A stretch of DNA of 64,000 nucleotides from Lachnospiraceae bacterium (GTDB lineage Bacteria; Bacillota; Clostridia; Lachnospirales; Lachnospiraceae): assembly GCA_015057585.1 (NCBI GenBank), contig SVEF01000002.1, positions 62,001 to 126,000 of the forward strand, in the 5' to 3' direction. Both the position numbers and the translations under genes were made by a program. The first letter of the stretch is position 1, and every line of letters starts with the position of its first letter. This document shows positions 1 to 64,000 of the stretch, in pieces. The notes beneath the pieces were generated by a model. It saw only the letters and a list, made by a program, of their open reading frames with translations. It searched no databases and was not told the origin of the DNA.

Positions 1-149
1 AAATTAAAGAAGGGGTGTATAAGATTACGTTCTGGACACCGGGACGTGAGTTTAAGATTCATACCACCGATTACTCGGAAGTTGGTCAGGAGGTCGGCCT
101 GACATTCTTCCCTGAGGATATCCACGTTATGTCGAGGATGGTATTTTAA
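1..149 (+). CDS. potA: Spermidine/putrescine ABC transporter ATPase, C-terminal end (partial)
   Basis: Only the last 48 codons are inside the window, with the reading frame starting at base 3 and ending in TAA directly before the next ATG. The peptide ends in FFPEDIHVMSRMVF, which is the typical end of the TOBE domain of PotA-type polyamine import ATPases. PotA hydrolyses ATP on the cytoplasmic face to drive uptake of spermidine or putrescine. The stop codon abuts potB, so translation is probably coupled. The Walker motifs lie upstream of the window, so this call rests on the short C-terminal match and on the potB and potCD genes that follow. Confidence 0.85.
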   Translation, partial: IKEGVYKITFWTPGREFKIHTTDYSEVGQEVGLTFFPEDIHVMSRMVF

Positions 150-989
150 ATGAAGAAATTTTCGCAACTGGCAATTCCGTATATTATTTGGGCGGCGCTT
201 ATGATTATTGTGCCGATGTTCCTGATTACGCTTTATTCGTTTACGGAGCACGGTAACAGCATCATTTCGTTTTCCTTTACGTTTGACCATTACATCAAGT
301 TCTTTTCCGACCCGGACTTTTTGTTGATTCTCTGGCGTTCGTTTGGAATTGCGGTAAAAACGACAGTCATCTGTCTGCTGCTCGGCTATCCTCTTGCGTA
401 TTTTATTGCAAGAAGTGCAGAGCGCTTACAGAATATTTTAGTACTTGTGATTACGGTTCCTACCTGGATTAATATGCTGGTAAGAACCTATGCGTGGATT
501 GGCCTTTTAAGTGAGGGTGGTCTGTTTTCGCAGATTCTTGGCATCTTCGGCATCGAAGAAGTGGAGATTTTGTATACCGAAGCGGCAGTGCTCATCGGTA
601 TGGTATATAACTTCCTGCCGTTCATGGTACTGCAGATTAACACCTCTCTTTGTAAGATGGACCAGTCGCTTCTGAATGCAAGTGCAGACCTTGGTGCAAA
701 TCCGGTGCAGACCTTTTTAAAGGTAACGCTTCCGCTGTCCCTGCCGGGTGTTATCAATGGTATTACACTTGTATTCCTGCCTGCCATCAGTTCGTTCTTT
801 ATCCCGAAACTGCTTGGCGGCGGTCAGTACTTCTTAATCGGTAACCTGATTGAAAACCAGTTCATTACAGTAGGAGAATGGAACTTTGGCAGTGCCATCT
901 CCATGATTATGGCAGCAGTCATGATGCTGCTTATGATGCTGGTACGGAATCTGGAACGTAAAAATCAGGGCGGAAAGGAGGAGGACTGA
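150..989 (+). CDS. potB: Spermidine/putrescine ABC transporter permease PotB
   Basis: A 279-residue integral membrane protein with about six hydrophobic segments, the usual size for PotB. The cytoplasmic EAA loop that docks on the ATPase is visible near residues 178-200 (DLGANPVQTFLKVTLPLS). Together with PotC it forms the membrane channel of the polyamine importer. The start is the first ATG after the potA stop and there is no intergenic gap. It ends two bases before the ATG of the potCD fusion, with an AAAGGAGGAGG ribosome binding site inside its last codons. This is a normal operon arrangement, and the identification is strong from the family motif plus context. Confidence 0.93.
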   Translation: MKKFSQLAIPYIIWAALMIIVPMFLITLYSFTEHGNSIISFSFTFDHYIKFFSDPDFLLILWRSFGIAVKTTVICLLLGYPLAYFIARSAERLQNILVLVITVPTWINMLVRTYAWIGLLSEGGLFSQILGIFGIEEVEILYTEAAVLIGMVYNFLPFMVLQINTSLCKMDQSLLNASADLGANPVQTFLKVTLPLSLPGVINGITLVFLPAISSFFIPKLLGGGQYFLIGNLIENQFITVGEWNFGSAISMIMAAVMMLLMMLVRNLERKNQGGKEED

Positions 990-991
990 GT

Positions 992-2884
992 ATGAAAAAA
1001 GGAAAACGTACCTTTGGTAAAATCCTCATGATACTTTCGATTGTGTTCTTCTACCTGCCGATTGTTTACATGATTGTGTTCTCCTTCAATGAAGGAAAAT
1101 CGCTGACGACCTTTACCGGATTTTCGCTTAAATGGTATCAGCACATGTTAGAGTCGAGAGATATGATGAGCGCGCTTTATACGACGTTTTCCGTGGCGAT
1201 TCTGGCAACCGTCATTTCCACGATTGTCGGGACGATTTCTGCCATCGGGCTCAGCAAGTCGAAAAAAGTCGTTCGCGATCTGGTGGAGCAGGTCAACAAT
1301 TTCCCGATTATGAATCCGGAAATTGTCACTGCCATCGGTTTTATGCTTTTGTTTATTACATTTAAAATCGAACGTGGTTATATTACCATGCTGCTTGCAC
1401 ACATTGCTTTCTGTATTCCGTATGTTATGCTGTCAGTTATGCCGAAGGTCCGCTCGCTGGATCCGAACCTGGCAGATGCCGCTATGGACCTTGGTGCAAC
1501 ACCGTGGGTGGCGCTCACAAAGGTTATTGTACCGCAGATTACACCGGGTATCATTTCCGGTGCGCTGATTGCGTTTACGATGTCGATTGATGATTTCATC
1601 ATTTCGTATTTTGTTACCGGCGGCGGTGTGAAAAACTTAAGTATCATGGTCTATACGATGAGTAAGCGTATCAACCCGAGTATCAATGCGGTGTCCACGT
1701 TGGTGGTTGTGATTATTACAATTGCACTTGTTGTTGTGAATGTGATTCCTATGATTACGGCAAACCGTCCGAAGAATACGGAAATCAAGAAGAGAACCTT
1801 TGTGATTCCGAGCGTCTGTGCGGTGGCAGCAGTGGCTGTAGTGGCACTTGTATTTGGTGTCAACAGGGAGCCGTCCGACCTGCCGTATGCAGGCGAGGAA
1901 CTGTATCTGTATCTCCCGGGTGAATACATCAGTGATGATATGCTGGCAGCGTTTGAAGAAGAAACCGGAGCAATGGTGGTTGTGGAAAACTTTGATTCCA
2001 ACGAGGCGATGTATATCAAGGTGAGCAATGGGGAACCGTATGATATCATCATTCCGAGTGACTATATGATTGAACGTCTGATGGAGGAAGATTATTTGCA
2101 GAAGCTGAATCCGGAATTACTGACCAACTTTGGTGAACTGAACGAGGTGGTCAAGAGTCCGGTGTTTGATCCGGAAAATGAATATTCCGTATCGTATTTC
2201 TGGGGAACGGTTGGCATTGTCTATGACAAGACGGTGGTTGCCATGGAGGATTTGGAAGAACAGGGCTATGGTATTTTCTTAAACGAAAAGTACAAGGGAG
2301 ACATTTACCTGTATGATTCCGAGCGTGACTCATTCATGATGGCACTGAAGGATTTGGGCTATTCCATGAATACCGAGAGTACAGAGGAACTTCAGGCGGC
2401 ATATGAGTGGTTGGTACAGTGTGTAACGACAATGGACCCGGAAATTGTAACGGATGAAATCATTGATAATATGGCACAGGGAAGAAAGGCGCTCGGGCTT
2501 TGTTATTCCGGTGATGCGGCCTACATTATGAGTGAAAATGAAAACATGGGATTTTATCAGCCGGAAGAGGGAACCAACCAGTGGTTTGACTCCATGGTGA
2601 TTCCAAAGAATGCAGAGCATGTGGAACTGGCACATGAGTTTATGAATTTCCTCTGTTCCTATGATGCGGCATACGAAAACTCCTCTTATGTCGGCTACAC
2701 CTCTCCGAATTATCAGGTAATGCTTGATTTGTCTGCTGAGGGCGGCGATTATGAAGGAATTAATGCATATCTGCCGAGAACCGATTATGAGATGGATGAA
2801 GTGTTCCGTTTTAATGCGGACACTAAGAAACTCATCGGTAACCTCTGGAGTAAAGTAAAAATTGCAGCAAGTAACGCAGACTGA
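992..2884 (+). CDS. potCD: PotC-PotD fusion: polyamine permease joined to its substrate-binding protein
   Basis: This 630-residue protein joins two parts that are usually separate. Residues about 1-262 are a PotC-type permease with six membrane segments and an EAA loop (DLGATPWVALTKVIVPQI). Another hydrophobic segment follows near residues 268-290, and residues about 300-630 form a PotD-like periplasmic-binding-protein fold with characteristic stretches such as YDIIIPSDYMIERL and FWGTVGIVYD. The extra membrane segment should place the binding domain outside the cell, tethered to the channel, in place of a lipid anchor. PotC-PotD fusions are known in some Firmicutes. The gene is last in the operon and is followed by a strong terminator. 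Confidence 0.93.
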   Translation: MKKGKRTFGKILMILSIVFFYLPIVYMIVFSFNEGKSLTTFTGFSLKWYQHMLESRDMMSALYTTFSVAILATVISTIVGTISAIGLSKSKKVVRDLVEQVNNFPIMNPEIVTAIGFMLLFITFKIERGYITMLLAHIAFCIPYVMLSVMPKVRSLDPNLADAAMDLGATPWVALTKVIVPQITPGIISGALIAFTMSIDDFIISYFVTGGGVKNLSIMVYTMSKRINPSINAVSTLVVVIITIALVVVNVIPMITANRPKNTEIKKRTFVIPSVCAVAAVAVVALVFGVNREPSDLPYAGEELYLYLPGEYISDDMLAAFEEETGAMVVVENFDSNEAMYIKVSNGEPYDIIIPSDYMIERLMEEDYLQKLNPELLTNFGELNEVVKSPVFDPENEYSVSYFWGTVGIVYDKTVVAMEDLEEQGYGIFLNEKYKGDIYLYDSERDSFMMALKDLGYSMNTESTEELQAAYEWLVQCVTTMDPEIVTDEIIDNMAQGRKALGLCYSGDAAYIMSENENMGFYQPEEGTNQWFDSMVIPKNAEHVELAHEFMNFLCSYDAAYENSSYVGYTSPNYQVMLDLSAEGGDYEGINAYLPRTDYEMDEVFRFNADTKKLIGNLWSKVKIAASNAD

Positions 2885-2921
2885 CAAAAAAAGGCGGCTA
2901 CGCGAGTAGCTGCCTTTTTTA
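2885..2921. terminator. Intrinsic terminator, probably bidirectional
   Basis: A 10-bp stem (AGGCGGCTAC with GTAGCTGCCT, one G-T wobble) is closed by a GCGA tetraloop and followed by TTTTTT on the + strand. It is preceded by AAAAAAA, which gives a U-run on the - strand. It ends the pot operon and can also end the convergent CotH gene, whose stop is only a few bases away. Confidence 0.92.
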
Positions 2922-2928
2922 TAAGGTT

Positions 2929-5028
2929 CTATTTTGGCGCAAACGTTGCTTTTACAGTTGCTGCCTCCGTCATCGGTATCGTGATAGTGGCAGCAGTTTT
3001 GTCGGTGACATAGCTGCTGTCGGTTTCCCAACCGGTAAATTTAGCTCCTTCTGCAGGAATGGCAGTCAGGGTAACGGTCAGTTCAGGGAAATACATACTG
3101 GTAAAATCCTTTTCCAGATTCAGGGTACCGTTGTTTAATTTTACCGTGCCGAGAGTGTAGTCGGAGGTCTTTATTGTCAGACGCTTAATCGTACCGAGAC
3201 CAAATATTTTACGCATGAGGCTAGGAAAATTGGTGTAACGTCCGGTGATAAAGGTACGGACTTCTTCAATCCGGCCTTTTATATAGTCGGATGTGTTCTG
3301 CCAGGCAATCCAGTCCGGACCGAATCTTGCGAATGTGTCCGGCATAAGCCGGATGTAATCCGGTGCCATCTCATCCAACAATGTAGTGGCTGTGTCCGGT
3401 TTGAAATAGATGTTTCTCATGTCACAAAGTGCCAGTAAAAACTTCGTACGGAATTCTTTGTTTTGCATTAAGGAACGGAAAAGTTCAATTGGTGCATAGT
3501 GTTTTATGTTTTCTTCCCGCTCTTTTTTGGAAGAGGTCAGTCGGCCGGTAATATTATCTTCTTTATAATTGGAACCGCCACTGTATATGCCGCTGGAGTA
3601 GTCGGTATCGTATGCAGCCATACGCCATTTTCCGTCGGACCATGCGGTTGCGTGGTCGGCATTGCGTACGCGCCACATGCGCCAGTTGTTGTTGTCAAAC
3701 ATACTGTCCTGGTTGATGACATAGAGTTCAAAGGCACAGTATTCGGCAAAGGAATCCATGTCAAGAAGTTCACAGGCTTCTTTGTAATGACGGTCAACCG
3801 ACATATCCTGCCCGGTGATACAGAAGTACATCTCATGGAACAGACGGAGGTCATCTTCTTCTCCATCTTCGATTTCGCCTCTTTTTAGCAGGACGATGTT
3901 ATTGTTGTCGATGCCGTAGTTATTCTCAAAATAATTATCGCTGTAGTCTTCTGTGATGTCATACATGCCCCAATATTCGCCGTTGAGAAAAACGACACAA
4001 GGGGTAGAGGACTGGGTTTCAAAGTGACATTCGGCAACAAGGTTTTGTAAAAACGGATCGCGGAGTCTTCCAAAATTTGCATCGTTTCCGCCGATGCGGA
4101 GAACAAAGGATTTATATTTTGTGACCGGTCCGGTTTCGTCAGAACGGATATTCCCCGGAAGCAGGTCGAATTTCAGATTTTTCTTTCCGTATTCTTCTCG
4201 GGCAATCAGTTTTAAACTCTTTTGCGTACCGCCACGGGAGGCACCTCCCATAATCCGGACGCCCATATCTTGGATAAAACCTGCGGAACCATCCGCGGAC
4301 AGGTATTCTACGGAAATCTCACGCTCCCATTCTTTGCCACGCATGGAAAAGTTTCCGACGGCCTGCCAGCTTTCCAGATAAGCACGGGAAGGATCTTCTT
4401 TTAGCCAGTCGTCATAGGTTTTTCCGAGAACATAAATTCCGGTCTCATAGTCAAAGAAGTTATCTGCATTCGTAATCAGAGAGATGATAGGAACATCACC
4501 GTAGGATTTTTGCCGGTTGATTCCGACAAAATAGGAAGCGTTGGCAACCGGTGTTTTGGTACCGTCGGCAAGATAAGCAACCGCCCGGATGACAGTGCCC
4601 TTGGCAACAGGAGCCGGAGGAACATAGTTGCTGTCTGTACACAAGCCGGTGATAGCACTCAAAACATTTGCGGATCTTTTTTTGTCGGTAATGGTAAATG
4701 GGTCGGTGTACGGGGTGGAAGTTTTATCCGGGACCGAACCGTCTGTTGTATAATAAATGACGGCGCCTTCTTCGCTGCAGGTCAGTTCTAAATCGAATTT
4801 TTTGTCGTAAAAGCCGCTGTCAGCACTGAAAGCAACATGGGGACCGCTTGGAACTTCGGTCGGAGCGGGAGTTACCGGTGTATCCTGTGCTTCGGCTCCC
4901 GGAACGTTAGATCCTGCGGTAGTTGGTTCGTTAGCAGGGGGATCCGGTGTTTCCGTTGCCCCATTGCCACAACCGGATAGCAGGATTCCGATTAAAATAA
5001 GGAGTAAAAAATAAGATGTTTTTTTCAT
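2929..5028 (-). CDS. CotH-family secreted lipoprotein with chitobiase-like and Ig-like flanking domains
   Basis: A 699-residue lipoprotein. A signal peptide with lipobox LSGC puts the lipidated Cys at residue 20, and a Pro/Thr-rich spacer follows. Residues about 65-125 resemble a chitobiase/beta-hexosaminidase C-terminal module (YYTTDGSVPDKTS). Residues about 170-560 match the CotH kinase-like fold. The last 70-80 residues resemble an InlB-type beta repeat (FTGWETDSSYV). CotH of Bacillus is an atypical protein kinase that phosphorylates spore-coat proteins. For this surface-anchored, multi-domain form the substrate is unknown, and many Clostridia carry such proteins. It has a good RBS (AAAGGGG) and its own promoter, divergent from the next gene. 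Confidence 0.85.
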   Translation of the reverse strand: MKKTSYFLLLILIGILLSGCGNGATETPDPPANEPTTAGSNVPGAEAQDTPVTPAPTEVPSGPHVAFSADSGFYDKKFDLELTCSEEGAVIYYTTDGSVPDKTSTPYTDPFTITDKKRSANVLSAITGLCTDSNYVPPAPVAKGTVIRAVAYLADGTKTPVANASYFVGINRQKSYGDVPIISLITNADNFFDYETGIYVLGKTYDDWLKEDPSRAYLESWQAVGNFSMRGKEWEREISVEYLSADGSAGFIQDMGVRIMGGASRGGTQKSLKLIAREEYGKKNLKFDLLPGNIRSDETGPVTKYKSFVLRIGGNDANFGRLRDPFLQNLVAECHFETQSSTPCVVFLNGEYWGMYDITEDYSDNYFENNYGIDNNNIVLLKRGEIEDGEEDDLRLFHEMYFCITGQDMSVDRHYKEACELLDMDSFAEYCAFELYVINQDSMFDNNNWRMWRVRNADHATAWSDGKWRMAAYDTDYSSGIYSGGSNYKEDNITGRLTSSKKEREENIKHYAPIELFRSLMQNKEFRTKFLLALCDMRNIYFKPDTATTLLDEMAPDYIRLMPDTFARFGPDWIAWQNTSDYIKGRIEEVRTFITGRYTNFPSLMRKIFGLGTIKRLTIKTSDYTLGTVKLNNGTLNLEKDFTSMYFPELTVTLTAIPAEGAKFTGWETDSSYVTDKTAATITIPMTEAATVKATFAPK

Positions 5029-5071
5029 ATAGCCCCTTTCTGCCTCTCGTGCGGCACAGATGATTTCCTTT

Positions 5072-5100
5072 AGTATAGCATAGATAAAAAGTTATCACAA
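5072..5100 (-). promoter_or_regulatory. Sigma-A type promoter for the CotH lipoprotein gene
   Basis: Read on the - strand: TTGTGA, 17-bp spacer, TATACT, about 44 bases upstream of the start codon. It faces away from the promoter at 5138-5166, so the two genes are divergently transcribed. Confidence 0.6.
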
Positions 5101-5137
5101 TAATCATCCGTTGCGGTCTTTTGCCCAAAAAGAAAAC

Positions 5138-5166
5138 TTGTCTTTTTGAGTCGAATCGTGTAAAAT
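5138..5166 (+). promoter_or_regulatory. Sigma-A type promoter for the E2-like gene
   Basis: TTGTCT, 17-bp spacer, TAAAAT. The start codon at 5208 follows after an AT-rich leader with a GCAGGAG ribosome binding site. Confidence 0.6.
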
Positions 5167-5207
5167 AATTTATATTTATTAAAATTTTATAAAGGCAGGA
5201 GAACTTT

Positions 5208-6068
5208 ATGTTATTTAAAAGACCGGACGGCAGACCAATCCGTTCTGTGGCACCATTGCAGAAGATTATGCCGTATATTATGAAAACCCGTACGGATTCA
5301 ATGAATATGTTTGAGGATACGTTCCCTTGTGAAGCAATGGATGCGTATATTAAAGAAAAGGAAACAGACGGAATCAAGCTGGGGTATATGCATATCCTGA
5401 TTGCTGCGACGGTGCGTCTGATTGCTCTGCGTCCACAATTGAACCGTTTTATCATGAACGGAAAGATTTATGCGAGACCAAAAATCTGGGTAAGCTTTGT
5501 GGTGCACCCGACACTGGAAGATGGTAGTGTGGGGACAACTGTAAAACTGTGCTTTGAGGGAACAGAAACCATTCTTGAGATTGCAGAGAAAATCAATGAA
5601 GTCATCCGAAAGGAAACGACATTACGGAAGGGAGAAAACGGAACGGATAAGTTGGCAAGAGTGCTGACGTTTGTGCCGGGGCCACTTATTCGCCTGGTGG
5701 TTAATTTCCTTATGTTTTTGGACCGTCACAACATGCTTCCGAAGTTTGTAGTGGATTTGAGTCCGTTTCATACGTCATTTTTCCTTACAAACTTAAAATC
5801 GCTCGGTATCAGCCATGTTTTCCATCATGTATATGAATTTGGCACAACGGGGCTGTTTCTTGCCATGGGAAAAGAAAAAGTGGTTCCGGCAGTGAACAGT
5901 AAGGGTGAAATGATTCATGAAAAACGTATGGGGTTTGGTATGGTTTCGGACGAACGTTTCTGCGACGGGCTTTATTTTGCACTGTCATTGAGACAACTCC
6001 GTAAGTTTATGCAGAATCCAAAGATGCTGGAGACACCGTTAGAAAAGAAAGTAGAAGATATCAGATAA
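5208..6068 (+). CDS. Stand-alone E2 acyltransferase-like protein lacking the usual catalytic His
   Basis: A 286-residue protein with the fold pattern of the catalytic domain of 2-oxo-acid dehydrogenase E2 and chloramphenicol acetyltransferase. There is no lipoyl or peripheral-subunit-binding domain in front, and no E1 or E3 genes nearby. In true E2 enzymes the active site is DHRxxDG. Here the aligned stretch is DERFCDG (residues about 250-256), so Asp and Gly are kept but the catalytic His is Glu. From memory, related Clostridia proteins of this length carry the same DERxCDG form, which suggests a distinct subfamily rather than a broken copy. A hydrophobic segment near residues 150-166 is notable. 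The reaction and partner are unknown. It is monocistronic, with its own promoter and terminator. Confidence 0.75.
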   Translation: MLFKRPDGRPIRSVAPLQKIMPYIMKTRTDSMNMFEDTFPCEAMDAYIKEKETDGIKLGYMHILIAATVRLIALRPQLNRFIMNGKIYARPKIWVSFVVHPTLEDGSVGTTVKLCFEGTETILEIAEKINEVIRKETTLRKGENGTDKLARVLTFVPGPLIRLVVNFLMFLDRHNMLPKFVVDLSPFHTSFFLTNLKSLGISHVFHHVYEFGTTGLFLAMGKEKVVPAVNSKGEMIHEKRMGFGMVSDERFCDGLYFALSLRQLRKFMQNPKMLETPLEKKVEDIR

Positions 6069-6072
6069 AATT

Positions 6073-6101
6073 GGGGAGAAGCCGGAGGCTTCTCCTTTTT
6101 T
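6073..6101 (+). terminator. Intrinsic terminator of the E2-like gene
   Basis: Perfect 9-bp stem GGAGAAGCC / GGCTTCTCC with loop GGA, followed by TTTTTT. Confidence 0.93.
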
Positions 6102-6135
6102 GATGAAGAGGAAGAAAAAAGTTTACAGCAGAGTA

Positions 6136-6164
6136 TTTACAAATGTAGATGAAAGACTTATAAT
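6136..6164 (+). promoter_or_regulatory. Sigma-A promoter for degV
   Basis: TTTACA, 17-bp spacer, TATAAT, about 60 bases before the ATG at 6224, with ribosome binding site AAAGGGAG at 6208-6215. Confidence 0.75.
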
Positions 6165-6223
6165 GTAGTAACAAAAACCACGTTGCACGGTTTAAAAGTC
6201 GAAAAGGGAAAGGGAGTAAAACG

Positions 6224-7111
6224 ATGAATGAATTTGTAATCAGCTGCTGTTCTACAGCAGATTTATCCAAAGCACATTTTACAAAGCGAGATATTAAATA
6301 CATATGTTTTCATTATGAATTGGATGGAGTTTCTTACTTGGATGATTTAGGCGAGACAATATCCAGTGAGGCGTTTTACGAAGCGATGACGAACGGAGCA
6401 GACACAAGGACCTCGCAGATTAATGTATCCGAGTATGAAGAGTATTTTGAAGGCTTTCTGAAAGAAGGAAAGGATGTACTCCATCTTTGCCTGTCATCCG
6501 GAATCTCCGGTTCGATGAATTCTGCGGTAATTGCAAGAGATATGCTGGCAGAAAAGTACCCGGACCGCAAGCTGTTTGTAGTGGATTCGCTGGCGGCTTC
6601 TTCCGGTTATGGATTGCTGATGGATAAACTGGCAGACCTTCGTGACGAGGGAAAGACAATAGAGGAAATTCGTGACTGGGCAGAAGAAAATAAACTGCGC
6701 CTGCATCACTGGTTCTTTTCTTCGGATTTGACCTTTTTTATCAAGGGAGGAAGAGTTTCCAAGACGGCAGGTTTTTTTGGCACGGTATTAAGCATTTGTC
6801 CTCTTCTGAATGTGGACTGTGAAGGGCACCTGACACCGAGACAGAAAATCAGAACGAAAAATAAAGTAATTGAAGCGATTGAAAAGCAGATGCAGTTATA
6901 TGCAGACGACGGCGCAGAGTATGCCGAAAAGTGTTATATCAGCCAGTCAGCGTGCTATGCGGATGCCAGGGCAGTGGCAAATCTGGTGGAGGAGCATTTT
7001 CCGAAATTAAAAGGTAAAGTGGAGATTTATAATATCGGAACTACCATCGGAAGCCATACCGGTCCGGGAACGGTAGCCTTGTTTTTCTGGGGAAGCAAAA
7101 GAGAGGATTAA
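6224..7111 (+). CDS. DegV/FakB family fatty-acid-binding protein
   Basis: A 295-residue soluble protein with the DegV signature. Members such as FakB bind a fatty acid and present its carboxylate to the FakA kinase for phosphorylation, feeding exogenous fatty acids into phospholipid synthesis. Visible landmarks are the N-terminal strand with SCCSTADL, the TSQINVSEY segment (residues about 63-71), the SSGISGSMNSA loop that contacts the carboxylate, and HTGPGTVALFF near the C-terminus. The length is typical. No fakA is in the window, so the partner is presumably elsewhere. It is transcribed alone from the promoter at 6136-6164. Confidence 0.9.
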   Translation: MNEFVISCCSTADLSKAHFTKRDIKYICFHYELDGVSYLDDLGETISSEAFYEAMTNGADTRTSQINVSEYEEYFEGFLKEGKDVLHLCLSSGISGSMNSAVIARDMLAEKYPDRKLFVVDSLAASSGYGLLMDKLADLRDEGKTIEEIRDWAEENKLRLHHWFFSSDLTFFIKGGRVSKTAGFFGTVLSICPLLNVDCEGHLTPRQKIRTKNKVIEAIEKQMQLYADDGAEYAEKCYISQSACYADARAVANLVEEHFPKLKGKVEIYNIGTTIGSHTGPGTVALFFWGSKRED

Positions 7112-7140
7112 TAAAACTTTAATGGTTTGTTAATAGATTT

Positions 7141-7175
7141 GACGGGCGCGACGGCGTATAATAAAGTTGCCCGTC
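7141..7175. repeat. Small inverted repeat between degV and its terminator
   Basis: GACGGGC at 7141-7147 is matched perfectly by GCCCGTC at 7169-7175, with a 21-base loop that contains TATAAT. It lies just upstream of the degV/typA terminator and has no U-run of its own, so it is not a terminator. Its role is not evident. Confidence 0.5.
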
Positions 7176-7194
7176 AGAGAACGACATATAAAAA

Positions 7195-7228
7195 GAGGGC
7201 GGGAAACGGAAGTTTCCTGCCCTTTTTG
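7195..7228. terminator. Bidirectional intrinsic terminator between degV and typA
   Basis: A 12-bp stem runs from A7196-C7207 to G7212-T7223, with loop GGAA and a single G-T pair. It is followed by TTTTT on the + strand, and by a U-rich run on the - strand. It ends two convergent genes. Confidence 0.93.
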
Positions 7229-7229
7229 A

Positions 7230-9059
7230 TTAGTTATTTCGGTTTGCTCTTTTGCGGAGTAACGGGTCCAGAATCTTTTTGCGGATTCTGAGACTCTGTG
7301 GTGTCACCTCAAGAAGCTCATCGGTTTCGATAAAATCAAGTGCCTGCTCGAGACTTAAAATTCGAGGTGGAGTCAAACGGAGAGCTTCATCGGCAGAAGA
7401 GGAACGGGTGTTGGTAAGCTGCTTTTTCTTACAGACATTGATTTCCACGTCCTCGGATTTGCCGTTTTGGCCGACTACCATACCGGAGTATACTTTTTCG
7501 CCCGGACCGATGAACAAGGTGCCGCGTTCCTGCGCGTTAAACAGGCCGTAAGTAATGGCTTCGCCACTCTCAAAGGCAATCAGGCTGCCCTGTTTACGGT
7601 AGGCAATATCTCCCTTATACGGGCCATAGCCGTCAAAAATCGTATTTAAAATACCGTTTCCCTTGGTATCGGTCATAAATTCGCCGCGGTAGCCGATCAG
7701 TCCGCGTGCCGGGATGGAAAACTCGAGTCTGGTATAGCCACCGTTTGCACTTGACATACTGAGGAGTTCGCCCTTTCTGGAACTGAGCTTTTCGATAACA
7801 GTGCCGGAAAATTCCTCAGGAACATCAATGTAAGCACGTTCCATCGGCTCTAATTTTTTACCGTTCTCATCCTGTTTGTATAAAACTTCGGCCTTACTTA
7901 CCGCAAACTCAAATCCTTCACGGCGCATGTTCTCGATGAGAACAGATAAGTGAAGCTCGCCACGGCCGGAAACCTTGAAGGCTTCGGTTGTGTCAGTTTC
8001 CTCCACCCGGAGACTGACGTCAGTATTTAATTCGCGGAACAGACGGTCTCTTAAGTGTCTGGAGGTCACAAACTTGCCTTCCTTACCGGCTAAAGGAGAA
8101 TCGTTCACGACAAAATGCATTGCAATGGTAGGCTCAGAAATTTTCTGGAACGGAATCGGTTCCGGATGGTCCGGGGAGCAGAGAGTATCACCGATGTGGA
8201 TATCGGTAATGCCGGAAATGGCTACGATGGAGCCGATGCCGGCTTCTTCTACTTCCACCTTTTTCAAACCTTCAAACTCATAGAGTTTGCTTATTTTTAC
8301 CTTGCGGCGTTTTTCCGGTTCATGGGCATTGACCATGACCACTTCCTGATTGGTGCGGATGGTACCGTTGTCCACTTTGCCGACGCCGATGCGGCCGACA
8401 TATTCATTGTAGTCAATTGTGCTGATGAGGACCTGGGTACCTGCTTCCGAATCGCCTTCCGGTGCCGGGATATAGTCGAGAATGGTTTCAAATAGTGGCT
8501 GCATGTTTTTCGGTGTGTCGGACAGTTCCAAAATGGCAACGCCGGTCTTTGCGGAAGCAAAAACAAACGGGCAGTCCAGCTGTTCGTCGGATGCATCCAA
8601 ATCGATAAAGAGTTCCAGTACTTCATCGATGACTTCCGTCGGACGTGCCTCCGGACGGTCAATTTTATTGATACATACGATAACAGGAAGACTTAGCTCC
8701 AAGGCCTTCTTTAATACAAACTTGGTCTGTGGCATGGCGCCTTCAAAGGCATCTACCACAAGGATAACGCCGTTTGCCATTTTAAGGACGCGTTCCACTT
8801 CCCCGCCGAAATCGGCGTGTCCCGGCGTATCAATGATGTTAATTTTTGTACCGTTATAATGTACGGCAGTATTCTTTGCAAGAATGGTAATGCCGCGTTC
8901 GCGCTCGATATCGTTCGAGTCCATGACACGCTCTGCCACTTCCTGATTCTGACGGAATGTGCCGCTTTGTTTTAATAATTCATCCACCAACGTGGTTTTG
9001 CCGTGGTCAACATGGGCAATAATCGCGATGTTACGGATGTCTTCACGTTTCGTTTTCAT
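7230..9059 (-). CDS. typA: Ribosome-associated GTPase TypA/BipA
   Basis: A translation-factor-like GTPase of 609 residues, the normal size, that binds ribosomes and assists 50S assembly and growth under stress. The G motifs are clear: G1 AHVDHGKTT, G2 RERGITI, G3 DTPGHADFGGEVER and G4 NKIDRPEARP. EF-G-like domains and the TypA-specific C-terminal domain follow (RGLIGYRGEFMTDTKGNGIL). The reading frame is open 27 codons further upstream, but the chosen ATG (9057-9059 on the complement) starts MKTKREDIRNIAII as in other TypA proteins and has an AGGTAATCC/AAAGG ribosome binding region. The gene is monocistronic, with its own promoter, and convergent with degV. Confidence 0.96.
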   Translation of the reverse strand: MKTKREDIRNIAIIAHVDHGKTTLVDELLKQSGTFRQNQEVAERVMDSNDIERERGITILAKNTAVHYNGTKINIIDTPGHADFGGEVERVLKMANGVILVVDAFEGAMPQTKFVLKKALELSLPVIVCINKIDRPEARPTEVIDEVLELFIDLDASDEQLDCPFVFASAKTGVAILELSDTPKNMQPLFETILDYIPAPEGDSEAGTQVLISTIDYNEYVGRIGVGKVDNGTIRTNQEVVMVNAHEPEKRRKVKISKLYEFEGLKKVEVEEAGIGSIVAISGITDIHIGDTLCSPDHPEPIPFQKISEPTIAMHFVVNDSPLAGKEGKFVTSRHLRDRLFRELNTDVSLRVEETDTTEAFKVSGRGELHLSVLIENMRREGFEFAVSKAEVLYKQDENGKKLEPMERAYIDVPEEFSGTVIEKLSSRKGELLSMSSANGGYTRLEFSIPARGLIGYRGEFMTDTKGNGILNTIFDGYGPYKGDIAYRKQGSLIAFESGEAITYGLFNAQERGTLFIGPGEKVYSGMVVGQNGKSEDVEINVCKKKQLTNTRSSSADEALRLTPPRILSLEQALDFIETDELLEVTPQSLRIRKKILDPLLRKRANRNN

Positions 9060-9139
9060 AGGATTACCTGTAACCTTTCTGGTTGAGACAATGTTTACGG
9101 TTTGCCGTTTTGCGGCAGAGAACCGTTGATAACTCAACA

Positions 9140-9167
9140 ATCATAGCACATTTTCGGCTATTTTCAA
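9140..9167 (-). promoter_or_regulatory. Promoter for typA
   Basis: On the - strand: TTGAAA, 16-bp spacer ending in TGC, TATGAT. The TGn just before the -10 makes it an extended -10 promoter. It lies about 80 bases upstream of the chosen start. Confidence 0.6.
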
Positions 9168-9326
9168 GGGTTTTTATACATGAGGCGTGAAAAATGTAGA
9201 AAAGGTGAAAACTTTGACTGACGAAAAAAGGAAAATATTTACATGATAACTTCTAAAAAATTGGAAATTATTGTAGAATGTAGAAGCAAAAGAAATACCG
9301 GATAAAACGAAGGGAGTAGTTACGAT

Positions 9327-9959
9327 ATGACAGATAAGGTATTTGATAACAACCAGGTGACAATAGCAGGAGAAATTCTGGGCAATTTCTCATTCAGCCA
9401 TGACGTGTTCGGCGAGGGCTTTTATTTAATGGAGATATCCGTCGGCCGTCTGAGCGAATCCAATGATATTATTCCGATTATGGTGTCGGAAAGACTGATT
9501 GATGTAAAGCAGGATTATACGGGAATGTATGCGGTTGTGACAGGACAGTTCCGCTCTTATAACCGTCACGAGGAAACCAAGAACCGTTTGGTGCTTTCCG
9601 TGTTTGCAAGGGAAATTGAAATCATGGAGGAACCGGCAGACGATATCCGCCCGAATTATATTTTCCTGGACGGATACGTGTGCAAGCCGCCTATTTATAG
9701 AAAGACGCCGCTTGGAAGAGAAATTGCGGATGTGCTTCTTGCCGTCAACCGTCCGTATGGGAAATCGGATTACATTCCATGCATCTGCTGGGGCAGAAAT
9801 GCCAGATTTGCAGAGGGCTTCCAGGTGGGAGAACATATTCAGATCTGGGGACGCATTCAGAGCCGGGAATATCAGAAAAAACTTTCTGAAACCGAATTTG
9901 AACGACGTGTGGCATATGAGGTCAGCGTCAGCAAGTTAGAGTGCCTGGAGGCGGTCTAA
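9327..9959 (+). CDS. Tandem OB-fold single-stranded-DNA-binding-like protein
   Basis: A 210-residue protein that appears to contain two SSB-like OB folds in one chain. The first covers residues about 8-100 (QVTIAGEILGNFSF to LSVFAREIEIME). The second covers residues about 108-208 (YIFLDGYVCKPPIYRKTPLG to YEVSVSKLECL). The second half carries the TPLGREIADVLLAVNRPYG pattern and CICWGRNA, which are typical of SSB family strands. There is no acidic SSB tail, so it is not the housekeeping SSB. Short double-OB proteins of this kind occur in Clostridia without a proven role. RBS GAAGGGAG precedes the ATG. It sits just upstream of purM but is separated from it by a terminator. Confidence 0.7.
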   Translation: MTDKVFDNNQVTIAGEILGNFSFSHDVFGEGFYLMEISVGRLSESNDIIPIMVSERLIDVKQDYTGMYAVVTGQFRSYNRHEETKNRLVLSVFAREIEIMEEPADDIRPNYIFLDGYVCKPPIYRKTPLGREIADVLLAVNRPYGKSDYIPCICWGRNARFAEGFQVGEHIQIWGRIQSREYQKKLSETEFERRVAYEVSVSKLECLEAV

Positions 9960-10026
9960 ATAAGAATGACTTATAAACCGAATTAATAATTTTCGGTAGG
10001 AAAAAATAGAGAACTATGATATGATG

Positions 10027-10063
10027 GAGACGAAAGTGGAGAACTTTCGTCTCATTCTTTTTT
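10027..10063 (+). terminator. Terminator or attenuator between the OB-fold gene and purM
   Basis: A perfect 10-bp stem GAGACGAAAG / CTTTCGTCTC with a 7-base loop, followed by ATTCTTTTTTT. It ends only a few bases before the purM ribosome binding site (AAGGAGG at 10072-10078). It therefore either simply ends the upstream gene, with the purM promoter hidden nearby, or acts as an attenuator in the purM leader. No alternative antiterminator helix was obvious. Confidence 0.85.
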
Positions 10064-10084
10064 TGGATAATAAGGAGGATTATT

Positions 10085-11110
10085 ATGGATTACAAGAAAG
10101 CCGGAGTAGATATTGAGGCAGGTTACAAGGCGGTCGAATTGATGAAGAAGCATGTGCAGGGCACGATGAGAAGTGAAGTTTTAAACGGTCTTGGAGGCTT
10201 TTCCGGTGCGTTTTCCCTCGCTCCTTTTATGAATATGAAGAAACCGACGCTTTTGTCCGGAACAGACGGTGTCGGCACAAAGTTAAAGCTGGCATTTATT
10301 ATGGACAAGCACGATACCATCGGTATTGACTGTGTTGCGATGTGTGTAAACGACGTGGCATGTGCCGGTGGTGAACCGTTGTTTTTCCTTGACTATATTG
10401 CATGCGGAAAGAATATTCCGGAAAAGATTGCAACCATTGTAAGCGGTGTGGCAGAGGGATGTAAGCAGGCAAATTCCGCACTCATCGGTGGGGAAACCGC
10501 AGAAATGCCGGGCTTTTATCCGGAGGATGAATACGACCTTGCCGGATTCTCCGTAGGTATTGTGGACCAGGATGAGATGATTACCGGTGCTGATCTTAAG
10601 GCGGGCGATGTCTTAATCGGTATCGCATCGAGCGGTATCCACAGTAACGGATATTCTCTCGTACGTAAGGTGTTCCCGATGGAAAGAAAGTCGCTCGAAG
10701 TGTATCATGAGTGCCTCGGCAAGTCTCTTGGTGAAGCACTTTTGACTCCGACCAAGATTTATGTAAAGGCACTGTCTGCATTAAAGACAGGTTCCGTTAA
10801 GGTAAAGGCATGCAGCCATATTACCGGTGGCGGTTTCTATGAAAATATCCCGAGAATGTTAAAGGATGGCGTTCATGCGGTAGTAAACAAGAACAGTTAT
10901 GAAGTTCCGGCTCTTTTTAAGATGCTTCAAAAGGACGGAAATATCGAAGAAACCATGATGTACAACACTTACAACATGGGTATTGGTATGATGATTGCAG
11001 TGGACAAGGATGATGTGGACAAGGCACTGAATTTACTGACGCTGGCAGGTGAAACTGCTTACGTAGTAGGTGAAATTAAAGAAGGCGAAAAGGGAGTAAC
11101 CGTATGTTAA
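10085..11110 (+). CDS. purM: Phosphoribosylformylglycinamidine cyclo-ligase (AIR synthetase)
   Basis: This enzyme closes the imidazole ring of FGAM to AIR with ATP, step five of purine synthesis. The 341-residue length is typical. Family landmarks are [15 protein letters not shown] (ATP/substrate loop, residues about 57-71), [20 protein letters not shown] and the glycine-rich [13 protein letters not shown]. The ATG has an ideal AAGGAGG site. It overlaps purN by 7 bases, so the two are translationally coupled. purD follows after a long palindrome. No purine riboswitch is visible in the short leader. Confidence 0.96.
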
Positions 11111-11727
11111 ATATCGTTGTATTGGTAAGCGGCGGCGGAACGAATTTGCAGGCAATTATGGATAAAATGGAGTCCGGTGCCGTGACAAATACTAAAATTG
11201 CGGCTGTTATCAGCAACAATGCGAATGCGTATGCACTGGAGCGTGCAAGGGCTGCGGGAATTCCTGCGGAATGCATTTCTCCGAAAACGTTTGAGACAAG
11301 AGAATTGTTTAATGAAGCCCTGCTTGCCGGGGTAAAAAAATATAATCCGGACCTTGTGGTATTAGCCGGTTTTCTGGTCATTATTCCGCCGATGCTGATT
11401 GCGGAATACCGGAACCGTCTCATCAACATCCATCCGTCCCTGATTCCGTCGTTTTGTGGTACGGGATATTACGGACTGAAGGTGCATGAGGCTGTGCTTG
11501 CCCGTGGCGCAAAGGTGACGGGAGCCACCGTGCATTTTGTGGATGAAGGTACGGATACCGGTCCGATTTTACTTCAGAAGGCGGTTTGTGTACAGCCGGA
11601 CGATACACCGGAGACACTGCAAAAGCGTGTCATGGTAGAAGCTGAGTGGGAGATTCTGCCGGCGGCGATTGATGCCATTGCAAACGGACGTGTTGTCATG
11701 ACCGATGGCAAGGCATGGATTCAGTAG
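11104..11727 (+). CDS. purN: Phosphoribosylglycinamide formyltransferase PurN
   Basis: This folate-dependent GAR transformylase transfers a formyl group from 10-formyl-THF to GAR in purine synthesis. It has 207 residues. The phosphate-binding loop [12 protein letters not shown] is at the N-terminus. The catalytic Asn-His are in [12 protein letters not shown] and the catalytic Asp is in [13 protein letters not shown]. The ATG lies inside the end of purM (7-base overlap). A 185-bp palindromic element directly follows its stop and separates it from purD. Confidence 0.95.
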
Positions 11728-11734
11728 ATTTAGG

Positions 11735-11919
11735 AAGAATATTGCATAATAAATATTTCGTAGGTTCTTACGCTTGTCCGTTCCGCTCCTCGGACACGTA
11801 TACGTCCTTATCGAAACACATCTTGCAGATGTGTTCGCCATAGACGTACACGTATCCGCTGAGAGTCAGGACAACTGCGTAAGAAGCTACGAAATATTAG
11901 ATTATTATGCAATATTCTT
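11735..11919. repeat. Long palindromic element between purN and purD
   Basis: The left arm at 11735-11773 and the right arm at 11877-11919 are reverse complements over about 39 bases, with one mismatch and one 4-base insertion (AAGAATATTGCATAATAA at the outer end, TTCTTACGC at the inner end). The 103-base centre folds further: TTGTCC pairs with GGACAA, a 16-bp imperfect stem starts CGGACACGTATACGTC, and a terminal hairpin is CGAACACATC-like / GATGTGTTCG. The whole unit can form one extended hairpin inside the pur transcript. It resembles the other long palindromes of this window in shape, but its centre does not share their sequence. Confidence 0.85.
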
Positions 11920-12003
11920 GCGATAAGTAGTGAAAGAGCATGGCTATCGTTCATGACAACAGATCATGGTCAGGAAGAGAAAAGCCGAAAGGGGATTGAA
12001 AAG

Positions 12004-13275
12004 ATGAAGGTACTTGTAGTAGGAAGTGGCGGAAGAGAGCATGCGATTGTGTGGAAGATTGCGCAGAGCAAAAAGGTAGATAAAATATATTGTGCACCGG
12101 GAAATGCAGGAATTGCAGGTCTTGCAGAGTGCGTGCCGATTGGCGCAATGGAATTGGAGAAACTGGCAGATTTTGCGGAAGAAAAGCAGATTGACTTAAC
12201 GGTCATCGGCATGGACGATCCGCTGGTTGCGGGCGTGGTAGATGTGTTTGAGTCACGCGGCTTAAAGGTATTCGGACCGAGAAAGAATGCGGCAATTTTA
12301 GAGGGTTCCAAGGCATTTTCCAAGGATTTGATGAAAAAGTACAATATCCCGACAGCGGCGTACGAGGTATTTACTTCGGCAGAGGATGCACTTGCCTACC
12401 TTGAGACCGCAAAGATGCCAATTGTATTAAAGGCGGATGGTCTGGCACTCGGCAAGGGTGTGTTAATCTGCAATACTCTTGCAGAGGCGCAGGATGGTGT
12501 CCGTTCCCTGATGACGGACAAGCAGTTTGGCTCTGCGGGCGACCGTATTGTTATAGAAGAGTTTATGACCGGACGCGAGGTGTCCGTGCTGTCTTTCGTG
12601 GATGGAAAGACCATCCGCATCATGACCAGCGCACAGGACCATAAGCGTGCAAAGGACAACGATGAGGGCTTAAATACCGGCGGTATGGGTACGTTTTCGC
12701 CAAGCCCGTTCTATACAAAAGAAGTGGATGAATTCTGTAAGAAATATATTTATCAGGCAACCGTGGATGCCATGGCAGCAGAGGGCAGAGAGTTTAAGGG
12801 TATTATTTTCTTCGGTCTGATGTTAACTGCGGACGGCCCGAAGGTACTCGAATACAATGCCCGTTTCGGTGACCCGGAAACACAGGTAGTGCTTCCGCGA
12901 ATGAACAATGACATCGTAGAAGTATTCGAAGCATGTGTGGATGGTACACTCGACAAGATTGAACTGGATTTTTCGGACAATGCGGCAGTTTGCGTTGTAC
13001 TTGCTTCGGACGGTTATCCGGAAAAGTACGACAAGGGCTTCCCTATTACCGGATTTGAAAACTTCCGTGATGAGGATGGTTACTATTGCTTCCATGCCGG
13101 AACAAAGTTTGATGGTGAAACCATCGTGACGAATGGCGGACGTGTACTCGGTATCACTGCACTCGGCAGTGACCTTTTGGATGCCAGGAAGAATGCATAC
13201 GCAGCTACCGAGTGGATTTTCTTTGCCAATAAGTATAAGCGTAATGATATCGGCAAGGCGATTGATGAGGCGTAA
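12004..13275 (+). CDS. purD: Phosphoribosylamine-glycine ligase PurD
   Basis: This ATP-grasp enzyme joins phosphoribosylamine and glycine to give GAR, step two of purine synthesis. It has 423 residues, the usual size. Motifs are VVGSGGREHAI at the N-terminus, LKADGLALGKGV, NTGGMGTFSPSPFY and EYNARFGDPETQ (metal/ATP site). The frame is open 17 codons further up, but the chosen ATG starts MKVLVVGSGGREHA like its homologues, with AAAGGGG before it. It follows purM-purN in the same direction, but the palindrome at 11735-11919 lies between. A different palindrome follows its stop. Confidence 0.96.
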   Translation: MKVLVVGSGGREHAIVWKIAQSKKVDKIYCAPGNAGIAGLAECVPIGAMELEKLADFAEEKQIDLTVIGMDDPLVAGVVDVFESRGLKVFGPRKNAAILEGSKAFSKDLMKKYNIPTAAYEVFTSAEDALAYLETAKMPIVLKADGLALGKGVLICNTLAEAQDGVRSLMTDKQFGSAGDRIVIEEFMTGREVSVLSFVDGKTIRIMTSAQDHKRAKDNDEGLNTGGMGTFSPSPFYTKEVDEFCKKYIYQATVDAMAAEGREFKGIIFFGLMLTADGPKVLEYNARFGDPETQVVLPRMNNDIVEVFEACVDGTLDKIELDFSDNAAVCVVLASDGYPEKYDKGFPITGFENFRDEDGYYCFHAGTKFDGETIVTNGGRVLGITALGSDLLDARKNAYAATEWIFFANKYKRNDIGKAIDEA

Positions 13276-13286
13276 GGGGGAAGCGA

Positions 13287-13425
13287 AGGTTCTTGTTTGT
13301 TCTTTTACAATAAAATAATATTCCCACAGGTTGGAATTTTTCTGACAGAGACGCGCTTTCGCTCGGGTCTTACAGAATAATTCCAACCTGCGGGATTTTT
13401 TGTTTTGAAGAACAAACAAGAACCT
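13287..13425. repeat. Long palindromic element after purD
   Basis: Outer arms AGGTTCTTGTTTGTTCTT (13287-13304) and AAGAACAAACAAGAACCT (13408-13425) are perfectly complementary over 18 bases. A second nested pair AGGTTGGAATT / AATTCCAACCT lies at 13328-13338 and 13379-13389. The centre (about 13340-13376) reads CTGACAGAGAC, then CTTTCGCTCGGGTCTTACAG. Its TTTCGC and GGGTCT parts recall the 3' half of the core in the elements at 17715 and 49682. Confidence 0.85.
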
Positions 13426-13463
13426 GTGAGCATCCGCTACGTCTCATCAAGTTTCGGCAGACA

Positions 13464-13492
13464 TTGATACAAACAGAAAAGTATGCTATGGT
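13464..13492 (+). promoter_or_regulatory. Candidate promoter reading into the accessory stretch
   Basis: TTGATA, 17-bp spacer ending in TGC, TATGGT. The extended -10 supports it. It directly precedes the first boundary repeat and the broken orphan gene. Confidence 0.45.
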
Positions 13493-13494
13493 AG

Positions 13495-13533
13495 AGACAG
13501 AACAGTTTGAAAAAACTTGAATGTGACGAAGAG
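13495..13533 (+). repeat. Boundary repeat copy 1
   Basis: First of four related copies, with consensus near CAGTTCGATAAACTTGAAT followed by two variable bases and GACGAA-AG. This copy is the most divergent (CAGTTTGAAAAAACTTGAAT, then GTGACGAAGAG). The copies separate small genes that lie in the same direction. Confidence 0.6.
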
Positions 13534-13548
13534 GTGTAGAAAACACCA

Positions 13549-13816
13549 ATGCCAGAAGTGAACGCTGCAGTACGCTGATTGGTTTCGCAATAAAGAAAGC
13601 AGAAAATGGAGACTTGGCAGACCAGGGTACAATGAGAGCATTGATTCTAATGTTTATGCAGCTTATCAATTCTGCGATAATTCTGTGGTGGCGAGCCAAT
13701 TACATGATTTGTGGAATTTCTTGATATTTGAAAGCAATGGTAATTTAGAAAATACAAAAGAAATTGCTTTGAGGAAATTAAATGATGCATTACGTGCAGT
13801 TAAAGCAGGGGACTAA
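13549..13816 (+). pseudogene. Frameshifted small orphan gene
   Basis: An ATG at 13549 opens MPEVNA and stops soon after at TGA. A frame change within the first codons gives a continuous frame (QYADWFRNKESRKWRLGR and onward) to the TAA at 13814-13816, about 90 residues in total. The peptide has coding-like composition and ends LRKLNDALRAVKAGD. I do not recognise the family. It lies between boundary repeats 1 and 2 and is AT-rich like its neighbours. It could instead be a remnant whose real start was lost. Confidence 0.5.
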
Positions 13817-13828
13817 TCAATTCTAATA

Positions 13829-13865
13829 TGTAGAGCAGTTCGATAAACTTGAATGGGTCGAAGAG
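13829..13865 (+). repeat. Boundary repeat copy 2
   Basis: Reads ATGTAGAGCAGTTCGATAAA, then CTTGAATGGGTCGAAGAG. It is preceded by TTCTAATATGT, which also precedes copy 4 in similar form (TTCCAATATGT). It lies just before the Nudix gene. Confidence 0.7.
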
Positions 13866-13895
13866 ATGAATATGAAATTGACGGAGGATTTTCTA

Positions 13896-14360
13896 ATGGG
13901 AAATGAAAATACAAATTGGGGACAAAGTGTTACAGGGGTAGTTATTAGAGATGATAAGGTATTGCTTGCCCGTCATACATACGGTGGTGGAAAAGGAATG
14001 CTAATTATTCCCGGAGGCTATGTAAACTATAATGAAACACCACAAGATGCTTTGATACGCGAATTTATGGAAGAAACTCATATTAAAATCAAGCCGCTTA
14101 ATATTATTGGTGTTAGATTCAATATGCATGATTGGTACATTGCTTTTCGTGCGGAATACGTTTCGGGTGAAGCAAGTTCTGATAACGATGAAAACAGTGA
14201 AGTTTTATGGATAAATGTTAATGAGGCATTATCGCGAGATGACGTTCCCGAACTCACCAAGAAGTTAATACAAAGTGCGATTTCTAAAGATGACGGTTTA
14301 AGATATACGGATTATCAAGGTAGTATACAACACGCCCCATATTCGTTTTACTGTTTGTAA
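13896..14360 (+). CDS. Nudix hydrolase
   Basis: A 154-residue Nudix protein. The Nudix box is complete except for its last Gly: G-x5-E-x7-REFMEETHI (residues about 48-70, beginning GGYVNYNETPQDALIREF). It provides the metal-binding glutamates that hydrolyse a nucleoside diphosphate linked to another moiety. The substrate cannot be told from the sequence. The frame is open 10 codons upstream, but the ATG at 13896 has CGGAGG eight bases before it. Its first codons (MGNENTNWGQSV) are almost the same, at DNA level too, as those of the unrelated next gene (MGNNTWGQAV), which is odd. It lies between boundary repeats 2 and 3. Confidence 0.88.
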   Translation: MGNENTNWGQSVTGVVIRDDKVLLARHTYGGGKGMLIIPGGYVNYNETPQDALIREFMEETHIKIKPLNIIGVRFNMHDWYIAFRAEYVSGEASSDNDENSEVLWINVNEALSRDDVPELTKKLIQSAISKDDGLRYTDYQGSIQHAPYSFYCL

Positions 14361-14370
14361 ACGTTAAAAT

Positions 14371-14409
14371 GTGTAATAAGCAGTTCGATAAACTTGAATT
14401 TGACTAATT
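14371..14409 (+). repeat. Boundary repeat copy 3
   Basis: Reads GTGTAATAAGCAGTTCGATA, then AACTTGAATTTGACTAATTG. It shares the central CAGTTCGATAAACTTGAAT exactly with copy 2. It separates the Nudix gene from the NlpC/P60-like gene. Confidence 0.7.
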
Positions 14410-14443
14410 GGCAATTTTTATGACAGAAAGGGTAATATGATAA

Positions 14444-15046
14444 ATGGGAAATAATACTTGGGGACAAGCTGTTGTTGAAACTGCACTCTTATATGCAGAG
14501 CACGAATGGTATCCAACCGATAAAAATGTAATGCATGGAGTGGATGAAAATGGTAGATATGTTGATACTCCTGATATTACTTGGAAAGGCGAAGTGTTAA
14601 ATTGCGGTTGGTGGAAACCAAATGAAAAAAATAAGGGAGTTGTATATGGATGGGGAAATGCTTCTTCTATTGAGGAATTTGACCAAGGAATTGCAGATGG
14701 AAAATATGCGGGGAATGTTCCAGAAGACACCTCGAGATATGGAAGTTGGAATACCGTTGGTGTGGATTGCTCTGGACTATTAACAGTATGCTGGGGATTA
14801 CCCAAGAAAATTGCTGCAAGAGATATTCCTAATATCGCAAATGTAATTGATATTAGAGAGATTAAACAAGGTGATGTTTTGGCAATTCGTTCACATGTAA
14901 TGATTTTTAAAGAATTTATCGATGATGCAAAAAGCCAAATAAGAATTATTGATTCGACAAGAAGTACTGGAAAGGTATCTCAAAGAGAGTTTCTAGTATC
15001 GGATTTGTTGGAACAAGGGTACCTTGTTTATAGAAAACGCCAATAA
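14444..15046 (+). CDS. NlpC/P60-like cysteine hydrolase
   Basis: A 200-residue protein with the pattern of an NlpC/P60 or CHAP-type fold. The likely nucleophile is Cys109 in VDCSGLLTVCWGL. The likely catalytic His is His151 in IRSHVMIFKEF, preceded by the KQGDVLAIR strand typical of the family. Such enzymes cleave peptide or amide bonds, often in peptidoglycan. There is no signal peptide, so a cell-wall role is uncertain. It begins MGNNTWGQAV like the unrelated Nudix gene before it. RBS GAAAGGGTAA is upstream. A structured intergenic sequence and boundary repeat 4 follow. Confidence 0.7.
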   Translation: MGNNTWGQAVVETALLYAEHEWYPTDKNVMHGVDENGRYVDTPDITWKGEVLNCGWWKPNEKNKGVVYGWGNASSIEEFDQGIADGKYAGNVPEDTSRYGSWNTVGVDCSGLLTVCWGLPKKIAARDIPNIANVIDIREIKQGDVLAIRSHVMIFKEFIDDAKSQIRIIDSTRSTGKVSQREFLVSDLLEQGYLVYRKRQ

Positions 15047-15073
15047 GGACATCTCACACAAAACAGACTCGAA

Positions 15074-15161
15074 AAACACTTTGTGTTTTACTCGTTGACG
15101 CTTTGTTTTCTAACGAAAACTTGCAACTTCGTTGCAGATTGTCTTCTACAATCAAAGCGTC
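15074..15161. repeat. Structured intergenic sequence with nested hairpins
   Basis: AAAACAC-TTT-GTGTTTT forms a first hairpin. Then GACGCTTTG (15097-15105) pairs perfectly with CAAAGCGTC (15153-15161) and encloses two further hairpins, GCAAC-TTC-GTTGC and GATTGT-CTTCT-ACAATC, giving a branched fold. There is no U-run, so it is not an ordinary terminator. Confidence 0.65.
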
Positions 15162-15170
15162 AAATTCCAA

Positions 15171-15208
15171 TATGTCGAACAGCTAGATAAACTTGAATAG
15201 GACGAATA
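15171..15208 (+). repeat. Boundary repeat copy 4
   Basis: Reads TATGTCGAACAGCTAGATAA, then ACTTGAATAGGACGAATAG. It is the last copy of the series and runs directly into the hairpin at 15210-15245. Confidence 0.65.
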
Positions 15209-15209
15209 G

Positions 15210-15245
15210 ATAGGATGATACTGAAAGGTATCGTCCTATTTTGAT
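15210..15245 (+). terminator. Candidate intrinsic terminator closing the accessory cassettes
   Basis: The stem AGGATGATAC / GTATCGTCCT has one T-G pair and a 6-base loop, and is followed by ATTTTGATATTT. The U-run is weak, so termination may be partial. Confidence 0.6.
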
Positions 15246-15364
15246 ATTTGCACAAAGATTATCAAGAAATATTTCTTCCGATGAGGTATGATATTATTAA
15301 GCTGAATATGAAGCATTTGGCGAACAAAATGTTTAGGCTTCATCTAAACATAAGGAGGTATTGC

Positions 15365-15764
15365 GTGAGTGATTTTGAAATCAAAAAAGCATTGGCATTT
15401 ATAGATGAACATATCGAAGAAAAATTATTTCTGAATGATATTGCGGATAATTTAGGATATAGTCCGTTTTATGTCAGCAGAATATTTTCGCAGATCATGG
15501 GAATTTCGATTGTTTCCTATGTTCGTATGCGTAAATTGCAATATGCCTTTTTGGCTTTACAAAACTGTAAAACCATTTTGGAAGTTGCTTATCAATATGG
15601 CTTTGAATCACATGATGGTGTTTTTATTGCTAAAGGAATCTATTGCAGAAATGCAAAATGGATTCTGTTCAAAAATAAGTATATCTTTGTTGCCAAATAA
15701 CTGTGTGGAAATCATGGATGATGGTAGGGGAATTCCTTTGGTGGACGAAGTGCAAAAAAAGTAA
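15365..15764 (+). pseudogene. AraC-type regulator remnant joined to a GyrB-like ATPase fragment
   Basis: A GTG at 15365 with AAGGAGG (15352-15358) opens an AraC-family DNA-binding domain (MSDFEIKKALAFIDEH, NDIADNLGYSPFYVSRIF, VRMRKLQYAFLAL). It keeps the first helix-turn-helix and most of the second, then loses similarity after GFESHDG and stops at 15700. In another frame, 15624-15764 encodes KESIAEMQNGFCSKIS and VEIMDDGRGIP, which resemble the N-terminal ATP-binding region of GyrB/ParE (N-box and DDGRGIP). The two pieces are neighbours in different frames, so the locus looks like the scar of deletions that joined two genes. A short active AraC peptide of 111 residues cannot be excluded. Confidence 0.65.
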
Positions 15765-16010
15765 TGAAATGATGGACCGTATTTTTGGCGGGCATCCGGT
15801 ATCCTCTTTAACTTGAGTTTAGGATGCTGATTGACTTTTTGCGGTTGTAATGATAATCTTATAAAAAATATGGTCATCGGAGGACAGTACACCGTAGTGT
15901 AGGGGATAGTAAGCGGATTGCTTGCAGGCCGCCTGTCAGATAAGATGTCGAGTGAGCTCGGTTATTACAGAAATGTAGTAATCGAGCTTTATCAATATAG
16001 GAGGTTTAAA
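15765..16010. other. Degraded intergenic sequence
   Basis: No convincing gene, promoter or terminator was seen here. Short open stretches (for example one ending in FGGHPVS just after the GyrB-like fragment) suggest decayed coding sequence between the AraC/GyrB remnant and the small gene at 16011. Confidence 0.5.
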
Positions 16011-16197
16011 ATGGAACTTGAAGTAAAGAAAATGCTTGCAGAGGAACTGGGCTATTTGACAAAATTAGAAAATGATTCGTTTGAAGTGAATGCAAAATAT
16101 TTTGAAAATGGTGTGATTCCCCCCACTGCCGGAAGAAGATGAGGAAAAATATAGGACGAAGAGCATTAAAAATAGTGGAGGAAATGAAAATGATTGA
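16011..16197 (+). pseudogene. Small gene with a frameshift in a six-C run
   Basis: The ATG at 16011 has ATAGGAGG before it and opens MELEVKKMLAEELGYLTKLE. The frame stops at 16142 after the six-C run at 16119-16124. If one C is removed, the frame continues as PLPEEDEEKYRTKSIKNSG to a TGA at 16195-16197, giving about 60 residues and overlapping the start of the GNAT gene as coupled genes do. I do not recognise the family. The break may be a real mutation, phase variation by slippage, or a sequencing error. Confidence 0.55.
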
Positions 16198-16744
16198 GAC
16201 AAAAAGATTAGTATTGCGTCCATTTGTAGAAAAGGATGCTCAGGATGTTTTTGAATATTTAAAAGAACCTATGGTAAATTGTTTTGCTTGCATGAAACTA
16301 AATACAATTGAAGACGCCAAAACAGAAGTAGAGAGGCGTGCGAAAGAGACAGAGTTTTATTTTGCTATCGTTTTAAAAGAAACAGGAAAGGTTATAGGAG
16401 AAATTGAAGCATACCCGGAAACACAATCGCCGGGAGAAGAGAATGCGGCTCTTGATACTTTCAGTCCTTGTTGGATGTTGAACAAAGAATATCATGGTAA
16501 GGGGTATGCTTATGAGGCGGCGCATGCATTTTTTGAATACTTATTTTTTCAAAAAGGAGCGAGACGTATTTATGCATATACGGAAGACTATAATTTGTCT
16601 TGTCAGCGTCTTTGTGAAAAATTGGGCATGAGACGTGAGGGGATGTTTGTGGAGTTCGTTTCTTTTGTCAATGATGTCGAAGGAAATCCAATTTATGAGA
16701 ATACCATTCAGTATGCAATATTGCAAAAAGAATGGAAAAGATAA
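16190..16744 (+). CDS. GNAT family N-acetyltransferase (RimJ/RimL type)
   Basis: A 184-residue acetyl-CoA-dependent transferase. It starts IETKRLVLRPFVEKD, the common opening of RimJ/RimL-type GNATs. The acetyl-CoA loop is the NKEYHGKGYAYEAA region (residues about 100-113), followed by the RIYAYTEDYNLSCQRLCEKL helix that carries the family's Asn. The substrate may be a ribosomal protein N-terminus, an antibiotic or a small amine, and the sequence does not decide. The ATG at 16190 is preferred because GGAGG (16177-16181) lies eight bases away. An ATG at 16184 is too close to it. Confidence 0.88.
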   Translation: MIETKRLVLRPFVEKDAQDVFEYLKEPMVNCFACMKLNTIEDAKTEVERRAKETEFYFAIVLKETGKVIGEIEAYPETQSPGEENAALDTFSPCWMLNKEYHGKGYAYEAAHAFFEYLFFQKGARRIYAYTEDYNLSCQRLCEKLGMRREGMFVEFVSFVNDVEGNPIYENTIQYAILQKEWKR

Positions 16745-16866
16745 GAAAAATCAGTTTGAGAAAGCGACATGAAGCGTCTGATTTTTTAAAATACAGCATT
16801 TCTCGCTTTGTGTCGTGTTAAAATGTGAGGTTATAGGATATTCTGGACGAGAGAGGAGGATTCGGT

Positions 16867-17379
16867 ATGGACCAAATAAAAATAGGTTCTTTTTTGAGAG
16901 TATTGAGACAGGAAAAGGGAATGACACAAGAGCAACTGGCAGAACAATTAAACGTATCTAACCGTTCTGTTTCTCGCTGGGAAACGGGAAGTAATATGCC
17001 GGATTTGAGTATGTTAATTGTCTTGGCAGAGTACTATGATGTGGAGGTCGGAGAACTTATTGACGGAAAGAGGAAAGGTGAGAAAATGAATGAGGAAGTG
17101 AAAGACACATTGGAAAAAGTTGCAGGCTATAATGAAATGCTTAACTTAAAGTCGATGCGCAGAGGAATTATGATGATGAGTATAGTCTTTCTTATCATGG
17201 TAATGATTTCCTTGTGGAAAGAACTTTCACCTGCTCCGCTGATTAGTATGGTGTGTGCATACAGCGGGGTTGCGTTGATCAGTAAAGCAAGAGAAGGAAA
17301 GGATAAATCAGATTTTATTACCGGTAGTATATTATTGATAGCAATGCTGGTAAATACAATAGCTTTTATTTTAAAGTGA
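16867..17379 (+). CDS. XRE-family regulator with C-terminal membrane segments
   Basis: A 170-residue protein. Residues about 8-62 form a Cro/CI-type helix-turn-helix (TQEQLAEQLNVSNRSVSRWE covers the recognition helix). After a linker, the last 70 residues contain about three hydrophobic segments (MMMSIVFLIMVMISLW and two more), so the DNA-binding domain is tethered to the membrane. Clostridia have many of these and their signals are largely unknown. GAGAGGAGG precedes the ATG. The next gene begins 35 bases after its stop and is probably co-transcribed. Confidence 0.85.
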   Translation: MDQIKIGSFLRVLRQEKGMTQEQLAEQLNVSNRSVSRWETGSNMPDLSMLIVLAEYYDVEVGELIDGKRKGEKMNEEVKDTLEKVAGYNEMLNLKSMRRGIMMMSIVFLIMVMISLWKELSPAPLISMVCAYSGVALISKAREGKDKSDFITGSILLIAMLVNTIAFILK

Positions 17380-17414
17380 TACATGATACAGTAGGTTTGA
17401 AGGAGGCGATACCT

Positions 17415-17702
17415 ATGAAAAAATATTTTATTGTAAGTTTGGTGAAAAACGGGATTCTGGGAGGCGGTATTGTTGCTGATTCGGAAGCAATTACTTACCA
17501 TACAGGGAAGGTGACGGTTCCCCAGGAATACAGACATTTGGTAATGAAATATGAAGATATTTGCGAAGTAACAAAAGGGTGGCTTTTAATTTTGCCGACA
17601 GTTACGGTAAAAATGCGAAACGGTCAAGAATATAAATTCGCGGTGTTCTTTAGCAGAAAACGTTTTATCAATACGCTCAGAGATATGGGAGTTAACGGAT
17701 AA
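17415..17702 (+). CDS. Small protein of unknown function, possible bacterial PH/GRAM-like fold
   Basis: 95 residues starting at the ATG at 17415, which has AGGAGG (17401-17406) nine bases before it. The frame is open 13 codons upstream without a good site. The protein has no membrane segment. It alternates short beta-like strands (EAITYHTGKV, WLLILPTVTVKM, YKFAVFFSRK) and ends in a helix (RFINTLRDMGV), which suggests a small PH- or GRAM-like domain. That is inference from pattern only. It follows the membrane-bound XRE regulator closely and may work with it. A 253-bp palindromic element starts just after its stop. Confidence 0.6.
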   Translation: MKKYFIVSLVKNGILGGGIVADSEAITYHTGKVTVPQEYRHLVMKYEDICEVTKGWLLILPTVTVKMRNGQEYKFAVFFSRKRFINTLRDMGVNG

Positions 17703-17714
17703 ATTCCGAACGCC

Positions 17715-17967
17715 ATGGCAGATATAGGGCGAAGCGAAGTGGAAATTTTTATGAAAGAGCAGATAAAAACAAAGGGGCAGTTTTATTCAGACGGAACTCT
17801 AAGAAAACGTCGGCACTTGGCGAAGTGCAGCGAATTTGAAAAATTCGCTTGAGCCTTAGTGCCGCTACGTTTTCGCCGAAGCGGGAGCGGGTTCCGGAGA
17901 ATAAAACTGCCCCTTGTTTTATGTATCTTCAAAAAATTTCCACGAAAATCTGCCATATATCTGCCAT
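17715..17967 (+). repeat. Long palindrome with structured core, copy A
   Basis: The innermost arms are near-perfect (GGGGCAGTTTTATTC at 17774-17788 with its complement at 17899-17913). Weaker complementarity continues outward to ATGGCAGATATA on the left and TATATCTGCCAT on the right. The core at 17790-17897 folds as GGAAC/GTTCC, AAAACGT/ACGTTTT, CGGC/GCCG, ACTT-GGCG-AAGT and AGCGAATTT-GAA-AAATTCGCT. It also allows two crossing pairs, CTAAG (17799-17803) with CTTAG (17855-17859) and GGCGA (17819-17823) with TCGCC (17873-17877). It is homologous to copy B at 49682-49912. Confidence 0.85.
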
Positions 17968-18076
17968 AAGTCTTTTCTATTATTGTGGTATGTGATACAA
18001 TAGGAGCAGGAGTATGTTCGTCTCCTTGGAAACAGCAGAAAAGACCGCATACTATGGCGGTAGAATAGAGGGAAAG

Positions 18077-21000
18077 ATGAAGAGAGAAGGAAACAAACGG
18101 AAAAAATGGTTAGGAATGCTTGTGGGACTTTTGCTTCTTGTTTTTATGGTAGCATACGGCTACAAGGAATATGCAAGCGCAGCTGTGTCGGGAACGATTA
18201 CAGCCAGTACTTTGTTTGTGCGGACAGGTCCGTCTGAGCAGTACCCAAAGGTGGTATCTTCAAGCGGAGTTGTAGTATATCTTTCCAGAGGAGACAGTGT
18301 TTATATTTCCCACAGTACAAATGGCTGGTATTATGTAACCGCAAGTTTTAACGGTGAGAGAATTACGGGTTATGTCAGTGCAACGTATGTGTTGACTACG
18401 GGAGATGTTCCGACGGCAGCTCCGACAAAGACGCCAACACCGACCCCGTCTCCAAGACCGACAAATACACCGACACCATCACCGAAACCTGTGAATACAC
18501 CAACGCCGGCAGCGGGGGTACTTATGAGCGGATTCCCTCGTCCTGGTACAGTAACTGCCAGCAAGTTAAATGTAAGAGAAGATGCAGAGGCAGGTGCGAC
18601 AAAGATTGCCGGATTGGATCGCAATACGGCAGTTACCATCCAGGGTGTAAAAAAGAATGCAGCAGGGGAATACTGGTATCAGATTTCCTTTGTGCTTGAC
18701 GGAGCTACAAAAACCGGTTATGTAAGCAGTGCTTATATCAGTGTGGCTGCTCCGACGGCAACGCCAACGCCGACGGCAACACCACTTCCGGAGGCAGTAG
18801 AAGATGTAGTGAATGGAACTTTCCCGAGAACCGGCAAAGTAACAGCCAGTTCTTTGAACGTAAGAAGAGACGCGGGTACTTCCAAGACGGCGATTACATC
18901 CGTTACCAACGGTACGGTTGTATCGATTCTTTCCGCTAAGACAGATGAGGCGGGAGAATACTGGTATCAGATTTCCTTTACGCAGAGTGGCGTAAAGAGA
19001 ACCGGATATGTGCACAGCAAATATATTGCAGTAGATAAGATTGTCGCGGATCCTACCGCTACTCCGGTACCGACAAAGGCCCCGACGGCAACACCGGTTC
19101 CGACACAGACACCGCAGGCCACGGCAACTCCGACCCCGGATGCTACTTTGGTAGGTGAAATTATTACAAAAGAAGATGTAGAGCAGAACAATGCGGAATA
19201 TTATTATTCTGCAAAGGTAACAGCATCGGAATTAAACCTTAGAAAAGAACCGACCTCTTCGTCTGAGAGGATTATGAAGGTGGCGCATAATACACAGTTG
19301 TTAGTAATTAACGAACACGCAAGCAACGGCGATGTGTGGTATAGGGTGGCGTTGAAGGTGGACGGTGTTGTAGTTTACGGTTATATGTCAGCAAACTATG
19401 TTTCCCTATTGTTTACAGAGCCGGTTGCCGGTGTTGTGGATTCATCGGAACGCCTCAGAATGCGCGACGAAGCGTCTGCAAGCGGCAGTTATGTAAAAAC
19501 AAAAGAGAATGCAATTATTTCCCTAAAAGATGGGGATAAGATACTGGTTGTCGGAGAAAAGACAACGGACGGAACAAAGTGGTTCAAAATATCGATAGAC
19601 AAAAACGGAACAGCGTATGTCGGTTATGTACAGGCAGCATATATCCGTCTTGCAAAGATGCCGGAAGCTACGCCGACACCAACACCGACTCCTACGCTTT
19701 CACCGACGCCGACGGTTTCGCCAAAGCCAACGGCAACACCGCGTCCGACAGCGACACCAACGCCGACAGCAACCCCGACACCAACAGGGCTTCCAAAGCC
19801 GAAGACCATCAAGGTAGACGGCGAGAATTATCCGATGAATGAAGCAGGAGTCCTGACCGGATACGGACGCTGTAAAGATGAGATGGGTGTATTGGCCGTA
19901 TATGTAGCTCCGAGTGCGCCGTATGAGGTAGTGAAGGATTATCGGTGGGGTATTGTATGTGTAACACCGGACATGAAACTGGATTTGTATTATAAATATA
20001 AATCGAAGGAAAACAAGACATACTGGCATGTTGGTTTCTACTATGACGGTGTCAGATATTACGGTTATGTACAGTCCATGTGGGTAGAAGTACTGGACGA
20101 AGAAGAAGCAAAGCTCCTCGAACAGGGAATGAGCGGAAGCAGTTCCTCCGAATTTGAAAACTATCTGAGCCAGCAGGGCTTTCCGGAGAGTTATAAGCCG
20201 TACTTGAGAGCATTACATGAAAAATATCCGGAGTGGATTTTCAAGGCAGACCATACAACACTGTTATGGGAGGATGTCATTGAAGAGGAAAGCATTGCGG
20301 GTAAGAACCTGATTCCGAACACCAAGAGTGTGGAGTGGAAGTCGTTGGAAACCGGTGCCTATGATTGGGTAAAGGATGAATTTGTCCTGTATGACGGCTC
20401 TACCTGGGTAACGGCTTCGAAGGCAGCGATTGAATACTACATGGATCCGCGTAACTTCTTAAATGAAACGAACATTTTCATGTTTGAAGTACTGCGCTAC
20501 GCTCCGAAATATCAGAACACAGACGGTGTTGAGAATATTTTAAAGGGAACACCTTTTTATCAGACAAAGTTCACCTACACGGATGAGTGGGGAAGAATTG
20601 TGACACTGACCTATGCAGAGGCATTTGTCAAGGCGGCAGAATACTCGGGTGTCAGCCCGTATCATCTGGCAGCCCGCGTAAAGCAGGAAGTGGTTACAAG
20701 CTCCTCTTCGACAAGCAACAGTGTATCCGGTACGGTAAAGGGATTGGAAGGTCTGTTCAATTTCTATAATATCGGAGCATATCATTCCACAGTTGCAGGT
20801 GGTGCGATTGCAAACGGCCTGAAATACGCAAAGAACGGTGCGGCAAATAATGATGCATTGAATGCAGCCTCCCTGATTCCATGGACGGACCGTTACAGAG
20901 CAATTGTGGGCGGAGCTTATATTCTGGGCGCCAACTACATCAACCGGGGACAGGATACGATTTACCTGCAGAAGTTTAACGTAACGGAGTCTTCCACGTA

Positions 21001-21442
21001 CTATCATCAGTATATGGCAAATGTGGAGGCACCGTATGCAGAGTCCAAAAAGACGGCCAGTGCGTACGATTCGCTGAAGGATTTACCGATCGTATTTTCC
21101 ATTCCGGTTTACTATGATATGCCGGCAAGCAATGTGAAGGCACCGGAAAAGGCGTACAATCCGAACAACTGGCTGACCACATTAAAGATTTATGATTCTG
21201 TGGGAAAAGAATTGAATATTACACCGACGTTTAATGCAAAGGCTGACCAGACATATTACTTAGTGGTGGATGAAGATGACTTCATGGTACAGGTAGAGGC
21301 GACGGCAGCCAGTGCGAGCGCTACGGTGGCGGGTACCGGATTCTATGCCCTGATACCGGGGCAGAGTACTTCGGTTACAGTTGCTGTAACGGCAGAAAAC
21401 GGCGATGTCAGGGAATACGAGATGATTATCGTACGCCCATAA
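18077..21442 (+). CDS. Giant secreted multi-SH3 N-acetylglucosaminidase-like protein
   Basis: About 1121 residues. A basic N-terminus and a hydrophobic segment (GMLVGLLLLVFMVAYGY) form a signal peptide or anchor. Five bacterial SH3 repeats and one divergent repeat follow (typical YWYQISF and TGYVSSAYI patterns), separated by four Pro/Thr-rich linkers. A glucosaminidase-like domain with AEYSGVSPYHLAARVKQE and a GLFNFYNIGAYHST region comes next, and then a C-terminal cadherin-like beta sandwich. It probably binds and cleaves peptidoglycan outside the cell. The frame is open to an ATG at 18014, but a likely -10 (TACAAT, 17996-18001) lies too close to that start, so the ATG at 18077 with GAGGG is preferred. 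Confidence 0.85.
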   Translation: MKREGNKRKKWLGMLVGLLLLVFMVAYGYKEYASAAVSGTITASTLFVRTGPSEQYPKVVSSSGVVVYLSRGDSVYISHSTNGWYYVTASFNGERITGYVSATYVLTTGDVPTAAPTKTPTPTPSPRPTNTPTPSPKPVNTPTPAAGVLMSGFPRPGTVTASKLNVREDAEAGATKIAGLDRNTAVTIQGVKKNAAGEYWYQISFVLDGATKTGYVSSAYISVAAPTATPTPTATPLPEAVEDVVNGTFPRTGKVTASSLNVRRDAGTSKTAITSVTNGTVVSILSAKTDEAGEYWYQISFTQSGVKRTGYVHSKYIAVDKIVADPTATPVPTKAPTATPVPTQTPQATATPTPDATLVGEIITKEDVEQNNAEYYYSAKVTASELNLRKEPTSSSERIMKVAHNTQLLVINEHASNGDVWYRVALKVDGVVVYGYMSANYVSLLFTEPVAGVVDSSERLRMRDEASASGSYVKTKENAIISLKDGDKILVVGEKTTDGTKWFKISIDKNGTAYVGYVQAAYIRLAKMPEATPTPTPTPTLSPTPTVSPKPTATPRPTATPTPTATPTPTGLPKPKTIKVDGENYPMNEAGVLTGYGRCKDEMGVLAVYVAPSAPYEVVKDYRWGIVCVTPDMKLDLYYKYKSKENKTYWHVGFYYDGVRYYGYVQSMWVEVLDEEEAKLLEQGMSGSSSSEFENYLSQQGFPESYKPYLRALHEKYPEWIFKADHTTLLWEDVIEEESIAGKNLIPNTKSVEWKSLETGAYDWVKDEFVLYDGSTWVTASKAAIEYYMDPRNFLNETNIFMFEVLRYAPKYQNTDGVENILKGTPFYQTKFTYTDEWGRIVTLTYAEAFVKAAEYSGVSPYHLAARVKQEVVTSSSSTSNSVSGTVKGLEGLFNFYNIGAYHSTVAGGAIANGLKYAKNGAANNDALNAASLIPWTDRYRAIVGGAYILGANYINRGQDTIYLQKFNVTESSTYYHQYMANVEAPYAESKKTASAYDSLKDLPIVFSIPVYYDMPASNVKAPEKAYNPNNWLTTLKIYDSVGKELNITPTFNAKADQTYYLVVDEDDFMVQVEATAASASATVAGTGFYALIPGQSTSVTVAVTAENGDVREYEMIIVRP

Positions 21443-21469
21443 GAAATTTTTTCTGGAAAGTGAAATAGT

Positions 21470-22780
21470 ATGAAAAAAAGAAACAGTAACAAATGGATAG
21501 TGATACTGTTGATTATAATGTTTATAACGACTGCCGCACCGGTATCCCCGGTGCAGGCAGCCAGTGCCACGGTCACCGTATCTTCGACAAACACAGAAAT
21601 TCATGTCGGCGATACGGTTGAAGTGATTTTAACCATCAAAGCGGATACTCCGATTGGAGATTTTGAGTGTTATTTAAATTACGATGATTCTGTATTTGAA
21701 TTTCAAAAATCTGATGTTGCGTCTTGCATTACCGGAGGCGGGGGTTCTTTAAGAATATCTGATATCGGAGCATCCAGATCGGAGCAGGAGAGAAGTTATA
21801 AAATTATTTTCAACGCAATAGACAAAGGCGAGTGCAGAGTAGAAATTTACGGACGCCCAATGGTATACGGGTATGCTGACGGAACAGAGATGTCCGTTAC
21901 GGCGTTTAGTAAAACATTTCTTGTGTACCCGTCTTACCTTGCATCTGCGGACAGTTCCCTGGCTGCACTGCATCTGGTGGACAGCAGAATAAAAACGGTT
22001 GCATTGACGCCGGTCTTTTCTCCGGAGATGACAACGTACTATGCTTCCGTGCCATATGATGCCAGCAGCGTGATTGTCAGCGCAATTGCGGGAGATGCGG
22101 AACATGCCACAGTGAAGGTTTTCGGTGACGGAGATCTTTCGTACGGAACAAATGAGGTCCGGATTGCGGTGACGGCAGAGGATGGTTCCTCGACAGAATA
22201 TCTGGTTTATTTGTATCGTGCAGAGAAGCCGGAACCGACGAAAGCACCGGAAAATCCGGGAGAAGAAGACGGACAGAATCCGCCGGAGCACGACGGAGAG
22301 AATGCAGAAAAATTGCCTGCGATGGTGCACGGAGTTGTTTTAGAAGAGACAGAAACGGATATACTGATAACGGAATACCATACGTATCGTGTTTGTGAAA
22401 AGCCGAGCGCATTTTTGGTTCCGGACGGCTATGCAGAGACAGTGGTTGCAATTGATGAAGTTTATGTGACTGCATATGCAAAGCAGGGAGAAACCGAAGA
22501 ATTTCTTCTTATGGTACTGGCCAATGAACGCGGACAGGTGCGTTGGTACCGCTATGACCGTGTAGAACAGACACTGCAGAGAGTGAGTGATGAGGAGTTT
22601 GTCATTACTCAAAATGTCATCAGCAATGAAGAGGCATGGCAGGAAGCGGTGCGGCAATATGAGGTCAGACAAAAGGGATTGATGGTTGCCGTTGCTTTAC
22701 TGACGGGAATCGTATTGTTCCTTGCAGTGTTGATGACATGGATGATTATGCGTAACAGGAGACAGAAAAATGAAGGATAA
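21470..22780 (+). CDS. Cohesin-like surface protein with cadherin-like domain and C-terminal membrane anchor
   Basis: A 436-residue protein. The signal peptide ends near PVQAASA. Residues about 30-150 resemble a cohesin-type beta sandwich (VGDTVEVILTIKADTPIGDF). Residues about 155-250 resemble a cadherin-like beta-sandwich module (SSLAALHLVDSRIKTVALTP), as in the preceding protein. A Pro/Glu-rich linker, a small domain of unknown type and a C-terminal membrane segment (VAVALLTGIVLFLAVLMTWM) with a basic tail follow. It is likely displayed outside the cell. It sits 27 bases after the SH3 protein and overlaps clpC by 11 bases. Whether the cohesin-like domain binds a dockerin is unknown. Confidence 0.75.
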   Translation: MKKRNSNKWIVILLIIMFITTAAPVSPVQAASATVTVSSTNTEIHVGDTVEVILTIKADTPIGDFECYLNYDDSVFEFQKSDVASCITGGGGSLRISDIGASRSEQERSYKIIFNAIDKGECRVEIYGRPMVYGYADGTEMSVTAFSKTFLVYPSYLASADSSLAALHLVDSRIKTVALTPVFSPEMTTYYASVPYDASSVIVSAIAGDAEHATVKVFGDGDLSYGTNEVRIAVTAEDGSSTEYLVYLYRAEKPEPTKAPENPGEEDGQNPPEHDGENAEKLPAMVHGVVLEETETDILITEYHTYRVCEKPSAFLVPDGYAETVVAIDEVYVTAYAKQGETEEFLLMVLANERGQVRWYRYDRVEQTLQRVSDEEFVITQNVISNEEAWQEAVRQYEVRQKGLMVAVALLTGIVLFLAVLMTWMIMRNRRQKNEG

Positions 22781-25223
22781 GTATACACCAAATGTCCGGA
22801 ACGTTCTGGCAGTGGCTTACGAGTTGTCGGAGCAGATGGGCCAGAGTTATATCGGAACGGAACATTTGCTGATTGCACTTGCCGAATGTGACGGAGTTGC
22901 AAAAGAAATATTACTGCAGAGCGGCGTAAAAGCAGACCGTTTAATTGAACTTGCAAAGCAATTGATTGTGCTGGGAGGAGAGGAAGAACCGGACGGCAGA
23001 GACAGTTTTTCTCCGGTTGCAAGAAAAGTGCTTTTACAGAGCGAAGAAGAGGCACATGCTTTCGGAGAACGCCTGGTGGGTACAGAACATTTGCTTTTAG
23101 CCTTGTTAAAGGAAGCCAGTTGTCTTGCAGTTCGTTTGTTAAATACATCCGAGATTAATGTACAGAAACTTTTTACGGATACCGTTCTTTTACTTGGCGG
23201 AGATCTTGCAAATGCGAAGGCAGAATTTGCACTCAGCCGTGGAAAGGGGAAAAGACGTTCCCTGACACCGACGGTGGACCAGTACAGCCGCGACCTGACG
23301 CAGATTGCTGCGGAACAAAAACTGGATCCGGTGGTGGGACGAAAGAAAGAGATGGAACGTCTGATGCAGATTCTTTGCCGCAGAACAAAGAACAACCCAT
23401 GTTTAATCGGTGAGCCGGGGGTCGGAAAAACTGCAGTGGTAGAAGGCCTTGCGACGCTGCTTGCCGGAGGAGATGTGCCGGAACTGATTCAGGGGAAGCG
23501 CATTTTGAACCTGGATTTGTCGGCAATGGTAGCCGGTTCCAAATACCGTGGTGAGTTTGAAGAACGCATTAAGCGTGTGATTGAAGAGGTCATTCAGGCC
23601 GGCAACATTATTTTATTTATCGATGAACTGCATACGATTATCGGTGCAGGCGGAGCGGAAGGTGCCATGGATGCTTCCAATATTTTAAAGCCTGCCCTGG
23701 CAAGAGGAGAATTGCAGGTGATTGGTGCAACCACACGGGAAGAATACCGCAAACACATTGAAAAAGATGCAGCGCTCGAGCGCCGGTTCCAGCCGATCGT
23801 TGTGGAGGAGCCGACACAGGAGGAAGCGGAAGCGATTCTGGTTGGTTTAAAGAGCAGTTATGAAAAGCACCATGGGGTGGAAATTACTGCAGAGGCAGTC
23901 AAGGCTGCCGTCAAGCTGACAAGCCGTTATGTGAATGACCGGTTTTTACCGGATAAGGCAATTGATGCGATGGATGAGGCAGCAGCCAGACTTCATTTGA
24001 ATTCCTTTGGTAGTTCCGATAAGCAGAAAACGCTGGAAGAGGAAATCAGAACCAAGGAAAAGGAAGTGGAACTTGCGCTTACAGAAGGGAAACTGGAGGA
24101 AGCAAGAGAACTTTCCGCGGAACAGAAAAAAATTGAGAAAAAACTTCTGCGCATGAAAAAAACGCGGGAGGAAAAGGGTAAAAACAAGTCATGCATTTTG
24201 ACGGAGGAGCACATTGCAGATGTAGTATCGATGTGGACCGGCATTCCGCTGTCAAAGCTTCAGGAGGCAGAGAGTGAACGGTTAAAGAAGCTTCCGGAGG
24301 TAATGAAGAAACGTGTTGTTGGTCAGGACGATGCGGTGGACTCTATTGCAAAGGCTATTCGTCGTGCAAGAGTCGGATTAAAGGATCCAAACCGCCCAAT
24401 CGGCTCATTCCTGTTTTTGGGACCGACCGGTGTCGGAAAAACAGAATTGTCAAAGGCGTTGGCTGAGGCGATGTTTGGTGATGAAACAGCGATGATCCGC
24501 ATTGATATGTCGGAATATATGGAAAAGCACAGCGTTTCCAAAATCATCGGTTCGCCGCCGGGGTATGTCGGACACGAAGAAGGCGGGCAGCTTTCGGAAC
24601 AGATCCGCAGAAAACCATATTCGGTGCTGTTGTTTGACGAGTTGGAAAAGGCACATCCGGATGTGTTTAACATTCTGCTTCAGGTGCTGGAGGATGGTCA
24701 CATTACCGATTCCCAGGGTCGGAAGGTAAGCTTTAAGAATACCATTATTATCATGACGTCCAATACGGGTGCCGGAACCATTATGTCGCCAAAGCAGCTT
24801 GGCTTTATCCACAAAAAGGATGAGCAGGCCGACTATGAGAAGATGAAGGCCGGTGTCATGGAGGAACTGAAAAAGTCGTTTAAGCCGGAGTTTTTAAACC
24901 GTATTGATGAGACAATTGTGTTCCGTCCGTTGGATAAGGAAACCTTGCGAAAGATTGCCGGAATTCAGTTGGATATTGTGGTAAAACGTTGTAAGGATCA
25001 GCTTTCTATCAAGTTAAACGTACAGGAGTCCATGGTGGACTTTATCCTAGAAAAAGGTTACGATGATAAATATGGTGCCAGACCGATCCGCCGTGCGGTG
25101 CAGAACTACCTGGAGGATAAACTGGCAGAGGAACTGATTTTAAAGAATATCAAGGCAGGAGATACCGTGACGGTTTCTGCAAAGAACGGAAAACCGGTGC
25201 TCCGTGTCAGAGCAGCAAAATAA
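22770..25223 (+). CDS. clpC: ClpC-type AAA+ unfoldase
   Basis: This 817-residue Hsp100 ATPase unfolds proteins for ClpP. The N-terminal double Clp repeat is at residues 1-140. The first AAA+ module has Walker A GEPGVGKT and Walker [10 protein letters not shown]. The middle region ([20 protein letters not shown]) is a short UVR/M-like helix pair. The second AAA+ module has [10 protein letters not shown] and [14 protein letters not shown]. The LGF tripeptide in [10 protein letters not shown] is the ClpP docking loop, so it should work with ClpP. No mcsA, mcsB or ctsR is adjacent, unlike the Bacillus operon. Instead it follows two surface-protein genes and precedes radA. Confidence 0.95.
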
Positions 25224-25233
25224 AGGGGAAGGT

Positions 25234-26595
25234 ATGGCAAAAGCAAAAACAGTGTTTTTCTGTAAAGAATGTGGATTTGAATCGGCAAAGTGGCTGGGAC
25301 AGTGTCCCGGCTGCCGCGCCTGGAATTCCTTTACGGAAGAACCAATGGCACAGACCAAAGCAAAATACAGTCATGGCGTAGGTGTCGGTGTGGCAAAATT
25401 ACAGCCGTTGCAGGAGGTTTCTTCGGATCGTGAGGAGCGTACGCTCATCGGAATCCGGGAGTTTGACCGTGTACTTGGCGGAGGAATCGTAAAGGGGTCT
25501 TTAGTACTGGTAGGAGGCGATCCGGGCATCGGGAAATCCACGTTGCTGTTACAGATGTGCCGGGAAATCAGTACAAAGCACAAGGTGCTTTACATTTCCG
25601 GTGAGGAATCTGCACAGCAGATTAAGATGCGCGCCGACCGTCTCGGCGAATTTTCGGGCGAAGTACTTTTGCTTGCGGAAACCAATTTGGATTTGATTGC
25701 CGCTGCACTCGAAAAGGAGCAGCCGGAAGTGGTAGTGATTGACTCCATCCAGACGATGTACCGTGAGGAAGTCGGAGCTGCCCCGGGAAGTGTCAGTCAG
25801 GTGAGAGAGGCAACGGCCAGCCTGATGCGTCTTGCAAAAGAAAAAGGAATTTCTATTTTTATTGTCGGTCATGTAACGAAAGAAGGTACGGTGGCCGGAC
25901 CGAGAATGTTAGAGCATATGGTAGATACGGTGCTTTATTTTGAAGGGGATGCCTCAGCGTCCTACCGGATTTTGCGTGCCGTGAAAAACCGTTTTGGTTC
26001 CACGAACGAAATCGGTGTCTTTGAGATGTCCGGAAGCGGACTTTTGGAGGTGGCAAATCCATCAGAATATATGTTAGAAGGCCGTCCGGAGGAAGAGCCG
26101 GGTTCTGTCATTACCACAGTGATGGAAGGCACCAGACCGATTTTGGTAGAGGTACAGGCACTGGTTTGCCAGACCAATTTTAACATGCCGCGTCGTACGG
26201 CAGCAGGAGTCGACTATAACCGTGTAAATCTTTTGATGGCAGTCATGGAAAAACGTCTAGGGATTTCTTTGGCCGGTTGTGATGCCTATGTCAATGTGGC
26301 GGGCGGAATGAAGATTTCCGAGCCGGGAATAGACCTTGCCATCGTGCTTGCCCTTTTGTCCAGTTACAAAAACAAGGCGGTGGATAATAAGACCATCGCG
26401 TTTGGTGAAATCGGTCTGACCGGAGAGGTCCGCAATGTCAGTATGCTGATGCAGCGGGTGCGTGAAGCGGAAAAACTCGGCTATGAGACCTGTATTGTGC
26501 CAAAACTGCATTCGGCACGTAAGACAGACGAAAAACCTCTGAAAATCAAGTTGGTCGAGGTGGGTAATATACGGGAACTGGCAAGTTTGATTTGA
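25234..26595 (+). CDS. radA: DNA repair protein RadA/Sms
   Basis: This RecA-like branch-migration ATPase is used in recombinational repair. It has 453 residues. An N-terminal zinc finger (CKECGFESAKWLGQCPGC) is followed by Walker A GGDPGIGKST, the RadA-specific KNRFGSTNEIG motif and a Lon-protease-like C-terminal domain (SLAGCDAYVNVAGGMKISEP). The ATG at 25234 gives MAKAKTVFFCKECG as in homologues. The open frame ten codons upstream overlaps clpC. clpC-radA adjacency is common in Firmicutes. Confidence 0.96.
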   Translation: MAKAKTVFFCKECGFESAKWLGQCPGCRAWNSFTEEPMAQTKAKYSHGVGVGVAKLQPLQEVSSDREERTLIGIREFDRVLGGGIVKGSLVLVGGDPGIGKSTLLLQMCREISTKHKVLYISGEESAQQIKMRADRLGEFSGEVLLLAETNLDLIAAALEKEQPEVVVIDSIQTMYREEVGAAPGSVSQVREATASLMRLAKEKGISIFIVGHVTKEGTVAGPRMLEHMVDTVLYFEGDASASYRILRAVKNRFGSTNEIGVFEMSGSGLLEVANPSEYMLEGRPEEEPGSVITTVMEGTRPILVEVQALVCQTNFNMPRRTAAGVDYNRVNLLMAVMEKRLGISLAGCDAYVNVAGGMKISEPGIDLAIVLALLSSYKNKAVDNKTIAFGEIGLTGEVRNVSMLMQRVREAEKLGYETCIVPKLHSARKTDEKPLKIKLVEVGNIRELASLI

Positions 26596-26614
26596 GTTAA
26601 TATATTAGAATTTT

Positions 26615-26754
26615 CAAGTGTACTGTCGTGGTCTTTTTTGTTGTTTGTAGTGGTGTGGATGTGTTTTCGCCCGAACGGGAGTGTGTCTGCGTGGATAACA
26701 AAAATACACCACACTTTATATAAAAACAAAAAAAGACTTGACAGTTTACACTTG
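26615..26754 (+). repeat. Long palindrome with reduced core, copy C, overlapping the tRNA-Trp promoter
   Basis: The left arm from 26615 (CAAGTGTACTGTC, then GTCTTTTTTG, then GTGGTGT) pairs with the right arm ending at 26754 (ACACCAC, then CAAAAAAAGAC, GACAGTTTACACTTG), with small gaps. The core (about 26660-26704) holds only the 3' part of the copy A/B core: GTTTTCGCC, GAACGGGAGTG, GTCTGC and GGATAA. The right arm contains the -35 box of the tRNA-Trp promoter. Confidence 0.75.
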
Positions 26755-26767
26755 TATGGTGTAATAT
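26738..26767 (+). promoter_or_regulatory. Promoter of tRNA-Trp
   Basis: TTGACA, 18-bp spacer, TAATAT, about 18 bases before the mature tRNA 5' end. The -35 is part of the palindrome arm of copy C. Confidence 0.75.
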
Positions 26768-26785
26768 AGAAAGGCAGTGTTGCAA

Positions 26786-26856
26786 AGGGGATTGGTCAAA
26801 TGGTATGACAAGGGTCTCCAAAACCTTTAGCGGGAGTTCGATTCTCTCATCCCCTG
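26786..26856 (+). tRNA. tRNA-Trp (anticodon CCA)
   Basis: The cloverleaf folds fully: acceptor AGGGGAT / ATCCCCT, D stem GTCA / TGAC with GG in the loop, anticodon stem AGGGT / ACCTT with loop CTCCAAA (anticodon CCA), variable TAGC, and T arm GGGAG-TTCGATT-CTCTC, with discriminator G. The 3' CCA is not encoded, so it must be added after transcription. Confidence 0.95.
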
Positions 26857-26863
26857 TTGTGTG

Positions 26864-26907
26864 AAAGCAATTATTTTGATAGAAATATCAGAATAGTTGC
26901 TTTTTTG
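26864..26907 (+). terminator. Terminator of tRNA-Trp
   Basis: AAGCAATTATTTTGATA pairs with TATCAGAATAGTTGCTT (two mismatches) around loop GAAA and is followed by TTTTTT. Confidence 0.88.
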
Positions 26908-26937
26908 TTTGCCGGAAAGAATATACAGATTATTTTA

Positions 26938-26968
26938 TTGACTATGACGTCACGTAATAGTGTATACT
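26938..26968 (+). promoter_or_regulatory. MerR-type promoter with operator dyad in the spacer
   Basis: TTGACT, a 19-bp spacer, then TATACT. A spacer this long is the hallmark of promoters controlled by MerR proteins, which twist the DNA to bring the boxes in line. A near-perfect 21-bp dyad (26941-26961, ACTAT-GACGTCACGTA-ATAGT, one mismatched pair) fills the spacer. The MerR gene that follows should therefore regulate itself. Confidence 0.8.
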
Positions 26969-27013
26969 TGATGTAACATCAAAAAATACAGTATACACGA
27001 AAGAGGGGATAAC

Positions 27014-28714
27014 GTGAAATTACAGATTAGTGAACTTGCAAAACAGACCGGCGTGAGCGTCCGGACGCTGCATTATTATGATACGATTGGTCTTTTGAAG
27101 CCTGCAGAGGTGGATGCTGTTACCGGCTATCGTTTTTATGACGAGGCATCGATCGAAAAACTGAAAGAAATACTATATTATAGGGGAATGGATTTTCCGT
27201 TAAAGGAAATACAAGCACTGGTAGAAGAAAAAGAAATTGTGAAAAAGGGAAAACTGTTGGAGCGGCACAGACAGCTACAGCAGCAGAAAAAACAACTGGA
27301 ACAGGTGCTTTCCTCTGTCGAAGAAGAACTGGCAAAACCGATGGAACTTTCTCCTTGGTTTGATAAAATCCTGAAAGACTATAATTACAGCGGATTCTCC
27401 TATCGGGCAGGGGAAACGGATTTTTTCTGTGCCTGGGGGATGGCGGACTATGAGAATAATACGCCGTTTACTATAAACAGCCGATTTCCTGTCAGTATTC
27501 TGTCGAGTGATTTTATTGTATTTTGTACCCTGCTTTTCGAGGAGAAAGGTCTGCTTTGCAGGGAAGACCCAATTGCATCCTATGTGCCGGAGTGTAAGTA
27601 TGGCAAGGAGGTAAAAATAGGGCACCTTCTTGATATGACGTCAGGGTTTTCTGACGAACTGGTGGAAAAATGGCGCGCAGGCGAAATCCCTTACCGGGAC
27701 AATGTTTTTTTCAAGAAAAAAAGCTTAGAAGAAGTATTGGAAATCATCCATTATGCTCCACTGAAATTTCCCCCGGGCTCCCGGTTTGAACCTTGCGGGC
27801 TGAATACGGAACTTCTGGGAATTGTTCTGGAGAGGGCAGGAGGGACTTCTTTAGATGTCCTGCTCAGACAATATATTTTTGAACCTTTGGATATGCGGAA
27901 TACCTCTTATCTGGGGGAAGCGGATATCATTGGCTATTCGATGGCAACCCCGCCTGCACCGATTGCCTGGGACTACAACGATAACAATACCTCCTGGGGA
28001 TTGCTCAGCAGTGCAGAGGATTTGAAAAGATGGTTTGATGCGTTGCTGCAACATAAACTCCTTTCTGAAAAAGGGTATGAAATATTATTTTCGGCAGGAG
28101 AGAAAGAAGAGTTTTCCTGTGGTTTATATAGGAGCAGGAGTCCGTACCGCTTTCATGGTGACAGAAACGGAATTTGGTTTGATCTTATCTTTGATTTTGA
28201 AAAGAAAGGCGTTTGGCTCGATTTAAGAAACAAGACACCTCTGCCGGATAACAGGGAGCGCCTCATGTATTTTACCATTCCGGGATGTGATGGTGGAAAG
28301 GTGCGTTTAGAGGCATGGGAACTTGATACGGACACCTGTGTAAAAATAACTTCCATGAAAATCTTTGATAAGAATGCACGGGAACTGTGTTCTTTTCCCA
28401 GCTCTGAAAACGAGTATCTGCTTTTTGTGGAAAACCACGGAGAAAAGCGGCTTGCCGGTGAGTTTGTGAAAGATGAAGGCTATTATCTTTCACTGGATTT
28501 TGGAAAAATGCTTGGAGAAAGGTTTGATGCCGGTACCACATACATCCTGGAGGTGCATGCAGAGTGTGACTCGCCGCACGCTTCGCAGATTGGTGTGAAA
28601 TATTTCTGTGACGGCGAGGAACAGAGCATGGGGTATTATATTTTCTTTAATGAAATTCAAGCGTATGATTTGTTCCTGGAAGCATTGGGAAATGTGATGG
28701 AAGTGGTGTTATGA
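27014..28714 (+). CDS. MerR regulator fused to a beta-lactamase/PBP-like domain without catalytic residues
   Basis: A 566-residue fusion. Residues 1-70 are a MerR winged helix-turn-helix (ISELAKQTGVSVRTLHYYD) and residues 72-108 a dimerising coiled coil. Residues about 115-415 follow the serine beta-lactamase class C/PBP-like fold (HLLDMTSGFSD, PLDMRNTSYL, WGLLSSAEDLKRWFDAL). The Ser-x-x-Lys site is lost: the aligned stretch is RFPVSILSSDF without Lys. The Tyr-x-Asn motif is also missing (PCGLNTELLG). Residues about 420-566 form an extra beta-rich domain. I infer a ligand-sensing pseudoenzyme that controls transcription. GAGGGG precedes the start, which may be the GTG at 27014. Confidence 0.82.
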   Translation: MKLQISELAKQTGVSVRTLHYYDTIGLLKPAEVDAVTGYRFYDEASIEKLKEILYYRGMDFPLKEIQALVEEKEIVKKGKLLERHRQLQQQKKQLEQVLSSVEEELAKPMELSPWFDKILKDYNYSGFSYRAGETDFFCAWGMADYENNTPFTINSRFPVSILSSDFIVFCTLLFEEKGLLCREDPIASYVPECKYGKEVKIGHLLDMTSGFSDELVEKWRAGEIPYRDNVFFKKKSLEEVLEIIHYAPLKFPPGSRFEPCGLNTELLGIVLERAGGTSLDVLLRQYIFEPLDMRNTSYLGEADIIGYSMATPPAPIAWDYNDNNTSWGLLSSAEDLKRWFDALLQHKLLSEKGYEILFSAGEKEEFSCGLYRSRSPYRFHGDRNGIWFDLIFDFEKKGVWLDLRNKTPLPDNRERLMYFTIPGCDGGKVRLEAWELDTDTCVKITSMKIFDKNARELCSFPSSENEYLLFVENHGEKRLAGEFVKDEGYYLSLDFGKMLGERFDAGTTYILEVHAECDSPHASQIGVKYFCDGEEQSMGYYIFFNEIQAYDLFLEALGNVMEVVL

Positions 28715-28732
28715 AAGAATGAATTTTAAATG

Positions 28733-29928
<1,196 letters not shown>

Positions 29929-29943
29929 AAGGAGGAAACTAAA

Positions 29944-30282
29944 ATGAACACATTTACAACACTTTTGACAGCAGATGCAGCGAATGGCCTGGGCACCGGC
30001 TCCATGATCGGAACCTTGGTTGTATATGTTATTTTCTTCGGAGCACTCATTTATTTCATGATTCTCCGCCCACAGAAGAAGCAGCAGAAGAAGCAGGATG
30101 AATTAATGAGCTCCATCGCAGTTGGTGACAGCATTTTAACAACCAGCGGCTTTTACGGTGTTATCATTGACATGGTAGATGATGAAGTAGTTATCGTTGA
30201 ATTCGGTAACAACAAAAATTGCCGTATTCCAATGAGAAAAACGGCAATTGTTGAAGTAGAAAAGCAGAACAAGGAAAACTAA
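29944..30282 (+). CDS. yajC: Preprotein translocase accessory subunit YajC
   Basis: A 112-residue single-span membrane protein. One hydrophobic helix (residues about 20-41, IGTLVVYVIFFGALIYFMIL) is followed by the RPQKKQQKKQDELMSSIAVG segment and a small beta domain (DSILTTSGFYGVIIDMVDDE). YajC associates with SecDF and SecYEG. It has a strong RBS (AAAGGAGGA). Its last four bases overlap the last bases of the convergent PHP gene, and there is no terminator hairpin between them. Confidence 0.93.
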   Translation: MNTFTTLLTADAANGLGTGSMIGTLVVYVIFFGALIYFMILRPQKKQQKKQDELMSSIAVGDSILTTSGFYGVIIDMVDDEVVIVEFGNNKNCRIPMRKTAIVEVEKQNKEN

Positions 30283-31142
30283 TTCCGAGGCTTTTCATTT
30301 ATTAAATTTTGCAGGACGGAGTAGGGAACCTTAAGGTTCCCTTTTCCTTTGCCCAATTCTATGGCAGGCTTGATGCTTCCGTGGAAGTCCGAGCCACCGG
30401 ATGGCAGTAAGGAAAAGTAAGAGGCAAGAGCCTTTACGTTCATTTCATCGGAACCGCGGTTTGCGGAATAGTAGACTTCAATTCCTTTTAAGCCGGCTTT
30501 TTTTAATCGTTCCAGAAGAACAACCAATTCTTCATGCGGCAGCTGGTATAAAAGTGGATGTGCAAGGATTGGTACGCCGCCTGCTTTTAAAATCAGGCCG
30601 ATGGCCTGCTCCGGTTCTAAATACTCCCTGGCAACGTAACACGGACCATCCTCGTTTAAATACTTTTCAAAGCCCTCCTGAATGGAAGCGGTAATTCCTT
30701 TATTCACCAGGGCCCGGCCAAAGTGCGCTCTTGTCACAACGGTATCCGTGGCACCCTCTAACAAATCTTCCATTGTCAAATGAATGCCAAGTGCCTCAAA
30801 ACGTTCTAAAATGCGCAGATTTCGGCTTTCGCGGTTGGTGCGGGCATTTTCTAAGGTTCGGTTCAATAATTCATTATTTTCATCTACAAACAATCCCACG
30901 ATGTGAATGTCTCTTTTTTTATAGGCGGCGGATATTTCAACGCCGGAATATACTTCAATGTGTGTCCCCTGTTTCCTGAGTTCTTCGGCTTTCTGCTTTG
31001 CTTTTGCGACACCGTTTGTGGTGTCGTGGTCGGTCAGCGCAATGGCAGCAAGCGAAAGAGAAGCGGCACGTTCCACTACCTCGGCCGGTGTCAAGGTTCC
31101 GTCGGATGCAGTGGAATGCACATGTAAATCAACATATTTCAT
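30279..31142 (-). CDS. PHP-domain phosphoesterase
   Basis: A 287-residue metal-dependent hydrolase of the PHP superfamily. The metal ligands are in YVDLHVHSTASDGTL at the start, in ALTDHDTTNG (residues about 35-44) and in SGGSDFHG near the C-terminus. Similar stand-alone proteins (YciV/TrpH-like) act on 3'-phosphonucleotides or short RNAs, and the exact substrate here is not shown. RBS GAAAGGGG precedes the ATG. It converges on yajC with overlapping stop codons and is followed upstream by a small membrane protein gene on the same strand. Confidence 0.88.
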   Translation of the reverse strand: MKYVDLHVHSTASDGTLTPAEVVERAASLSLAAIALTDHDTTNGVAKAKQKAEELRKQGTHIEVYSGVEISAAYKKRDIHIVGLFVDENNELLNRTLENARTNRESRNLRILERFEALGIHLTMEDLLEGATDTVVTRAHFGRALVNKGITASIQEGFEKYLNEDGPCYVAREYLEPEQAIGLILKAGGVPILAHPLLYQLPHEELVVLLERLKKAGLKGIEVYYSANRGSDEMNVKALASYFSLLPSGGSDFHGSIKPAIELGKGKGNLKVPYSVLQNLINEKPRN

Positions 31143-31204
31143 TTTTTCAGCCCCTTTCTTATCTCAAAGTATAGCATAAAAAAAGGGGATTTGAAAGTGG
31201 AACC

Positions 31205-31561
31205 TTAAGACAGCATTCCTCCTGCCATTCCGGAAATAAGGAAAAAAGCAAGGTAAGTAAAAATCCGGTCAATACCAAGACCTAAGGTACCGTTTGCCAA
31301 AAGCAGCACAAGAAGATAAACAACAAAAAAGGCTGCACCGAATAATAATCCCCACAAAAATCTTCTTGCCGGGGCATGTTTGGAAAAATAAAAACTTCCG
31401 AGGAAGGAAGAAAGGCAGATTGTGACATAGATGAGTGGCAGCATGACTGACTCGCCCCAGCCGTTCTGATACATCAAAAAGGCAAGAAAGAAGAACAACG
31501 CGGCAAAGAGAACTAAGGAGAATAACAGTCCTTTCAGAAGGTAGATACTATTTTGTTTCAT
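31205..31561 (-). CDS. TIGR04086-like small membrane protein
   Basis: A 118-residue protein with four predicted membrane helices (GLLFSLVLFAALFFFLAFLM, then LPLIYVTICLSSFLGSFYF, and two more) and little else. Its size, topology and closeness to yajC fit the TIGR04086 family of Clostridia, which is often found near yajC and the SCIFF peptide locus. No SCIFF peptide gene was seen here. The function is unknown. It is transcribed toward the PHP gene, with 62 bases between them. RBS GGAGGTTCTCCC lies just before the ATG on the complement. Confidence 0.7.
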   Translation of the reverse strand: MKQNSIYLLKGLLFSLVLFAALFFFLAFLMYQNGWGESVMLPLIYVTICLSSFLGSFYFSKHAPARRFLWGLLFGAAFFVVYLLVLLLANGTLGLGIDRIFTYLAFFLISGMAGGMLS

Positions 31562-31897
31562 AAGGGAGAACCTCCGGGAGAAAATACAAGTTACTTATAT
31601 ATATGAAAAGAGGGCGAGAAATATTTGTTTTGGCCGGAATGAAGCAGGAAAATAATATTAAATCGAGATTTAATTTACAGAAACGAGGCGGAGAGCGAGA
31701 GTTGCGTCAAAAAAATGATGCAGAGATTTCATAAGTGCTATTCGCGGGAGGAACGTTCGGGAATTCTGAGGGATGAGGCAAAACCGCATAAACAGACGAG
31801 TCTCGAGGAATATCAAGTGAGGTTAAATAGTTAAAACATAATTTAATATACGAAAAAACGTAAAGGGGCTTGTCAGCCGGGAGGTAAAAGCGGTAAA
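31562..31897. other. Intergenic leader before the ABC exporter, with a possible 39-residue ORF
   Basis: The region holds the start side of the minus-strand membrane protein and the leader of the exporter genes. A short + strand frame from the ATG at 31715 to the TAA at 31834 encodes MMQRFHKCYSREERSGILRD and 19 more residues. It is strongly charged, has no good ribosome binding site, and could be a leader peptide or chance. No clear promoter or terminator was found. Confidence 0.4.
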
Positions 31898-33835
31898 ATG
31901 AAAAGAACTGCAGTAAAGAAGAAGGGGCGGAAGAATAACAAAATGAAAAAGAAAGAAAAGAAACCATTTCCAAAGAGGATACTGCATTACCTCGGCAGGC
32001 ATAAGTGGGCATATCTTGGCGGAATTATTACGCTTTTTGTAGTGGATTATCTGAATTTGTATATTCCGGAATTTACCGGATATATTGCAGACGGTCTGCT
32101 CTATGAGACGATGGACTGGAACGGAGTGCTGCACTATGTAGTTCTGATTTTTCTGGTGGCCATCGGTCTGATGACCGGACGATTCTTTTGGAGATATTTT
32201 ATTTTCGGAAGCTGCCGTAAAATTGAATGTGAAATCAGAGAGGATCTGTTTTCTCATTTGACCGGGCTTTCCATGGACTTTTATAATACACACAAAACCG
32301 GAGACTTGATGGCGTATTTTACCAATGACTTAACGGCGGTACGTTCAGCAGTCGGCATGGCCGTTATCTCGACATTTGACGCGGTGATTATGACCATCAT
32401 GGTATTGATTAAGATGATTCTCCATGTAAATCTGGAACTTACCGTGTTAGCAGTGATTCCGCTGCTGGTTATTTTGTTTGGCGGAATTTCCTACGGCCGT
32501 GCCATGAAGCGCCGCTATGAGGACAAACTGCAGGCATTTTCCAGATTGTCCGATGAGGTACAGGAAAGTATTTCCGGCATCCGTGTCATCAAGGCATTTG
32601 TACAGGAGCGTCAGGAACTGAAATCGTTTGCAAAGGCAAACAAAAACAATAAAGACATGAATATGAGAGTAGTGAAACTGCACGCTATCGTGATGCCGCT
32701 TTTGGATGTGCTGATTGGTTTTGCCAGTGTGATTACCTTATTATATGGCGGTTATCTTGTGGTAGAAGGCGAGATTTCCGGAGGACAGTTTGTAGCATTC
32801 AACCAGTATATCGGTATGCTTGTGTGGCCGATGATTGCAGTGGGTGACAGTATCAATACCTTCTCCCAGGGCATGGCATCCATGAGTCGGATTCAGAGCA
32901 TTTTTGATGCGCAGCCGGAGATTAAGGATACGGAAAAAACCGACAATTCCATTGAAAAGTTAGAGGGCGGGATTGCAATTTCCGGATTGAATTTCCGTTA
33001 TAAAGAAGCGTTACCGGAAGTACTTTCTGATATTTCCGTCCGTGTTCCGAAGGGAAGTACGCTTGCAATTTTGGGACGAACCGGAAGCGGTAAGACGACA
33101 ATGGCAAACCTGCTGCTTCATATGTATAACGTAGAAGACGGCATGATTTCGTTTGACGGACGGGATATCAATGAAATTCCGCTCGGAGTACTCAGAGAGC
33201 AGATTGCCTATGTGCCGCAGGACAATTTCCTGTTCTCTGACACCCTGCAGACGAACATTGCGTTTGGAGTAAGAAAGTTCCGGGAACTTCCGCAGAAAAA
33301 GGTAAAACACAAACTCTTCCTTAGTAAAAAGGAGAGTCTGGATGCTTATATGGAGCAGGAATTGGCAGAACGTGAAAGCGTGGCAGACCGGGTATATGAT
33401 GACCTCGGTGAGGTGCAGGAGGCTGCTAAGATGGCATGTATCCATGAGAATATTATGGATTTCCCGAAACAGTACTCTACGATGGTGGGAGAGCGCGGTG
33501 TGACGATTTCCGGCGGACAGAAGCAGAGAAGTTCGATTGCAAGAGCGCTGATGAAGGATGCGCCGATTCTGATTTTAGACGACTCCCTCTCTGCGGTAGA
33601 TACCGATACCGAAGAGAATATTTTGCGGAATTTAAAGGAAAACCGCAAAGGAAAAACAACGATTATTATTGCACACCGTATTTCGACGATTCAGAATGCC
33701 GACCATATCCTGGTGCTTGATGAGGGCAAGATGGCAGAGTACGGCACGCACGAGGAACTGATAGAAAAGGACGGTATTTATGCCCGTCTTTATGAGAAAC
33801 AGCAGCTGGAACAGCAGCTGGAGACTACAGTGTAG
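31898..33835 (+). CDS. ABC exporter half-transporter, first subunit (degenerate ATP site)
   Basis: 645 residues: six membrane helices (residues about 30-330) and an ATPase domain. Walker A is GRTGSGKTTM and the signature is canonical (ISGGQKQR). The residue after Walker B is Asp, not Glu (ILILDDSLS), as in the degenerate subunit of heterodimeric exporters such as TM287/288 or BmrCD. An insertion of about 50 residues lies between the Q-loop and the signature (KKVKHKLFLSKKESL). It probably exports drugs, lipids or peptides with the next gene. The start is uncertain: GGGAGG lies about 12 bases before the ATG at 31898, and an ATG at 31943 is also possible. Confidence 0.9.
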   Translation: MKRTAVKKKGRKNNKMKKKEKKPFPKRILHYLGRHKWAYLGGIITLFVVDYLNLYIPEFTGYIADGLLYETMDWNGVLHYVVLIFLVAIGLMTGRFFWRYFIFGSCRKIECEIREDLFSHLTGLSMDFYNTHKTGDLMAYFTNDLTAVRSAVGMAVISTFDAVIMTIMVLIKMILHVNLELTVLAVIPLLVILFGGISYGRAMKRRYEDKLQAFSRLSDEVQESISGIRVIKAFVQERQELKSFAKANKNNKDMNMRVVKLHAIVMPLLDVLIGFASVITLLYGGYLVVEGEISGGQFVAFNQYIGMLVWPMIAVGDSINTFSQGMASMSRIQSIFDAQPEIKDTEKTDNSIEKLEGGIAISGLNFRYKEALPEVLSDISVRVPKGSTLAILGRTGSGKTTMANLLLHMYNVEDGMISFDGRDINEIPLGVLREQIAYVPQDNFLFSDTLQTNIAFGVRKFRELPQKKVKHKLFLSKKESLDAYMEQELAERESVADRVYDDLGEVQEAAKMACIHENIMDFPKQYSTMVGERGVTISGGQKQRSSIARALMKDAPILILDDSLSAVDTDTEENILRNLKENRKGKTTIIIAHRISTIQNADHILVLDEGKMAEYGTHEELIEKDGIYARLYEKQQLEQQLETTV

Positions 33836-33851
33836 AAAGGAGCCGGATCAG

Positions 33852-35621
33852 ATGAAGAAGAAACATTTACAGGAAGATGCTTCCGTACAGGGCTCCGTGT
33901 TTCTGCGGTTGTTGAAATATGCGGCCCCTTACTGGTGGCAGATGGCGCTTTGCCTTTTGTTTGTACTGGGAATCACTGCGCTTGAAATTTACCGGCCGAT
34001 GCTGACCGGTGAGGCAATTGACTTGTTTGCCAAGTCCGCGGACTTTTCGGAAATAGCGGATATTGCTGTGATTTACGGTGTAGTGCTGGTGCTTCTGTTC
34101 GTATTTAACTTTTTGAACACCTGGATTTTACAGTTGACCGGACAGACCATTATTTATAACATCCGTCAGGAACTGTTTGCACATATTCATAAACTTTCCA
34201 TGCGTTATTTTGATATTACTCCGGTCGGCAGAATTGTCACCAGGGTGACCAATGACGTAGAGGCTTTGAATGATATGTATACGCAGATTCTGGTGCGTCT
34301 GATTAAAAACGTGGCAAAGATTGTCGGACTGGCAATCATTATGCTGCGTCTGAATGTCCGTCTGGCACTCCTGGCATTTTGTCTGTTGCCGCTTGTGATT
34401 TTTCTCACGGTGGTATTTAAGAGAATTTCAAAGACGACATACCGTATTGTCCGGACGAAACTGACAGCGCTTAATACCTATCTCTCGGAGCATATTTCCG
34501 GAATGAAGGTGATACAGATTTTTTCCAGAGAGCATGAAAAGGACATGGAATTTAAAAACCGTGCAAGGGATATGTATCATGCCAGCTATCGTGAGATGAT
34601 GGTATTTGCCATTTTTCGTCCGCTGATGTATATCCTGTCGGTTGTAGCGCTTTGTATTATTCTCGGTGCAGGCGGTTATACGGTTTTGGAAGGAACGATT
34701 TCATACGGCGTCCTTTATATGTTCACCAACTATATCAGTTCTTTTTTTGAGCCGATTCAGGAACTGGCGGAACAGTTTAGTACACTGCAGTCTGCAATGG
34801 CCTCGGCAGAGAAAATTTTTACGATTTTAGATGAAGAGCCAATGGTGATGAATCCGGAGCATCCGGTGGAACTGGGAGAAATCCGTGGCAAAATCGAATT
34901 CGATCATGTCTGGTTTGCTTATTCCGGAGAAGACTGGGTTTTAAGGGATGTCTCCTTTACGATTGAGCCTGGGCAGAGTGTTGCCTTTGTGGGCGCTACC
35001 GGTGCGGGAAAGTCTTCGATTCTGAACTTAATCGGAAGATATTATGATGTGCAGAAAGGCCGTATTACGATTGATGGTGTAGATATCAGGGAAATGAGTA
35101 CCGATGAACTGCGCAGTGCCATCGGGCAGGTACAGCAGGATGTTTTTGTATTTACCGGAGACGTAAAGAGCAATATCCGTCTGAAGAACGATTCCATTAC
35201 AGACGAGGAAGTAAAAGAGGCAGCAAGATACGTAAACGCCGATTCGTTTATCGAACAGTTGGAGCACGCATATGAGGAAGAGGTAACGGAGCGCGGTGCC
35301 ACCTTTTCCGCGGGTCAGAGACAGCTTCTTTCATTTGCGAGAACACTTGCATACGACCCGTCAATTTTGGTGCTGGATGAGGCAACGGCAAACATTGATA
35401 CGGAAACGGAACTTCTGATTCAGGAAGCCCTGCAGAAACTGATGGAGGGCAGAACAACGATTATGGTAGCTCACCGCCTTTCCACCATTCAGCATGCGGA
35501 CAAAATTATGGTTATGCATAAAGGAAAGCTCAGAGAGAGCGGCACGCATCAGGAACTGCTGAATATGGACGGAATTTACAAGAAATTGTATGAACTTCAG
35601 CTGAAGGGTGCAAATTCATAA
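33852..35621 (+). CDS. ABC exporter half-transporter, second subunit (catalytic Glu present)
   Basis: 589 residues with six membrane helices and an ATPase domain. Walker A is GATGAGKSS and Walker B is followed by the catalytic Glu (ILVLDEATA). The signature is altered to FSAGQRQ instead of LSGGQ. Together with the first subunit this gives one normal and one degenerate ATP site, the pattern of heterodimeric type IV exporters. The ATG at 33852 follows AAAGGAG by about nine bases. The frame upstream overlaps the first subunit and is not used. The pair is followed by a separate promoter for dapA. Confidence 0.92.
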   Translation: MKKKHLQEDASVQGSVFLRLLKYAAPYWWQMALCLLFVLGITALEIYRPMLTGEAIDLFAKSADFSEIADIAVIYGVVLVLLFVFNFLNTWILQLTGQTIIYNIRQELFAHIHKLSMRYFDITPVGRIVTRVTNDVEALNDMYTQILVRLIKNVAKIVGLAIIMLRLNVRLALLAFCLLPLVIFLTVVFKRISKTTYRIVRTKLTALNTYLSEHISGMKVIQIFSREHEKDMEFKNRARDMYHASYREMMVFAIFRPLMYILSVVALCIILGAGGYTVLEGTISYGVLYMFTNYISSFFEPIQELAEQFSTLQSAMASAEKIFTILDEEPMVMNPEHPVELGEIRGKIEFDHVWFAYSGEDWVLRDVSFTIEPGQSVAFVGATGAGKSSILNLIGRYYDVQKGRITIDGVDIREMSTDELRSAIGQVQQDVFVFTGDVKSNIRLKNDSITDEEVKEAARYVNADSFIEQLEHAYEEEVTERGATFSAGQRQLLSFARTLAYDPSILVLDEATANIDTETELLIQEALQKLMEGRTTIMVAHRLSTIQHADKIMVMHKGKLRESGTHQELLNMDGIYKKLYELQLKGANS

Positions 35622-35649
35622 CCGGGACGAATAGATTAGTACCGGAGGT

Positions 35650-35679
35650 TTGACAAAGCAGGTGCGGCAGTGATACAAT
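35650..35679 (+). promoter_or_regulatory. Promoter for dapA-dapB
   Basis: TTGACA, 18-bp spacer, TACAAT, 59 bases before the dapA start. The leader is too short for a lysine riboswitch. Confidence 0.75.
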
Positions 35680-35738
35680 AATCGGAAACAGTGAATTATT
35701 TGCAGATGCCGATACGGCAGCGAGGAAGGGGAATCGAT

Positions 35739-36623
35739 ATGGCAGTTTTTACAGGTGCCGGTGTAGCGATTGTTACACCATTTAAAGAAAACGGAGACGT
35801 AAATTACGATAAACTCGGCGAGATTATTGATTATCAGATTGAAAACGGAACAGACAGTATTGTGATCGTAGGAACAACGGGAGAGGCATCTACGTTGTCC
35901 CATGAAGAGCATGTGGAGTGTATCCGTTATGCGGTAGAAAAGACAGCAAAGAGGGTTCCGGTTGTGGCAGGAACGGGCTCAAACTGCACAGAGACAGCAA
36001 TTTACCTTACAAAGGAAGCAGAAAAAGCAGGTGCAGATGCAGCGCTCGTTGTAACGCCTTATTACAATAAGGCAACACAGAAGGGACTGATCAATCACTT
36101 TGGCACGGTGGCAAAGTCTACCAACCTGCCGATTATTCTCTATAATGTTCCGGGAAGAACCGGATGCAACATTCTTCCGGCCACGGCAGCTGCTATGGTA
36201 AAGGAATATGACAACATTGTCGGCATGAAGGATGCAACCGGAAATATGGCACAGTCGATTGAAACAATGGAGCGTTGCCAGGGCGATATCGATTTGTATT
36301 CCGGTGAGGATGGCTTGATTGTTCCTTTGATGTCTATCGGAGGAAAGGGTGTCATTTCCGTGCTTTCTAACGTGGCACCGAGAGATACGCATGAAATTTG
36401 TGCAAAATATCTGGCAGGAGACGTAAAGGGCAGTCTGGAACTTCAGTTAAAGTATTTGCCGTTAGTGCGTGCATTGTTTAGCGAGGTAAATCCGATTCCG
36501 GTAAAGAAGGCCATGAACCTTATGGGCATGGGAGTTGGACCGATGCGTCTGCCGCTCACAGAAATGGAACCGGAAAATGCAGCAGTGCTGCTTGCGGAAC
36601 TGAAGAAAGTCGGATTGGTATAA
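35739..36623 (+). CDS. dapA: 4-hydroxy-tetrahydrodipicolinate synthase
   Basis: This enzyme condenses pyruvate with aspartate semialdehyde, the first committed step to lysine and diaminopimelate. It has 294 residues. The Schiff-base Lys is in GMKDATGN (residue about 163), the Tyr in LYNVPGRTG and the Thr pair in GTTGEAS. The chosen ATG (MAVFTGAGVAIVTPF) has GGAAGGGG before it. The frame upstream is open but has no homology. dapB follows after 23 bases. Confidence 0.96.
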   Translation: MAVFTGAGVAIVTPFKENGDVNYDKLGEIIDYQIENGTDSIVIVGTTGEASTLSHEEHVECIRYAVEKTAKRVPVVAGTGSNCTETAIYLTKEAEKAGADAALVVTPYYNKATQKGLINHFGTVAKSTNLPIILYNVPGRTGCNILPATAAAMVKEYDNIVGMKDATGNMAQSIETMERCQGDIDLYSGEDGLIVPLMSIGGKGVISVLSNVAPRDTHEICAKYLAGDVKGSLELQLKYLPLVRALFSEVNPIPVKKAMNLMGMGVGPMRLPLTEMEPENAAVLLAELKKVGLV

Positions 36624-36646
36624 AGTAAGTACATCGGAGGCAGTTC

Positions 36647-37402
36647 ATGACAAGGATTATTATGTGTGGCTGTAACGGCAAAATGGGCCGTGTCATCAGC
36701 CAGCTTGTAAAAGAAGACGAGAACGCAAAAATTGTGGCAGGAGTCGACATTTCGGGAGAAGGACCGGAGGGTTATCCGGTATTTAAAAGCATTACGGAAT
36801 GTGACGTAAAAGCAGACGTAGTTATTGATTTTTCTGCACCGGCGGCGCTTTCGGAGATATTAACAGCCGGCACACAGAGAAATCTTCCGTTGGTGCTCTG
36901 TACCACAGGTTACGGAAGCGATGAACTGGAACAGATTGCAGAAGCGTCAAAAAAGGTGGCAATTCTCCGTTCGGCAAACATGTCGCTTGGTATCAATTTG
37001 CTGTTTTCTTTGGTACAGTCTGCAGCAAAGGTGCTTGCTGAGGCAGATTTTGATATCGAACTTGTAGAAAAGCATCACAATCAGAAGGTGGATGCTCCGT
37101 CCGGTACGGCCTTGGCGCTTGCCGATGCCATTAACGAGGCGCTGGAGCATGCTTATATTTATAAATATGACCGTTCCACGGAACGCGTAAAGCGCGATAA
37201 GAAAGAAATCGGAATCAGCGCGGTGCGTGGCGGCAGTATTGTCGGAGAGCATGAAGTGATTTTTGCGGGAACGGATGAAGTTATTGAGATTAAGCATACC
37301 GCATACTCCAAAGCAATTTTCGGAAAAGGTGCTGTGGCAGCGGCAAAATTCCTTGCGGGGAAACCTGCCGGAATGTACAGTATGAAAGACGTAATTGAAT
37401 AA
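36647..37402 (+). CDS. dapB: 4-hydroxy-tetrahydrodipicolinate reductase
   Basis: This NAD(P)H-dependent enzyme performs the second step of the dap pathway. It has 251 residues. The nucleotide-binding loop GCNGKMGRV is at the N-terminus, and the substrate site EKHHNQKVDAPSGTA carries the catalytic His and Lys. An acidic residue after strand 2 (VDISGEG) suggests preference for NADH, as an inference. RBS CGGAGG is seven to eight bases before the ATG. It is the last gene of the dapAB operon and is closed by a clear terminator. Confidence 0.96.
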   Translation: MTRIIMCGCNGKMGRVISQLVKEDENAKIVAGVDISGEGPEGYPVFKSITECDVKADVVIDFSAPAALSEILTAGTQRNLPLVLCTTGYGSDELEQIAEASKKVAILRSANMSLGINLLFSLVQSAAKVLAEADFDIELVEKHHNQKVDAPSGTALALADAINEALEHAYIYKYDRSTERVKRDKKEIGISAVRGGSIVGEHEVIFAGTDEVIEIKHTAYSKAIFGKGAVAAAKFLAGKPAGMYSMKDVIE

Positions 37403-37410
37403 GAAAAATA

Positions 37411-37449
37411 AAGAAGGCGGTGCATTCGGCACCGCCTTAATTATATTTT
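37411..37449. terminator. Bidirectional terminator between dapB and the Ig-like protein
   Basis: Perfect 10-bp stem AAGGCGGTGC / GCACCGCCTT with loop ATTCG. T-rich runs follow it on both strands. Confidence 0.92.
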
Positions 37450-37466
37450 TGTTGCGCTAAGATTAG

Positions 37467-38294
37467 TTAGTTGGCATTGTCTGTTTCAGACACTGCGTTC
37501 TCGGAAGTTTTACCAACGGCATTTAACTTCTTTAAAAATGCCTCGAAACTAATACCCTGTAAATTCTTTAACAGTGGGTCTGTTGTTGTGCTGCTGGCAC
37601 TGCTCTTTGGAACGGAGGATGGTGTAGGAACCGCGGTTTCTCCTTCTTCAAGAGAAGTAGCAAGCTTTGCCTGCTCCTGTGCTGCAAAGGTTCCCTGAGG
37701 AACTACGATTACTTTGCATGCAGCAAAACTTCCGTTATCAATCTGTGCAAATATGTACGTTTCACCTACGGTTCTTCCGGTAACCCGACCGCCTGCACTC
37801 ACGGAGGCGATGAGCCTGTTATAACTGGAAAAACGCGGAACCTCTACGGAAATAATCGGCTGAATGATACGTTTTAACGTATAACTTTCACCAACTTCCA
37901 ACGTAATCTGCAGTTTTGTAAACTGAATACTGATAGCTGGCGGGCCGACCGTAATCCGACAAGGAAGTACTGTAACAACAGAGTCACCTTCGGAAATTGT
38001 AACTAAAATGGTGGTAGTGCCGACTAAGTTGGCATAGACAACACCGTTTTGGTCAACCGAAGCAACTGCTGGAGAAGAAGAACGGAAACTCACCGTCTGG
38101 TTCTCTGACAGATTGTAAACGTAAACGGAAAAAGAATTTCCTCTTACGATGGTCTGGGCATTAACATTCAATTTGATTTCTTGAGTTTCATCCGCGTGGG
38201 CTACAGTAGTAGATCCCATGAACGGCTGAGTGATCCCAAGGAAAAGAAGCAAGCCAAAGATAAAAAAACCTTTAAAATAACCTTTTAGCCTCAT
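37467..38294 (-). CDS. Secreted Ig-like (BIG2) protein
   Basis: A 275-residue secreted protein. The signal peptide (GFFIFGLLLFLGITQPF) ends near VAHADE. Two bacterial Ig-like repeats follow: residues about 40-115, with VRGNSFSVYVYNLSE and SSSPAVASVDQNGVV, and a second at residues about 120-200, with LEVGESYTLKRI and ASVSAGGRVTGRTVGETYI. A Ser/Thr/Pro-rich C-terminal tail has no anchor motif. It is likely released or loosely attached to the wall, and its binding partner is unknown. RBS GGAGGAAAA precedes the ATG. It diverges from the response-regulator gene and shares a 215-bp upstream region with it. Confidence 0.8.
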   Translation of the reverse strand: MRLKGYFKGFFIFGLLLFLGITQPFMGSTTVAHADETQEIKLNVNAQTIVRGNSFSVYVYNLSENQTVSFRSSSPAVASVDQNGVVYANLVGTTTILVTISEGDSVVTVLPCRITVGPPAISIQFTKLQITLEVGESYTLKRIIQPIISVEVPRFSSYNRLIASVSAGGRVTGRTVGETYIFAQIDNGSFAACKVIVVPQGTFAAQEQAKLATSLEEGETAVPTPSSVPKSSASSTTTDPLLKNLQGISFEAFLKKLNAVGKTSENAVSETDNAN

Positions 38295-38377
38295 GGCTTT
38301 TCCTCCTAACTCAATAATCCTGCGTCACATCCTGTCACCAGGATACCATTTCTTTTTGTCAGAACAATGGCAAAACC

Positions 38378-38404
38378 TTGACATTCGGGTGACATTTGTT
38401 ACAA
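38378..38404. promoter_or_regulatory. Candidate response-regulator binding repeats
   Basis: TTGACATTCGG GTGACATTTGT T-ACA: two TGACATT units at 11-base spacing plus a third related TTACA. This resembles the TTNACA direct repeats bound by PhoB/PhoP-type regulators. It lies between the Ig-like gene and a PhoB-family regulator gene, so it may serve either or both. Confidence 0.4.
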
Positions 38405-38447
38405 ATGTATGACTTCCTGCGGACACAATTTTTCCATACAATCAATC

Positions 38448-38476
38448 TTGTGTTCTTGGGCATTTTACGTTAAAAT
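38448..38476 (+). promoter_or_regulatory. Promoter for the two-component operon
   Basis: TTGTGT, 17-bp spacer, TAAAAT, followed by GAAAGGAGGAAG at 38493-38504 and the ATG at 38510. Confidence 0.6.
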
Positions 38477-38509
38477 AGAGACAGAAGTTTCCGAAAGGAG
38501 GAAGTTAGT

Positions 38510-39202
38510 ATGCAATACATATTGATTGCAGATGATAATCCGGATATTACAAGTATTTTGTCGTTATATGCACAAAAAGAAGGTTTTGAACCTGTGGTAG
38601 CTGCAGACGGTGAGGAAGCAGTGCGCCTGTTTAACAAATATAACCCCGTTGTTGTTCTTTTGGATGTTATGATGCCGAAGGAGGACGGCTATGAGGTATG
38701 CCGTAAAATCAGGGCAAAGTCGGATGTGCCGGTAATTCTGGTTACTGCCCGCGGAGAGGATTTTGAAAAAATCATGGGTCTGGATATCGGAGCGGATGAT
38801 TATATCGTGAAGCCGTTTAGCCCGAGTGAAGTGATGGCGCGCGTGCGCGCCGTGCTCCGCCGCATGACAAAAAATGAAAAAGAATCCAATGCAAATGTTC
38901 TTCGGGTGGCAGATCTGGAGATTAATTTAGAGGAGTATACACTGTCTATCGGGGAAAAGAAAATGTCCCTGACAAAGAAAGAAATCGAGACGATGTGGAC
39001 GCTTGCCAGCAATCCGAATAAGGTATTTACCAGAGATAATCTTTTGGACAGTCTTTGGGGATTTGATTATTTCGGTGATCCGAGAACCGTGGATTCCCAT
39101 ATCAAGCGTCTCCGCGCAAAACTGGACGCAGTAGAACATCCGGGCTGGAATATCAAGACCATCTGGGGCGTCGGCTATAAATTTGAGATTGTTGAGAACT
39201 GA
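38510..39202 (+). CDS. OmpR/PhoB-family response regulator
   Basis: A 230-residue regulator. The receiver domain (residues 1-118) has the acidic pair near the start (ADDNPD), the phospho-accepting Asp in VVLLDVMMP (residue about 51) and the Lys in DYIVKPFSP. A winged-helix DNA-binding domain (residues about 130-228) ends in the usual RTVDSHIKRLRAKL and IWGVGYKFE. It pairs with the kinase that starts 23 bases downstream. The signal and regulon are not shown by the sequence. Confidence 0.95.
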   Translation: MQYILIADDNPDITSILSLYAQKEGFEPVVAADGEEAVRLFNKYNPVVVLLDVMMPKEDGYEVCRKIRAKSDVPVILVTARGEDFEKIMGLDIGADDYIVKPFSPSEVMARVRAVLRRMTKNEKESNANVLRVADLEINLEEYTLSIGEKKMSLTKKEIETMWTLASNPNKVFTRDNLLDSLWGFDYFGDPRTVDSHIKRLRAKLDAVEHPGWNIKTIWGVGYKFEIVEN

Positions 39203-39225
39203 TTTCGTACAGGAGCGTGGGAAAT

Positions 39226-40713
39226 ATGGAAACAGAACGGCATGGCAACCCGAAATATAACCGGTTGTTTGTTAAGACCTATCTGAGTTTTGCAGCAATT
39301 ACTGCGGTATTTGCCATCTTACTCGGTGTGCTTTACATGCGTATGTATGAGAATGCCACGATTGAGAATTTTGAATCGGAGTTAACAAAGCGTGCAGAAC
39401 GAATTTCGCTCAAGTGCTCAGATTATTTTGTGGTCCAGCATATGGAAGAAGCAATCGAAGACTGGAGAGAATACGTTATTTCCGTTGTAGAAGAAGGAAC
39501 GGAATTTTGGTCGGTGTCCAATCCGGACGCAAAAAATCCGTTAAATGAATATCTCGCGGTAGGACTGGATTTGTCGGTGCTGAGCACGGAATATGTAGAA
39601 GTGGCACAGCTGGCATTTGAAGGTGAGACAGAAATACGAACAGAATACAGTAAATATCATGATTGCACTGTGGTTACGGTCGGCGTACCGGTACGTGGGT
39701 ATAACGGAGAGGTGGCCGGAGCTATTTTGTTAAATGCACCGGTAGAGACGCAAAGGGAGATCGTGGCAAGCAGCTGGTCGATGATTCTGGCCAGCGGCAT
39801 GGTAGCGCTTCTGGTTGCGTTTGCACTTGCAATTCCGTTTGCAAGAAATTTGACCAAGCCAATCGGAACGATGCGTTCCACTGCACTTCGTCTGGCTGCA
39901 GGTGACTATGAAGCAAAAACAGGCGTTGTTTCGCAGGATGAAATCGGAGAGCTGGCGTCTACCATTGACTTTCTGGCAGATAAGCTTGCGGAAAATGAAA
40001 TTGAGAGAAAAAATATTGAGCAGATGCGTTTTGATTTCTTTGCCAATGTGTCCCATGAACTTAGGACGCCGATTACGGTAGTGCGTGCGTATGCGGAATC
40101 TTTGGTGGATGGCATGGTGAGGGACGAAGAGCAGGCACAGCAATACTATCTGCGTATGCTTTCGGAATGTCAGAGCATGGAGCGTCTGGTAGGCGATTTG
40201 TTGTTGCTGTCCAAAATGCAGAATCCGGAATTCATGGTAGAAAAAGAGCCGGTAAATTTACAGCAGGTATTTCACGATCTGAAACGTACAGCTAAAGCAA
40301 TTGCGGATGAAAAAAATATTGAAATTGTAGTGAAACAGCCGGTGATGCCGTGTACGATGCTCGCAGATTACGGGCGCCTCCGTCAGATGTTTTTGGTTAT
40401 TGTAGATAATGCGATTAAGTTTTCCTACGAAAATTCCAGTGTCTACATTACGTTGGAGGAAACGGCAAACAGTATTCGGGTCACCATCCGGGATGAAGGG
40501 GTCGGAATCTCGGAAGAAGAACTTCCGAATATTTTTGAAAAGTTTTATAAATCCAAGCTCCGTCAGAATGCAAAGGGTTCCGGTCTGGGACTTTCCATTG
40601 CCAGACAGATTTGCTGGAAGCATGACGGGACCATCGAAGTGGAAAGTAAACAGGGAGAAGGAACCACATTTATCTTTACTTTCCCGAAAATGGAAGAATT
40701 AAATGCTTGCTAA
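39226..40713 (+). CDS. Membrane sensor histidine kinase
   Basis: A 495-residue kinase. Transmembrane helices lie near residues 20-40 and 183-205, with an extracellular sensor of about 140 residues between them that looks Cache-like (VTVGVPVRGYNGEVAGAILL). HAMP, then HisKA with the phospho-His in FFANVSHELRTPITV, and a HATPase domain follow, with NAIKFSYEN, DEGVGISEEE and GSGLGLSIAR boxes. The frame can start at a GTG at 39217, but AGGAG (39211-39215) fits the ATG at 39226. It is co-transcribed with the regulator before it. A 6S RNA gene follows. Confidence 0.94.
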   Translation: METERHGNPKYNRLFVKTYLSFAAITAVFAILLGVLYMRMYENATIENFESELTKRAERISLKCSDYFVVQHMEEAIEDWREYVISVVEEGTEFWSVSNPDAKNPLNEYLAVGLDLSVLSTEYVEVAQLAFEGETEIRTEYSKYHDCTVVTVGVPVRGYNGEVAGAILLNAPVETQREIVASSWSMILASGMVALLVAFALAIPFARNLTKPIGTMRSTALRLAAGDYEAKTGVVSQDEIGELASTIDFLADKLAENEIERKNIEQMRFDFFANVSHELRTPITVVRAYAESLVDGMVRDEEQAQQYYLRMLSECQSMERLVGDLLLLSKMQNPEFMVEKEPVNLQQVFHDLKRTAKAIADEKNIEIVVKQPVMPCTMLADYGRLRQMFLVIVDNAIKFSYENSSVYITLEETANSIRVTIRDEGVGISEEELPNIFEKFYKSKLRQNAKGSGLGLSIARQICWKHDGTIEVESKQGEGTTFIFTFPKMEELNAC

Positions 40714-40735
40714 ACGGCATACTATATAGTAAAAT
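40707..40735 (+). promoter_or_regulatory. Promoter of 6S RNA
   Basis: TTGCTA, 17-bp spacer, TAAAAT. The -35 overlaps the end of the kinase gene, and transcription would start near 40742. Confidence 0.6.
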
Positions 40736-40741
40736 ATCAAT

Positions 40742-40941
40742 AGATATTTTTGGTGCATTATCCTAGGGTGTGCGACACTCTCTGTTATTTTGAACCTACA
40801 TTTCTTTCAAAGGGATTCCAATATTTTTAAGTGGATGTCAGGCCTCCTTTGTCAGTGGAAGGCAGAAGCTTAAGTGAGGTTACCCACCTAGCTTAGCTAG
40901 GAGTCAAAATACGAGAAACGGCATTTTGGGATAATGCAAAA
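40742..40941 (+). ncRNA. ssrS: 6S RNA
   Basis: About 190-200 nt. The closing stem GCATTATCC (40755-40763) pairs with GGATAATGC (40929-40937). Conserved Firmicutes 6S segments are present: GGGTGTGCGACACTC, GAACCTACATTTCTTTCAAA followed by GGGA, then GTCAGGCCTCC and, near the 3' side, AGGCAGAAGCTT and GGTTACCCACC. 6S RNA mimics an open promoter and binds the sigma-A RNA polymerase in slow growth. It was identified from recognised sequence pattern and fold, without a covariance search. Confidence 0.87.
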
Positions 40942-40954
40942 GAAAAGAGCAAGC

Positions 40955-41042
40955 CTGAGTACATAAGAAACGGGGAGTACATAAGAGAACTCACAAAAGA
41001 CAGCTTACAAAGGACAGCTTACAAAAGAGGGTTCACAAAAGA
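40955..41042. repeat. Tandem array of six 14-bp units
   Basis: Units are CTGAGTACATAAGA (40955-40968), a 4-base gap, GGGAGTACATAAGA, GAACTCACAAAAGA, CAGCTTACAAAGGA, CAGCTTACAAAAGA and GGGTTCACAAAAGA, each exactly 14 bases. The common pattern is YACAWAAGA. It sits between the 6S RNA and the terminator of the minus-strand gene. It has no spacers and is not a CRISPR. Confidence 0.8.
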
Positions 41043-41043
41043 G

Positions 41044-41077
41044 AAAAAAGGGAAGTCGTTTTTCGCGACTTCCTTTA
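41044..41077. terminator. Terminator, mainly for the minus-strand gene
   Basis: Stem GGAAGTCG / CGACTTCC with loop TTTTTCG. On the - strand it is followed by CCCTTTTTTCTC. On the + strand it is followed by TTTATTC, and it could also stop read-through from the 6S RNA. Confidence 0.85.
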
Positions 41078-41083
41078 TTCAAT

Positions 41084-41530
41084 TTATTCTGTGATTTCTG
41101 CTTTCCGTAGTGTTTGTTCGATGGCTTCAATCAGAAGTGTCTGTGTGTATTTGCTCCCATCGGTGAGTACAAGTTCCGAAACAGGAATATCCTTTGCCAA
41201 CTGAAGTTCCAGGTCCGAGAGGGCCGGATTTAAAAGGGGATACATAGTCTCCACGGCTTCGTCCAGATTGACAAGACGTACGGAATTGATGTGGTTGGCG
41301 TCACAGACCAGTTCCAGGTGAATGGTGGTATCGTTTAAGGTCATGGAAGAGGTGTAAACGCCCGGATGGTAAAGAGCGGATGTCGGGGCGTCGCCGGAAC
41401 CATCGGAATGATTTTTGTTGCCGGAAATCAGGAAAATCATCAGCATCAGGGTAACGACACCGGCGAGAACAAGAGCGGTGGTAAGAATCAGTTCTTTCAG
41501 TTTTACGACGACGATTTTTGTATTTGACAT
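41084..41530 (-). CDS. Membrane-anchored protein, possible FMN-binding-like fold
   Basis: A 148-residue protein with one N-terminal membrane helix (LILTTALVLAGVVTLMLMIF) and an outside domain of about 95 residues. The domain pattern, GVYTSSMTLNDTTIHLELV then HINSVRLVNLDEAV and a final helix after LTDGSKYTQTLLIEAIEQTL, recalls the FMN_bind fold (G-x-Y-T strand, then a motif near a Thr before the last helix), but the flavin-attachment Ser/Thr motif is not clear. I therefore call the function unknown. It diverges from addB, and its start is about 50 bases from the addB ATG. Confidence 0.6.
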   Translation of the reverse strand: MSNTKIVVVKLKELILTTALVLAGVVTLMLMIFLISGNKNHSDGSGDAPTSALYHPGVYTSSMTLNDTTIHLELVCDANHINSVRLVNLDEAVETMYPLLNPALSDLELQLAKDIPVSELVLTDGSKYTQTLLIEAIEQTLRKAEITE

Positions 41531-41582
41531 GTGGGTACCTCCGAAATTAATGTTACATTACAACTATATGAGGGAGAAGGGT

Positions 41583-44500
41583 ATGGCATTACAGTTTATT
41601 TTAGGTGCATCGGGCACCGGAAAAACAAAATATCTCTATGATACGGTAACGGGGCTTTCTGCAAAGAATAAGGAAACCACGTATTATTTTATTGTTCCTG
41701 AGCAGTTTACCCTTCAGACACAAAAGGAACTGGTGGCATGCAGCCCAACCGGAGGAATTCTGAATGTGGATGTTTTGAGTCTGGCGAGACTGGCGCATAA
41801 AGTATTTGAAGAGGTCGGAAAAAAGCAGAGAAAGATTTTAAAGGATATCGGAAAGAGTATGGTGGTAAAACGCGCTCTTACCGAATGCAGAAGTGAATTG
41901 ATGCTGTTCGCTGCAAATGCGGGACAGAACGGATTTGTGGAGGAAACGAAATCCCTTCTCTCTGAATTGTTCCAGTACGGTGTGGATGAGGAAACACTGG
42001 AGGGACTCATCAAAGAGAATGAGAACGATACATTGCTTGTGAAAAAATTGCAGGATATCCTGCTTATTTACCGGAAGTTTACAGAACTTCTCGGGGAAGA
42101 ATATATGACTGCAGAAGGGCTTTACGATGCATTGGCAGAGTGCATCGATGAGTCTTCGGTACTGAAGGATTGTGAAATTGTGTTGGAAGGTTTCACAGGA
42201 TTTACTCCGTCGCAGTATCTGTTGTTGAAAAAATTGCTCGCAGGCGCGGGAAAGGTCTATCTTTCCCTGACAATGACCGGAGAAGCGGTACGGGCAACCG
42301 GGCGTGACAGTGACTTGTTTGCCATGAGCCGTAAGACGATGGAAAAGGTGATTTCGTTAGCAGAGGAGGTACAGTGCGAAGTACTGCCGTACATCGAAGT
42401 CGGAACAAAAGATTACCGTCATGAGGAAGGAAGCACACTGCACCATATCCAGCAGCATTTGTTCCGATATCCGGTGAAGACATCGGAGGCGCCGGTGGGG
42501 CGGGAAGTGTGTGTATTTGCTGCAGGTGATGCAAAAGAGGAGTGCCGCTTTGCGGTAACAAAGATACAGGAACTGTTGCAGACCGATAATTACCGGTATC
42601 GGAATATCGCGGTGATTGTCAGTGACATGGAGCAGTACGGAAGCCGGATGGCAGAGGCACTGACAGCAGCAGGAATCCCCTGCTTTTTGGACTACAAGAA
42701 AAACATGTCGGAAAATACATTTGCAGAGTATTTAAAGGCATTATTACATATTGCAGAGGTGGGACTGTCCGCAGAGGCGGTATTGTCTTATGTGAAAAAC
42801 GGATTATCCGGCTGGAAGAAAGAAGAGGTCTGGGATTTGGAGAACTATCTTTTGGCGGTTGGGATAAAAGGATATCAGTTTGAAAAAGAGTGGACCAGGA
42901 CATATCGGACACGGACGGAAGTATCATTGGAAGCGTTAAATGCTATGAGAGAGAGGATTCTTTCTGAGTTAAATCCGCTGATTACCGGTTTTCGGACAAA
43001 GGATGCAACGGTAACTGACTGGACCAGGATGTTGTTCTTTTTCTTAAAGGAGCAGGAAATTGAGTGGCGCCTGAAGGAAAAGGAAGCAGATTTTAGGGAG
43101 GCCGGAGACTGGCTCCGTGTCCGCGAATATGCCCAGGTATACCGTGTTGTGCTGGATTTGTTTGACCAGCTGGTCGAACTGCTTGGACAGGAAGTTTTGT
43201 CTGCGCGGGAGTACAGGGAACTGGTAGAAACCGGTCTCAGGGAGGCAAAGGTCGGACTGATTCCGGCCGGTTCGGAGCAGATTGTCATCGGAGATATGGA
43301 ACGGAGCCGTTTAAAGGATATGAAGGCGTTGTTCTTCCTTGGAGTAAATGAAGGAAAGGTACCGAAGGCATCGGGAAACAAAGGCCTTTTAAGTGAGAAG
43401 GACCGGGAAATGCTGACAAACGGATCGCTGGAACTTTCTCCGGACCCGGTGACTAAAATGAATCAGGGACAGTTTTATTTGTATATGAATCTGACAAAAC
43501 CGTCAGAGAGACTGTATTTGACGTATTCTTGTTTAAATGAAGAGGGAAAGACGATCCGCACCTCCTATCTGGTAGGAAAAATACTGGCGTTGTTCCCGGG
43601 ACTGACGGAGCAGACGCAGTATGAAACGCCGGCGAAGCAATTGGTGAAAAACGATGCCGGAAAGCAGGCGTTTTTGTCGGGGCTCCGCGCGTTTGCACAG
43701 GATGAGGCAGAGGCGGGTTTTTCGGAACTGTACCGGTGGTATGCGACCCACCTTTCCGAGGAACGTCTGCAGGTACTTTTAAATGCTGCGATTGTGGGAC
43801 CGGAAAAGGAGCGGCTGCATGCGGTACTTGCAAAGGAACTGTATGGCGAGTTGATTACCGGAAGCGTAACCCGAATGGAACAGTTTGCAAGATGTGCTTT
43901 TGCACACTTTTTGAAATATGGGATATGTCTGGAGGAGAGGCAGGAGTATTCCCTGGATTCTCCGGACATTGGAAATCTGTATCATGACGGCTTGAAGCGG
44001 TTTGGTGAGTATCTGTTGAAAGAAGGAAAAACGTGGCAGGAACTGACGGATAACGAGCGCGATGACCTGGCGGAACGCAGCGCGAAGGAAGCAGTGGAGG
44101 CGTATGCCAGTGATGTGTTTGTTTCTTCTGCAAGAAATCGGTATCTGACCAAACAGATGCTCCGAGTCCTTAAAAAGACACTGCAGGTGATGACGGTACA
44201 GCTGGCGGGAAGTGATTTTACGCCGGCGGCGTTTGAACAGGCATTTTCCCATACGGACCGGAATCTTCGTCTGTACGGAATCATCGACCGGGTTGATATT
44301 TCAAAGGACGAAGGAAAAGAATACATCAAAATCGTCGATTACAAGTCCGGAAACAAAGAGTTTTCCATGGAAGAAATGTATTACGGACTTTCCATGCAGT
44401 TGGCGGTTTACATGGCAGCCGTACTGCGTGACAGACCTGAAAATGCGATTCCTGCCGGGATGTTTTATTACCGGCTGGCGGATCCGATTGTAAAAAGAGA

Positions 44501-44945
44501 CGGACACCCGGAACGGGCGGTCCTTGAGGAACTTAGAGTAAAAGGACTTGTGAGCGGGAATCCGGAGGTAATCCGGCGTCTGGACCATGAATTTTGCACA
44601 GAGGCCGGTGGACTTTCGGAAGCAGTAAAATCGTTCCGCATTCCGGTAGAAACCGATAAAAGCGGACAGTTAAAAGCTACGTCCAAGGTAGCAGACAAGG
44701 AACAGTTTTTGGCAGTAACGGATTTTGTCTATGAGAAACTGAAGGAAGAGACCGAACAGATTTTAGCGGGGGCGGTAGAAATTGCGCCGTTTAAGTTAAA
44801 GAAAAAGACGGGGTGTGATTATTGTCCGTATGCCTCGGTTTGCGGTTTTGACAAAAAGAGAGGCGGGAAGTACCGGGCGTTGGCACCGCTTTCCGATGAA
44901 GAGGTATTTGAAAAACTTTGTGACAGCAGAAAGAAAGGAGACTGA
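41583..44945 (+). CDS. addB: ATP-dependent helicase/nuclease subunit B (AddB)
   Basis: The 1120-residue partner of AddA in the double-strand-break resection nuclease that recognises Chi. An N-terminal Walker A (GASGTGKTKYLYD) is followed by a helicase-like body. The C-terminal RecB-type nuclease has the IVDYKSGNKEFS motif. The iron-sulfur cluster cysteines are one at CAFAHFLKYG and three in CDYCPYASVC. The frame is open 56 codons upstream into the divergent neighbour. The ATG at 41583 (MALQFILGASGTGKT) with GAGAAGGG is the start used by homologues. It ends one base before addA. Confidence 0.95.
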   Translation: MALQFILGASGTGKTKYLYDTVTGLSAKNKETTYYFIVPEQFTLQTQKELVACSPTGGILNVDVLSLARLAHKVFEEVGKKQRKILKDIGKSMVVKRALTECRSELMLFAANAGQNGFVEETKSLLSELFQYGVDEETLEGLIKENENDTLLVKKLQDILLIYRKFTELLGEEYMTAEGLYDALAECIDESSVLKDCEIVLEGFTGFTPSQYLLLKKLLAGAGKVYLSLTMTGEAVRATGRDSDLFAMSRKTMEKVISLAEEVQCEVLPYIEVGTKDYRHEEGSTLHHIQQHLFRYPVKTSEAPVGREVCVFAAGDAKEECRFAVTKIQELLQTDNYRYRNIAVIVSDMEQYGSRMAEALTAAGIPCFLDYKKNMSENTFAEYLKALLHIAEVGLSAEAVLSYVKNGLSGWKKEEVWDLENYLLAVGIKGYQFEKEWTRTYRTRTEVSLEALNAMRERILSELNPLITGFRTKDATVTDWTRMLFFFLKEQEIEWRLKEKEADFREAGDWLRVREYAQVYRVVLDLFDQLVELLGQEVLSAREYRELVETGLREAKVGLIPAGSEQIVIGDMERSRLKDMKALFFLGVNEGKVPKASGNKGLLSEKDREMLTNGSLELSPDPVTKMNQGQFYLYMNLTKPSERLYLTYSCLNEEGKTIRTSYLVGKILALFPGLTEQTQYETPAKQLVKNDAGKQAFLSGLRAFAQDEAEAGFSELYRWYATHLSEERLQVLLNAAIVGPEKERLHAVLAKELYGELITGSVTRMEQFARCAFAHFLKYGICLEERQEYSLDSPDIGNLYHDGLKRFGEYLLKEGKTWQELTDNERDDLAERSAKEAVEAYASDVFVSSARNRYLTKQMLRVLKKTLQVMTVQLAGSDFTPAAFEQAFSHTDRNLRLYGIIDRVDISKDEGKEYIKIVDYKSGNKEFSMEEMYYGLSMQLAVYMAAVLRDRPENAIPAGMFYYRLADPIVKRDGHPERAVLEELRVKGLVSGNPEVIRRLDHEFCTEAGGLSEAVKSFRIPVETDKSGQLKATSKVADKEQFLAVTDFVYEKLKEETEQILAGAVEIAPFKLKKKTGCDYCPYASVCGFDKKRGGKYRALAPLSDEEVFEKLCDSRKKGD

Positions 44946-44946
44946 T

Positions 44947-47900
44947 ATGGCGGAAATCAGATTGACACCGGATCAGAAAAGGGTTGTGGATGCAAGAGAT
45001 TGTAATCTTTTGGTTGCAGCAGCGGCAGGCTCCGGAAAAACGGCAGTACTGGTGCGCCGTATTATCGAAAAAGTGCTGGACAAAGAACATCCGCAGGACA
45101 TTGACCGCCTTCTGATCGTGACGTTTACCAATGCGGCGGCTGCCGAGATGCGGGAGCGAATCGGACTGGCGATTGAAGAAGCGCTCACAGAGGATCCGGG
45201 GAATCATCACCTGCAGCGGCAGATGATGCTGCTTCACAATGCAAAGATTACAACGATTCACAGCTTTTGCCTATCGGTCATTCGCGAATTTTTCCATGTG
45301 CTTTCGGTGGACCCGGGGTTTCGTATCGGCGATGAAGCGGAGTTGTCTTTGTTAAAATCGGATGTATTTGAAGAAGTACTGGAAGAATATTATGAAAAAG
45401 AGGATGCAGACTTTTTGCAGTTTGCAGAGAGTTTTGCGGGTGTGGGAAAAGAGACACAGATTATCGAATACGGGAAAAAACTGTATGAGCTGTCGGTCAG
45501 CCAGCTCTGGCCAAGGGAATGGCTGATTTCCCTTCTGTCGCTCTTTGAACTTTCGGAAGAAGAGATGGTAAAGCATCCGATGTTTGCAGATGTGATGAAG
45601 CAGGTGAAACTTTTGCTTTCGGACTGTGAACTTCTGGTACAGCAAATGCTTGCTGTTTGTGAGGAACCGGATGGACCGGTCGCGTACCGGGAAGCTGTGG
45701 AAGATGACAGGACACTTGTGACTTTCTTGCAGAATAAGGCTACCTCATATGAGACATTTGCAACGGTGGTAAAAGAAATCTCTTATACTGCACTTTCCAG
45801 GAAGAGTCAGAAACAGGCGACGGAGGAAAAGAAACAGTTTGTAAAAGATATCAGAGGTGTGTTTAAAGACGTTTTGGATGGAATTAAGAGCGAATATTTC
45901 TATGCACCGGCTGAGGAAATTCTTTCGGATCTGCAGAGCATGGCACCGGCAATGCGTGGTCTGATTTCTCTGACACTGTCGTTTTCGGAGCGTTATGCGG
46001 CAGCGAAGAGGGAGAAGAATCTGATCGATTTTTCCGACCAGGAGCAGATGGCATTGCAGATTCTCATAAAGCGGCAGGGGGATTCCTATGTCCCGACGCC
46101 GGAGGCAAGAGTGATTGCCGGGCGTTTTGATGAAATCATGATTGATGAATATCAGGACAGTAACCGGGTGCAGGAGGCAATGCTGACCAGCGTATCCGGT
46201 GTGTGGGAGCAGCATCCGAATGTATTTATGGTGGGTGACGTCAAACAGAGCATTTACCGGTTCCGTATGGCGTGTCCGAATTTGTTTATGGAAAAGTACC
46301 GGGATTACCGGGAGACAGGGGATTACCGGAAAATTGATTTACATAAAAATTTTCGAAGCCGGGACTGTGTGCTGGGGGCAATCAATGTCTTGTTTGCCGG
46401 ACTGATGCATGCAGATTCCACGGAAGTGGAGTACGACGATGCAGCTGCGCTGTACTATGGGGCAGAATATCCGGAGGAGACAAAGGAGTATCTGACAGAG
46501 GTGTTATTGGTTTCTGCAGAGGATATGACAGGCACGGAAAAGGGTTCCTTCTATGGGAAAGATGTGTCCGAAGAGGAAGAAGAGGATGCGGCATTTGCCG
46601 GTGAGCAGGAAGAACTGACCGCGGAAGAAAAAACCAAAGTACAGGCAGAGGCAATGGCCGTAGCGGTGCGGATAAAAGAACTTTTGCGCCAGAATTTTAT
46701 GGTTGGCGGTAAAGGAAAACAACGTCCGGCAGAGTATAAGGATATGGTTATCTTGCTCCGGACGATGAGCGGCTGGTCCGAGCAGTTCCTGGAAGTGTTT
46801 GCGGAGCAGGGAATTCCTGCCTATGCAGATACCAGCGCCGGATATTTTAAGAGTTTTGAAATCCGAAAGACATTGGATTTTTTGCGAATTTTGGATAATC
46901 CGAAGCAGGATATTCCGTTTGCGGCAGTCTTACATTCTCCGATTGCGGGTTTTGATGCAAAAGAACTGGCAGAACTGAGAATTCGGTACGGCCGATGCGA
47001 CGGAGAGGAAAAAAAGCAGAAAAGTCTTTATACGGCGGCAAGAATGGCAGCCAAGGCGGAGCCGGAAGGAAAGGCGGCAGCATTTTTGGCGTTATATGAT
47101 CGGCTGGCAGAGGAAGCGCAGTATGTCAGCATCCATGAACTGATGGAACATTTTTACCGCTACAGCGGATTTGCGGATGTTGTGACCGTAATGCCGGGGG
47201 GAGAGAGACGCCGCGGAAATCTTGAGATGTTAATCACAAAGGCAAAACAATATGAAAGCACAAGTTTCAGCGGATTGTATGATTTCATCCGTTACATGGA
47301 CAAGCTGATCAAATATGAAGTGGATTTTGGCGAAGCACAGGTGGACGGCGGCGGAAATATGGTCCGGATTATGAGTATTCATAAGAGTAAGGGGCTGGAA
47401 TTTCCGGTGGTGTTTTTGTGCGGTATGGATAAGCGATTTAATTTAAAGGATGCACAACAGAGAATCGTTTTCCATGCAGAGCGTGGTCTTGGACCGGAGT
47501 TTGTGGACTTAAAAGCACGTGTGAAAGCGCCGACGCTGCTGAAGAAGACGATAGCGGCTTGCATGAAGGAAGAGATGATTGCAGAGGAACTGCGTGTGTT
47601 GTATGTGGCGATGACCAGGGCAAAGGAAAAACTGGTTATGGTCGGTGCCGTGAAAGACGCGGAGAAGCGGCTCAAAACCTGGAGAAGCCGTGCAATGACC
47701 GTGGGGAATTACGGTTTGCTTTCGTCATTTGTAAAAAAGGCACGGACGTATTACGATTTTGTCTGTCCGCTTTTGCTGGCGGGGGAATTGTGTGAGGACG
47801 GAATATGGAATGTGCACAGAACAGTGAACGGTGTGAATTTCACCGGTCGGTTTGTCCTGCAGGAAGGCATCGGGGCGGTGGGGCCTATGCAGCAGATGGA

Positions 47901-48771
47901 GGCAATCATTGACCGTGAGGAGAGACTTCGTGCTCTGTCGCTGCTGGCACAGCCGGATAAGGATGCCGAGACGATGCCGGATCTTTCCTGTGAAATCAGA
48001 GAGTTATTAGAACGTCAGGAGAACTTTGTCTATGCCTATGGAACAGATTCTAAGCTTCCGGTGAAGGTAACCGTGTCGGAACTCAAACGCCTGCATCTCG
48101 AAGAGACGGAGGAGGCGGGTGCCGGAACACAGGTACAGACTGTGGTGGAAACGGAGCTTCAGGAAGAAACAGCAGACAAAACTGCAGTGACAGAACCGCA
48201 ACGTGAGGATTCTTATCCGGAATTTTTGCAGGAGAAAAAGGAAATTTCGGGCAGTGACCGCGGTACGCTGTATCATTATGTCATGGAACAGCTTCCAATG
48301 GAACGGGATTTGACGAAAGAAGAGATTACAGCTTTTTTAGATGGCCTTGTAGCAGACGGAAAACTTAGACAGGAAGAACGGGAAGCGGTGTTTGATTGGA
48401 AAATTCAGAAATTCACCGAATCGGAGCTGGGGATGCGTATGGCAGTAGCAAAGAAACGCGGAAAGCTTCGTACCGAGCAGCCGTTTGTCATCGGGCTTCC
48501 GGCAAAGGAGGTATATAAAGAAAGCGAGAGCGAGGAACTTATTTTGGTACAGGGAATTATCGATGCCTTTTTTGAAGAAGAGGGCGGGTTGATTCTTATG
48601 GACTATAAGACGGATTTTGTAAAGGAAGATGCAAAAACAGAGCTCACTGCCAAATACGAGGTGCAACTTGCGTATTACCGCAGGGCACTCGAACAGCTGA
48701 CAGGAAGCTCTGTGAAGGAAGTCTGGATTTATTCCTTCCACGCAGGGGAAGGGTTTAGGCTTTTCGTATAA
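44947..48771 (+). CDS. addA: ATP-dependent helicase/nuclease subunit A (AddA)
   Basis: 1274 residues. UvrD-like helicase motifs: Q-motif LTPDQKRVVDARD, Walker A AAAGSGKTAVL, motif II IDEYQDSNRVQ, VGDVKQSIYRFR and, later, VMSIHKSKGLEFPVV-type sequence and LYVAMTRAKEKL. The C-terminal nuclease has LILMDYKTDFV and LAYYRRAL. With AddB it unwinds and degrades broken DNA ends until Chi and then loads RecA. The ATG at 44947 follows AGAAAGGAG. The last 17 bases overlap the end of the convergent ECF gene. Confidence 0.96.
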   Translation: MAEIRLTPDQKRVVDARDCNLLVAAAAGSGKTAVLVRRIIEKVLDKEHPQDIDRLLIVTFTNAAAAEMRERIGLAIEEALTEDPGNHHLQRQMMLLHNAKITTIHSFCLSVIREFFHVLSVDPGFRIGDEAELSLLKSDVFEEVLEEYYEKEDADFLQFAESFAGVGKETQIIEYGKKLYELSVSQLWPREWLISLLSLFELSEEEMVKHPMFADVMKQVKLLLSDCELLVQQMLAVCEEPDGPVAYREAVEDDRTLVTFLQNKATSYETFATVVKEISYTALSRKSQKQATEEKKQFVKDIRGVFKDVLDGIKSEYFYAPAEEILSDLQSMAPAMRGLISLTLSFSERYAAAKREKNLIDFSDQEQMALQILIKRQGDSYVPTPEARVIAGRFDEIMIDEYQDSNRVQEAMLTSVSGVWEQHPNVFMVGDVKQSIYRFRMACPNLFMEKYRDYRETGDYRKIDLHKNFRSRDCVLGAINVLFAGLMHADSTEVEYDDAAALYYGAEYPEETKEYLTEVLLVSAEDMTGTEKGSFYGKDVSEEEEEDAAFAGEQEELTAEEKTKVQAEAMAVAVRIKELLRQNFMVGGKGKQRPAEYKDMVILLRTMSGWSEQFLEVFAEQGIPAYADTSAGYFKSFEIRKTLDFLRILDNPKQDIPFAAVLHSPIAGFDAKELAELRIRYGRCDGEEKKQKSLYTAARMAAKAEPEGKAAAFLALYDRLAEEAQYVSIHELMEHFYRYSGFADVVTVMPGGERRRGNLEMLITKAKQYESTSFSGLYDFIRYMDKLIKYEVDFGEAQVDGGGNMVRIMSIHKSKGLEFPVVFLCGMDKRFNLKDAQQRIVFHAERGLGPEFVDLKARVKAPTLLKKTIAACMKEEMIAEELRVLYVAMTRAKEKLVMVGAVKDAEKRLKTWRSRAMTVGNYGLLSSFVKKARTYYDFVCPLLLAGELCEDGIWNVHRTVNGVNFTGRFVLQEGIGAVGPMQQMEAIIDREERLRALSLLAQPDKDAETMPDLSCEIRELLERQENFVYAYGTDSKLPVKVTVSELKRLHLEETEEAGAGTQVQTVVETELQEETADKTAVTEPQREDSYPEFLQEKKEISGSDRGTLYHYVMEQLPMERDLTKEEITAFLDGLVADGKLRQEEREAVFDWKIQKFTESELGMRMAVAKKRGKLRTEQPFVIGLPAKEVYKESESEELILVQGIIDAFFEEEGGLILMDYKTDFVKEDAKTELTAKYEVQLAYYRRALEQLTGSSVKEVWIYSFHAGEGFRLFV

Positions 48772-49336
48772 TGTGAAGGACACGGACTACGATAGGACTT
48801 AAGAGAATGTTGGAGGCCATTTCAACTAAGAAATTTCCACCGACCAGACCTAAAAACATATAGGCGATTACGTTTTCAAATCCGAGGGAAATACCCCATT
48901 CGCGGATGGTATCCAGGAAGAAGAAAACACAACCGAGTAAGAAGACACCGGTATTTGCAATCGGACACGCGATCGCTGCGACGATGGTTGCCAGATACCG
49001 GTTTTTCTTTGCAATAAGCCGGTATACGATTCCTGCCGTCAGTCCGCAGACAATGCCCTTTGCGAGAACAGTTATGACGGTTCCCGGAATGCTGATTGCC
49101 ATAAAGGCGGCTGCATCCGTGTAAAGAACCACAACGCCAAATACGAAGCCGAGCCAGGTGCTGATTTTTGGTCCGCAGACGGCTGCCCCGATGACAATCG
49201 GAATGAGGACAAGGGAAATAGAAAACATACCGAGGCGGATAAACTGTCCCATATATTGCAAAATTACGACCAGGGCAGTCAAAATGGCTCCGATGACCAA
49301 TGTTTCAGTGGATGAGTGATGTTTACTTGTATTCAT
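48755..49336 (-). CDS. ECF transporter S component (substrate not assigned)
   Basis: A 193-residue membrane protein with about six helices, typical of the substrate-binding subunit of energy-coupling-factor vitamin transporters (LVIGAILTALVVILQYMG start, FGVVVLYTDAAAFMAIS, and a GNFLVEMASNILLSP-like last helix). It must share the EcfAAT module encoded elsewhere. No riboswitch was recognised in its short leader, and no vitamin pathway gene is adjacent, so the ligand stays open. Its 3' end overlaps addA by 17 bases on the other strand. Confidence 0.82.
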   Translation of the reverse strand: MNTSKHHSSTETLVIGAILTALVVILQYMGQFIRLGMFSISLVLIPIVIGAAVCGPKISTWLGFVFGVVVLYTDAAAFMAISIPGTVITVLAKGIVCGLTAGIVYRLIAKKNRYLATIVAAIACPIANTGVFLLGCVFFFLDTIREWGISLGFENVIAYMFLGLVGGNFLVEMASNILLSPIVVRVLHIIRKA

Positions 49337-49377
49337 AAGTGGAGTTCTCCTTACGTGTCGAATATTTATGGTTCTAT

Positions 49378-49406
49378 ACTATAGCACATACGAATTTGAA
49401 ATGCAA
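49378..49406 (-). promoter_or_regulatory. Promoter for the ECF S component
   Basis: On the - strand: TTGCAT, 17-bp spacer ending in TGC, TATAGT (extended -10), about 40 bases before the start. Confidence 0.65.
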
Positions 49407-49491
49407 ACGAAAAGTTAGGCGTAGGTTTAAACCTTGTTATTTACGTCTATACTATGGGAAAATAATCCATAGAAGGAGGCACAATACATTT

Positions 49492-49683
49492 ATGAAGAAA
49501 AAGAAAAAACCTATCGTACTTAGCGAACTGAAACCCGAGGAATTAAAGAAATATGAGATAGCAAAGGAACTGGGACTCCTTGACCGTGTCCTTACGGACG
49601 GCTGGCAGTCACTGTCTGCGAAAGAAACGGGGAAAATCGGGGGGATGTTGTCACGGCAATCTAAGCAACAATCTGTCAAATGA
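49492..49683 (+). CDS. Small acid-soluble spore protein, SspF-like
   Basis: A 63-residue basic protein. KKYEIAKELGLLDRVLTDGW followed by LSAKETGKIGGMLSR matches the alpha/beta SASP family, closest to the SspF form (YELAKDLGFYDTV... GGW) as I recall it. SASPs coat spore DNA, and the GPR protease cleaves them in the YEIA-like stretch at germination. It starts at the ATG at 49492, with AAGGAGG at 49473-49479. The longer upstream frame lacks a site. A forespore sigma-G promoter is expected but was not clear, although CTATACTA at 49448-49455 resembles a -10. It implies a sporulating organism. Confidence 0.8.
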   Translation: MKKKKKPIVLSELKPEELKKYEIAKELGLLDRVLTDGWQSLSAKETGKIGGMLSRQSKQQSVK

Positions 49684-49912
49684 CATTTATCATATCCTTT
49701 TTGATGAGTATTAATTATGTAGAGTTCCGGGGATATTTTATCCGGTGCAGACTCTAAGAAAACGCCGGTCCTTGGCGAAGTTCAGCGAAACTTGTTTCGC
49801 TTGAGCCTTAGTACCGCTGCGTTTTCGCCGAAACGAAAGTGGGTCTGCAAGGATAAAATATCCCCGGAACTCTTATATAATAATACCCAAAAGGGACATG
49901 ACTAAATGTCAT
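49682..49912 (+). repeat. Long palindrome with structured core, copy B, reaching into rpoD
   Basis: Inner arms are perfect over about 22 bases (GAGTTCCGGGGATATTTTAT on the left, its complement on the right). Weaker complementarity extends outward to GACATTTA on the left and TGTCATATCCCTTT on the right, which is the 3' end of rpoD. The core at 49746-49849 folds as TGCAGAC/GTCTGCA, AAAACGC/GCGTTTT, CGGT/ACCG, CTT-GGCG-AAG and AGCGAAA-CTTG-TTTCGCT. The same two crossing pairs as copy A are possible: CTAAG 49754-49758 with CTTAG 49807-49811, and GGCGA 49774-49778 with TCGCC 49825-49829. Confidence 0.88.
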
Positions 49913-51014
49913 ATCCCTTTAATAATTTCGCTCTGCTCGGATGTCTCAATTTTCTCAGCGCCTTCGCTTCAATCTGACGGATACGCTCCCTTGTTACGTT
50001 AAATTCCTTGCCCACTTCTTCGAGTGTACGGCTTCTGCCGTCCTGAAGGCCGAAACGTAAGGTAAGTACTCTCTGTTCACGCTCGGTCAGTGTCTCAAGG
50101 AGTTTCTTAATCTGTTCCTGCAACATGGAATAGGCGGCAGCTTCTTCCGGTCCTACGATACGGTCATCTTTGATGAAATCACCTAAGTGGCTGTCATCTT
50201 CTTCGCCGATCGGAGAATCTAAGGAAATCGGGTCAGCAGAGATTTTTAAAATCTCGCGGACCTTTTCAATCGGAAGATTCATGACATTGGCAATTTCCTG
50301 TTCGGAAGGCTCTCTGCCGAGTTCCTGCATCAGGGTACGGGAAACGCGGTAGGTCTTGTTGATAACCTCCGACATGTGTACCGGAATACGGATGGTGCGG
50401 GACTGGTCCGCAATGGCACGCGTGATGGCCTGACGGATCCACCAGGTAGCATAGGTGGAAAATTTATAGCCTTTATTATGATCAAATTTTTCTACGGCTT
50501 TGATGAGACCTAAATTTCCTTCCTGGATCAAATCGAGGAAGGAAAGGCCACGGCCCACATAGCGCTTTGCAATGCTGACTACGAGACGTAAGTTGGATTC
50601 GGCAAGAAGCTGCTTTGCATCCTCATCTCCTGTTTCAATGCGCTTTGCAAGTTCGATTTCTTCCTCCAGCGTAAGAAGAGGATAATCGCCGATTTCTTTT
50701 AAGTACTGCTTGACCGGGTCATCGGACATGACGTTTGCCAGAGCGTTTAAATCCTCTGCTTCCAGCAAAATCTCATCCTCATGATCCATATCTAAAAGAG
50801 CATCTTCGCTAGGTTCGTCGTCTTCCGGTGCGGCAAGTACAACGACACCGTTTGCTTCCAAATACTCATATATTTTATCTACCTGGGAAGTGGAAAGCTC
50901 AAATCCCTTAAAAAAATCATTTACTTTATCCATTTCAAGAACATCTTTGTGTGCACGTGCCAGTGCAAGAAGTTCCTTTAACCTTGCTTCAAAAGAAGAC
51001 TGTAAATCACTCAT
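49902..51014 (-). CDS. rpoD: Primary sigma factor sigma-70 (RpoD/SigA)
   Basis: A 371-residue sigma factor. Region 1.1 is acidic and short, region 1.2 is [16 protein letters not shown], regions 2.3-2.4 contain [20 protein letters not shown], region 3 follows, and region 4.2 has [20 protein letters not shown]. It directs RNA polymerase to the TTGACA/TATAAT promoters seen throughout this window. The frame is open 23 codons upstream. The ATG giving MSDLQSSFE has AGAGGAA before it. The usual neighbour dnaG is absent here, and the gene is monocistronic. Confidence 0.96.
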
Positions 51015-51094
51015 TTTTGTTTCCTCTGTTCTTTTCTTTTTGGTCTTTGGCCGGAGTGGTTCTTCTATTACCCCGAAAAGCACGACTAGGCGAT

Positions 51095-51100
51095 ATTATA
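51095..51100 (-). promoter_or_regulatory. Extended -10 promoter for rpoD
   Basis: On the - strand TGTGC-TATAAT, with a weak TTCCTT at the -35 position 17 bases upstream. It lies about 80 bases before the rpoD start. Confidence 0.6.
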
Positions 51101-51241
51101 GCACAGGTACTATCAAAAAGGAAAGAGAAATTTTAAGAACTTTTCAAAAGAGAAAACATTGCCAGAAATCGCGCGGATGTTGTATACTGTCAGAGAGGGG
51201 AAAACGCAGGGTTTTCTGCATAAAAAAGGAGAAAATGTAAG

Positions 51242-53602
51242 ATGAGAGAACGTATTTATATCAACAGAGACTGGCAGTTTTTAAAAGAATATACAGAAGA
51301 ATTACTACAGGCGGAATATACCGGTGCGTATGAGATGGTACAACTGCCGCATACCGTAGCGGAAACGCCGTTCCATTATTTTGATGAGAGCATATATCAG
51401 GGAATTGCCGGATACCGCAAGGTGTTTTACGTCGGGCCGGAGTGGAAAGAGAAAAAGGTGGTACTCACGATAGAAGCGGCAGGTCACCGGGCAGAAGTTT
51501 ATTGTAACGGAAGCAAAGTGGCAGAACATGCCTGTGGGTACACTGCTTTTTCTGTCGACTTGGCACCACTGCTTCGGTTCGGGGAGGAAAATGTGATTGT
51601 CATCCGTGTGGACAGCAGGGAAAACTTAAACCAGCCGCCGTTTGGCAATGTCATTGACTATATGACTTACGGCGGAATTTACCGTGAGGTGTATCTGGAG
51701 ATTTTGCCGAAGAGCTATATCGAGGATGTGTTTGTAAAAACAAGAAGGGTTTCGGAAACGGAATATGAACTTTCGGCAGAGATTACATGTCTTAAGATGG
51801 AAGAAGAGAGTATCTGTGTCGGTTTGTATGACGGCGAGGAAAAACTTTGTGATTTGACGACTCCGTGGCAGAAGGTGACCGGTATTACCGAATGGGACGG
51901 CACACATCCGAAACTGTATACGCTTAGGACAGAACTTTATCGAGGGGAAGCAGTCATTGACGCGACCGATACACGATTTGGCTTCCGCGAGGCGATTTTT
52001 CAACAGGACGGGTTTTATTTAAACGGAAAGAAAGTAAAACTGCGCGGATTAAACCGCCATCAAAGTTTCCCGTACGTCGGCTATGCAATGCCAAAATCCA
52101 TGCAGGAATATGATGCGGAGTTAATGAAGAAGGAATTGGGACTTAATGCGGTCCGTACATCCCACTACCCACAGTCACAGCATTTTCTTAATCGCTGTGA
52201 TGAACTTGGACTTTTAGTTTTTACTGAGATTCCGGGGTGGCAGCACATTGGGGATGAGGCCTGGCAGGAGACAGCAAAAAAGAATACCGAAGAGATGGTG
52301 CTTCAGTACCGCAATCATCCATCGATTATCCTGTGGGGAGTACGTATCAATGAATCTATGGATAATGATGCGCTTTATGAGGAGACAAACCGGATTGCAC
52401 ATAAGTTGGATTCGACCAGACAGACCAGCGGGGTGCGTTATATAAAAAAGAGCCATCTTTTGGAGGATGTGTATGCATATAACGATTTTTCCCATACCGG
52501 GGACAATCCGGGCTGTCTGAAAAAGAAAGCGGTAACGCCGGATGGAAAAAAAGGCTATCTGGTGTCGGAATATAACGGGCACATGTTCCCGACGAAAGCG
52601 TTTGATGCGGAAGACCACAGGACGGAACACATGCTGCGCCACGCAAGAGTGATGGATGCCTATTATACCGAAAAAGAGATTGCCGGCGGTTTTGGCTGGT
52701 GTATGTTTGACTATAATACCCATATGGATTTCGGTAGTGGTGACCGGATTTGTTATCATGGTGTCATGGACATGTTCCGAAATAAGAAGCCGGCGGGGGA
52801 ATTGTATTTGGCACAACAGGAAGAGACCACGGTGCTTCAGATTACGTCTTCTATGGATATCGGGGAGCATCCGGCGGGTATCATAAATAATGTATACGCC
52901 ATTACAAATGCGGACAGCATCCGTGTATATAAAAACAATAAATTCGTGACGGAAGTACAGGCAAAGAGTACGGAATTTAAGAGTATGCCACATGGTCCGA
53001 TTCTGCTTTCGGATTTCGTGGGTGAACTTCTCGAAAAGGGAGAAGGTTATAAAAAGAAGAAAGCAGAGGATGTCAAAAAGGTGCTTCTGGCAGTCAATCG
53101 TTTTGGACTCGCAAACCTTCCGCTTTCTGCGAAACTTCTTGCCGCAAAGTGTATTCTGGTACACAGGATGAAATTCTCGGAAGCGGTGGATTTGTACGGC
53201 AAGTACATCGGCAACTGGGGCGGAACGGTTACGACTTACAAATTTGAAGCAATCAAAGACGGTGAAGTAGTCCGGGTAGTTGAAAAATGTCCGATGACAA
53301 GAAAACAGTTGGAAGTGACCTGTTCCCATAAGGAACTTTTAGAAGAGACGACATACGATGTGGCAGCAATCCGTTTCCGCCTGCTTTGCGAAAACGGTAA
53401 TCTGCTTCCGTTTGCAAATGATGTAGTGACGCTGAAGGCAGAAGGGGATATCGCCATCATCGGACCGGCTTGTGTACCGCTTCGCGGCGGCATGGGCGGA
53501 ACGTATGTAAAGAGTCTTGGCAGGGAAGGAAACGGCGTATTGAAAATCTCTTGTGAGGGAACGGAACCATTTGAAATTCCGTTTTTCATTCGCCAAAGAT
53601 AA
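51242..53602 (+). CDS. Glycoside hydrolase family 2 (beta-galactosidase/glucuronidase type)
   Basis: A 786-residue cytoplasmic enzyme without a signal peptide. The N-terminal sugar-binding sandwich (residues about 5-160, including [10 protein letters not shown] and [10 protein letters not shown]) is followed by an Ig-like domain and a TIM barrel (residues about 265-560). The acid/base Glu is in [11 protein letters not shown] and the nucleophile Glu is in [11 protein letters not shown]. The barrel opening is [20 protein letters not shown]-terminal beta domains follow. The order fits GH2 enzymes that remove beta-linked galactose or glucuronate, and the exact sugar is not shown. It has its own leader downstream of the divergent rpoD promoter. 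Confidence 0.88.
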
Positions 53603-53615
53603 GGAAAACTTGCAA

Positions 53616-53644
53616 TTGACAGTAAATACCGAAAACATTATAAT
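53616..53644 (+). promoter_or_regulatory. Consensus sigma-A promoter for gltX
   Basis: TTGACA, 17-bp spacer, TATAAT: a perfect consensus match. It is followed by an 80-base leader with a small hairpin (TGGAC-AAAAA-GTCCA) and GAAGGAAG before the ATG. No T-box is present. Confidence 0.85.
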
Positions 53645-53726
53645 TCATATGGGTGTTTCTGCGTTTTTAGCAGGAACGACAGAAAGAGAACAGATTGGAC
53701 AAAAAGTCCAAAGAAAGAAGGAAGTT

Positions 53727-55190
53727 ATGGATAAAATCAGAACAAGATATGCACCGAGTCCAACCGGCCGCATGCATGTCGGAAATTTAAGAACAGCACT
53801 TTATGAGTATTTAATTGCAAAACACGACGGAGGCGATTTCGTATTCCGTATTGAGGATACCGACCAGGAGCGTTACGTAGAGGGCGCTACCGAAATCATC
53901 TATCGCACGATGGCAGCCTGCGGCATGGAATATGACGAGGGTCCGGACAAGGATAAGGGATATGGTCCGTATGTACAGAGTGAGCGTATGAAGACCGGCG
54001 TTTACATGGATTATGCAAAGAAACTCGTAGAGATGGGTGAGGCATATTACTGCTTCTGTACCAAGGAGCGTTTAGAGTCCTTACGTACCTCGGTTTCCGA
54101 AAGTGATGAGTCGAAGGAAATCGTAAAGTATGACAAGCACTGTCTGCATTTAAGCAAGGAAGAAATCGAAGCAAAACTGGCAGCAGGAGAGCCTTTCGTA
54201 ATCCGTCAGAACATGCCGACTACAGGCACCACGACATTTACTGATGCAGTTTACGGCACCATTACCGTAGAGAACGAAGAACTTGACGACATGATTTTAA
54301 TCAAATCCGACGGTTATCCTACGTATAACTTTGCCAACGTTATCGATGACCATCTGATGAAAATTACGCACGTAGTCCGTGGTAACGAGTATCTGTCTTC
54401 CACACCAAAGTATACAAGACTTTACCATGCATTCGGCTGGGAAGAGCCGGTGTACGTACACTGTCCGCTCATTACCAACGAAGAGCATCAGAAACTTTCC
54501 AAGAGAAGCGGCCACTCTTCCTTTGAAGATTTAATTGAGCAGGGATTTTTGCCGGAGGCAATTGTAAACTTCATGGTACTTTTGGGATGGAGTTCCGGTA
54601 CGGACCGTGAGATTTTCTCCTTAGAGGAACTGGTGGAGGTATTTGATTATCACCACATTAACAAGTCTCCTTCCGTATTTGACATGAACAAGCTGCGCTG
54701 GATGAACGGCGAGTACATGAAGGCACTTGCAGAGGACAAGTATTTAGAACTGGCACTTCCTTATGTGAAAAAGGTAGTAAAGAGTGACCTTGACTTAAGC
54801 AAGATTGCACTTTTGGTAAAGACACGTATTGAGACCTTCTGTGACATTGCGGATAAGATTGATTTCTTTGATGCATTACCGGAGTACGATACTGAAATGT
54901 ACGTACACAAGAAGATGAAGACAACAAAGGAAAGTTCGTTAGAAGTACTCACAGAGTTACTTCCTGAGTTGGAGGCACTTGACGATTACTCTATTGCAGG
55001 GGTTGAAAAAGTGCTGATGGGATATATTGAAAAGAAGGGCATCAAGAACGGACAGGGGTTATGGCCGGTTCGTACCGCGGTATCCGGAAAGCAGTCCACA
55101 CCGGGCGGTGCGTATGAGATTATGGAAATCCTCGGAAAAGAGGAGTCCTTAAACCGTATCCGTAAGGCAATTGAGTTATTGACTGTGTAG
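53727..55190 (+). CDS. gltX: Glutamyl-tRNA synthetase
   Basis: 487 residues. This class I synthetase charges tRNA-Glu and, in most Firmicutes, also tRNA-Gln. The HIGH-like motif is [14 protein letters not shown] and the KMSKS-like motif is [15 protein letters not shown]. The anticodon-binding helical domain forms the C-terminal third. The ATG at 53727 starts [14 protein letters not shown]. The frame upstream into the GH2 gene is not used. It is 31 bases before the helicase gene, with which it may be co-transcribed. Confidence 0.96.
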
Positions 55191-55221
55191 AACATAAAGG
55201 ATGTGTAGTTAACGTAGTTTT

Positions 55222-57234
55222 ATGAAATTTAATGAAGCACAAAAAATAGCAATTGAACACAAAACGGGGCCTATGCTGGTTTTAGCGGGCCCCGGTTCCG
55301 GTAAAACGGCTGTTATCACAAGGAGGGTACTTCGGCTCGTCAGAGATGGCGTGGCCCCGGGAAACATCCTTGTGATTACTTTTACCAAGGCGGCAGCCAC
55401 TGAGATGCAGGAGCGTTATGAAAAACTGCTTGCAGAAGAAGGGAAATCGGTTACCGGACGGGTAAATTTCGGCACATTTCATGCCGTATTCTATAAAATT
55501 CTAAAATATACTTACCGGCTGGATTCTTCAAATATCATCGGGGAAGAGGACTGCTATCAGCTGCTGTTGGAACTGACGCGGCAGATGGATGCGGATGTCC
55601 CGGATGAGCGGGAGTTTGTGGAAGCGGTCCGCAGTGAAATCAGCAAAATAAAATCCGAACGCATTGATATTGAAACCTATTATTCCATGAATTGCCCCGA
55701 GGAGCAGTTCCGGACCTTGTACCGGCAGTATATCGGGAAAATGAAACAGAAAAAACTCATGGATTTTGACGATATTTTACTGTATTGCCATGATTTGTTA
55801 AAAAAGAGGCCGGATGTGCTTGCCCGGTGGCAGGAGAAATACCGTTATATTCTGATTGACGAATTTCAGGATATCAATCAGATTCAGTATGACGTAGTCC
55901 GGATGCTGGCAAAGCCACAGGACAATTTGTTTATTGTGGGCGATGATGACCAGTCGATTTACCGGTTCCGTGGGGCAAAGCCGGAAATAATGCTGCGGTT
56001 TCCAAAGGACTACCCGCAGGCAGAGCAGGTATTATTAAATTACAATTACCGTTCGCAGTCGGAAATTGTAAAAACAGCACTCCGTCTGATTTCCAATAAC
56101 AAAAAGAGGTTTACCAAGGAAATTCTCTCGGTAAAGGATGCCGGACTTCCGGTGGTGACGGAACGTTTTCCGACACAGGAAGAGGAAAATGAGCGGATTG
56201 TGGAAGTGATACGGAAAAACCGTGCCGAGGGTACGCCGTATGAGGAAATTGCCCTTTTGTTCCGGACCAATACGCAGGCGAGAAGTGTCATAGGGAAACT
56301 GCTTTCCTACAATATTCCGTTTCAGATGCGGGATGTGGTGCCGAATCTGTTTGAACACTGGATAGCAAAAAATATCATTGCCTATATCCGGATGGCGTTG
56401 GGGGAACGTGAGCGGGGACTGTTTTTGCAGATTATGAACCGTCCGAACCGTTATATTGCGCGGGATGTTTTGACGGATCCGGAAATAAGTTTTGATAAGC
56501 TTAAGGGGATGTATAGGGAAAAGGACTGGATGGTGGAGCGCATCGACCGTCTGGAGTATGATCTTTCTATGATTGCTAAAGCCAATCCGTACGCGGCAAT
56601 CAACTATATCCGTCGTGGGATCGGGTATGATACCTATCTGGAAGAATATGCACAGTACCGCCGGATGAAACCGGAGGATCTTTTGGAAACGGTGACGGAA
56701 CTGCATGAGACGGCAAGAGGGTTTGATACGTTTGAAGAGTGGTTTGCATACATAGAGCAGTACAAAGAAGAACTGGCGCAGCAAAAGCAGTGGCAGGAGA
56801 AAAGAAAAGGTACAGGCGTAGTACTTTCTACGATGCATTCTTCCAAAGGGCTGGAATATGAAACCGTAATTTTGCCGGATGTCAATGAAGGATTGACTCC
56901 TTATAAAAAGGCTGTGACGGAAGAAGAGTTGGAGGAAGAGCGTCGCATGTATTATGTGGCAATGACACGTGCAAAGAAGTATTTGTACGTGTACTCTGTA
57001 GTACGGCTGCATGGGAAAGAGGCAGAACTTTCCCGGTTTGTCGGGGAGATGGCAGTGCCAAAGGCAGTACTTGCTCCGGGTACGCATCTGGCGCATTCCC
57101 TCTACGGAGAAGGTATTTTAATTGTACAGTCCGGGCAGAAAGCGCGGGTGTATTTTGAAACTCTTTCGGAAGAGAAAGTGCTTGATTTGGAACATTGCAG
57201 GAAACACAATTTAATAAAAGTGACAGAAGAATAA
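55222..57234 (+). CDS. UvrD/PcrA-like superfamily 1A DNA helicase
   Basis: 670 residues, somewhat shorter than typical PcrA (about 720-740). Helicase motifs: Q-motif FNEAQKIAIEHKTGP, Walker A AGPGSGKTAV, Ia ITFTKAAATEMQER, II ILIDEFQDINQ, III GDDDQSIYRFRGAKPE, V STMHSSKGLEYETV and VI YVAMTRAKKYLYVY. The C-terminal part has a short Tudor-like tail (GTHLAHSLYGEGILIVQSG), as PcrA does. It probably acts as a 3'-5' helicase in repair or transcription-coupled processes. Whether it is the cell's main PcrA or a paralogue cannot be told here. A weak ribosome binding site and the short gap to gltX suggest coupling. Confidence 0.85.
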   Translation: MKFNEAQKIAIEHKTGPMLVLAGPGSGKTAVITRRVLRLVRDGVAPGNILVITFTKAAATEMQERYEKLLAEEGKSVTGRVNFGTFHAVFYKILKYTYRLDSSNIIGEEDCYQLLLELTRQMDADVPDEREFVEAVRSEISKIKSERIDIETYYSMNCPEEQFRTLYRQYIGKMKQKKLMDFDDILLYCHDLLKKRPDVLARWQEKYRYILIDEFQDINQIQYDVVRMLAKPQDNLFIVGDDDQSIYRFRGAKPEIMLRFPKDYPQAEQVLLNYNYRSQSEIVKTALRLISNNKKRFTKEILSVKDAGLPVVTERFPTQEEENERIVEVIRKNRAEGTPYEEIALLFRTNTQARSVIGKLLSYNIPFQMRDVVPNLFEHWIAKNIIAYIRMALGERERGLFLQIMNRPNRYIARDVLTDPEISFDKLKGMYREKDWMVERIDRLEYDLSMIAKANPYAAINYIRRGIGYDTYLEEYAQYRRMKPEDLLETVTELHETARGFDTFEEWFAYIEQYKEELAQQKQWQEKRKGTGVVLSTMHSSKGLEYETVILPDVNEGLTPYKKAVTEEELEEERRMYYVAMTRAKKYLYVYSVVRLHGKEAELSRFVGEMAVPKAVLAPGTHLAHSLYGEGILIVQSGQKARVYFETLSEEKVLDLEHCRKHNLIKVTEE

Positions 57235-57255
57235 CGGCCAAGGTTTTATAAATAA

Positions 57256-57330
57256 GAGAGCTCCAAGACATTTCTCCTGTTCTTTCGCTCTGACGAGAGG
57301 CAGAACAGTGAGAAATGTCTTGGAGCTCTC
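57256..57330. repeat. Palindromic element after the helicase gene
   Basis: Perfect 21-bp arms (GAGAGCTCCAAGACATTTCT plus C at 57256-57276, complement at 57310-57330) around a 32-base core CTGTTCT-TTCGCTCTGACGAGAGGC-AGAACAG, which itself closes with CTGTTCT/AGAACAG. There is no U-run, so it is not a standard terminator. The CTTTCGCTC in the core is shared with the element after purD. Confidence 0.85.
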
Positions 57331-57434
57331 CTGCGTTATTGTAGGAAACGTTGTCTGTTATTCTTCTGTCGAGTTAGTTGGATGGCATTCTCAGCAATAT
57401 TCCAAATCCGAAGACGAAAAATAGCAAAAAACAG

Positions 57435-57480
57435 TTGACAGACAACTGTACTATGCATATAATACAGTTAGGAACTGTAT
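57435..57480 (+). promoter_or_regulatory. Promoter and operator of the GntR operon
   Basis: TTGACA, 17-bp spacer, TATAAT. ATACAGTT-AGG-AACTGTAT (57462-57480) is a perfect 19-bp dyad that overlaps the -10 and the start point. Additional half sites ACTGTA (in the spacer) and ATACAGT (57491-57497) flank it. The GntR protein probably represses its own operon from here. Confidence 0.85.
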
Positions 57481-57518
57481 TAGTGGAGTAATACAGTAAG
57501 GAGAGGAGGAAAGCCCGG

Positions 57519-57908
57519 ATGATGATTTCGTTTGAGAATTTTAAAATGCAGGGTGACAGCCCGATTTATCAGCAGATTGTGTTGTATATCAAACGGGGTG
57601 CTGTGGCAGGGACGATAAAGAATTGGGATGAGTTACCGTCAAGGCGTGTACTTTCGGCGCTGCTCGGGGTGAATCCGAATACGGTGCAAAAGGCATGCCG
57701 GATACTGGAGGAGGAAGGCTTGATTCAGTCCATGGCGGGCAGTAAGAGTGTCATGGTTTTGGATGAAGCAAAATTGCAAAGTATTCGCAGTGAACTGGTA
57801 GAGGCGGATGCAAAAGGCGCGGTAATGAAATTGAAGCAGATGGGACTTTCCAGAGAAGAGGCCAAGGGATTGCTCGATAAGTATTGGGAGTGTGGAGATG
57901 AATTATAA
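57519..57908 (+). CDS. GntR-family regulator, YtrA type
   Basis: A 129-residue GntR regulator with a winged helix (residues about 10-80, SPIYQQIVLYIKRGAVAGTI and LPSRRVLSALLGVNPNTVQ) and only a short helical C-terminal part, as in the YtrA subfamily. YtrA-type regulators commonly control ABC transporter operons next to them, and here four such genes follow. The ATG at 57519 is preceded by GAGAGGAGGAAA. It overlaps the next gene by 11 bases. Autoregulation is supported by the dyad in its promoter. Confidence 0.92.
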   Translation: MMISFENFKMQGDSPIYQQIVLYIKRGAVAGTIKNWDELPSRRVLSALLGVNPNTVQKACRILEEEGLIQSMAGSKSVMVLDEAKLQSIRSELVEADAKGAVMKLKQMGLSREEAKGLLDKYWECGDEL

Positions 57909-58527
57909 AGAAGAGTATAGGTTTGCTAAGGCAAGAGAGAAGGAAGAAAAAAGAGTACAACGGGAAAACAGAAGATTGCAGCGCCGGCTTGCGTGGGAGG
58001 AACGGTATGAAGCCTTCTGGGCAAAGGTGGAGCGGCTTTCGCCTCCCGGACAGGATGTCAATTCTTTACGGATCATTTATCCGATTTCGCTTGCTTTGTC
58101 GCAAGTGGCATTGTTTTTTGATTTTATCAACAGGTGGACGGAGGCGGAAAGTATCATTGAAGTGTATCGTATCGGTGAGACGCTTTGCACGACGGGGGTG
58201 CTGCCGGGATATCTGTACCTGATTACCCATGCGTTCCGGTGGCCGGGGTATCTGGTACTTTTGTTTCTCTGTTTTGTGATTGGCAATTACACCTGTTACT
58301 ACCAGGAAAGTAAGAGCATCTATACGATGAAGAGAATACCGGACCGTTTTGAAATTCACAAACGGGCATGGGCGGTTCCGTTCCTTTTTGTGCTGGGGTT
58401 ATTGGCTGTTTCTGTTGTGACGGCACTGCTTTGTATGTTCATCTATCTGACCTGCTCCAGGCAAATATGTATTCCGCAGGAATGGTTTAACTGGGACAGC
58501 GGTGTGCTGGGTACGAGAAGATGGTAA
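57898..58527 (+). CDS. Membrane protein of the GntR-ABC operon, first permease-like subunit
   Basis: A 209-residue protein. A highly charged N-terminal helix (residues about 1-45, rich in Arg/Glu, likely coiled) is followed by roughly three to four membrane segments (ISLALSQVALFFDFI, GYLVLLFLCFVIGNYTCYY and FLFVLGLLAVSVVTALLCMF). I recognise no named family. The position between a YtrA-type regulator and an ABC ATPase suggests a permease or accessory role. The start at the ATG at 57898 fits GGGAG seven bases upstream and overlaps gntR. Confidence 0.65.
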   Translation: MNYKEEYRFAKAREKEEKRVQRENRRLQRRLAWEERYEAFWAKVERLSPPGQDVNSLRIIYPISLALSQVALFFDFINRWTEAESIIEVYRIGETLCTTGVLPGYLYLITHAFRWPGYLVLLFLCFVIGNYTCYYQESKSIYTMKRIPDRFEIHKRAWAVPFLFVLGLLAVSVVTALLCMFIYLTCSRQICIPQEWFNWDSGVLGTRRW

Positions 58528-58541
58528 AGGGAGGAAGGAGA

Positions 58542-59294
58542 ATGAGAAAACATTTATCCATATGGATGTTATTTGTCCGCAATACATTATATAAGGTGCT
58601 GGCAGTGCTGGCACTGATGGTGGGCGTGGAAGTGGTGTTGTTTCGAAGAACGCTTTCGGAATACCTTGAGATGGCAGCAGTAAGTGACCTGCCGTGGCCG
58701 TATTCGCTCAGCCGCCTGGTTGAGGATGCGGAATTTGCCCGGGTGTTTATAGTTGCATTTGCATTGATTACTTTGATTTTGTGTCTGTCCGGGTGTGATT
58801 TTTCCGGGAAACTGGGATATACGCTGCAACGCCTCCGCATATCGCCGATGAAGATTTTTCTTTGGCAGGCCGTGCATAACGCAATGGTTTATATTCTGCT
58901 TTGGCTGGTGCAGATTTATACGTTGTTTGGCTGCAGTCTGCAGTATGGGAAGGTGGCATTGCCGGGCTGGGTGACGAATCAGTCACTGTTTTTAGAGGTG
59001 AACAGAAGCAAATTCTGGTATGGCATGTTTCCGCTGGGAAACGGATGGATTGGGGCAATGCAGGTGTTACTTGTGATTGGACTTGGTATCGTAACGGCGA
59101 GGGTGCCGCATTGTCAGAGAAGAAGGAAATTTCCGTTTGCGATTTGTTTTTATTTGATGTTGCTTTCCCTGGTGTTTGCAGAAGGGACATCAAACGTAAC
59201 GTTTATGATTCTTATGACGGTAGTTGGTCTGGTAATCAGCGTGTTGACGGTTTTTCTTGTACATGTGGCGGAACCGGGACTGGATGAGGAATAG
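58542..59294 (+). CDS. Membrane protein of the GntR-ABC operon, second permease-like subunit
   Basis: A 250-residue protein with about six hydrophobic segments (YKVLAVLALMVGVEVVLF, FIVAFALITLILCLSG, AMVYILLWLVQIYTLFG, GAMQVLLVIGLGIVTA and two near the C-terminus). It looks like a small ABC-2 type permease, but there is no family motif I can name. The ATG at 58542 has GGAGGAAGGAG before it. The ATPase gene follows 15 bases later. The two membrane proteins plus the ATPase could form one exporter. Confidence 0.65.
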   Translation: MRKHLSIWMLFVRNTLYKVLAVLALMVGVEVVLFRRTLSEYLEMAAVSDLPWPYSLSRLVEDAEFARVFIVAFALITLILCLSGCDFSGKLGYTLQRLRISPMKIFLWQAVHNAMVYILLWLVQIYTLFGCSLQYGKVALPGWVTNQSLFLEVNRSKFWYGMFPLGNGWIGAMQVLLVIGLGIVTARVPHCQRRRKFPFAICFYLMLLSLVFAEGTSNVTFMILMTVVGLVISVLTVFLVHVAEPGLDEE

Positions 59295-59309
59295 AGGAGG
59301 AGACGATAT

Positions 59310-60038
59310 ATGCTTAAATTGAATGAGGTATCAAAACGGTACGGCACGACCATCGGTCTGTCTGATGTGAGTGTTTCTTTCCCGAGAGGAGAAATTGTCG
59401 GTCTGTTTGGAGAAAACGGAGCGGGCAAATCCACGATGATGAAGTGTATCTTAAATATCTTACATTATAAAGGAGAAATTACGTTAGACGGAGAGGAAAT
59501 CACAAGAGAAAGCATGGAGAAACTTTCGTTTGCGACCTGTGAGCATTCCTTTTTTCCGGGGATGACGGCACTGGGACACCGCTCGTTTTACAGAGAGCAT
59601 TTTCCGAAGTTTAATGAAAAACGCTTTGACGGTCTGATGGAATTTTTTGAACTGCCAAAGCAACGGGAAATCCGCCGTTTTTCTGCCGGACAGAAAAATC
59701 AGTTTGAAGTGATTCTGGCACTCAGCCAGGGCGCGGATTATATTCTGATGGATGAACCGTTTGCCGGGAATGATATTTTTAACCGTGAGGATTTTTATAA
59801 GGTATTACTTGGAATCTTAGAGCCGAACGAGACCGTGATTTTATCGACGCATCTGATTGAAGAGGTTTCGGATTTTGTGAGCCGTGCGGTGTTAATCCGA
59901 AACGGAAGGATTGTTGGGGATGTGACTTGTGACGAACTGGAGGAACAGGGGAAGAGTCTGATGGATTATATCAAGGAAACCTATCATTACCGTGCAGACC
60001 GTGTCGGCAAGGCACTCTCTAATATCATCGGAGAATAG
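59310..60038 (+). CDS. ABC transporter ATP-binding protein of the GntR operon
   Basis: A 242-residue ATPase. Walker A is GENGAGKSTM, the signature is altered to FSAGQKNQFE instead of LSGGQ, Walker B is YILMDEPFAGND with the catalytic Glu, and the H-loop is ILSTHLIEEVSD. The pattern fits the YtrB/EcsA-like group, which works with ABC-2 permeases in antibiotic or stress efflux. The ATG at 59310 follows GAGGAGGAG. The next gene, of unknown type, starts 26 bases after its stop. Confidence 0.88.
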   Translation: MLKLNEVSKRYGTTIGLSDVSVSFPRGEIVGLFGENGAGKSTMMKCILNILHYKGEITLDGEEITRESMEKLSFATCEHSFFPGMTALGHRSFYREHFPKFNEKRFDGLMEFFELPKQREIRRFSAGQKNQFEVILALSQGADYILMDEPFAGNDIFNREDFYKVLLGILEPNETVILSTHLIEEVSDFVSRAVLIRNGRIVGDVTCDELEEQGKSLMDYIKETYHYRADRVGKALSNIIGE

Positions 60039-60063
60039 AGTTTGGGAAAAGGAGCGATGTAAG

Positions 60064-61557
60064 ATGCGAAAAGCAGGAATTTTGCTGGTATGCCTGTTGG
60101 TAATAGGAATTGCGGGGCTGTTTCCGGTCGGAAATTATCTGTCGGCGGAGAAAGGGAACATACAGTTGACCGAACATATCTTATACGGAGACAAGGCACT
60201 GGCGGAAGGTGTTCAGATTACATTTGGCAGCCGCTTGCAGTGGCAGCATTATTGGGACAGTGTATATACCATCGGAGCAAATCCGGAAATTGAGACGCAG
60301 TATACGTTTTACCCGACAGGAAAAGTGGAGAACAGTACGAAGAAAACCTATGACGGAATTACCTTTGGGGGATTTCCGAATTATGGGTCAAGCGGAAGTT
60401 TGCCGATGGAATCGAGGGTAAGACCGGATGAGTTTTTACCGGCATATCAGGAACTGGCAGAGGCCACACTTAATGGAAGCAGCAGGTCGGGAAGCGTGAA
60501 GGTAAATGAGTATTTTACGTATTATCCGGTTTGGGCAGATATAACTACGGAATATTTTTATTATAGCATCAGCGGTCATTACGGATATATCGGGGATACC
60601 GGTTCCGGAAGGGATATAGATACGACCCATCAGAAGGAGTTGTATGAAGCCCTGAGTGAGTATTTTCGAATCCCGGTGTTAAATAATGATGTATATCTGA
60701 TTAGTGTGACCAGGAACGAGGCCGGGACGGTTACAGATGTGGGCGGAAGACCGGGATATCCGGAAGTGCCTTTGACGGATACATTTATCTGGAACCTGGT
60801 GAGTGCGTATGACGAAAAAGCCATTTACTTTACGTTTGTGCCGTATTCTTCGCGTGGCGTGGAAATGTCCACCGATTTGATTCCGGGTGGTTTTGGTGTT
60901 TACCGTTTGCCGTACGAAAAGGATGAAGACGGAATTTACCACGTAAAGGAGAAGGAACTGCAGACGGTTTGTTCTCTGGACCCGAAAAAGGTAAAGAAGG
61001 AGCTTTGGCTTGAAATAGAGGAAACGGGAACGCTCCGGGTCATTACGGGAGATGAGAAAACGGTCTATTTCTATGCATTTGATATGGAGGAGTGGAAGCT
61101 AAGACAGGAACTTTCGATAGCAAGGCAGAGCGAAGAGAGAATGGCAATAGAGTATGAAACGGATGACTTTATGGTCTGCTCTTTTGGGACTGATAGTCTG
61201 GTTGTCATAGAATGCAGGGAAGACGGAACATATGAGATGAAATGCCGCATTCCGATGAGAGAAGACAGCCCGCTGCGGGAGTTGGTCTACGGATACGATG
61301 GAAGAGTCTACTATGACTGGAACGGAGAACAGCTTGTCTATGTGGTGAGTGGAATGGCAAATGCGGGCGAGGTGTACCTGGGCTATCAGGATTTTGCAGA
61401 TTTTCATGTCGGAATCTGCGATGAAACCGGACTTTTGTATCTGGCAGAATATCTGTCAAGTTTACATGCTGCTAAGGAACGCTTGCCGGAATACCGTTAC
61501 AGCGGAATCCAGTGTCAGACGAGACATTCTGTGCTTGCAGTGGAATGGGGAAAATGA
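60064..61557 (+). CDS. Large exported protein of unknown function in the GntR-ABC operon
   Basis: A 497-residue protein with an N-terminal signal/anchor helix (AGILLVCLLVIGIAGLF) and no further membrane segment. The outside part is rich in aromatic and acidic residues, with beta-strand periodicity (YFTYYPVWADITTEYFYYSI, VRVITGDEKTVYFYAF-like repeats), and could be a beta-propeller. I do not recognise the family. The ATG at 60064 has AAAAGGAGC before it. Being last in the operon with an ABC transporter, it may be an extracellular sensor or cargo protein. That is inference. Confidence 0.55.
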   Translation: MRKAGILLVCLLVIGIAGLFPVGNYLSAEKGNIQLTEHILYGDKALAEGVQITFGSRLQWQHYWDSVYTIGANPEIETQYTFYPTGKVENSTKKTYDGITFGGFPNYGSSGSLPMESRVRPDEFLPAYQELAEATLNGSSRSGSVKVNEYFTYYPVWADITTEYFYYSISGHYGYIGDTGSGRDIDTTHQKELYEALSEYFRIPVLNNDVYLISVTRNEAGTVTDVGGRPGYPEVPLTDTFIWNLVSAYDEKAIYFTFVPYSSRGVEMSTDLIPGGFGVYRLPYEKDEDGIYHVKEKELQTVCSLDPKKVKKELWLEIEETGTLRVITGDEKTVYFYAFDMEEWKLRQELSIARQSEERMAIEYETDDFMVCSFGTDSLVVIECREDGTYEMKCRIPMREDSPLRELVYGYDGRVYYDWNGEQLVYVVSGMANAGEVYLGYQDFADFHVGICDETGLLYLAEYLSSLHAAKERLPEYRYSGIQCQTRHSVLAVEWGK

Positions 61558-61568
61558 TAAAATGAACA

Positions 61569-61613
61569 ATGAGGGATGGGTGTCGAAAAAATCTTTCGGC
61601 ACCCTCATTTTTT
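61569..61613 (+). terminator. Terminator of the GntR-ABC operon
   Basis: ATGAGGG with TGTCGAAA, split by a 5-base bulge, pairs with TTTCGGCACCCTCAT (one T-G pair) and is followed by TTTTTT. It is directly upstream of the ribosome binding site of the next gene. Confidence 0.85.
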
Positions 61614-61626
61614 AGGAGGTAGTTAC

Positions 61627-64000
61627 ATGGACAGCAAACGAATTGAGTTAAAAGAAAATTGGAGGTTTCACTTGGGTGAATGCGAAGAAGCGTGGTATCG
61701 CGGGTATGATGACCGTAGCTGGAAAAGGGTCATGCTGCCGCACGACTGGGCAGTAGAAGGACCGTTTGAAAAGAAATATTCGAGCGGAACCGGTTATCTG
61801 CAGGGTGGCATCGGCTGGTACCGGGTACGATTCTCACTTCCGGAGGAGCTGAAAGGGAAATGTGTCAGACTTTGTTTTGACGGCGTATATAAAAACAGTC
61901 AGGTCTGGTGCAACAGCTATTATCTCGGAAAGAGACCAAACGGTTATGTGCCGTTTTCTTATGATATTTCTGCCTTTGTCAACTTTGGAAAAGAGGACAA
62001 CGAAATCAGTGTCAAGGTAACCCATACGGATATTGCGGATTCCAGATGGTTTACCGGAAGCGGCATTACAAGAAAGGTAACGCTTCTCATTGAGGAACCG
62101 GTACATCCGGCGGAATACGGCTGTTTCTTTACGGCAGAGGAAATCAGCGAAGAAACTGCGGTATTAAAGGTAGCACATGAAATTACAAATACTGCGGCAG
62201 AGACAAAACAGGTAAAGGTGACAACGCGGTGGTATGAGCTTCCTGTATACGGAGCGGCAGAAACTGCTGTAACTGCAAATGCAGTGGCAGAGGTAGAAGG
62301 AACAACTATGGTGCCGGCAGGAGAGAAGGCTGAATTGCTGCTTCAGACGGCAATGACAAATCCAAAACTCTGGTCTGCGGAGCAGCCGCATCTTTACCGC
62401 ATGGAAACCTGGTATGAAGTAGACAAAGAACAATATCTGGTACATACGGAAAAGGTCGGAATCCGTTCCATTTATTTTGATGCGGATAAGGGATTTTTCT
62501 TAAATGGCGTGGAAACCAAATTCAAGGGCGTTTGCGTGCATCATGACGGAGGTTGCCTTGGTGCTGCCATGAAGGCAGAGGTTTGGCAGAGAAGACTGGA
62601 ACTGTTAAAGGAGGCCGGCTGTAATGCCATCCGTTGCAGTCACAATCCGCACATGCCGGAACTGTATGAATTGTGTGACGCCATGGGATTTCTCATGATG
62701 GACGAGGCGTTTGACGAATGGGAGAACCCGAAAAACAAGTGGTCCACCGGGCACAATGTCTATCCGCCGAAGCATCAGGGCTACTACGAAGATTTCCCGC
62801 AGTGGCATGAGGCGGATTTAAAGGCAATGGTACTTCGTGACCGCAATCATCCTTCGGTTGTCATGTGGAGTATCGGAAACGAAATTGACTATCCGAATGA
62901 CCCGTATTGCCATCCGTCGTTTGCAACGATGACCGGAAATAACGACGCCAACAAACCGGCACAGGAAAGACAGTACGATTTTAACAAGCCGAATGCAGAA
63001 CGGCTGGTTGTGCTGGCAAAGCATCTGGTGAACCTGGTAAAAGAAGTGGATACCACCAGGCCGGTGACCCTGGCAGCAGCGTTTCCGGAACTTTCTTCCC
63101 ATCTGGGATTTTTAGATCCGCTTGATGTGGCGGGTTATAACTATAAAGAGCAGTTTTATGAAGAAGACCACAAGAGATTCCCACATCTGCCGATATTGGG
63201 CAGTGAGAACGGGCACGGCTATCAGGCGTGGCTTGCGGTGAAGGACAATCCGTATATTTCCGGACAGTTTTTATGGACCGGTATCGATTACCTCGGTGAG
63301 GCGCATGGCTGGCCGATTCACGGCTCGGGGGCAGGTATTGTGACGACGTGTGGTTTGCCAAAGCCGGAGTTTTACCGCAGGAAGACATTCTGGACGGAGG
63401 AGACGTTTGTGCGCGTAGCAACCAGACGCAATAAAGAGGGCATTCCTCACTGGTGGCCGATGAACTTTTCCTGGAATTATGAGGAAGGGGAAAATGTACT
63501 CGTAAAGTGCTATGCGCCTTTGCGGAAAGGAGCGTACGTGACACTTTGCTTAAACAGTGAAGAAATCGGAAGACAGACCGAATATGCAAAGGACGGCTCG
63601 TATCAGTTTGAAACTGTGTATGCACCGGGTAACCTGACGGCAAAATTCTGCGCAGAAGATGGTAGTGTGCTGGCAGAAGATAGTCTGTGTACGACCAAAG
63701 AAGCAACGGAACTTTCCTGCAAACTTTGGAAGAGTCCGGATGCCCGTACGGGAATTTCCTATGAAGAGGGTTCTAAAGAAATAGGATATCTGTATCAGGT
63801 GCTGGTAGAACTTAACGATGAAGAAGGAAACCGTGTGGTGACGGCCGAGGAGGAAATCCGTGTGCAGGTATCCGGTGATGGAGAATTGATCGGTATAGAC
63901 AATGGAGACCTTGCGGATGTGACCCCGTTTTCTTACGACCGGAGGAAGACACATCGCGGTACACTGGTGGCTTATGTCAGAAGATGTGGTGCAGGGGAAA
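61627..64000 (+). CDS. GH2 beta-galactosidase (3' end beyond the window)
   Basis: 791 codons are visible and the frame is still open at the window end. No signal peptide. The N-terminal sandwich has GGIGWYRVRFSLPEELKG, a Trp-rich start (ENWRFHLGE) and PHDWAVEGPF. The TIM barrel begins FKGVCVHHDGGCLGAA, with the acid/base Glu in SVVMWSIGNEIDYPND and the nucleophile Glu in PILGSENGHGY. C-terminal Ig-like domains start near residue 620. The wide pattern fits family 2 beta-galactosidases of the longer type, with extra C-terminal domains. It differs from the GH2 at 51242, so the two are not a recent duplication. RBS AGGAGGTAG. Confidence 0.88.
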   Translation, partial: MDSKRIELKENWRFHLGECEEAWYRGYDDRSWKRVMLPHDWAVEGPFEKKYSSGTGYLQGGIGWYRVRFSLPEELKGKCVRLCFDGVYKNSQVWCNSYYLGKRPNGYVPFSYDISAFVNFGKEDNEISVKVTHTDIADSRWFTGSGITRKVTLLIEEPVHPAEYGCFFTAEEISEETAVLKVAHEITNTAAETKQVKVTTRWYELPVYGAAETAVTANAVAEVEGTTMVPAGEKAELLLQTAMTNPKLWSAEQPHLYRMETWYEVDKEQYLVHTEKVGIRSIYFDADKGFFLNGVETKFKGVCVHHDGGCLGAAMKAEVWQRRLELLKEAGCNAIRCSHNPHMPELYELCDAMGFLMMDEAFDEWENPKNKWSTGHNVYPPKHQGYYEDFPQWHEADLKAMVLRDRNHPSVVMWSIGNEIDYPNDPYCHPSFATMTGNNDANKPAQERQYDFNKPNAERLVVLAKHLVNLVKEVDTTRPVTLAAAFPELSSHLGFLDPLDVAGYNYKEQFYEEDHKRFPHLPILGSENGHGYQAWLAVKDNPYISGQFLWTGIDYLGEAHGWPIHGSGAGIVTTCGLPKPEFYRRKTFWTEETFVRVATRRNKEGIPHWWPMNFSWNYEEGENVLVKCYAPLRKGAYVTLCLNSEEIGRQTEYAKDGSYQFETVYAPGNLTAKFCAEDGSVLAEDSLCTTKEATELSCKLWKSPDARTGISYEEGSKEIGYLYQVLVELNDEEGNRVVTAEEEIRVQVSGDGELIGIDNGDLADVTPFSYDRRKTHRGTLVAYVRRCGAGE

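Follow-up and report, generated by a model that had tools for sequence, protein, structure and literature searches.

The 64-kb window, that is, the whole stretch of 64,000 nucleotides analysed here, holds a structured intergenic element at 17715-17967 on the + strand, with a core at about 17784-17904 as delimited by sequence reading and by cmsearch. The core is enclosed by a left outer arm (17715-17783) and a right outer arm (17905-17967), both recognized from the sequence and its fold, which pair with each other, the outermost ATGGCAGATAT of the left arm pairing with ATATCTGCCAT; the element is thus limited as described in an earlier note on this DNA, with the qualification that these limits take in the outer arms, which are locus-specific within their own genome. 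The core of this first copy scores 128 bits (E 8.4e-32) in cmsearch with a model whose training set includes the copy itself. The same note had claimed a homologous core near 49.7 kb, and this was borne out: a second copy at 49739-49856 (+ strand, 115.5 bits) matches the core of 17784-17904, is bordered by inner arms at 49719-49738 and 49857-49876 (delimited by sequence and cross-species comparison), and sits between a spore protein gene and an rpoD-like sigma factor gene. The only Rfam matches within the window are a 6S RNA (40757-40936) and a tRNA (26786-26856).

The core folds into a three-way junction of nested helices that includes tandem G-A pairs, a CU bulge and a side hairpin with a GNRA loop. 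The fold comprises 41 nested pairs, defined on 15 aligned copies from the own genome and making up an outer stem, P1, a 2-bp helix, P2, P3, P4, the apical P5 and the side hairpin. In the first copy, the 5′ sides of P1 and of the 2-bp helix UC/GA occupy 17792-17799, P1 joining 17792-17797 with 17891-17896 and the 2-bp helix 17798-17799 with 17878-17879; both helices covary, the latter occurring as UC/GA, CG/CG and CC/GG types. The 5′ sides of P2 and P3 follow at 17803-17817, and covariation is found both in P2 (17803-17810 with 17867-17874) and in P3 (17811-17817 with 17858-17864, part of it fixed by the search pattern mentioned below), the CU bulge (17865-17866) lying beside these two helices. 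The segment 17819-17823 contains the 5′ side of P4 (17819-17821), which covaries as RRY/RYY, and the tandem G-A pairs (17822-17823 opposite 17851-17852), where GA faces GA in all 15 aligned copies. The apical hairpin P5 (17829-17849) is variable and frequently replaced; the loop of the side hairpin GC-GGGA-GC (17881-17888) is conserved among copies, being GNRA in 15 of 15 from the own genome and in nearly all of 98 sequences from others, with the variants GAGA, GAAA, GGGA and GCAA all following that rule. A K-turn was rejected on sequence inspection, the tandem G-A pairs being on the wrong side of the bulge. Three variant cores from other loci (L288, L289 and L313) carry an extra hairpin of ~40 nt between P2 and the GNRA hairpin, the remainder being intact.

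In the 15 own-genome copies, 97% of the paired cells of the 41 pairs are indeed paired, and changes on both sides are found at 23 of the 41 pairs, in 83 cells against 25 after shuffling (0/500 shuffles). The corresponding set from other genomes consists of 104 matches, 98 of them distinct, from 80 loci; it shows both-side changes at 38 of the 41 pairs, in 744 cells against 221 after shuffling (0/500), and controls with slid pairs drop to background. This second alignment was fitted to the model, many of its sequences are related, and the loci were fetched by a sequence pattern in which P3 and P4 are largely fixed; the columns so fixed are invariant by construction. Nested covariation, the mark of a structured RNA, was above background in both the shuffle and the slide controls. 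The compensatory changes reported in the earlier note between the two window copies (at 17810/17867, at 17814/17861, in the AGCGAA hairpin, and from GGAAC/GTTCC to CAGAC/GTCTG) are all correct, and the pattern lies far above chance in the shuffle tests on both the 15 own copies and the 98 other sequences. Its two pseudoknots, CTAAG/CTTAG and GGCGA/TCGCC, had to be abandoned: neither contains a covarying pair, every measure of the covariation test equals that of the shuffles, and the helices are often broken, the first pair in 6/15 copies for CTAAG/CTTAG and in 12/15 for GGCGA/TCGCC; their identity in the window copies simply reflects how similar these two are. Mismatched cells read on the + strand comprise 75 G-T against 45 A-C, an excess suggesting that it is the + strand that folds. 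The number of wobble pairs is unusually small, 75 of about 3230 paired cells, a rarity with which a DNA-level structure or arm copying would also be compatible.

The own genome contains about 16 copies by DNA search and 18 full copies by the covariance model R1. The core is present in 26 of 98 relatives, all of one bacterial family, several of which hold >30 copies; in a class-wide sample, a match was obtained in 4 of 5 genomes of the family (own genome included) and in 0 of 143 others, no other family in the sample having a core match. Named matches are mostly Lachnospiraceae, including Butyrivibrio and Agathobacter, and come mainly from rumen and gut assemblies, which would place the window itself in Lachnospiraceae as well. 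The search of the whole genome and its relatives proposed in the earlier note has thus yielded many further copies with significant covariation. A phage, plasmid or viral origin was rejected, as the search of viral contigs, plasmids and phages for the core gave no match in any of them. In Rfam 15 at gathering scores no family matches the core of the element, with nothing relevant at E up to 10, and the cores from other genomes likewise gave no match, so that the suggested Rfam search also ended without a family for the core. The same search bears on the idea that the core might be a ribozyme, self-cleaving or otherwise catalytic, that MITEs have spread, in favour of which the large number of conserved unpaired bases in its compact junction would speak; no ribozyme family in Rfam was matched, and this idea is regarded as very improbable.

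The element is a non-autonomous, MITE-like transposable element, and its copies spread as DNA, since those of relatives have terminal inverted repeats and target-site duplications. In one genome (G054) the copies share inverted ends, GTTACTKYTYAYGGGGTGGGGAAA at both ends, with 53 sites in each of the forward and reverse orientations, the reversed control giving 0, and the flanking 8-mers have 57.6% identity against 25.9% expected, 6 of 23 being perfect; other duplication lengths are near background in this genome and only 8 bp stands out, the target duplication usual for the IS66 family. In other genomes the ends resemble GGTAATTGCGAAACT, with TA on both sides in 7 of 17 and in 0-1 at other offsets; two different end types with different flanks imply that at least two kinds of ends carry the core. 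Mobility is demonstrated in these relatives; in the two copies of the window neither a clear target duplication nor terminal inverted repeats could be made out. The element is non-coding, and an autonomous partner with the same ends was found in G054, where an IS66-family transposase (PF03050, E 1.5e-17; 581 aa) lies between the same inverted ends as those of that genome's core-bearing MITEs, 2.3 kb apart (L284 304-2611); most likely it moves same-ended elements in trans in that genome. The search by ends in G054 also returned elements of 56-181 bp that lack the core, those that bear it being about 240 bp or longer, and the existence of two end types together with core-less elements with the same ends indicates that the core is not needed for transposition. 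An autonomous version with genes between two cores was looked for and rejected, these intervals holding only ordinary host genes, or an HTH gene and one further gene. The latter arrangement (L128 3900-5850) places the HTH gene and a 264-aa gene, possibly cargo, between two direct copies of one element type; the 264-aa product contains HEIYH and is perhaps an ImmA/IrrE-type peptidase. Two core-less remnants (L018 and G050:C6:25608-25737) still possess an almost perfect outer palindrome and look like products of a precise core deletion. The earlier note's view of a selected structure outside any Rfam family stands; its premise that a MITE identity would refute it does not, the element being both MITE-like and covarying in the manner of an RNA.

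That the mobile element contains a selected structured core is well supported. Over 29 copies, picked partly by core score, divergence is 0.058 in the core against 0.15 and 0.107 in the arms, and this comparison was therefore checked with copies found by ends alone. The five core-bearing copies so obtained (L288, L289, L300, L309 and L313) all keep the junction, the stems and the GNRA loop, three with the extra hairpin, and selection on the core hence seems to go beyond the transposon that carries it. Across the bacterial family the core is conserved and covaries; it stays intact where the ends have diverged, and occurs on at least two end types. The arms behave differently: in 16 own-genome copies the two arms of a copy are 84% complementary to each other, whereas arms of different copies are 55% alike. 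The copy at 49.7 kb is old: it is orthologous in three species, two further species of the genus having it at the same locus, and its arms differ among species yet stay complementary, with coupled changes on both sides. Such complementarity would follow from selection on pairing, and likewise from one arm being copied onto the other.

Elements sit between genes, with same-direction neighbours in 81 cases, convergent in 30 and divergent in 8 according to crude gene calls; 15 of 167 lie within a possibly spurious open frame of 100 codons or more. Elements kept by the host mainly as bidirectional terminators or mRNA 3′-end hairpins would be expected in such mostly intergenic places, with convergent neighbours far above divergent ones, and the long and stable arms, as well as the old copy that rpoD and the spore protein gene flank with their 3′ ends, suit this explanation. 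It is quite improbable nevertheless: the 3′ composition profile is without a T tract, which led to the rejection of an intrinsic terminator, and no T-rich tract lies beyond the arms; two copies in opposite orientations are found inside an apparent panB-panC-panD operon (names from reading translations), between its genes; and a plain terminator needs no conserved junction, bulge or GNRA loop. A promoter of its own on the 5′ side was also rejected, sigma-70 scores being no higher than on the other strand or in the flank. Where the flanking genes are co-directional the orientation is unbiased (36 vs 45), an argument against any role in host mRNA that would depend on orientation. At one locus (L184 308-3346) a gene of about 345 codons is tandemly duplicated, each copy being followed by a reverse-oriented core.

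Cores within 800 bases of each other face by their 5′ sides, with their own kind or with TwoAYGGAY. On named contigs, core pairs <800 bp apart are head to head in 12 of 12 cases; thirteen copies of one composite unit in G050, also head to head, count as one event. In another genome (G040) the core pairs with TwoAYGGAY in four loci, the 5′ sides facing likewise, and TwoAYGGAY is itself multicopy, with three head-to-head pairs within 500 bp. The head-to-head spacer goes down to 56 bp, leaving little room for a shared promoter. Membership of the core in TwoAYGGAY (RF01731) was rejected, its model matching no core and only neighbouring elements. A CsrA-binding role has been proposed for this RNA (PMC4333381). 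In this bacterial family it is multicopy, palindromic and often head to head, at L066 243-424, L067 651-829, L071 1974-2157 and L072 1009-1175 and also in G003, G007, G011 and G025, behaviour more in keeping with a mobile element than with a small RNA that binds CsrA.

The strict head-to-head pairs, including the 13-copy composite unit, are also what would favour the core as folded DNA, in hairpin or cruciform form, that is conserved for movement, perhaps as a transposition enhancer or as the site of a transposase or recombinase, and the few wobble pairs and the absence of a promoter signal point the same way. Against such a function in movement, the core occurs with two or more end types whose target duplications differ, same-ended elements of 56-181 bp do without it, and its side loop obeys GNRA, an RNA rule; a DNA function is thus unlikely. 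The core likely acts as RNA, as suggested at the sequence level by the GNRA loops and the wobble asymmetry. The explanation as a whole, a MITE-like non-autonomous element with an RNA-type structured domain acting in transcripts, is considered fairly probable. In such a scheme the core would be transcribed within the mRNA of flanking genes and would fold into the three-way junction with its GNRA hairpin, a cellular partner would recognise the folded core, and this recognition would keep the insertion harmless or useful, while the long locus-specific arms would stay paired via selection on pairing or arm-to-arm copying. More tentatively, and with doubt prevailing, the core may be a portable functional RNA, protein-binding or catalytic, that passes from one transposon vehicle to another, unrelated one and acts in head-to-head pairs, either with a second copy of itself or with TwoAYGGAY; a family of bacterial MITEs would then be a carrier of selected RNA modules and not mere insertion-sequence debris. 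The core is a widespread structured element missing from Rfam and would be an addition to it; the mobile element offers a concrete explanation for the orphan TwoAYGGAY RNA, hitherto discussed as a CsrA sponge, and the many copies, as natural replicates, lend themselves to the question of why an RNA fold is maintained by selection within a transposon whose ends can do without it.

Among known systems, MITEs with transcribed hairpins and TwoAYGGAY come nearest. The element shares with bcr1, ERIC, NEMIS and RUP the short, non-coding sequence, inverted ends and intergenic location; MITEs of this type are moved by transposases that recognise their ends (PMC3733652), and bcr elements have been found in mRNA (PMC3446304). 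The junction described here differs from them in being strongly covarying, conserved across many genera and borne by elements with more than one type of end. REP elements with RAYT transposases are likewise palindromic intergenic repeats, of 20-40 bp and tied to HUH transposases (PMC3733652), whereas the ends, target duplications and IS66 gene found here fit DDE transposition; core-bearing elements, at ~240 bp or longer and with 8-bp or TA duplications, are set apart from REPs by size and duplications. The IS66 family has inverted ends in common with the MITEs of one genome and shares their 8-bp duplication, but no core is seen in the IS66 copy and the MITEs are without the gene. TwoAYGGAY (Rfam RF01731, clan CL00106) resembles the core-bearing element in being multicopy in the same bacterial family, in its long locus-specific palindromic arms and in its head-to-head pairs, besides being the partner of the core in the four loci of one genome; its inner domain, however, consists of two hairpins with AYGGAY loops, which the core does not have, and the two models show no cross-match.

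Follow-up and report, generated by a model that had tools for sequence, protein, structure and literature searches.

A MerR regulator of the TipA class that looks as if its TipAS sensor had been exchanged for an inert beta-lactamase fold

Sensor types known in regulators of the MerR family include metal, TipAS and GyrI-like ones. A penicillin-recognising fold controls transcription in the BlaR1 and MecR1 systems with BlaI, where a membrane receptor is acylated by the drug and signals by proteolysis. The TipA class includes TipAL, Mta and SkgA, and the available text of a TipA study (PMC7762955) describes TipA proteins as minimal autoregulated drug-sensing systems, the unliganded TipA sensor blocking DNA binding. 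In BmrR and related regulators with a GyrI-like sensor, a ligand-bound dimer acts at a promoter with a 19-bp spacer, according to the excerpted text of PMC9909328. A literature search returned neither a fusion of MerR to a serine beta-lactamase nor a DNA-binding regulator with a beta-lactamase fold; one suggestive paper (PMC554113) concerns, in the portion at hand, a metallo-beta-lactamase.

The window, a 64-kb stretch of DNA from a Lachnospiraceae bacterium, contains on its forward strand a gene for a 566-residue protein (27014-28714) with a GTG start, no internal stops and a ribosome-binding site, gagggg, at 27003-27008. Residues 4-72 (27023-27229) form a MerR winged-helix DNA-binding domain, matched in Pfam by MerR_1 (PF13411, E 2.7e-16) and by PF00376 (E 1.4e-12), both above cut-off. 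Residues 73-106 (27230-27331) are taken by analogy as a dimerisation coiled coil, the matches to MtaN, TipAL and SkgA reaching residues 105-107. They are followed by an S12 domain of the beta-lactamase/DD-peptidase fold (residues 107-404, 27332-28225), assigned from a structural model, a fold search and the Pfam Beta-lactamase family (PF00144, residues 130-361, E 1.1e-27, 97.5 bits vs a cut-off of 27). A beta-sandwich-like region (405-548, 28226-28657) and a predicted C-terminal helix (549-566, 28658-28711; model helix 443-459) complete the protein. The original prediction of a MerR domain fused to a serine beta-lactamase-like domain is borne out by Pfam and by the single uninterrupted frame, and the additional beta-rich region that it described is present in the predicted models. 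Hydropathy peaks at 1.62 in 19-residue windows and there is no membrane-like stretch, so the protein is probably cytoplasmic; Pfam finds no M56 domain in it. In contrast to BlaR1 and MecR1, it would thus be a soluble one-component regulator that, to judge from its residues, could not accept an acyl group where the serine used to be.

By its sequence, the DNA-binding half is of the TipA class. Its best-matching solved relatives are 3qao, MtaN, TipAL and SkgA, all of the TipA/Mta sort, and those of the S12 part are penicillin-binding proteins, esterases and D-peptidases. The MerR domain is 48-50% identical to four others of the family and lies nearest to the relatives L035, L005 and L038 in a MerR-domain tree, a placement without starred support. 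When the protein and 33 MerR relatives were scanned, TipAS was carried by 31 of the 33 relatives and a GyrI-like domain by 1 of the 34 proteins. TipAS (PF07739) is absent from the fusion protein and, at E 0.001, from its own genome. Because TipAS is the sensor of nearly all the relatives and is missing here, the fusion looks like a TipA-type autoregulated sensor in which TipAS has been swapped for an inert beta-lactamase fold. With the TipA class it shares a MerR domain of the same group, the register and core of the operator, a promoter at its own gene and a sensor encoded in a single gene. Unlike that class, it carries a dead S12 domain and a beta-sandwich-like region instead of TipAS, and it has 566 residues rather than about 250. 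The ligand-bound dimer at a 19-bp-spaced promoter seen in BmrR and GyrI-like regulators may apply to the fusion by analogy, but the effector fold is a different one. For a short TipAS-like form of the protein there is no convincing internal start, the best being an ATG at codon 110 with a ribosome-site match of 4/7 at 12 nt.

Fold and former active site

The AlphaFold2 model of residues 107-566 has a mean pLDDT of 70.3, rising above 90 in the core helices. An alignment of the full-length protein (A3) was not used for folding, as it placed the N-termini of S12 proteins onto the MerR part. The model matches a penicillin-binding protein of B. halodurans (3tg9, Foldseek E 1e-16), and superposition with 3tg9_A gives a Z of 28.2 and 3.2 A over 300 residues; the R61 DD-peptidase, ClbP and a D-amino-acid amidase are further matches. 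Structure prediction and superposition, which had been proposed as a check on the domain, thus find the S12 fold retained.

Modelled alone from its single sequence, the region of residues 405-548 forms a beta-sandwich-like unit (pLDDT 70.5) that resembles Ig-like and adhesin domains weakly (Z at most 9.4). At E 0.001 or below Foldseek matches it to nothing, so a family claim is withheld, and a search for sequence relatives of the region found none. One candidate relative of the C-terminus, L064 (E 6e-4), is by eye the end of an alpha-glucosidase-like protein and was dropped as a chance match. In the model of residues 107-566 the final helix (549-565, pLDDT below 50) lies within the range over which several S12 structures align, at their ends. 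The models therefore suggest that the sandwich may be inserted ahead of the helix that closes the beta-lactamase fold and not be an added tail.

An alignment scan of bacterial genomes gave 20 S12 loci, and 20 S12 proteins encoded at 18 of them were aligned with residues 107-566. L054 (a long unrelated extension) and L060 (no blastp match at 1e-4) were left out, and L049 and L052 contribute two reading frames each. The former S-x-x-K motif (27497-27508, forward strand) now reads I162-L-S-S165: the nucleophile, Ser in 20/20 relatives, is Ile162 and the catalytic Lys, also present in 20/20, is Ser165. The former Y-x-N motif (27791-27799) reads P260-C-G262, with Pro260 in a column that holds Tyr in all 20 relatives and Gly262 in one that holds Asn in 14. 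In the former H-x-G motif, the equivalent of KTG (28151-28159), F380-H-G382 retains the glycine (20/20) and has lost the His (17/20). S-x-x-K is absent throughout the S12 domain, the sole copy in the protein being S46-K49 in the MerR part. The earlier reading had noted the absence of the Lys of Ser-x-x-Lys and of the Tyr-x-Asn motif; the alignment confirms both losses and widens them to the nucleophile Ser and the His. A Ser-Lys dyad restored elsewhere, or a different fold, had been named as what would overturn that reading, and alignment, motif scan and fold search found neither. These results support the view that the domain cannot carry out the S12 reaction, at least as far as its residues tell. 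Retention of the PF00144 fold, together with the variation of the motifs among some S12 proteins, could be taken to mean that the protein is still an active enzyme whose nucleophile has moved elsewhere, its MerR part regulating its own catalytic domain; set against I162, S165, P260 and F380 and an S12 domain devoid of S-x-x-K, this is very improbable.

Conservation outside the active site is partly preserved. At least 80% of the 20 relatives agree in 32 columns; of these, the fusion protein keeps 21, including S210, G211 and G382, and loses 11. All of the kept columns lie among the 28 outside the active site (21/28), and the active-site columns 162, 165, 260 and 380 are all lost (4/4); the probability that the four would land by chance among the 11 lost is p=0.009. 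With 11/32 departures from the consensus, vs at most 9/32 in any of the relatives, part of the change in the domain may be general drift. A dead S12 domain might also serve as a module for protein-protein contact or oligomerisation, the signal arriving through a partner protein or the beta-sandwich and not through a ligand in the groove. A catalytic pocket in which Ile stands for Ser and Pro for Tyr is in keeping with such a role, as is the extra region with its weak Ig-like and adhesin matches. It is nonetheless unlikely, as S210, G211 and G382 are retained and the MerR multidrug regulators TipA and BmrR sense small molecules, according to the text available from PMC9909328 and PMC7762955.

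The closest relatives of the sensor domain are three S12 serine hydrolases of Lachnospiraceae (L043, L044 and L045), about 28-31% identical. They appear from sequence to be active enzymes and, read by eye, have no signal peptide. Unlike the fusion protein, they have Ser, Lys, Tyr and His intact and carry neither a DNA-binding domain nor a beta-sandwich region. The reading frames in their flanks include no MerR partner. L043 comes from a named Lachnospiraceae record, and its protein agrees on reading with the S12 protein of L034 (genome G154, of the same family as the window), which makes Lachnospiraceae the probable family. In L045 (1926-6066) the hydrolase gene is divergent from a BlaI-like (PF03965) and BlaR1-like (PF05569) pair. 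In another genome (G419; L094, 4609-6732) an S12 hydrolase gene is followed, on its own strand, by a gene for a TipAS-bearing MerR protein, an unfused pairing of the two. The signal-less relatives, the BlaI/BlaR1-like pair and the S12-MerR pairing are hints to a ligand and nothing firmer.

Promoter and operator

The gene is preceded on the forward strand by a promoter (26938-26968) in which TTGACT (26938-26943) and TATACT (26963-26968) are separated by a 19-bp spacer. Within the spacer lies an operator dyad, ACTATgACGTcACGTaATAGT (26941-26961), with the core ACGTCACGT and 9 of 10 arm pairs matching; the dyad had been noted before and is real. The window contains nine dyads with 9/10 matching arm pairs and two 19-bp-spaced promoters (each box matching in at least 5/6 positions), and the promoter of the fusion gene is the one of the two that has a dyad. 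Promoter DNA of tipA, mta and skgA used in binding tests is printed in the TipA JBC paper (PMC7762955). Against these printed sequences, aligned ungapped from the -35 box, the fusion-gene promoter matches in 15, 18 and 16 of 26 bases, respectively, and the three match one another in 15-17 of 26. The core ACGTCACGT is common to the operator and the tipA promoter as printed. Of every position in the window, on either strand, the fusion-gene promoter ranks as the top TipA-class site.

A second copy of the operator is absent from the 3.0-Mb genome at up to 3 mismatches. This fits the earlier statement that no target other than the gene itself is adjacent, and the genome search proposed with it, for the dyad in other 19-bp-spaced promoters, finds at this limit the fusion gene's own promoter and no other. 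A looser promoter pattern gives four other sites in the genome at 2-3 mismatches, vs eight for a control pattern. The best of them (C30:105686) directly follows another MerR gene and has a different dyad; it was taken as belonging to that protein and set aside as a target. This other MerR protein of the same genome has 298 residues (L102, 1725-2717), with a 19-bp-spacer promoter and the dyad GACAgtaTGTC just downstream.

A second element lies near the expected transcription start. It is a perfect palindrome of 15 bp, TTGATGTaACATCAA (26968-26982), that is unique in the genome without mismatch and has one further match, at C14:48032, with one mismatch; the reading frames near that match gave no lead. 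A 9-bp inverted repeat, GTGTATACT/AGTATACAC (26960-26968 and 26990-26998), is also present, and palindrome and repeat overlap the -10 box and the expected start (26960-26998). They are perhaps a second operator. The position of the palindrome at the transcription start suggests that another regulator may act at this promoter too.

Occurrence and genomic setting

The fusion was found in one species only, in searches of family, order, class and phylum samples and of genome contigs. Searches with the full protein took in 145 relatives (E up to 1e-15) and overlapping samples of the family (397, 1e-23), order (392, 1e-22), class (391, 1e-20) and phylum (398, 1e-22), the large samples scoring at most three candidates per genome, so that a diverged fusion could escape. 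Every match other than the window's own gene is to MerR alone or to S12 alone. Exact-peptide scans of genome_contigs and viral_contigs gave no relative of the fusion protein, and none of the 20 S12 loci in the alignment scan of genome_contigs is fused to MerR. A place covering 80% of the protein occurs in 0/268 matching plasmid records and 0/326 matching phage records. Among 126 loci, the window's own gene, in six copies, accounts for every frame matched by both halves. In viral sequences, neither the S12 alignment nor a single MerR domain gave any match, and a scan with the MerR alignment gave 14 loci, mostly TipA-like MerR by eye.

Three close congeners (G001-G003, tgt 94-97% identical) have no fusion gene before tgt, so the place that the gene occupies, next to a tRNA gene, is variable, and its horizontal arrival is likely. 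The stretch before tgt in all three holds a small HPr-like gene and, in G003, also tRNA-Trp and a DegV-like gene (names given by eye). In G003 the DegV-like and HPr-like genes follow tRNA-Trp, and the order radA - tRNA-Trp - tgt found around the fusion is common to this congener. The 3' end of tRNA-Trp in G001 has an integrase-like frame immediately upstream. The tRNA-Trp next to tgt has the look of an integration site of the genus (L091, about 4300-5518, turned so that tgt is on the plus strand; L090, 4525-6132).

Occurrence in one species, the lack of such a gene in the three congeners and the loss of 11/32 conserved columns, vs at most 9/32 in the relatives, would fit a recent fusion that is nonfunctional or decaying, an evolutionary accident with no sensing role. 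Such an accident is rather improbable for 566 stop-free codons that are preceded by a ribosome site and by the window's top-ranking promoter for TipA-class operators. The losses also take in all four active-site columns, and the divergence (nearest relatives at 31% for S12 and about 50% for MerR) is large for a very recent event. The failure of the searches to find a second example might likewise point to an assembly chimera of two unrelated genes. This is scarcely credible for a contiguous frame with a G+C content of 0.439 in a window of 0.455, set in a radA - tRNA-Trp - tgt order shared with G003 and having a regulatory site of the matching kind ahead of the MerR start.

Proposed mechanism and its meaning

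The explanation we favour, with moderate confidence, is that the protein is a TipA-class MerR autoregulator in which a catalytically dead S12 domain, of the class C beta-lactamase/DD-peptidase fold, has taken the place of TipAS and acts as ligand receptor. A dimer would bind the dyad in its own promoter, where the -35 and -10 boxes on either side are badly spaced, and this promoter would be silent or weak without ligand. Non-covalent binding of a small molecule in the groove of the former active site would alter the dimer, and the altered dimer would, by analogy with TipA and BmrR, bind or bend the 19-bp spacer and raise transcription of its own gene. The output may be the protein itself, which would then both sense the ligand and soak it up; autoregulation with a sink is probable because a second operator was not found at up to 3 mismatches. 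The analysis shows the domain anatomy, the lost catalytic residues, a DNA-binding domain and an own-gene promoter of the TipA class and a genome in which the search gave no second operator, and it supports the placement of the S12 fold where MerR proteins keep their sensor. From these we infer that the gene regulates itself, that a ligand binds in the groove, that bending activates the promoter and that the protein sequesters the ligand.

What this adds to the original prediction is the TipA-class ancestry, the match to TipA-class promoters, the loss of the Ser and the occurrence in one species. Counted against the favoured explanation are the single known member, the active-looking S12 relatives, the want of a convincing internal start for a short form, the second palindrome and the 11/32 changed columns, and Ile and Pro may have closed the old groove. 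The candidate ligands, a beta-lactam, a cell-wall peptide or a D-amino-acid compound, are guesses from the fold. That the retired penicillin-recognising fold is a reversible cytoplasmic receptor for one of these on a TipA chassis, sensor and sink at once and working without acylation, is a possibility to be held tentatively.

Operator, promoter and sensor lie together on one 1.8-kb piece of DNA, which makes a direct test possible, and the protein could become a soluble biosensor for molecules bound by penicillin-recognising proteins. If the reading is true, beta-lactams or wall fragments would be sensed in the cytoplasm without acylation, and a dead serine beta-lactamase fold serving as a MerR sensor would show an enzyme fold turning into a receptor.
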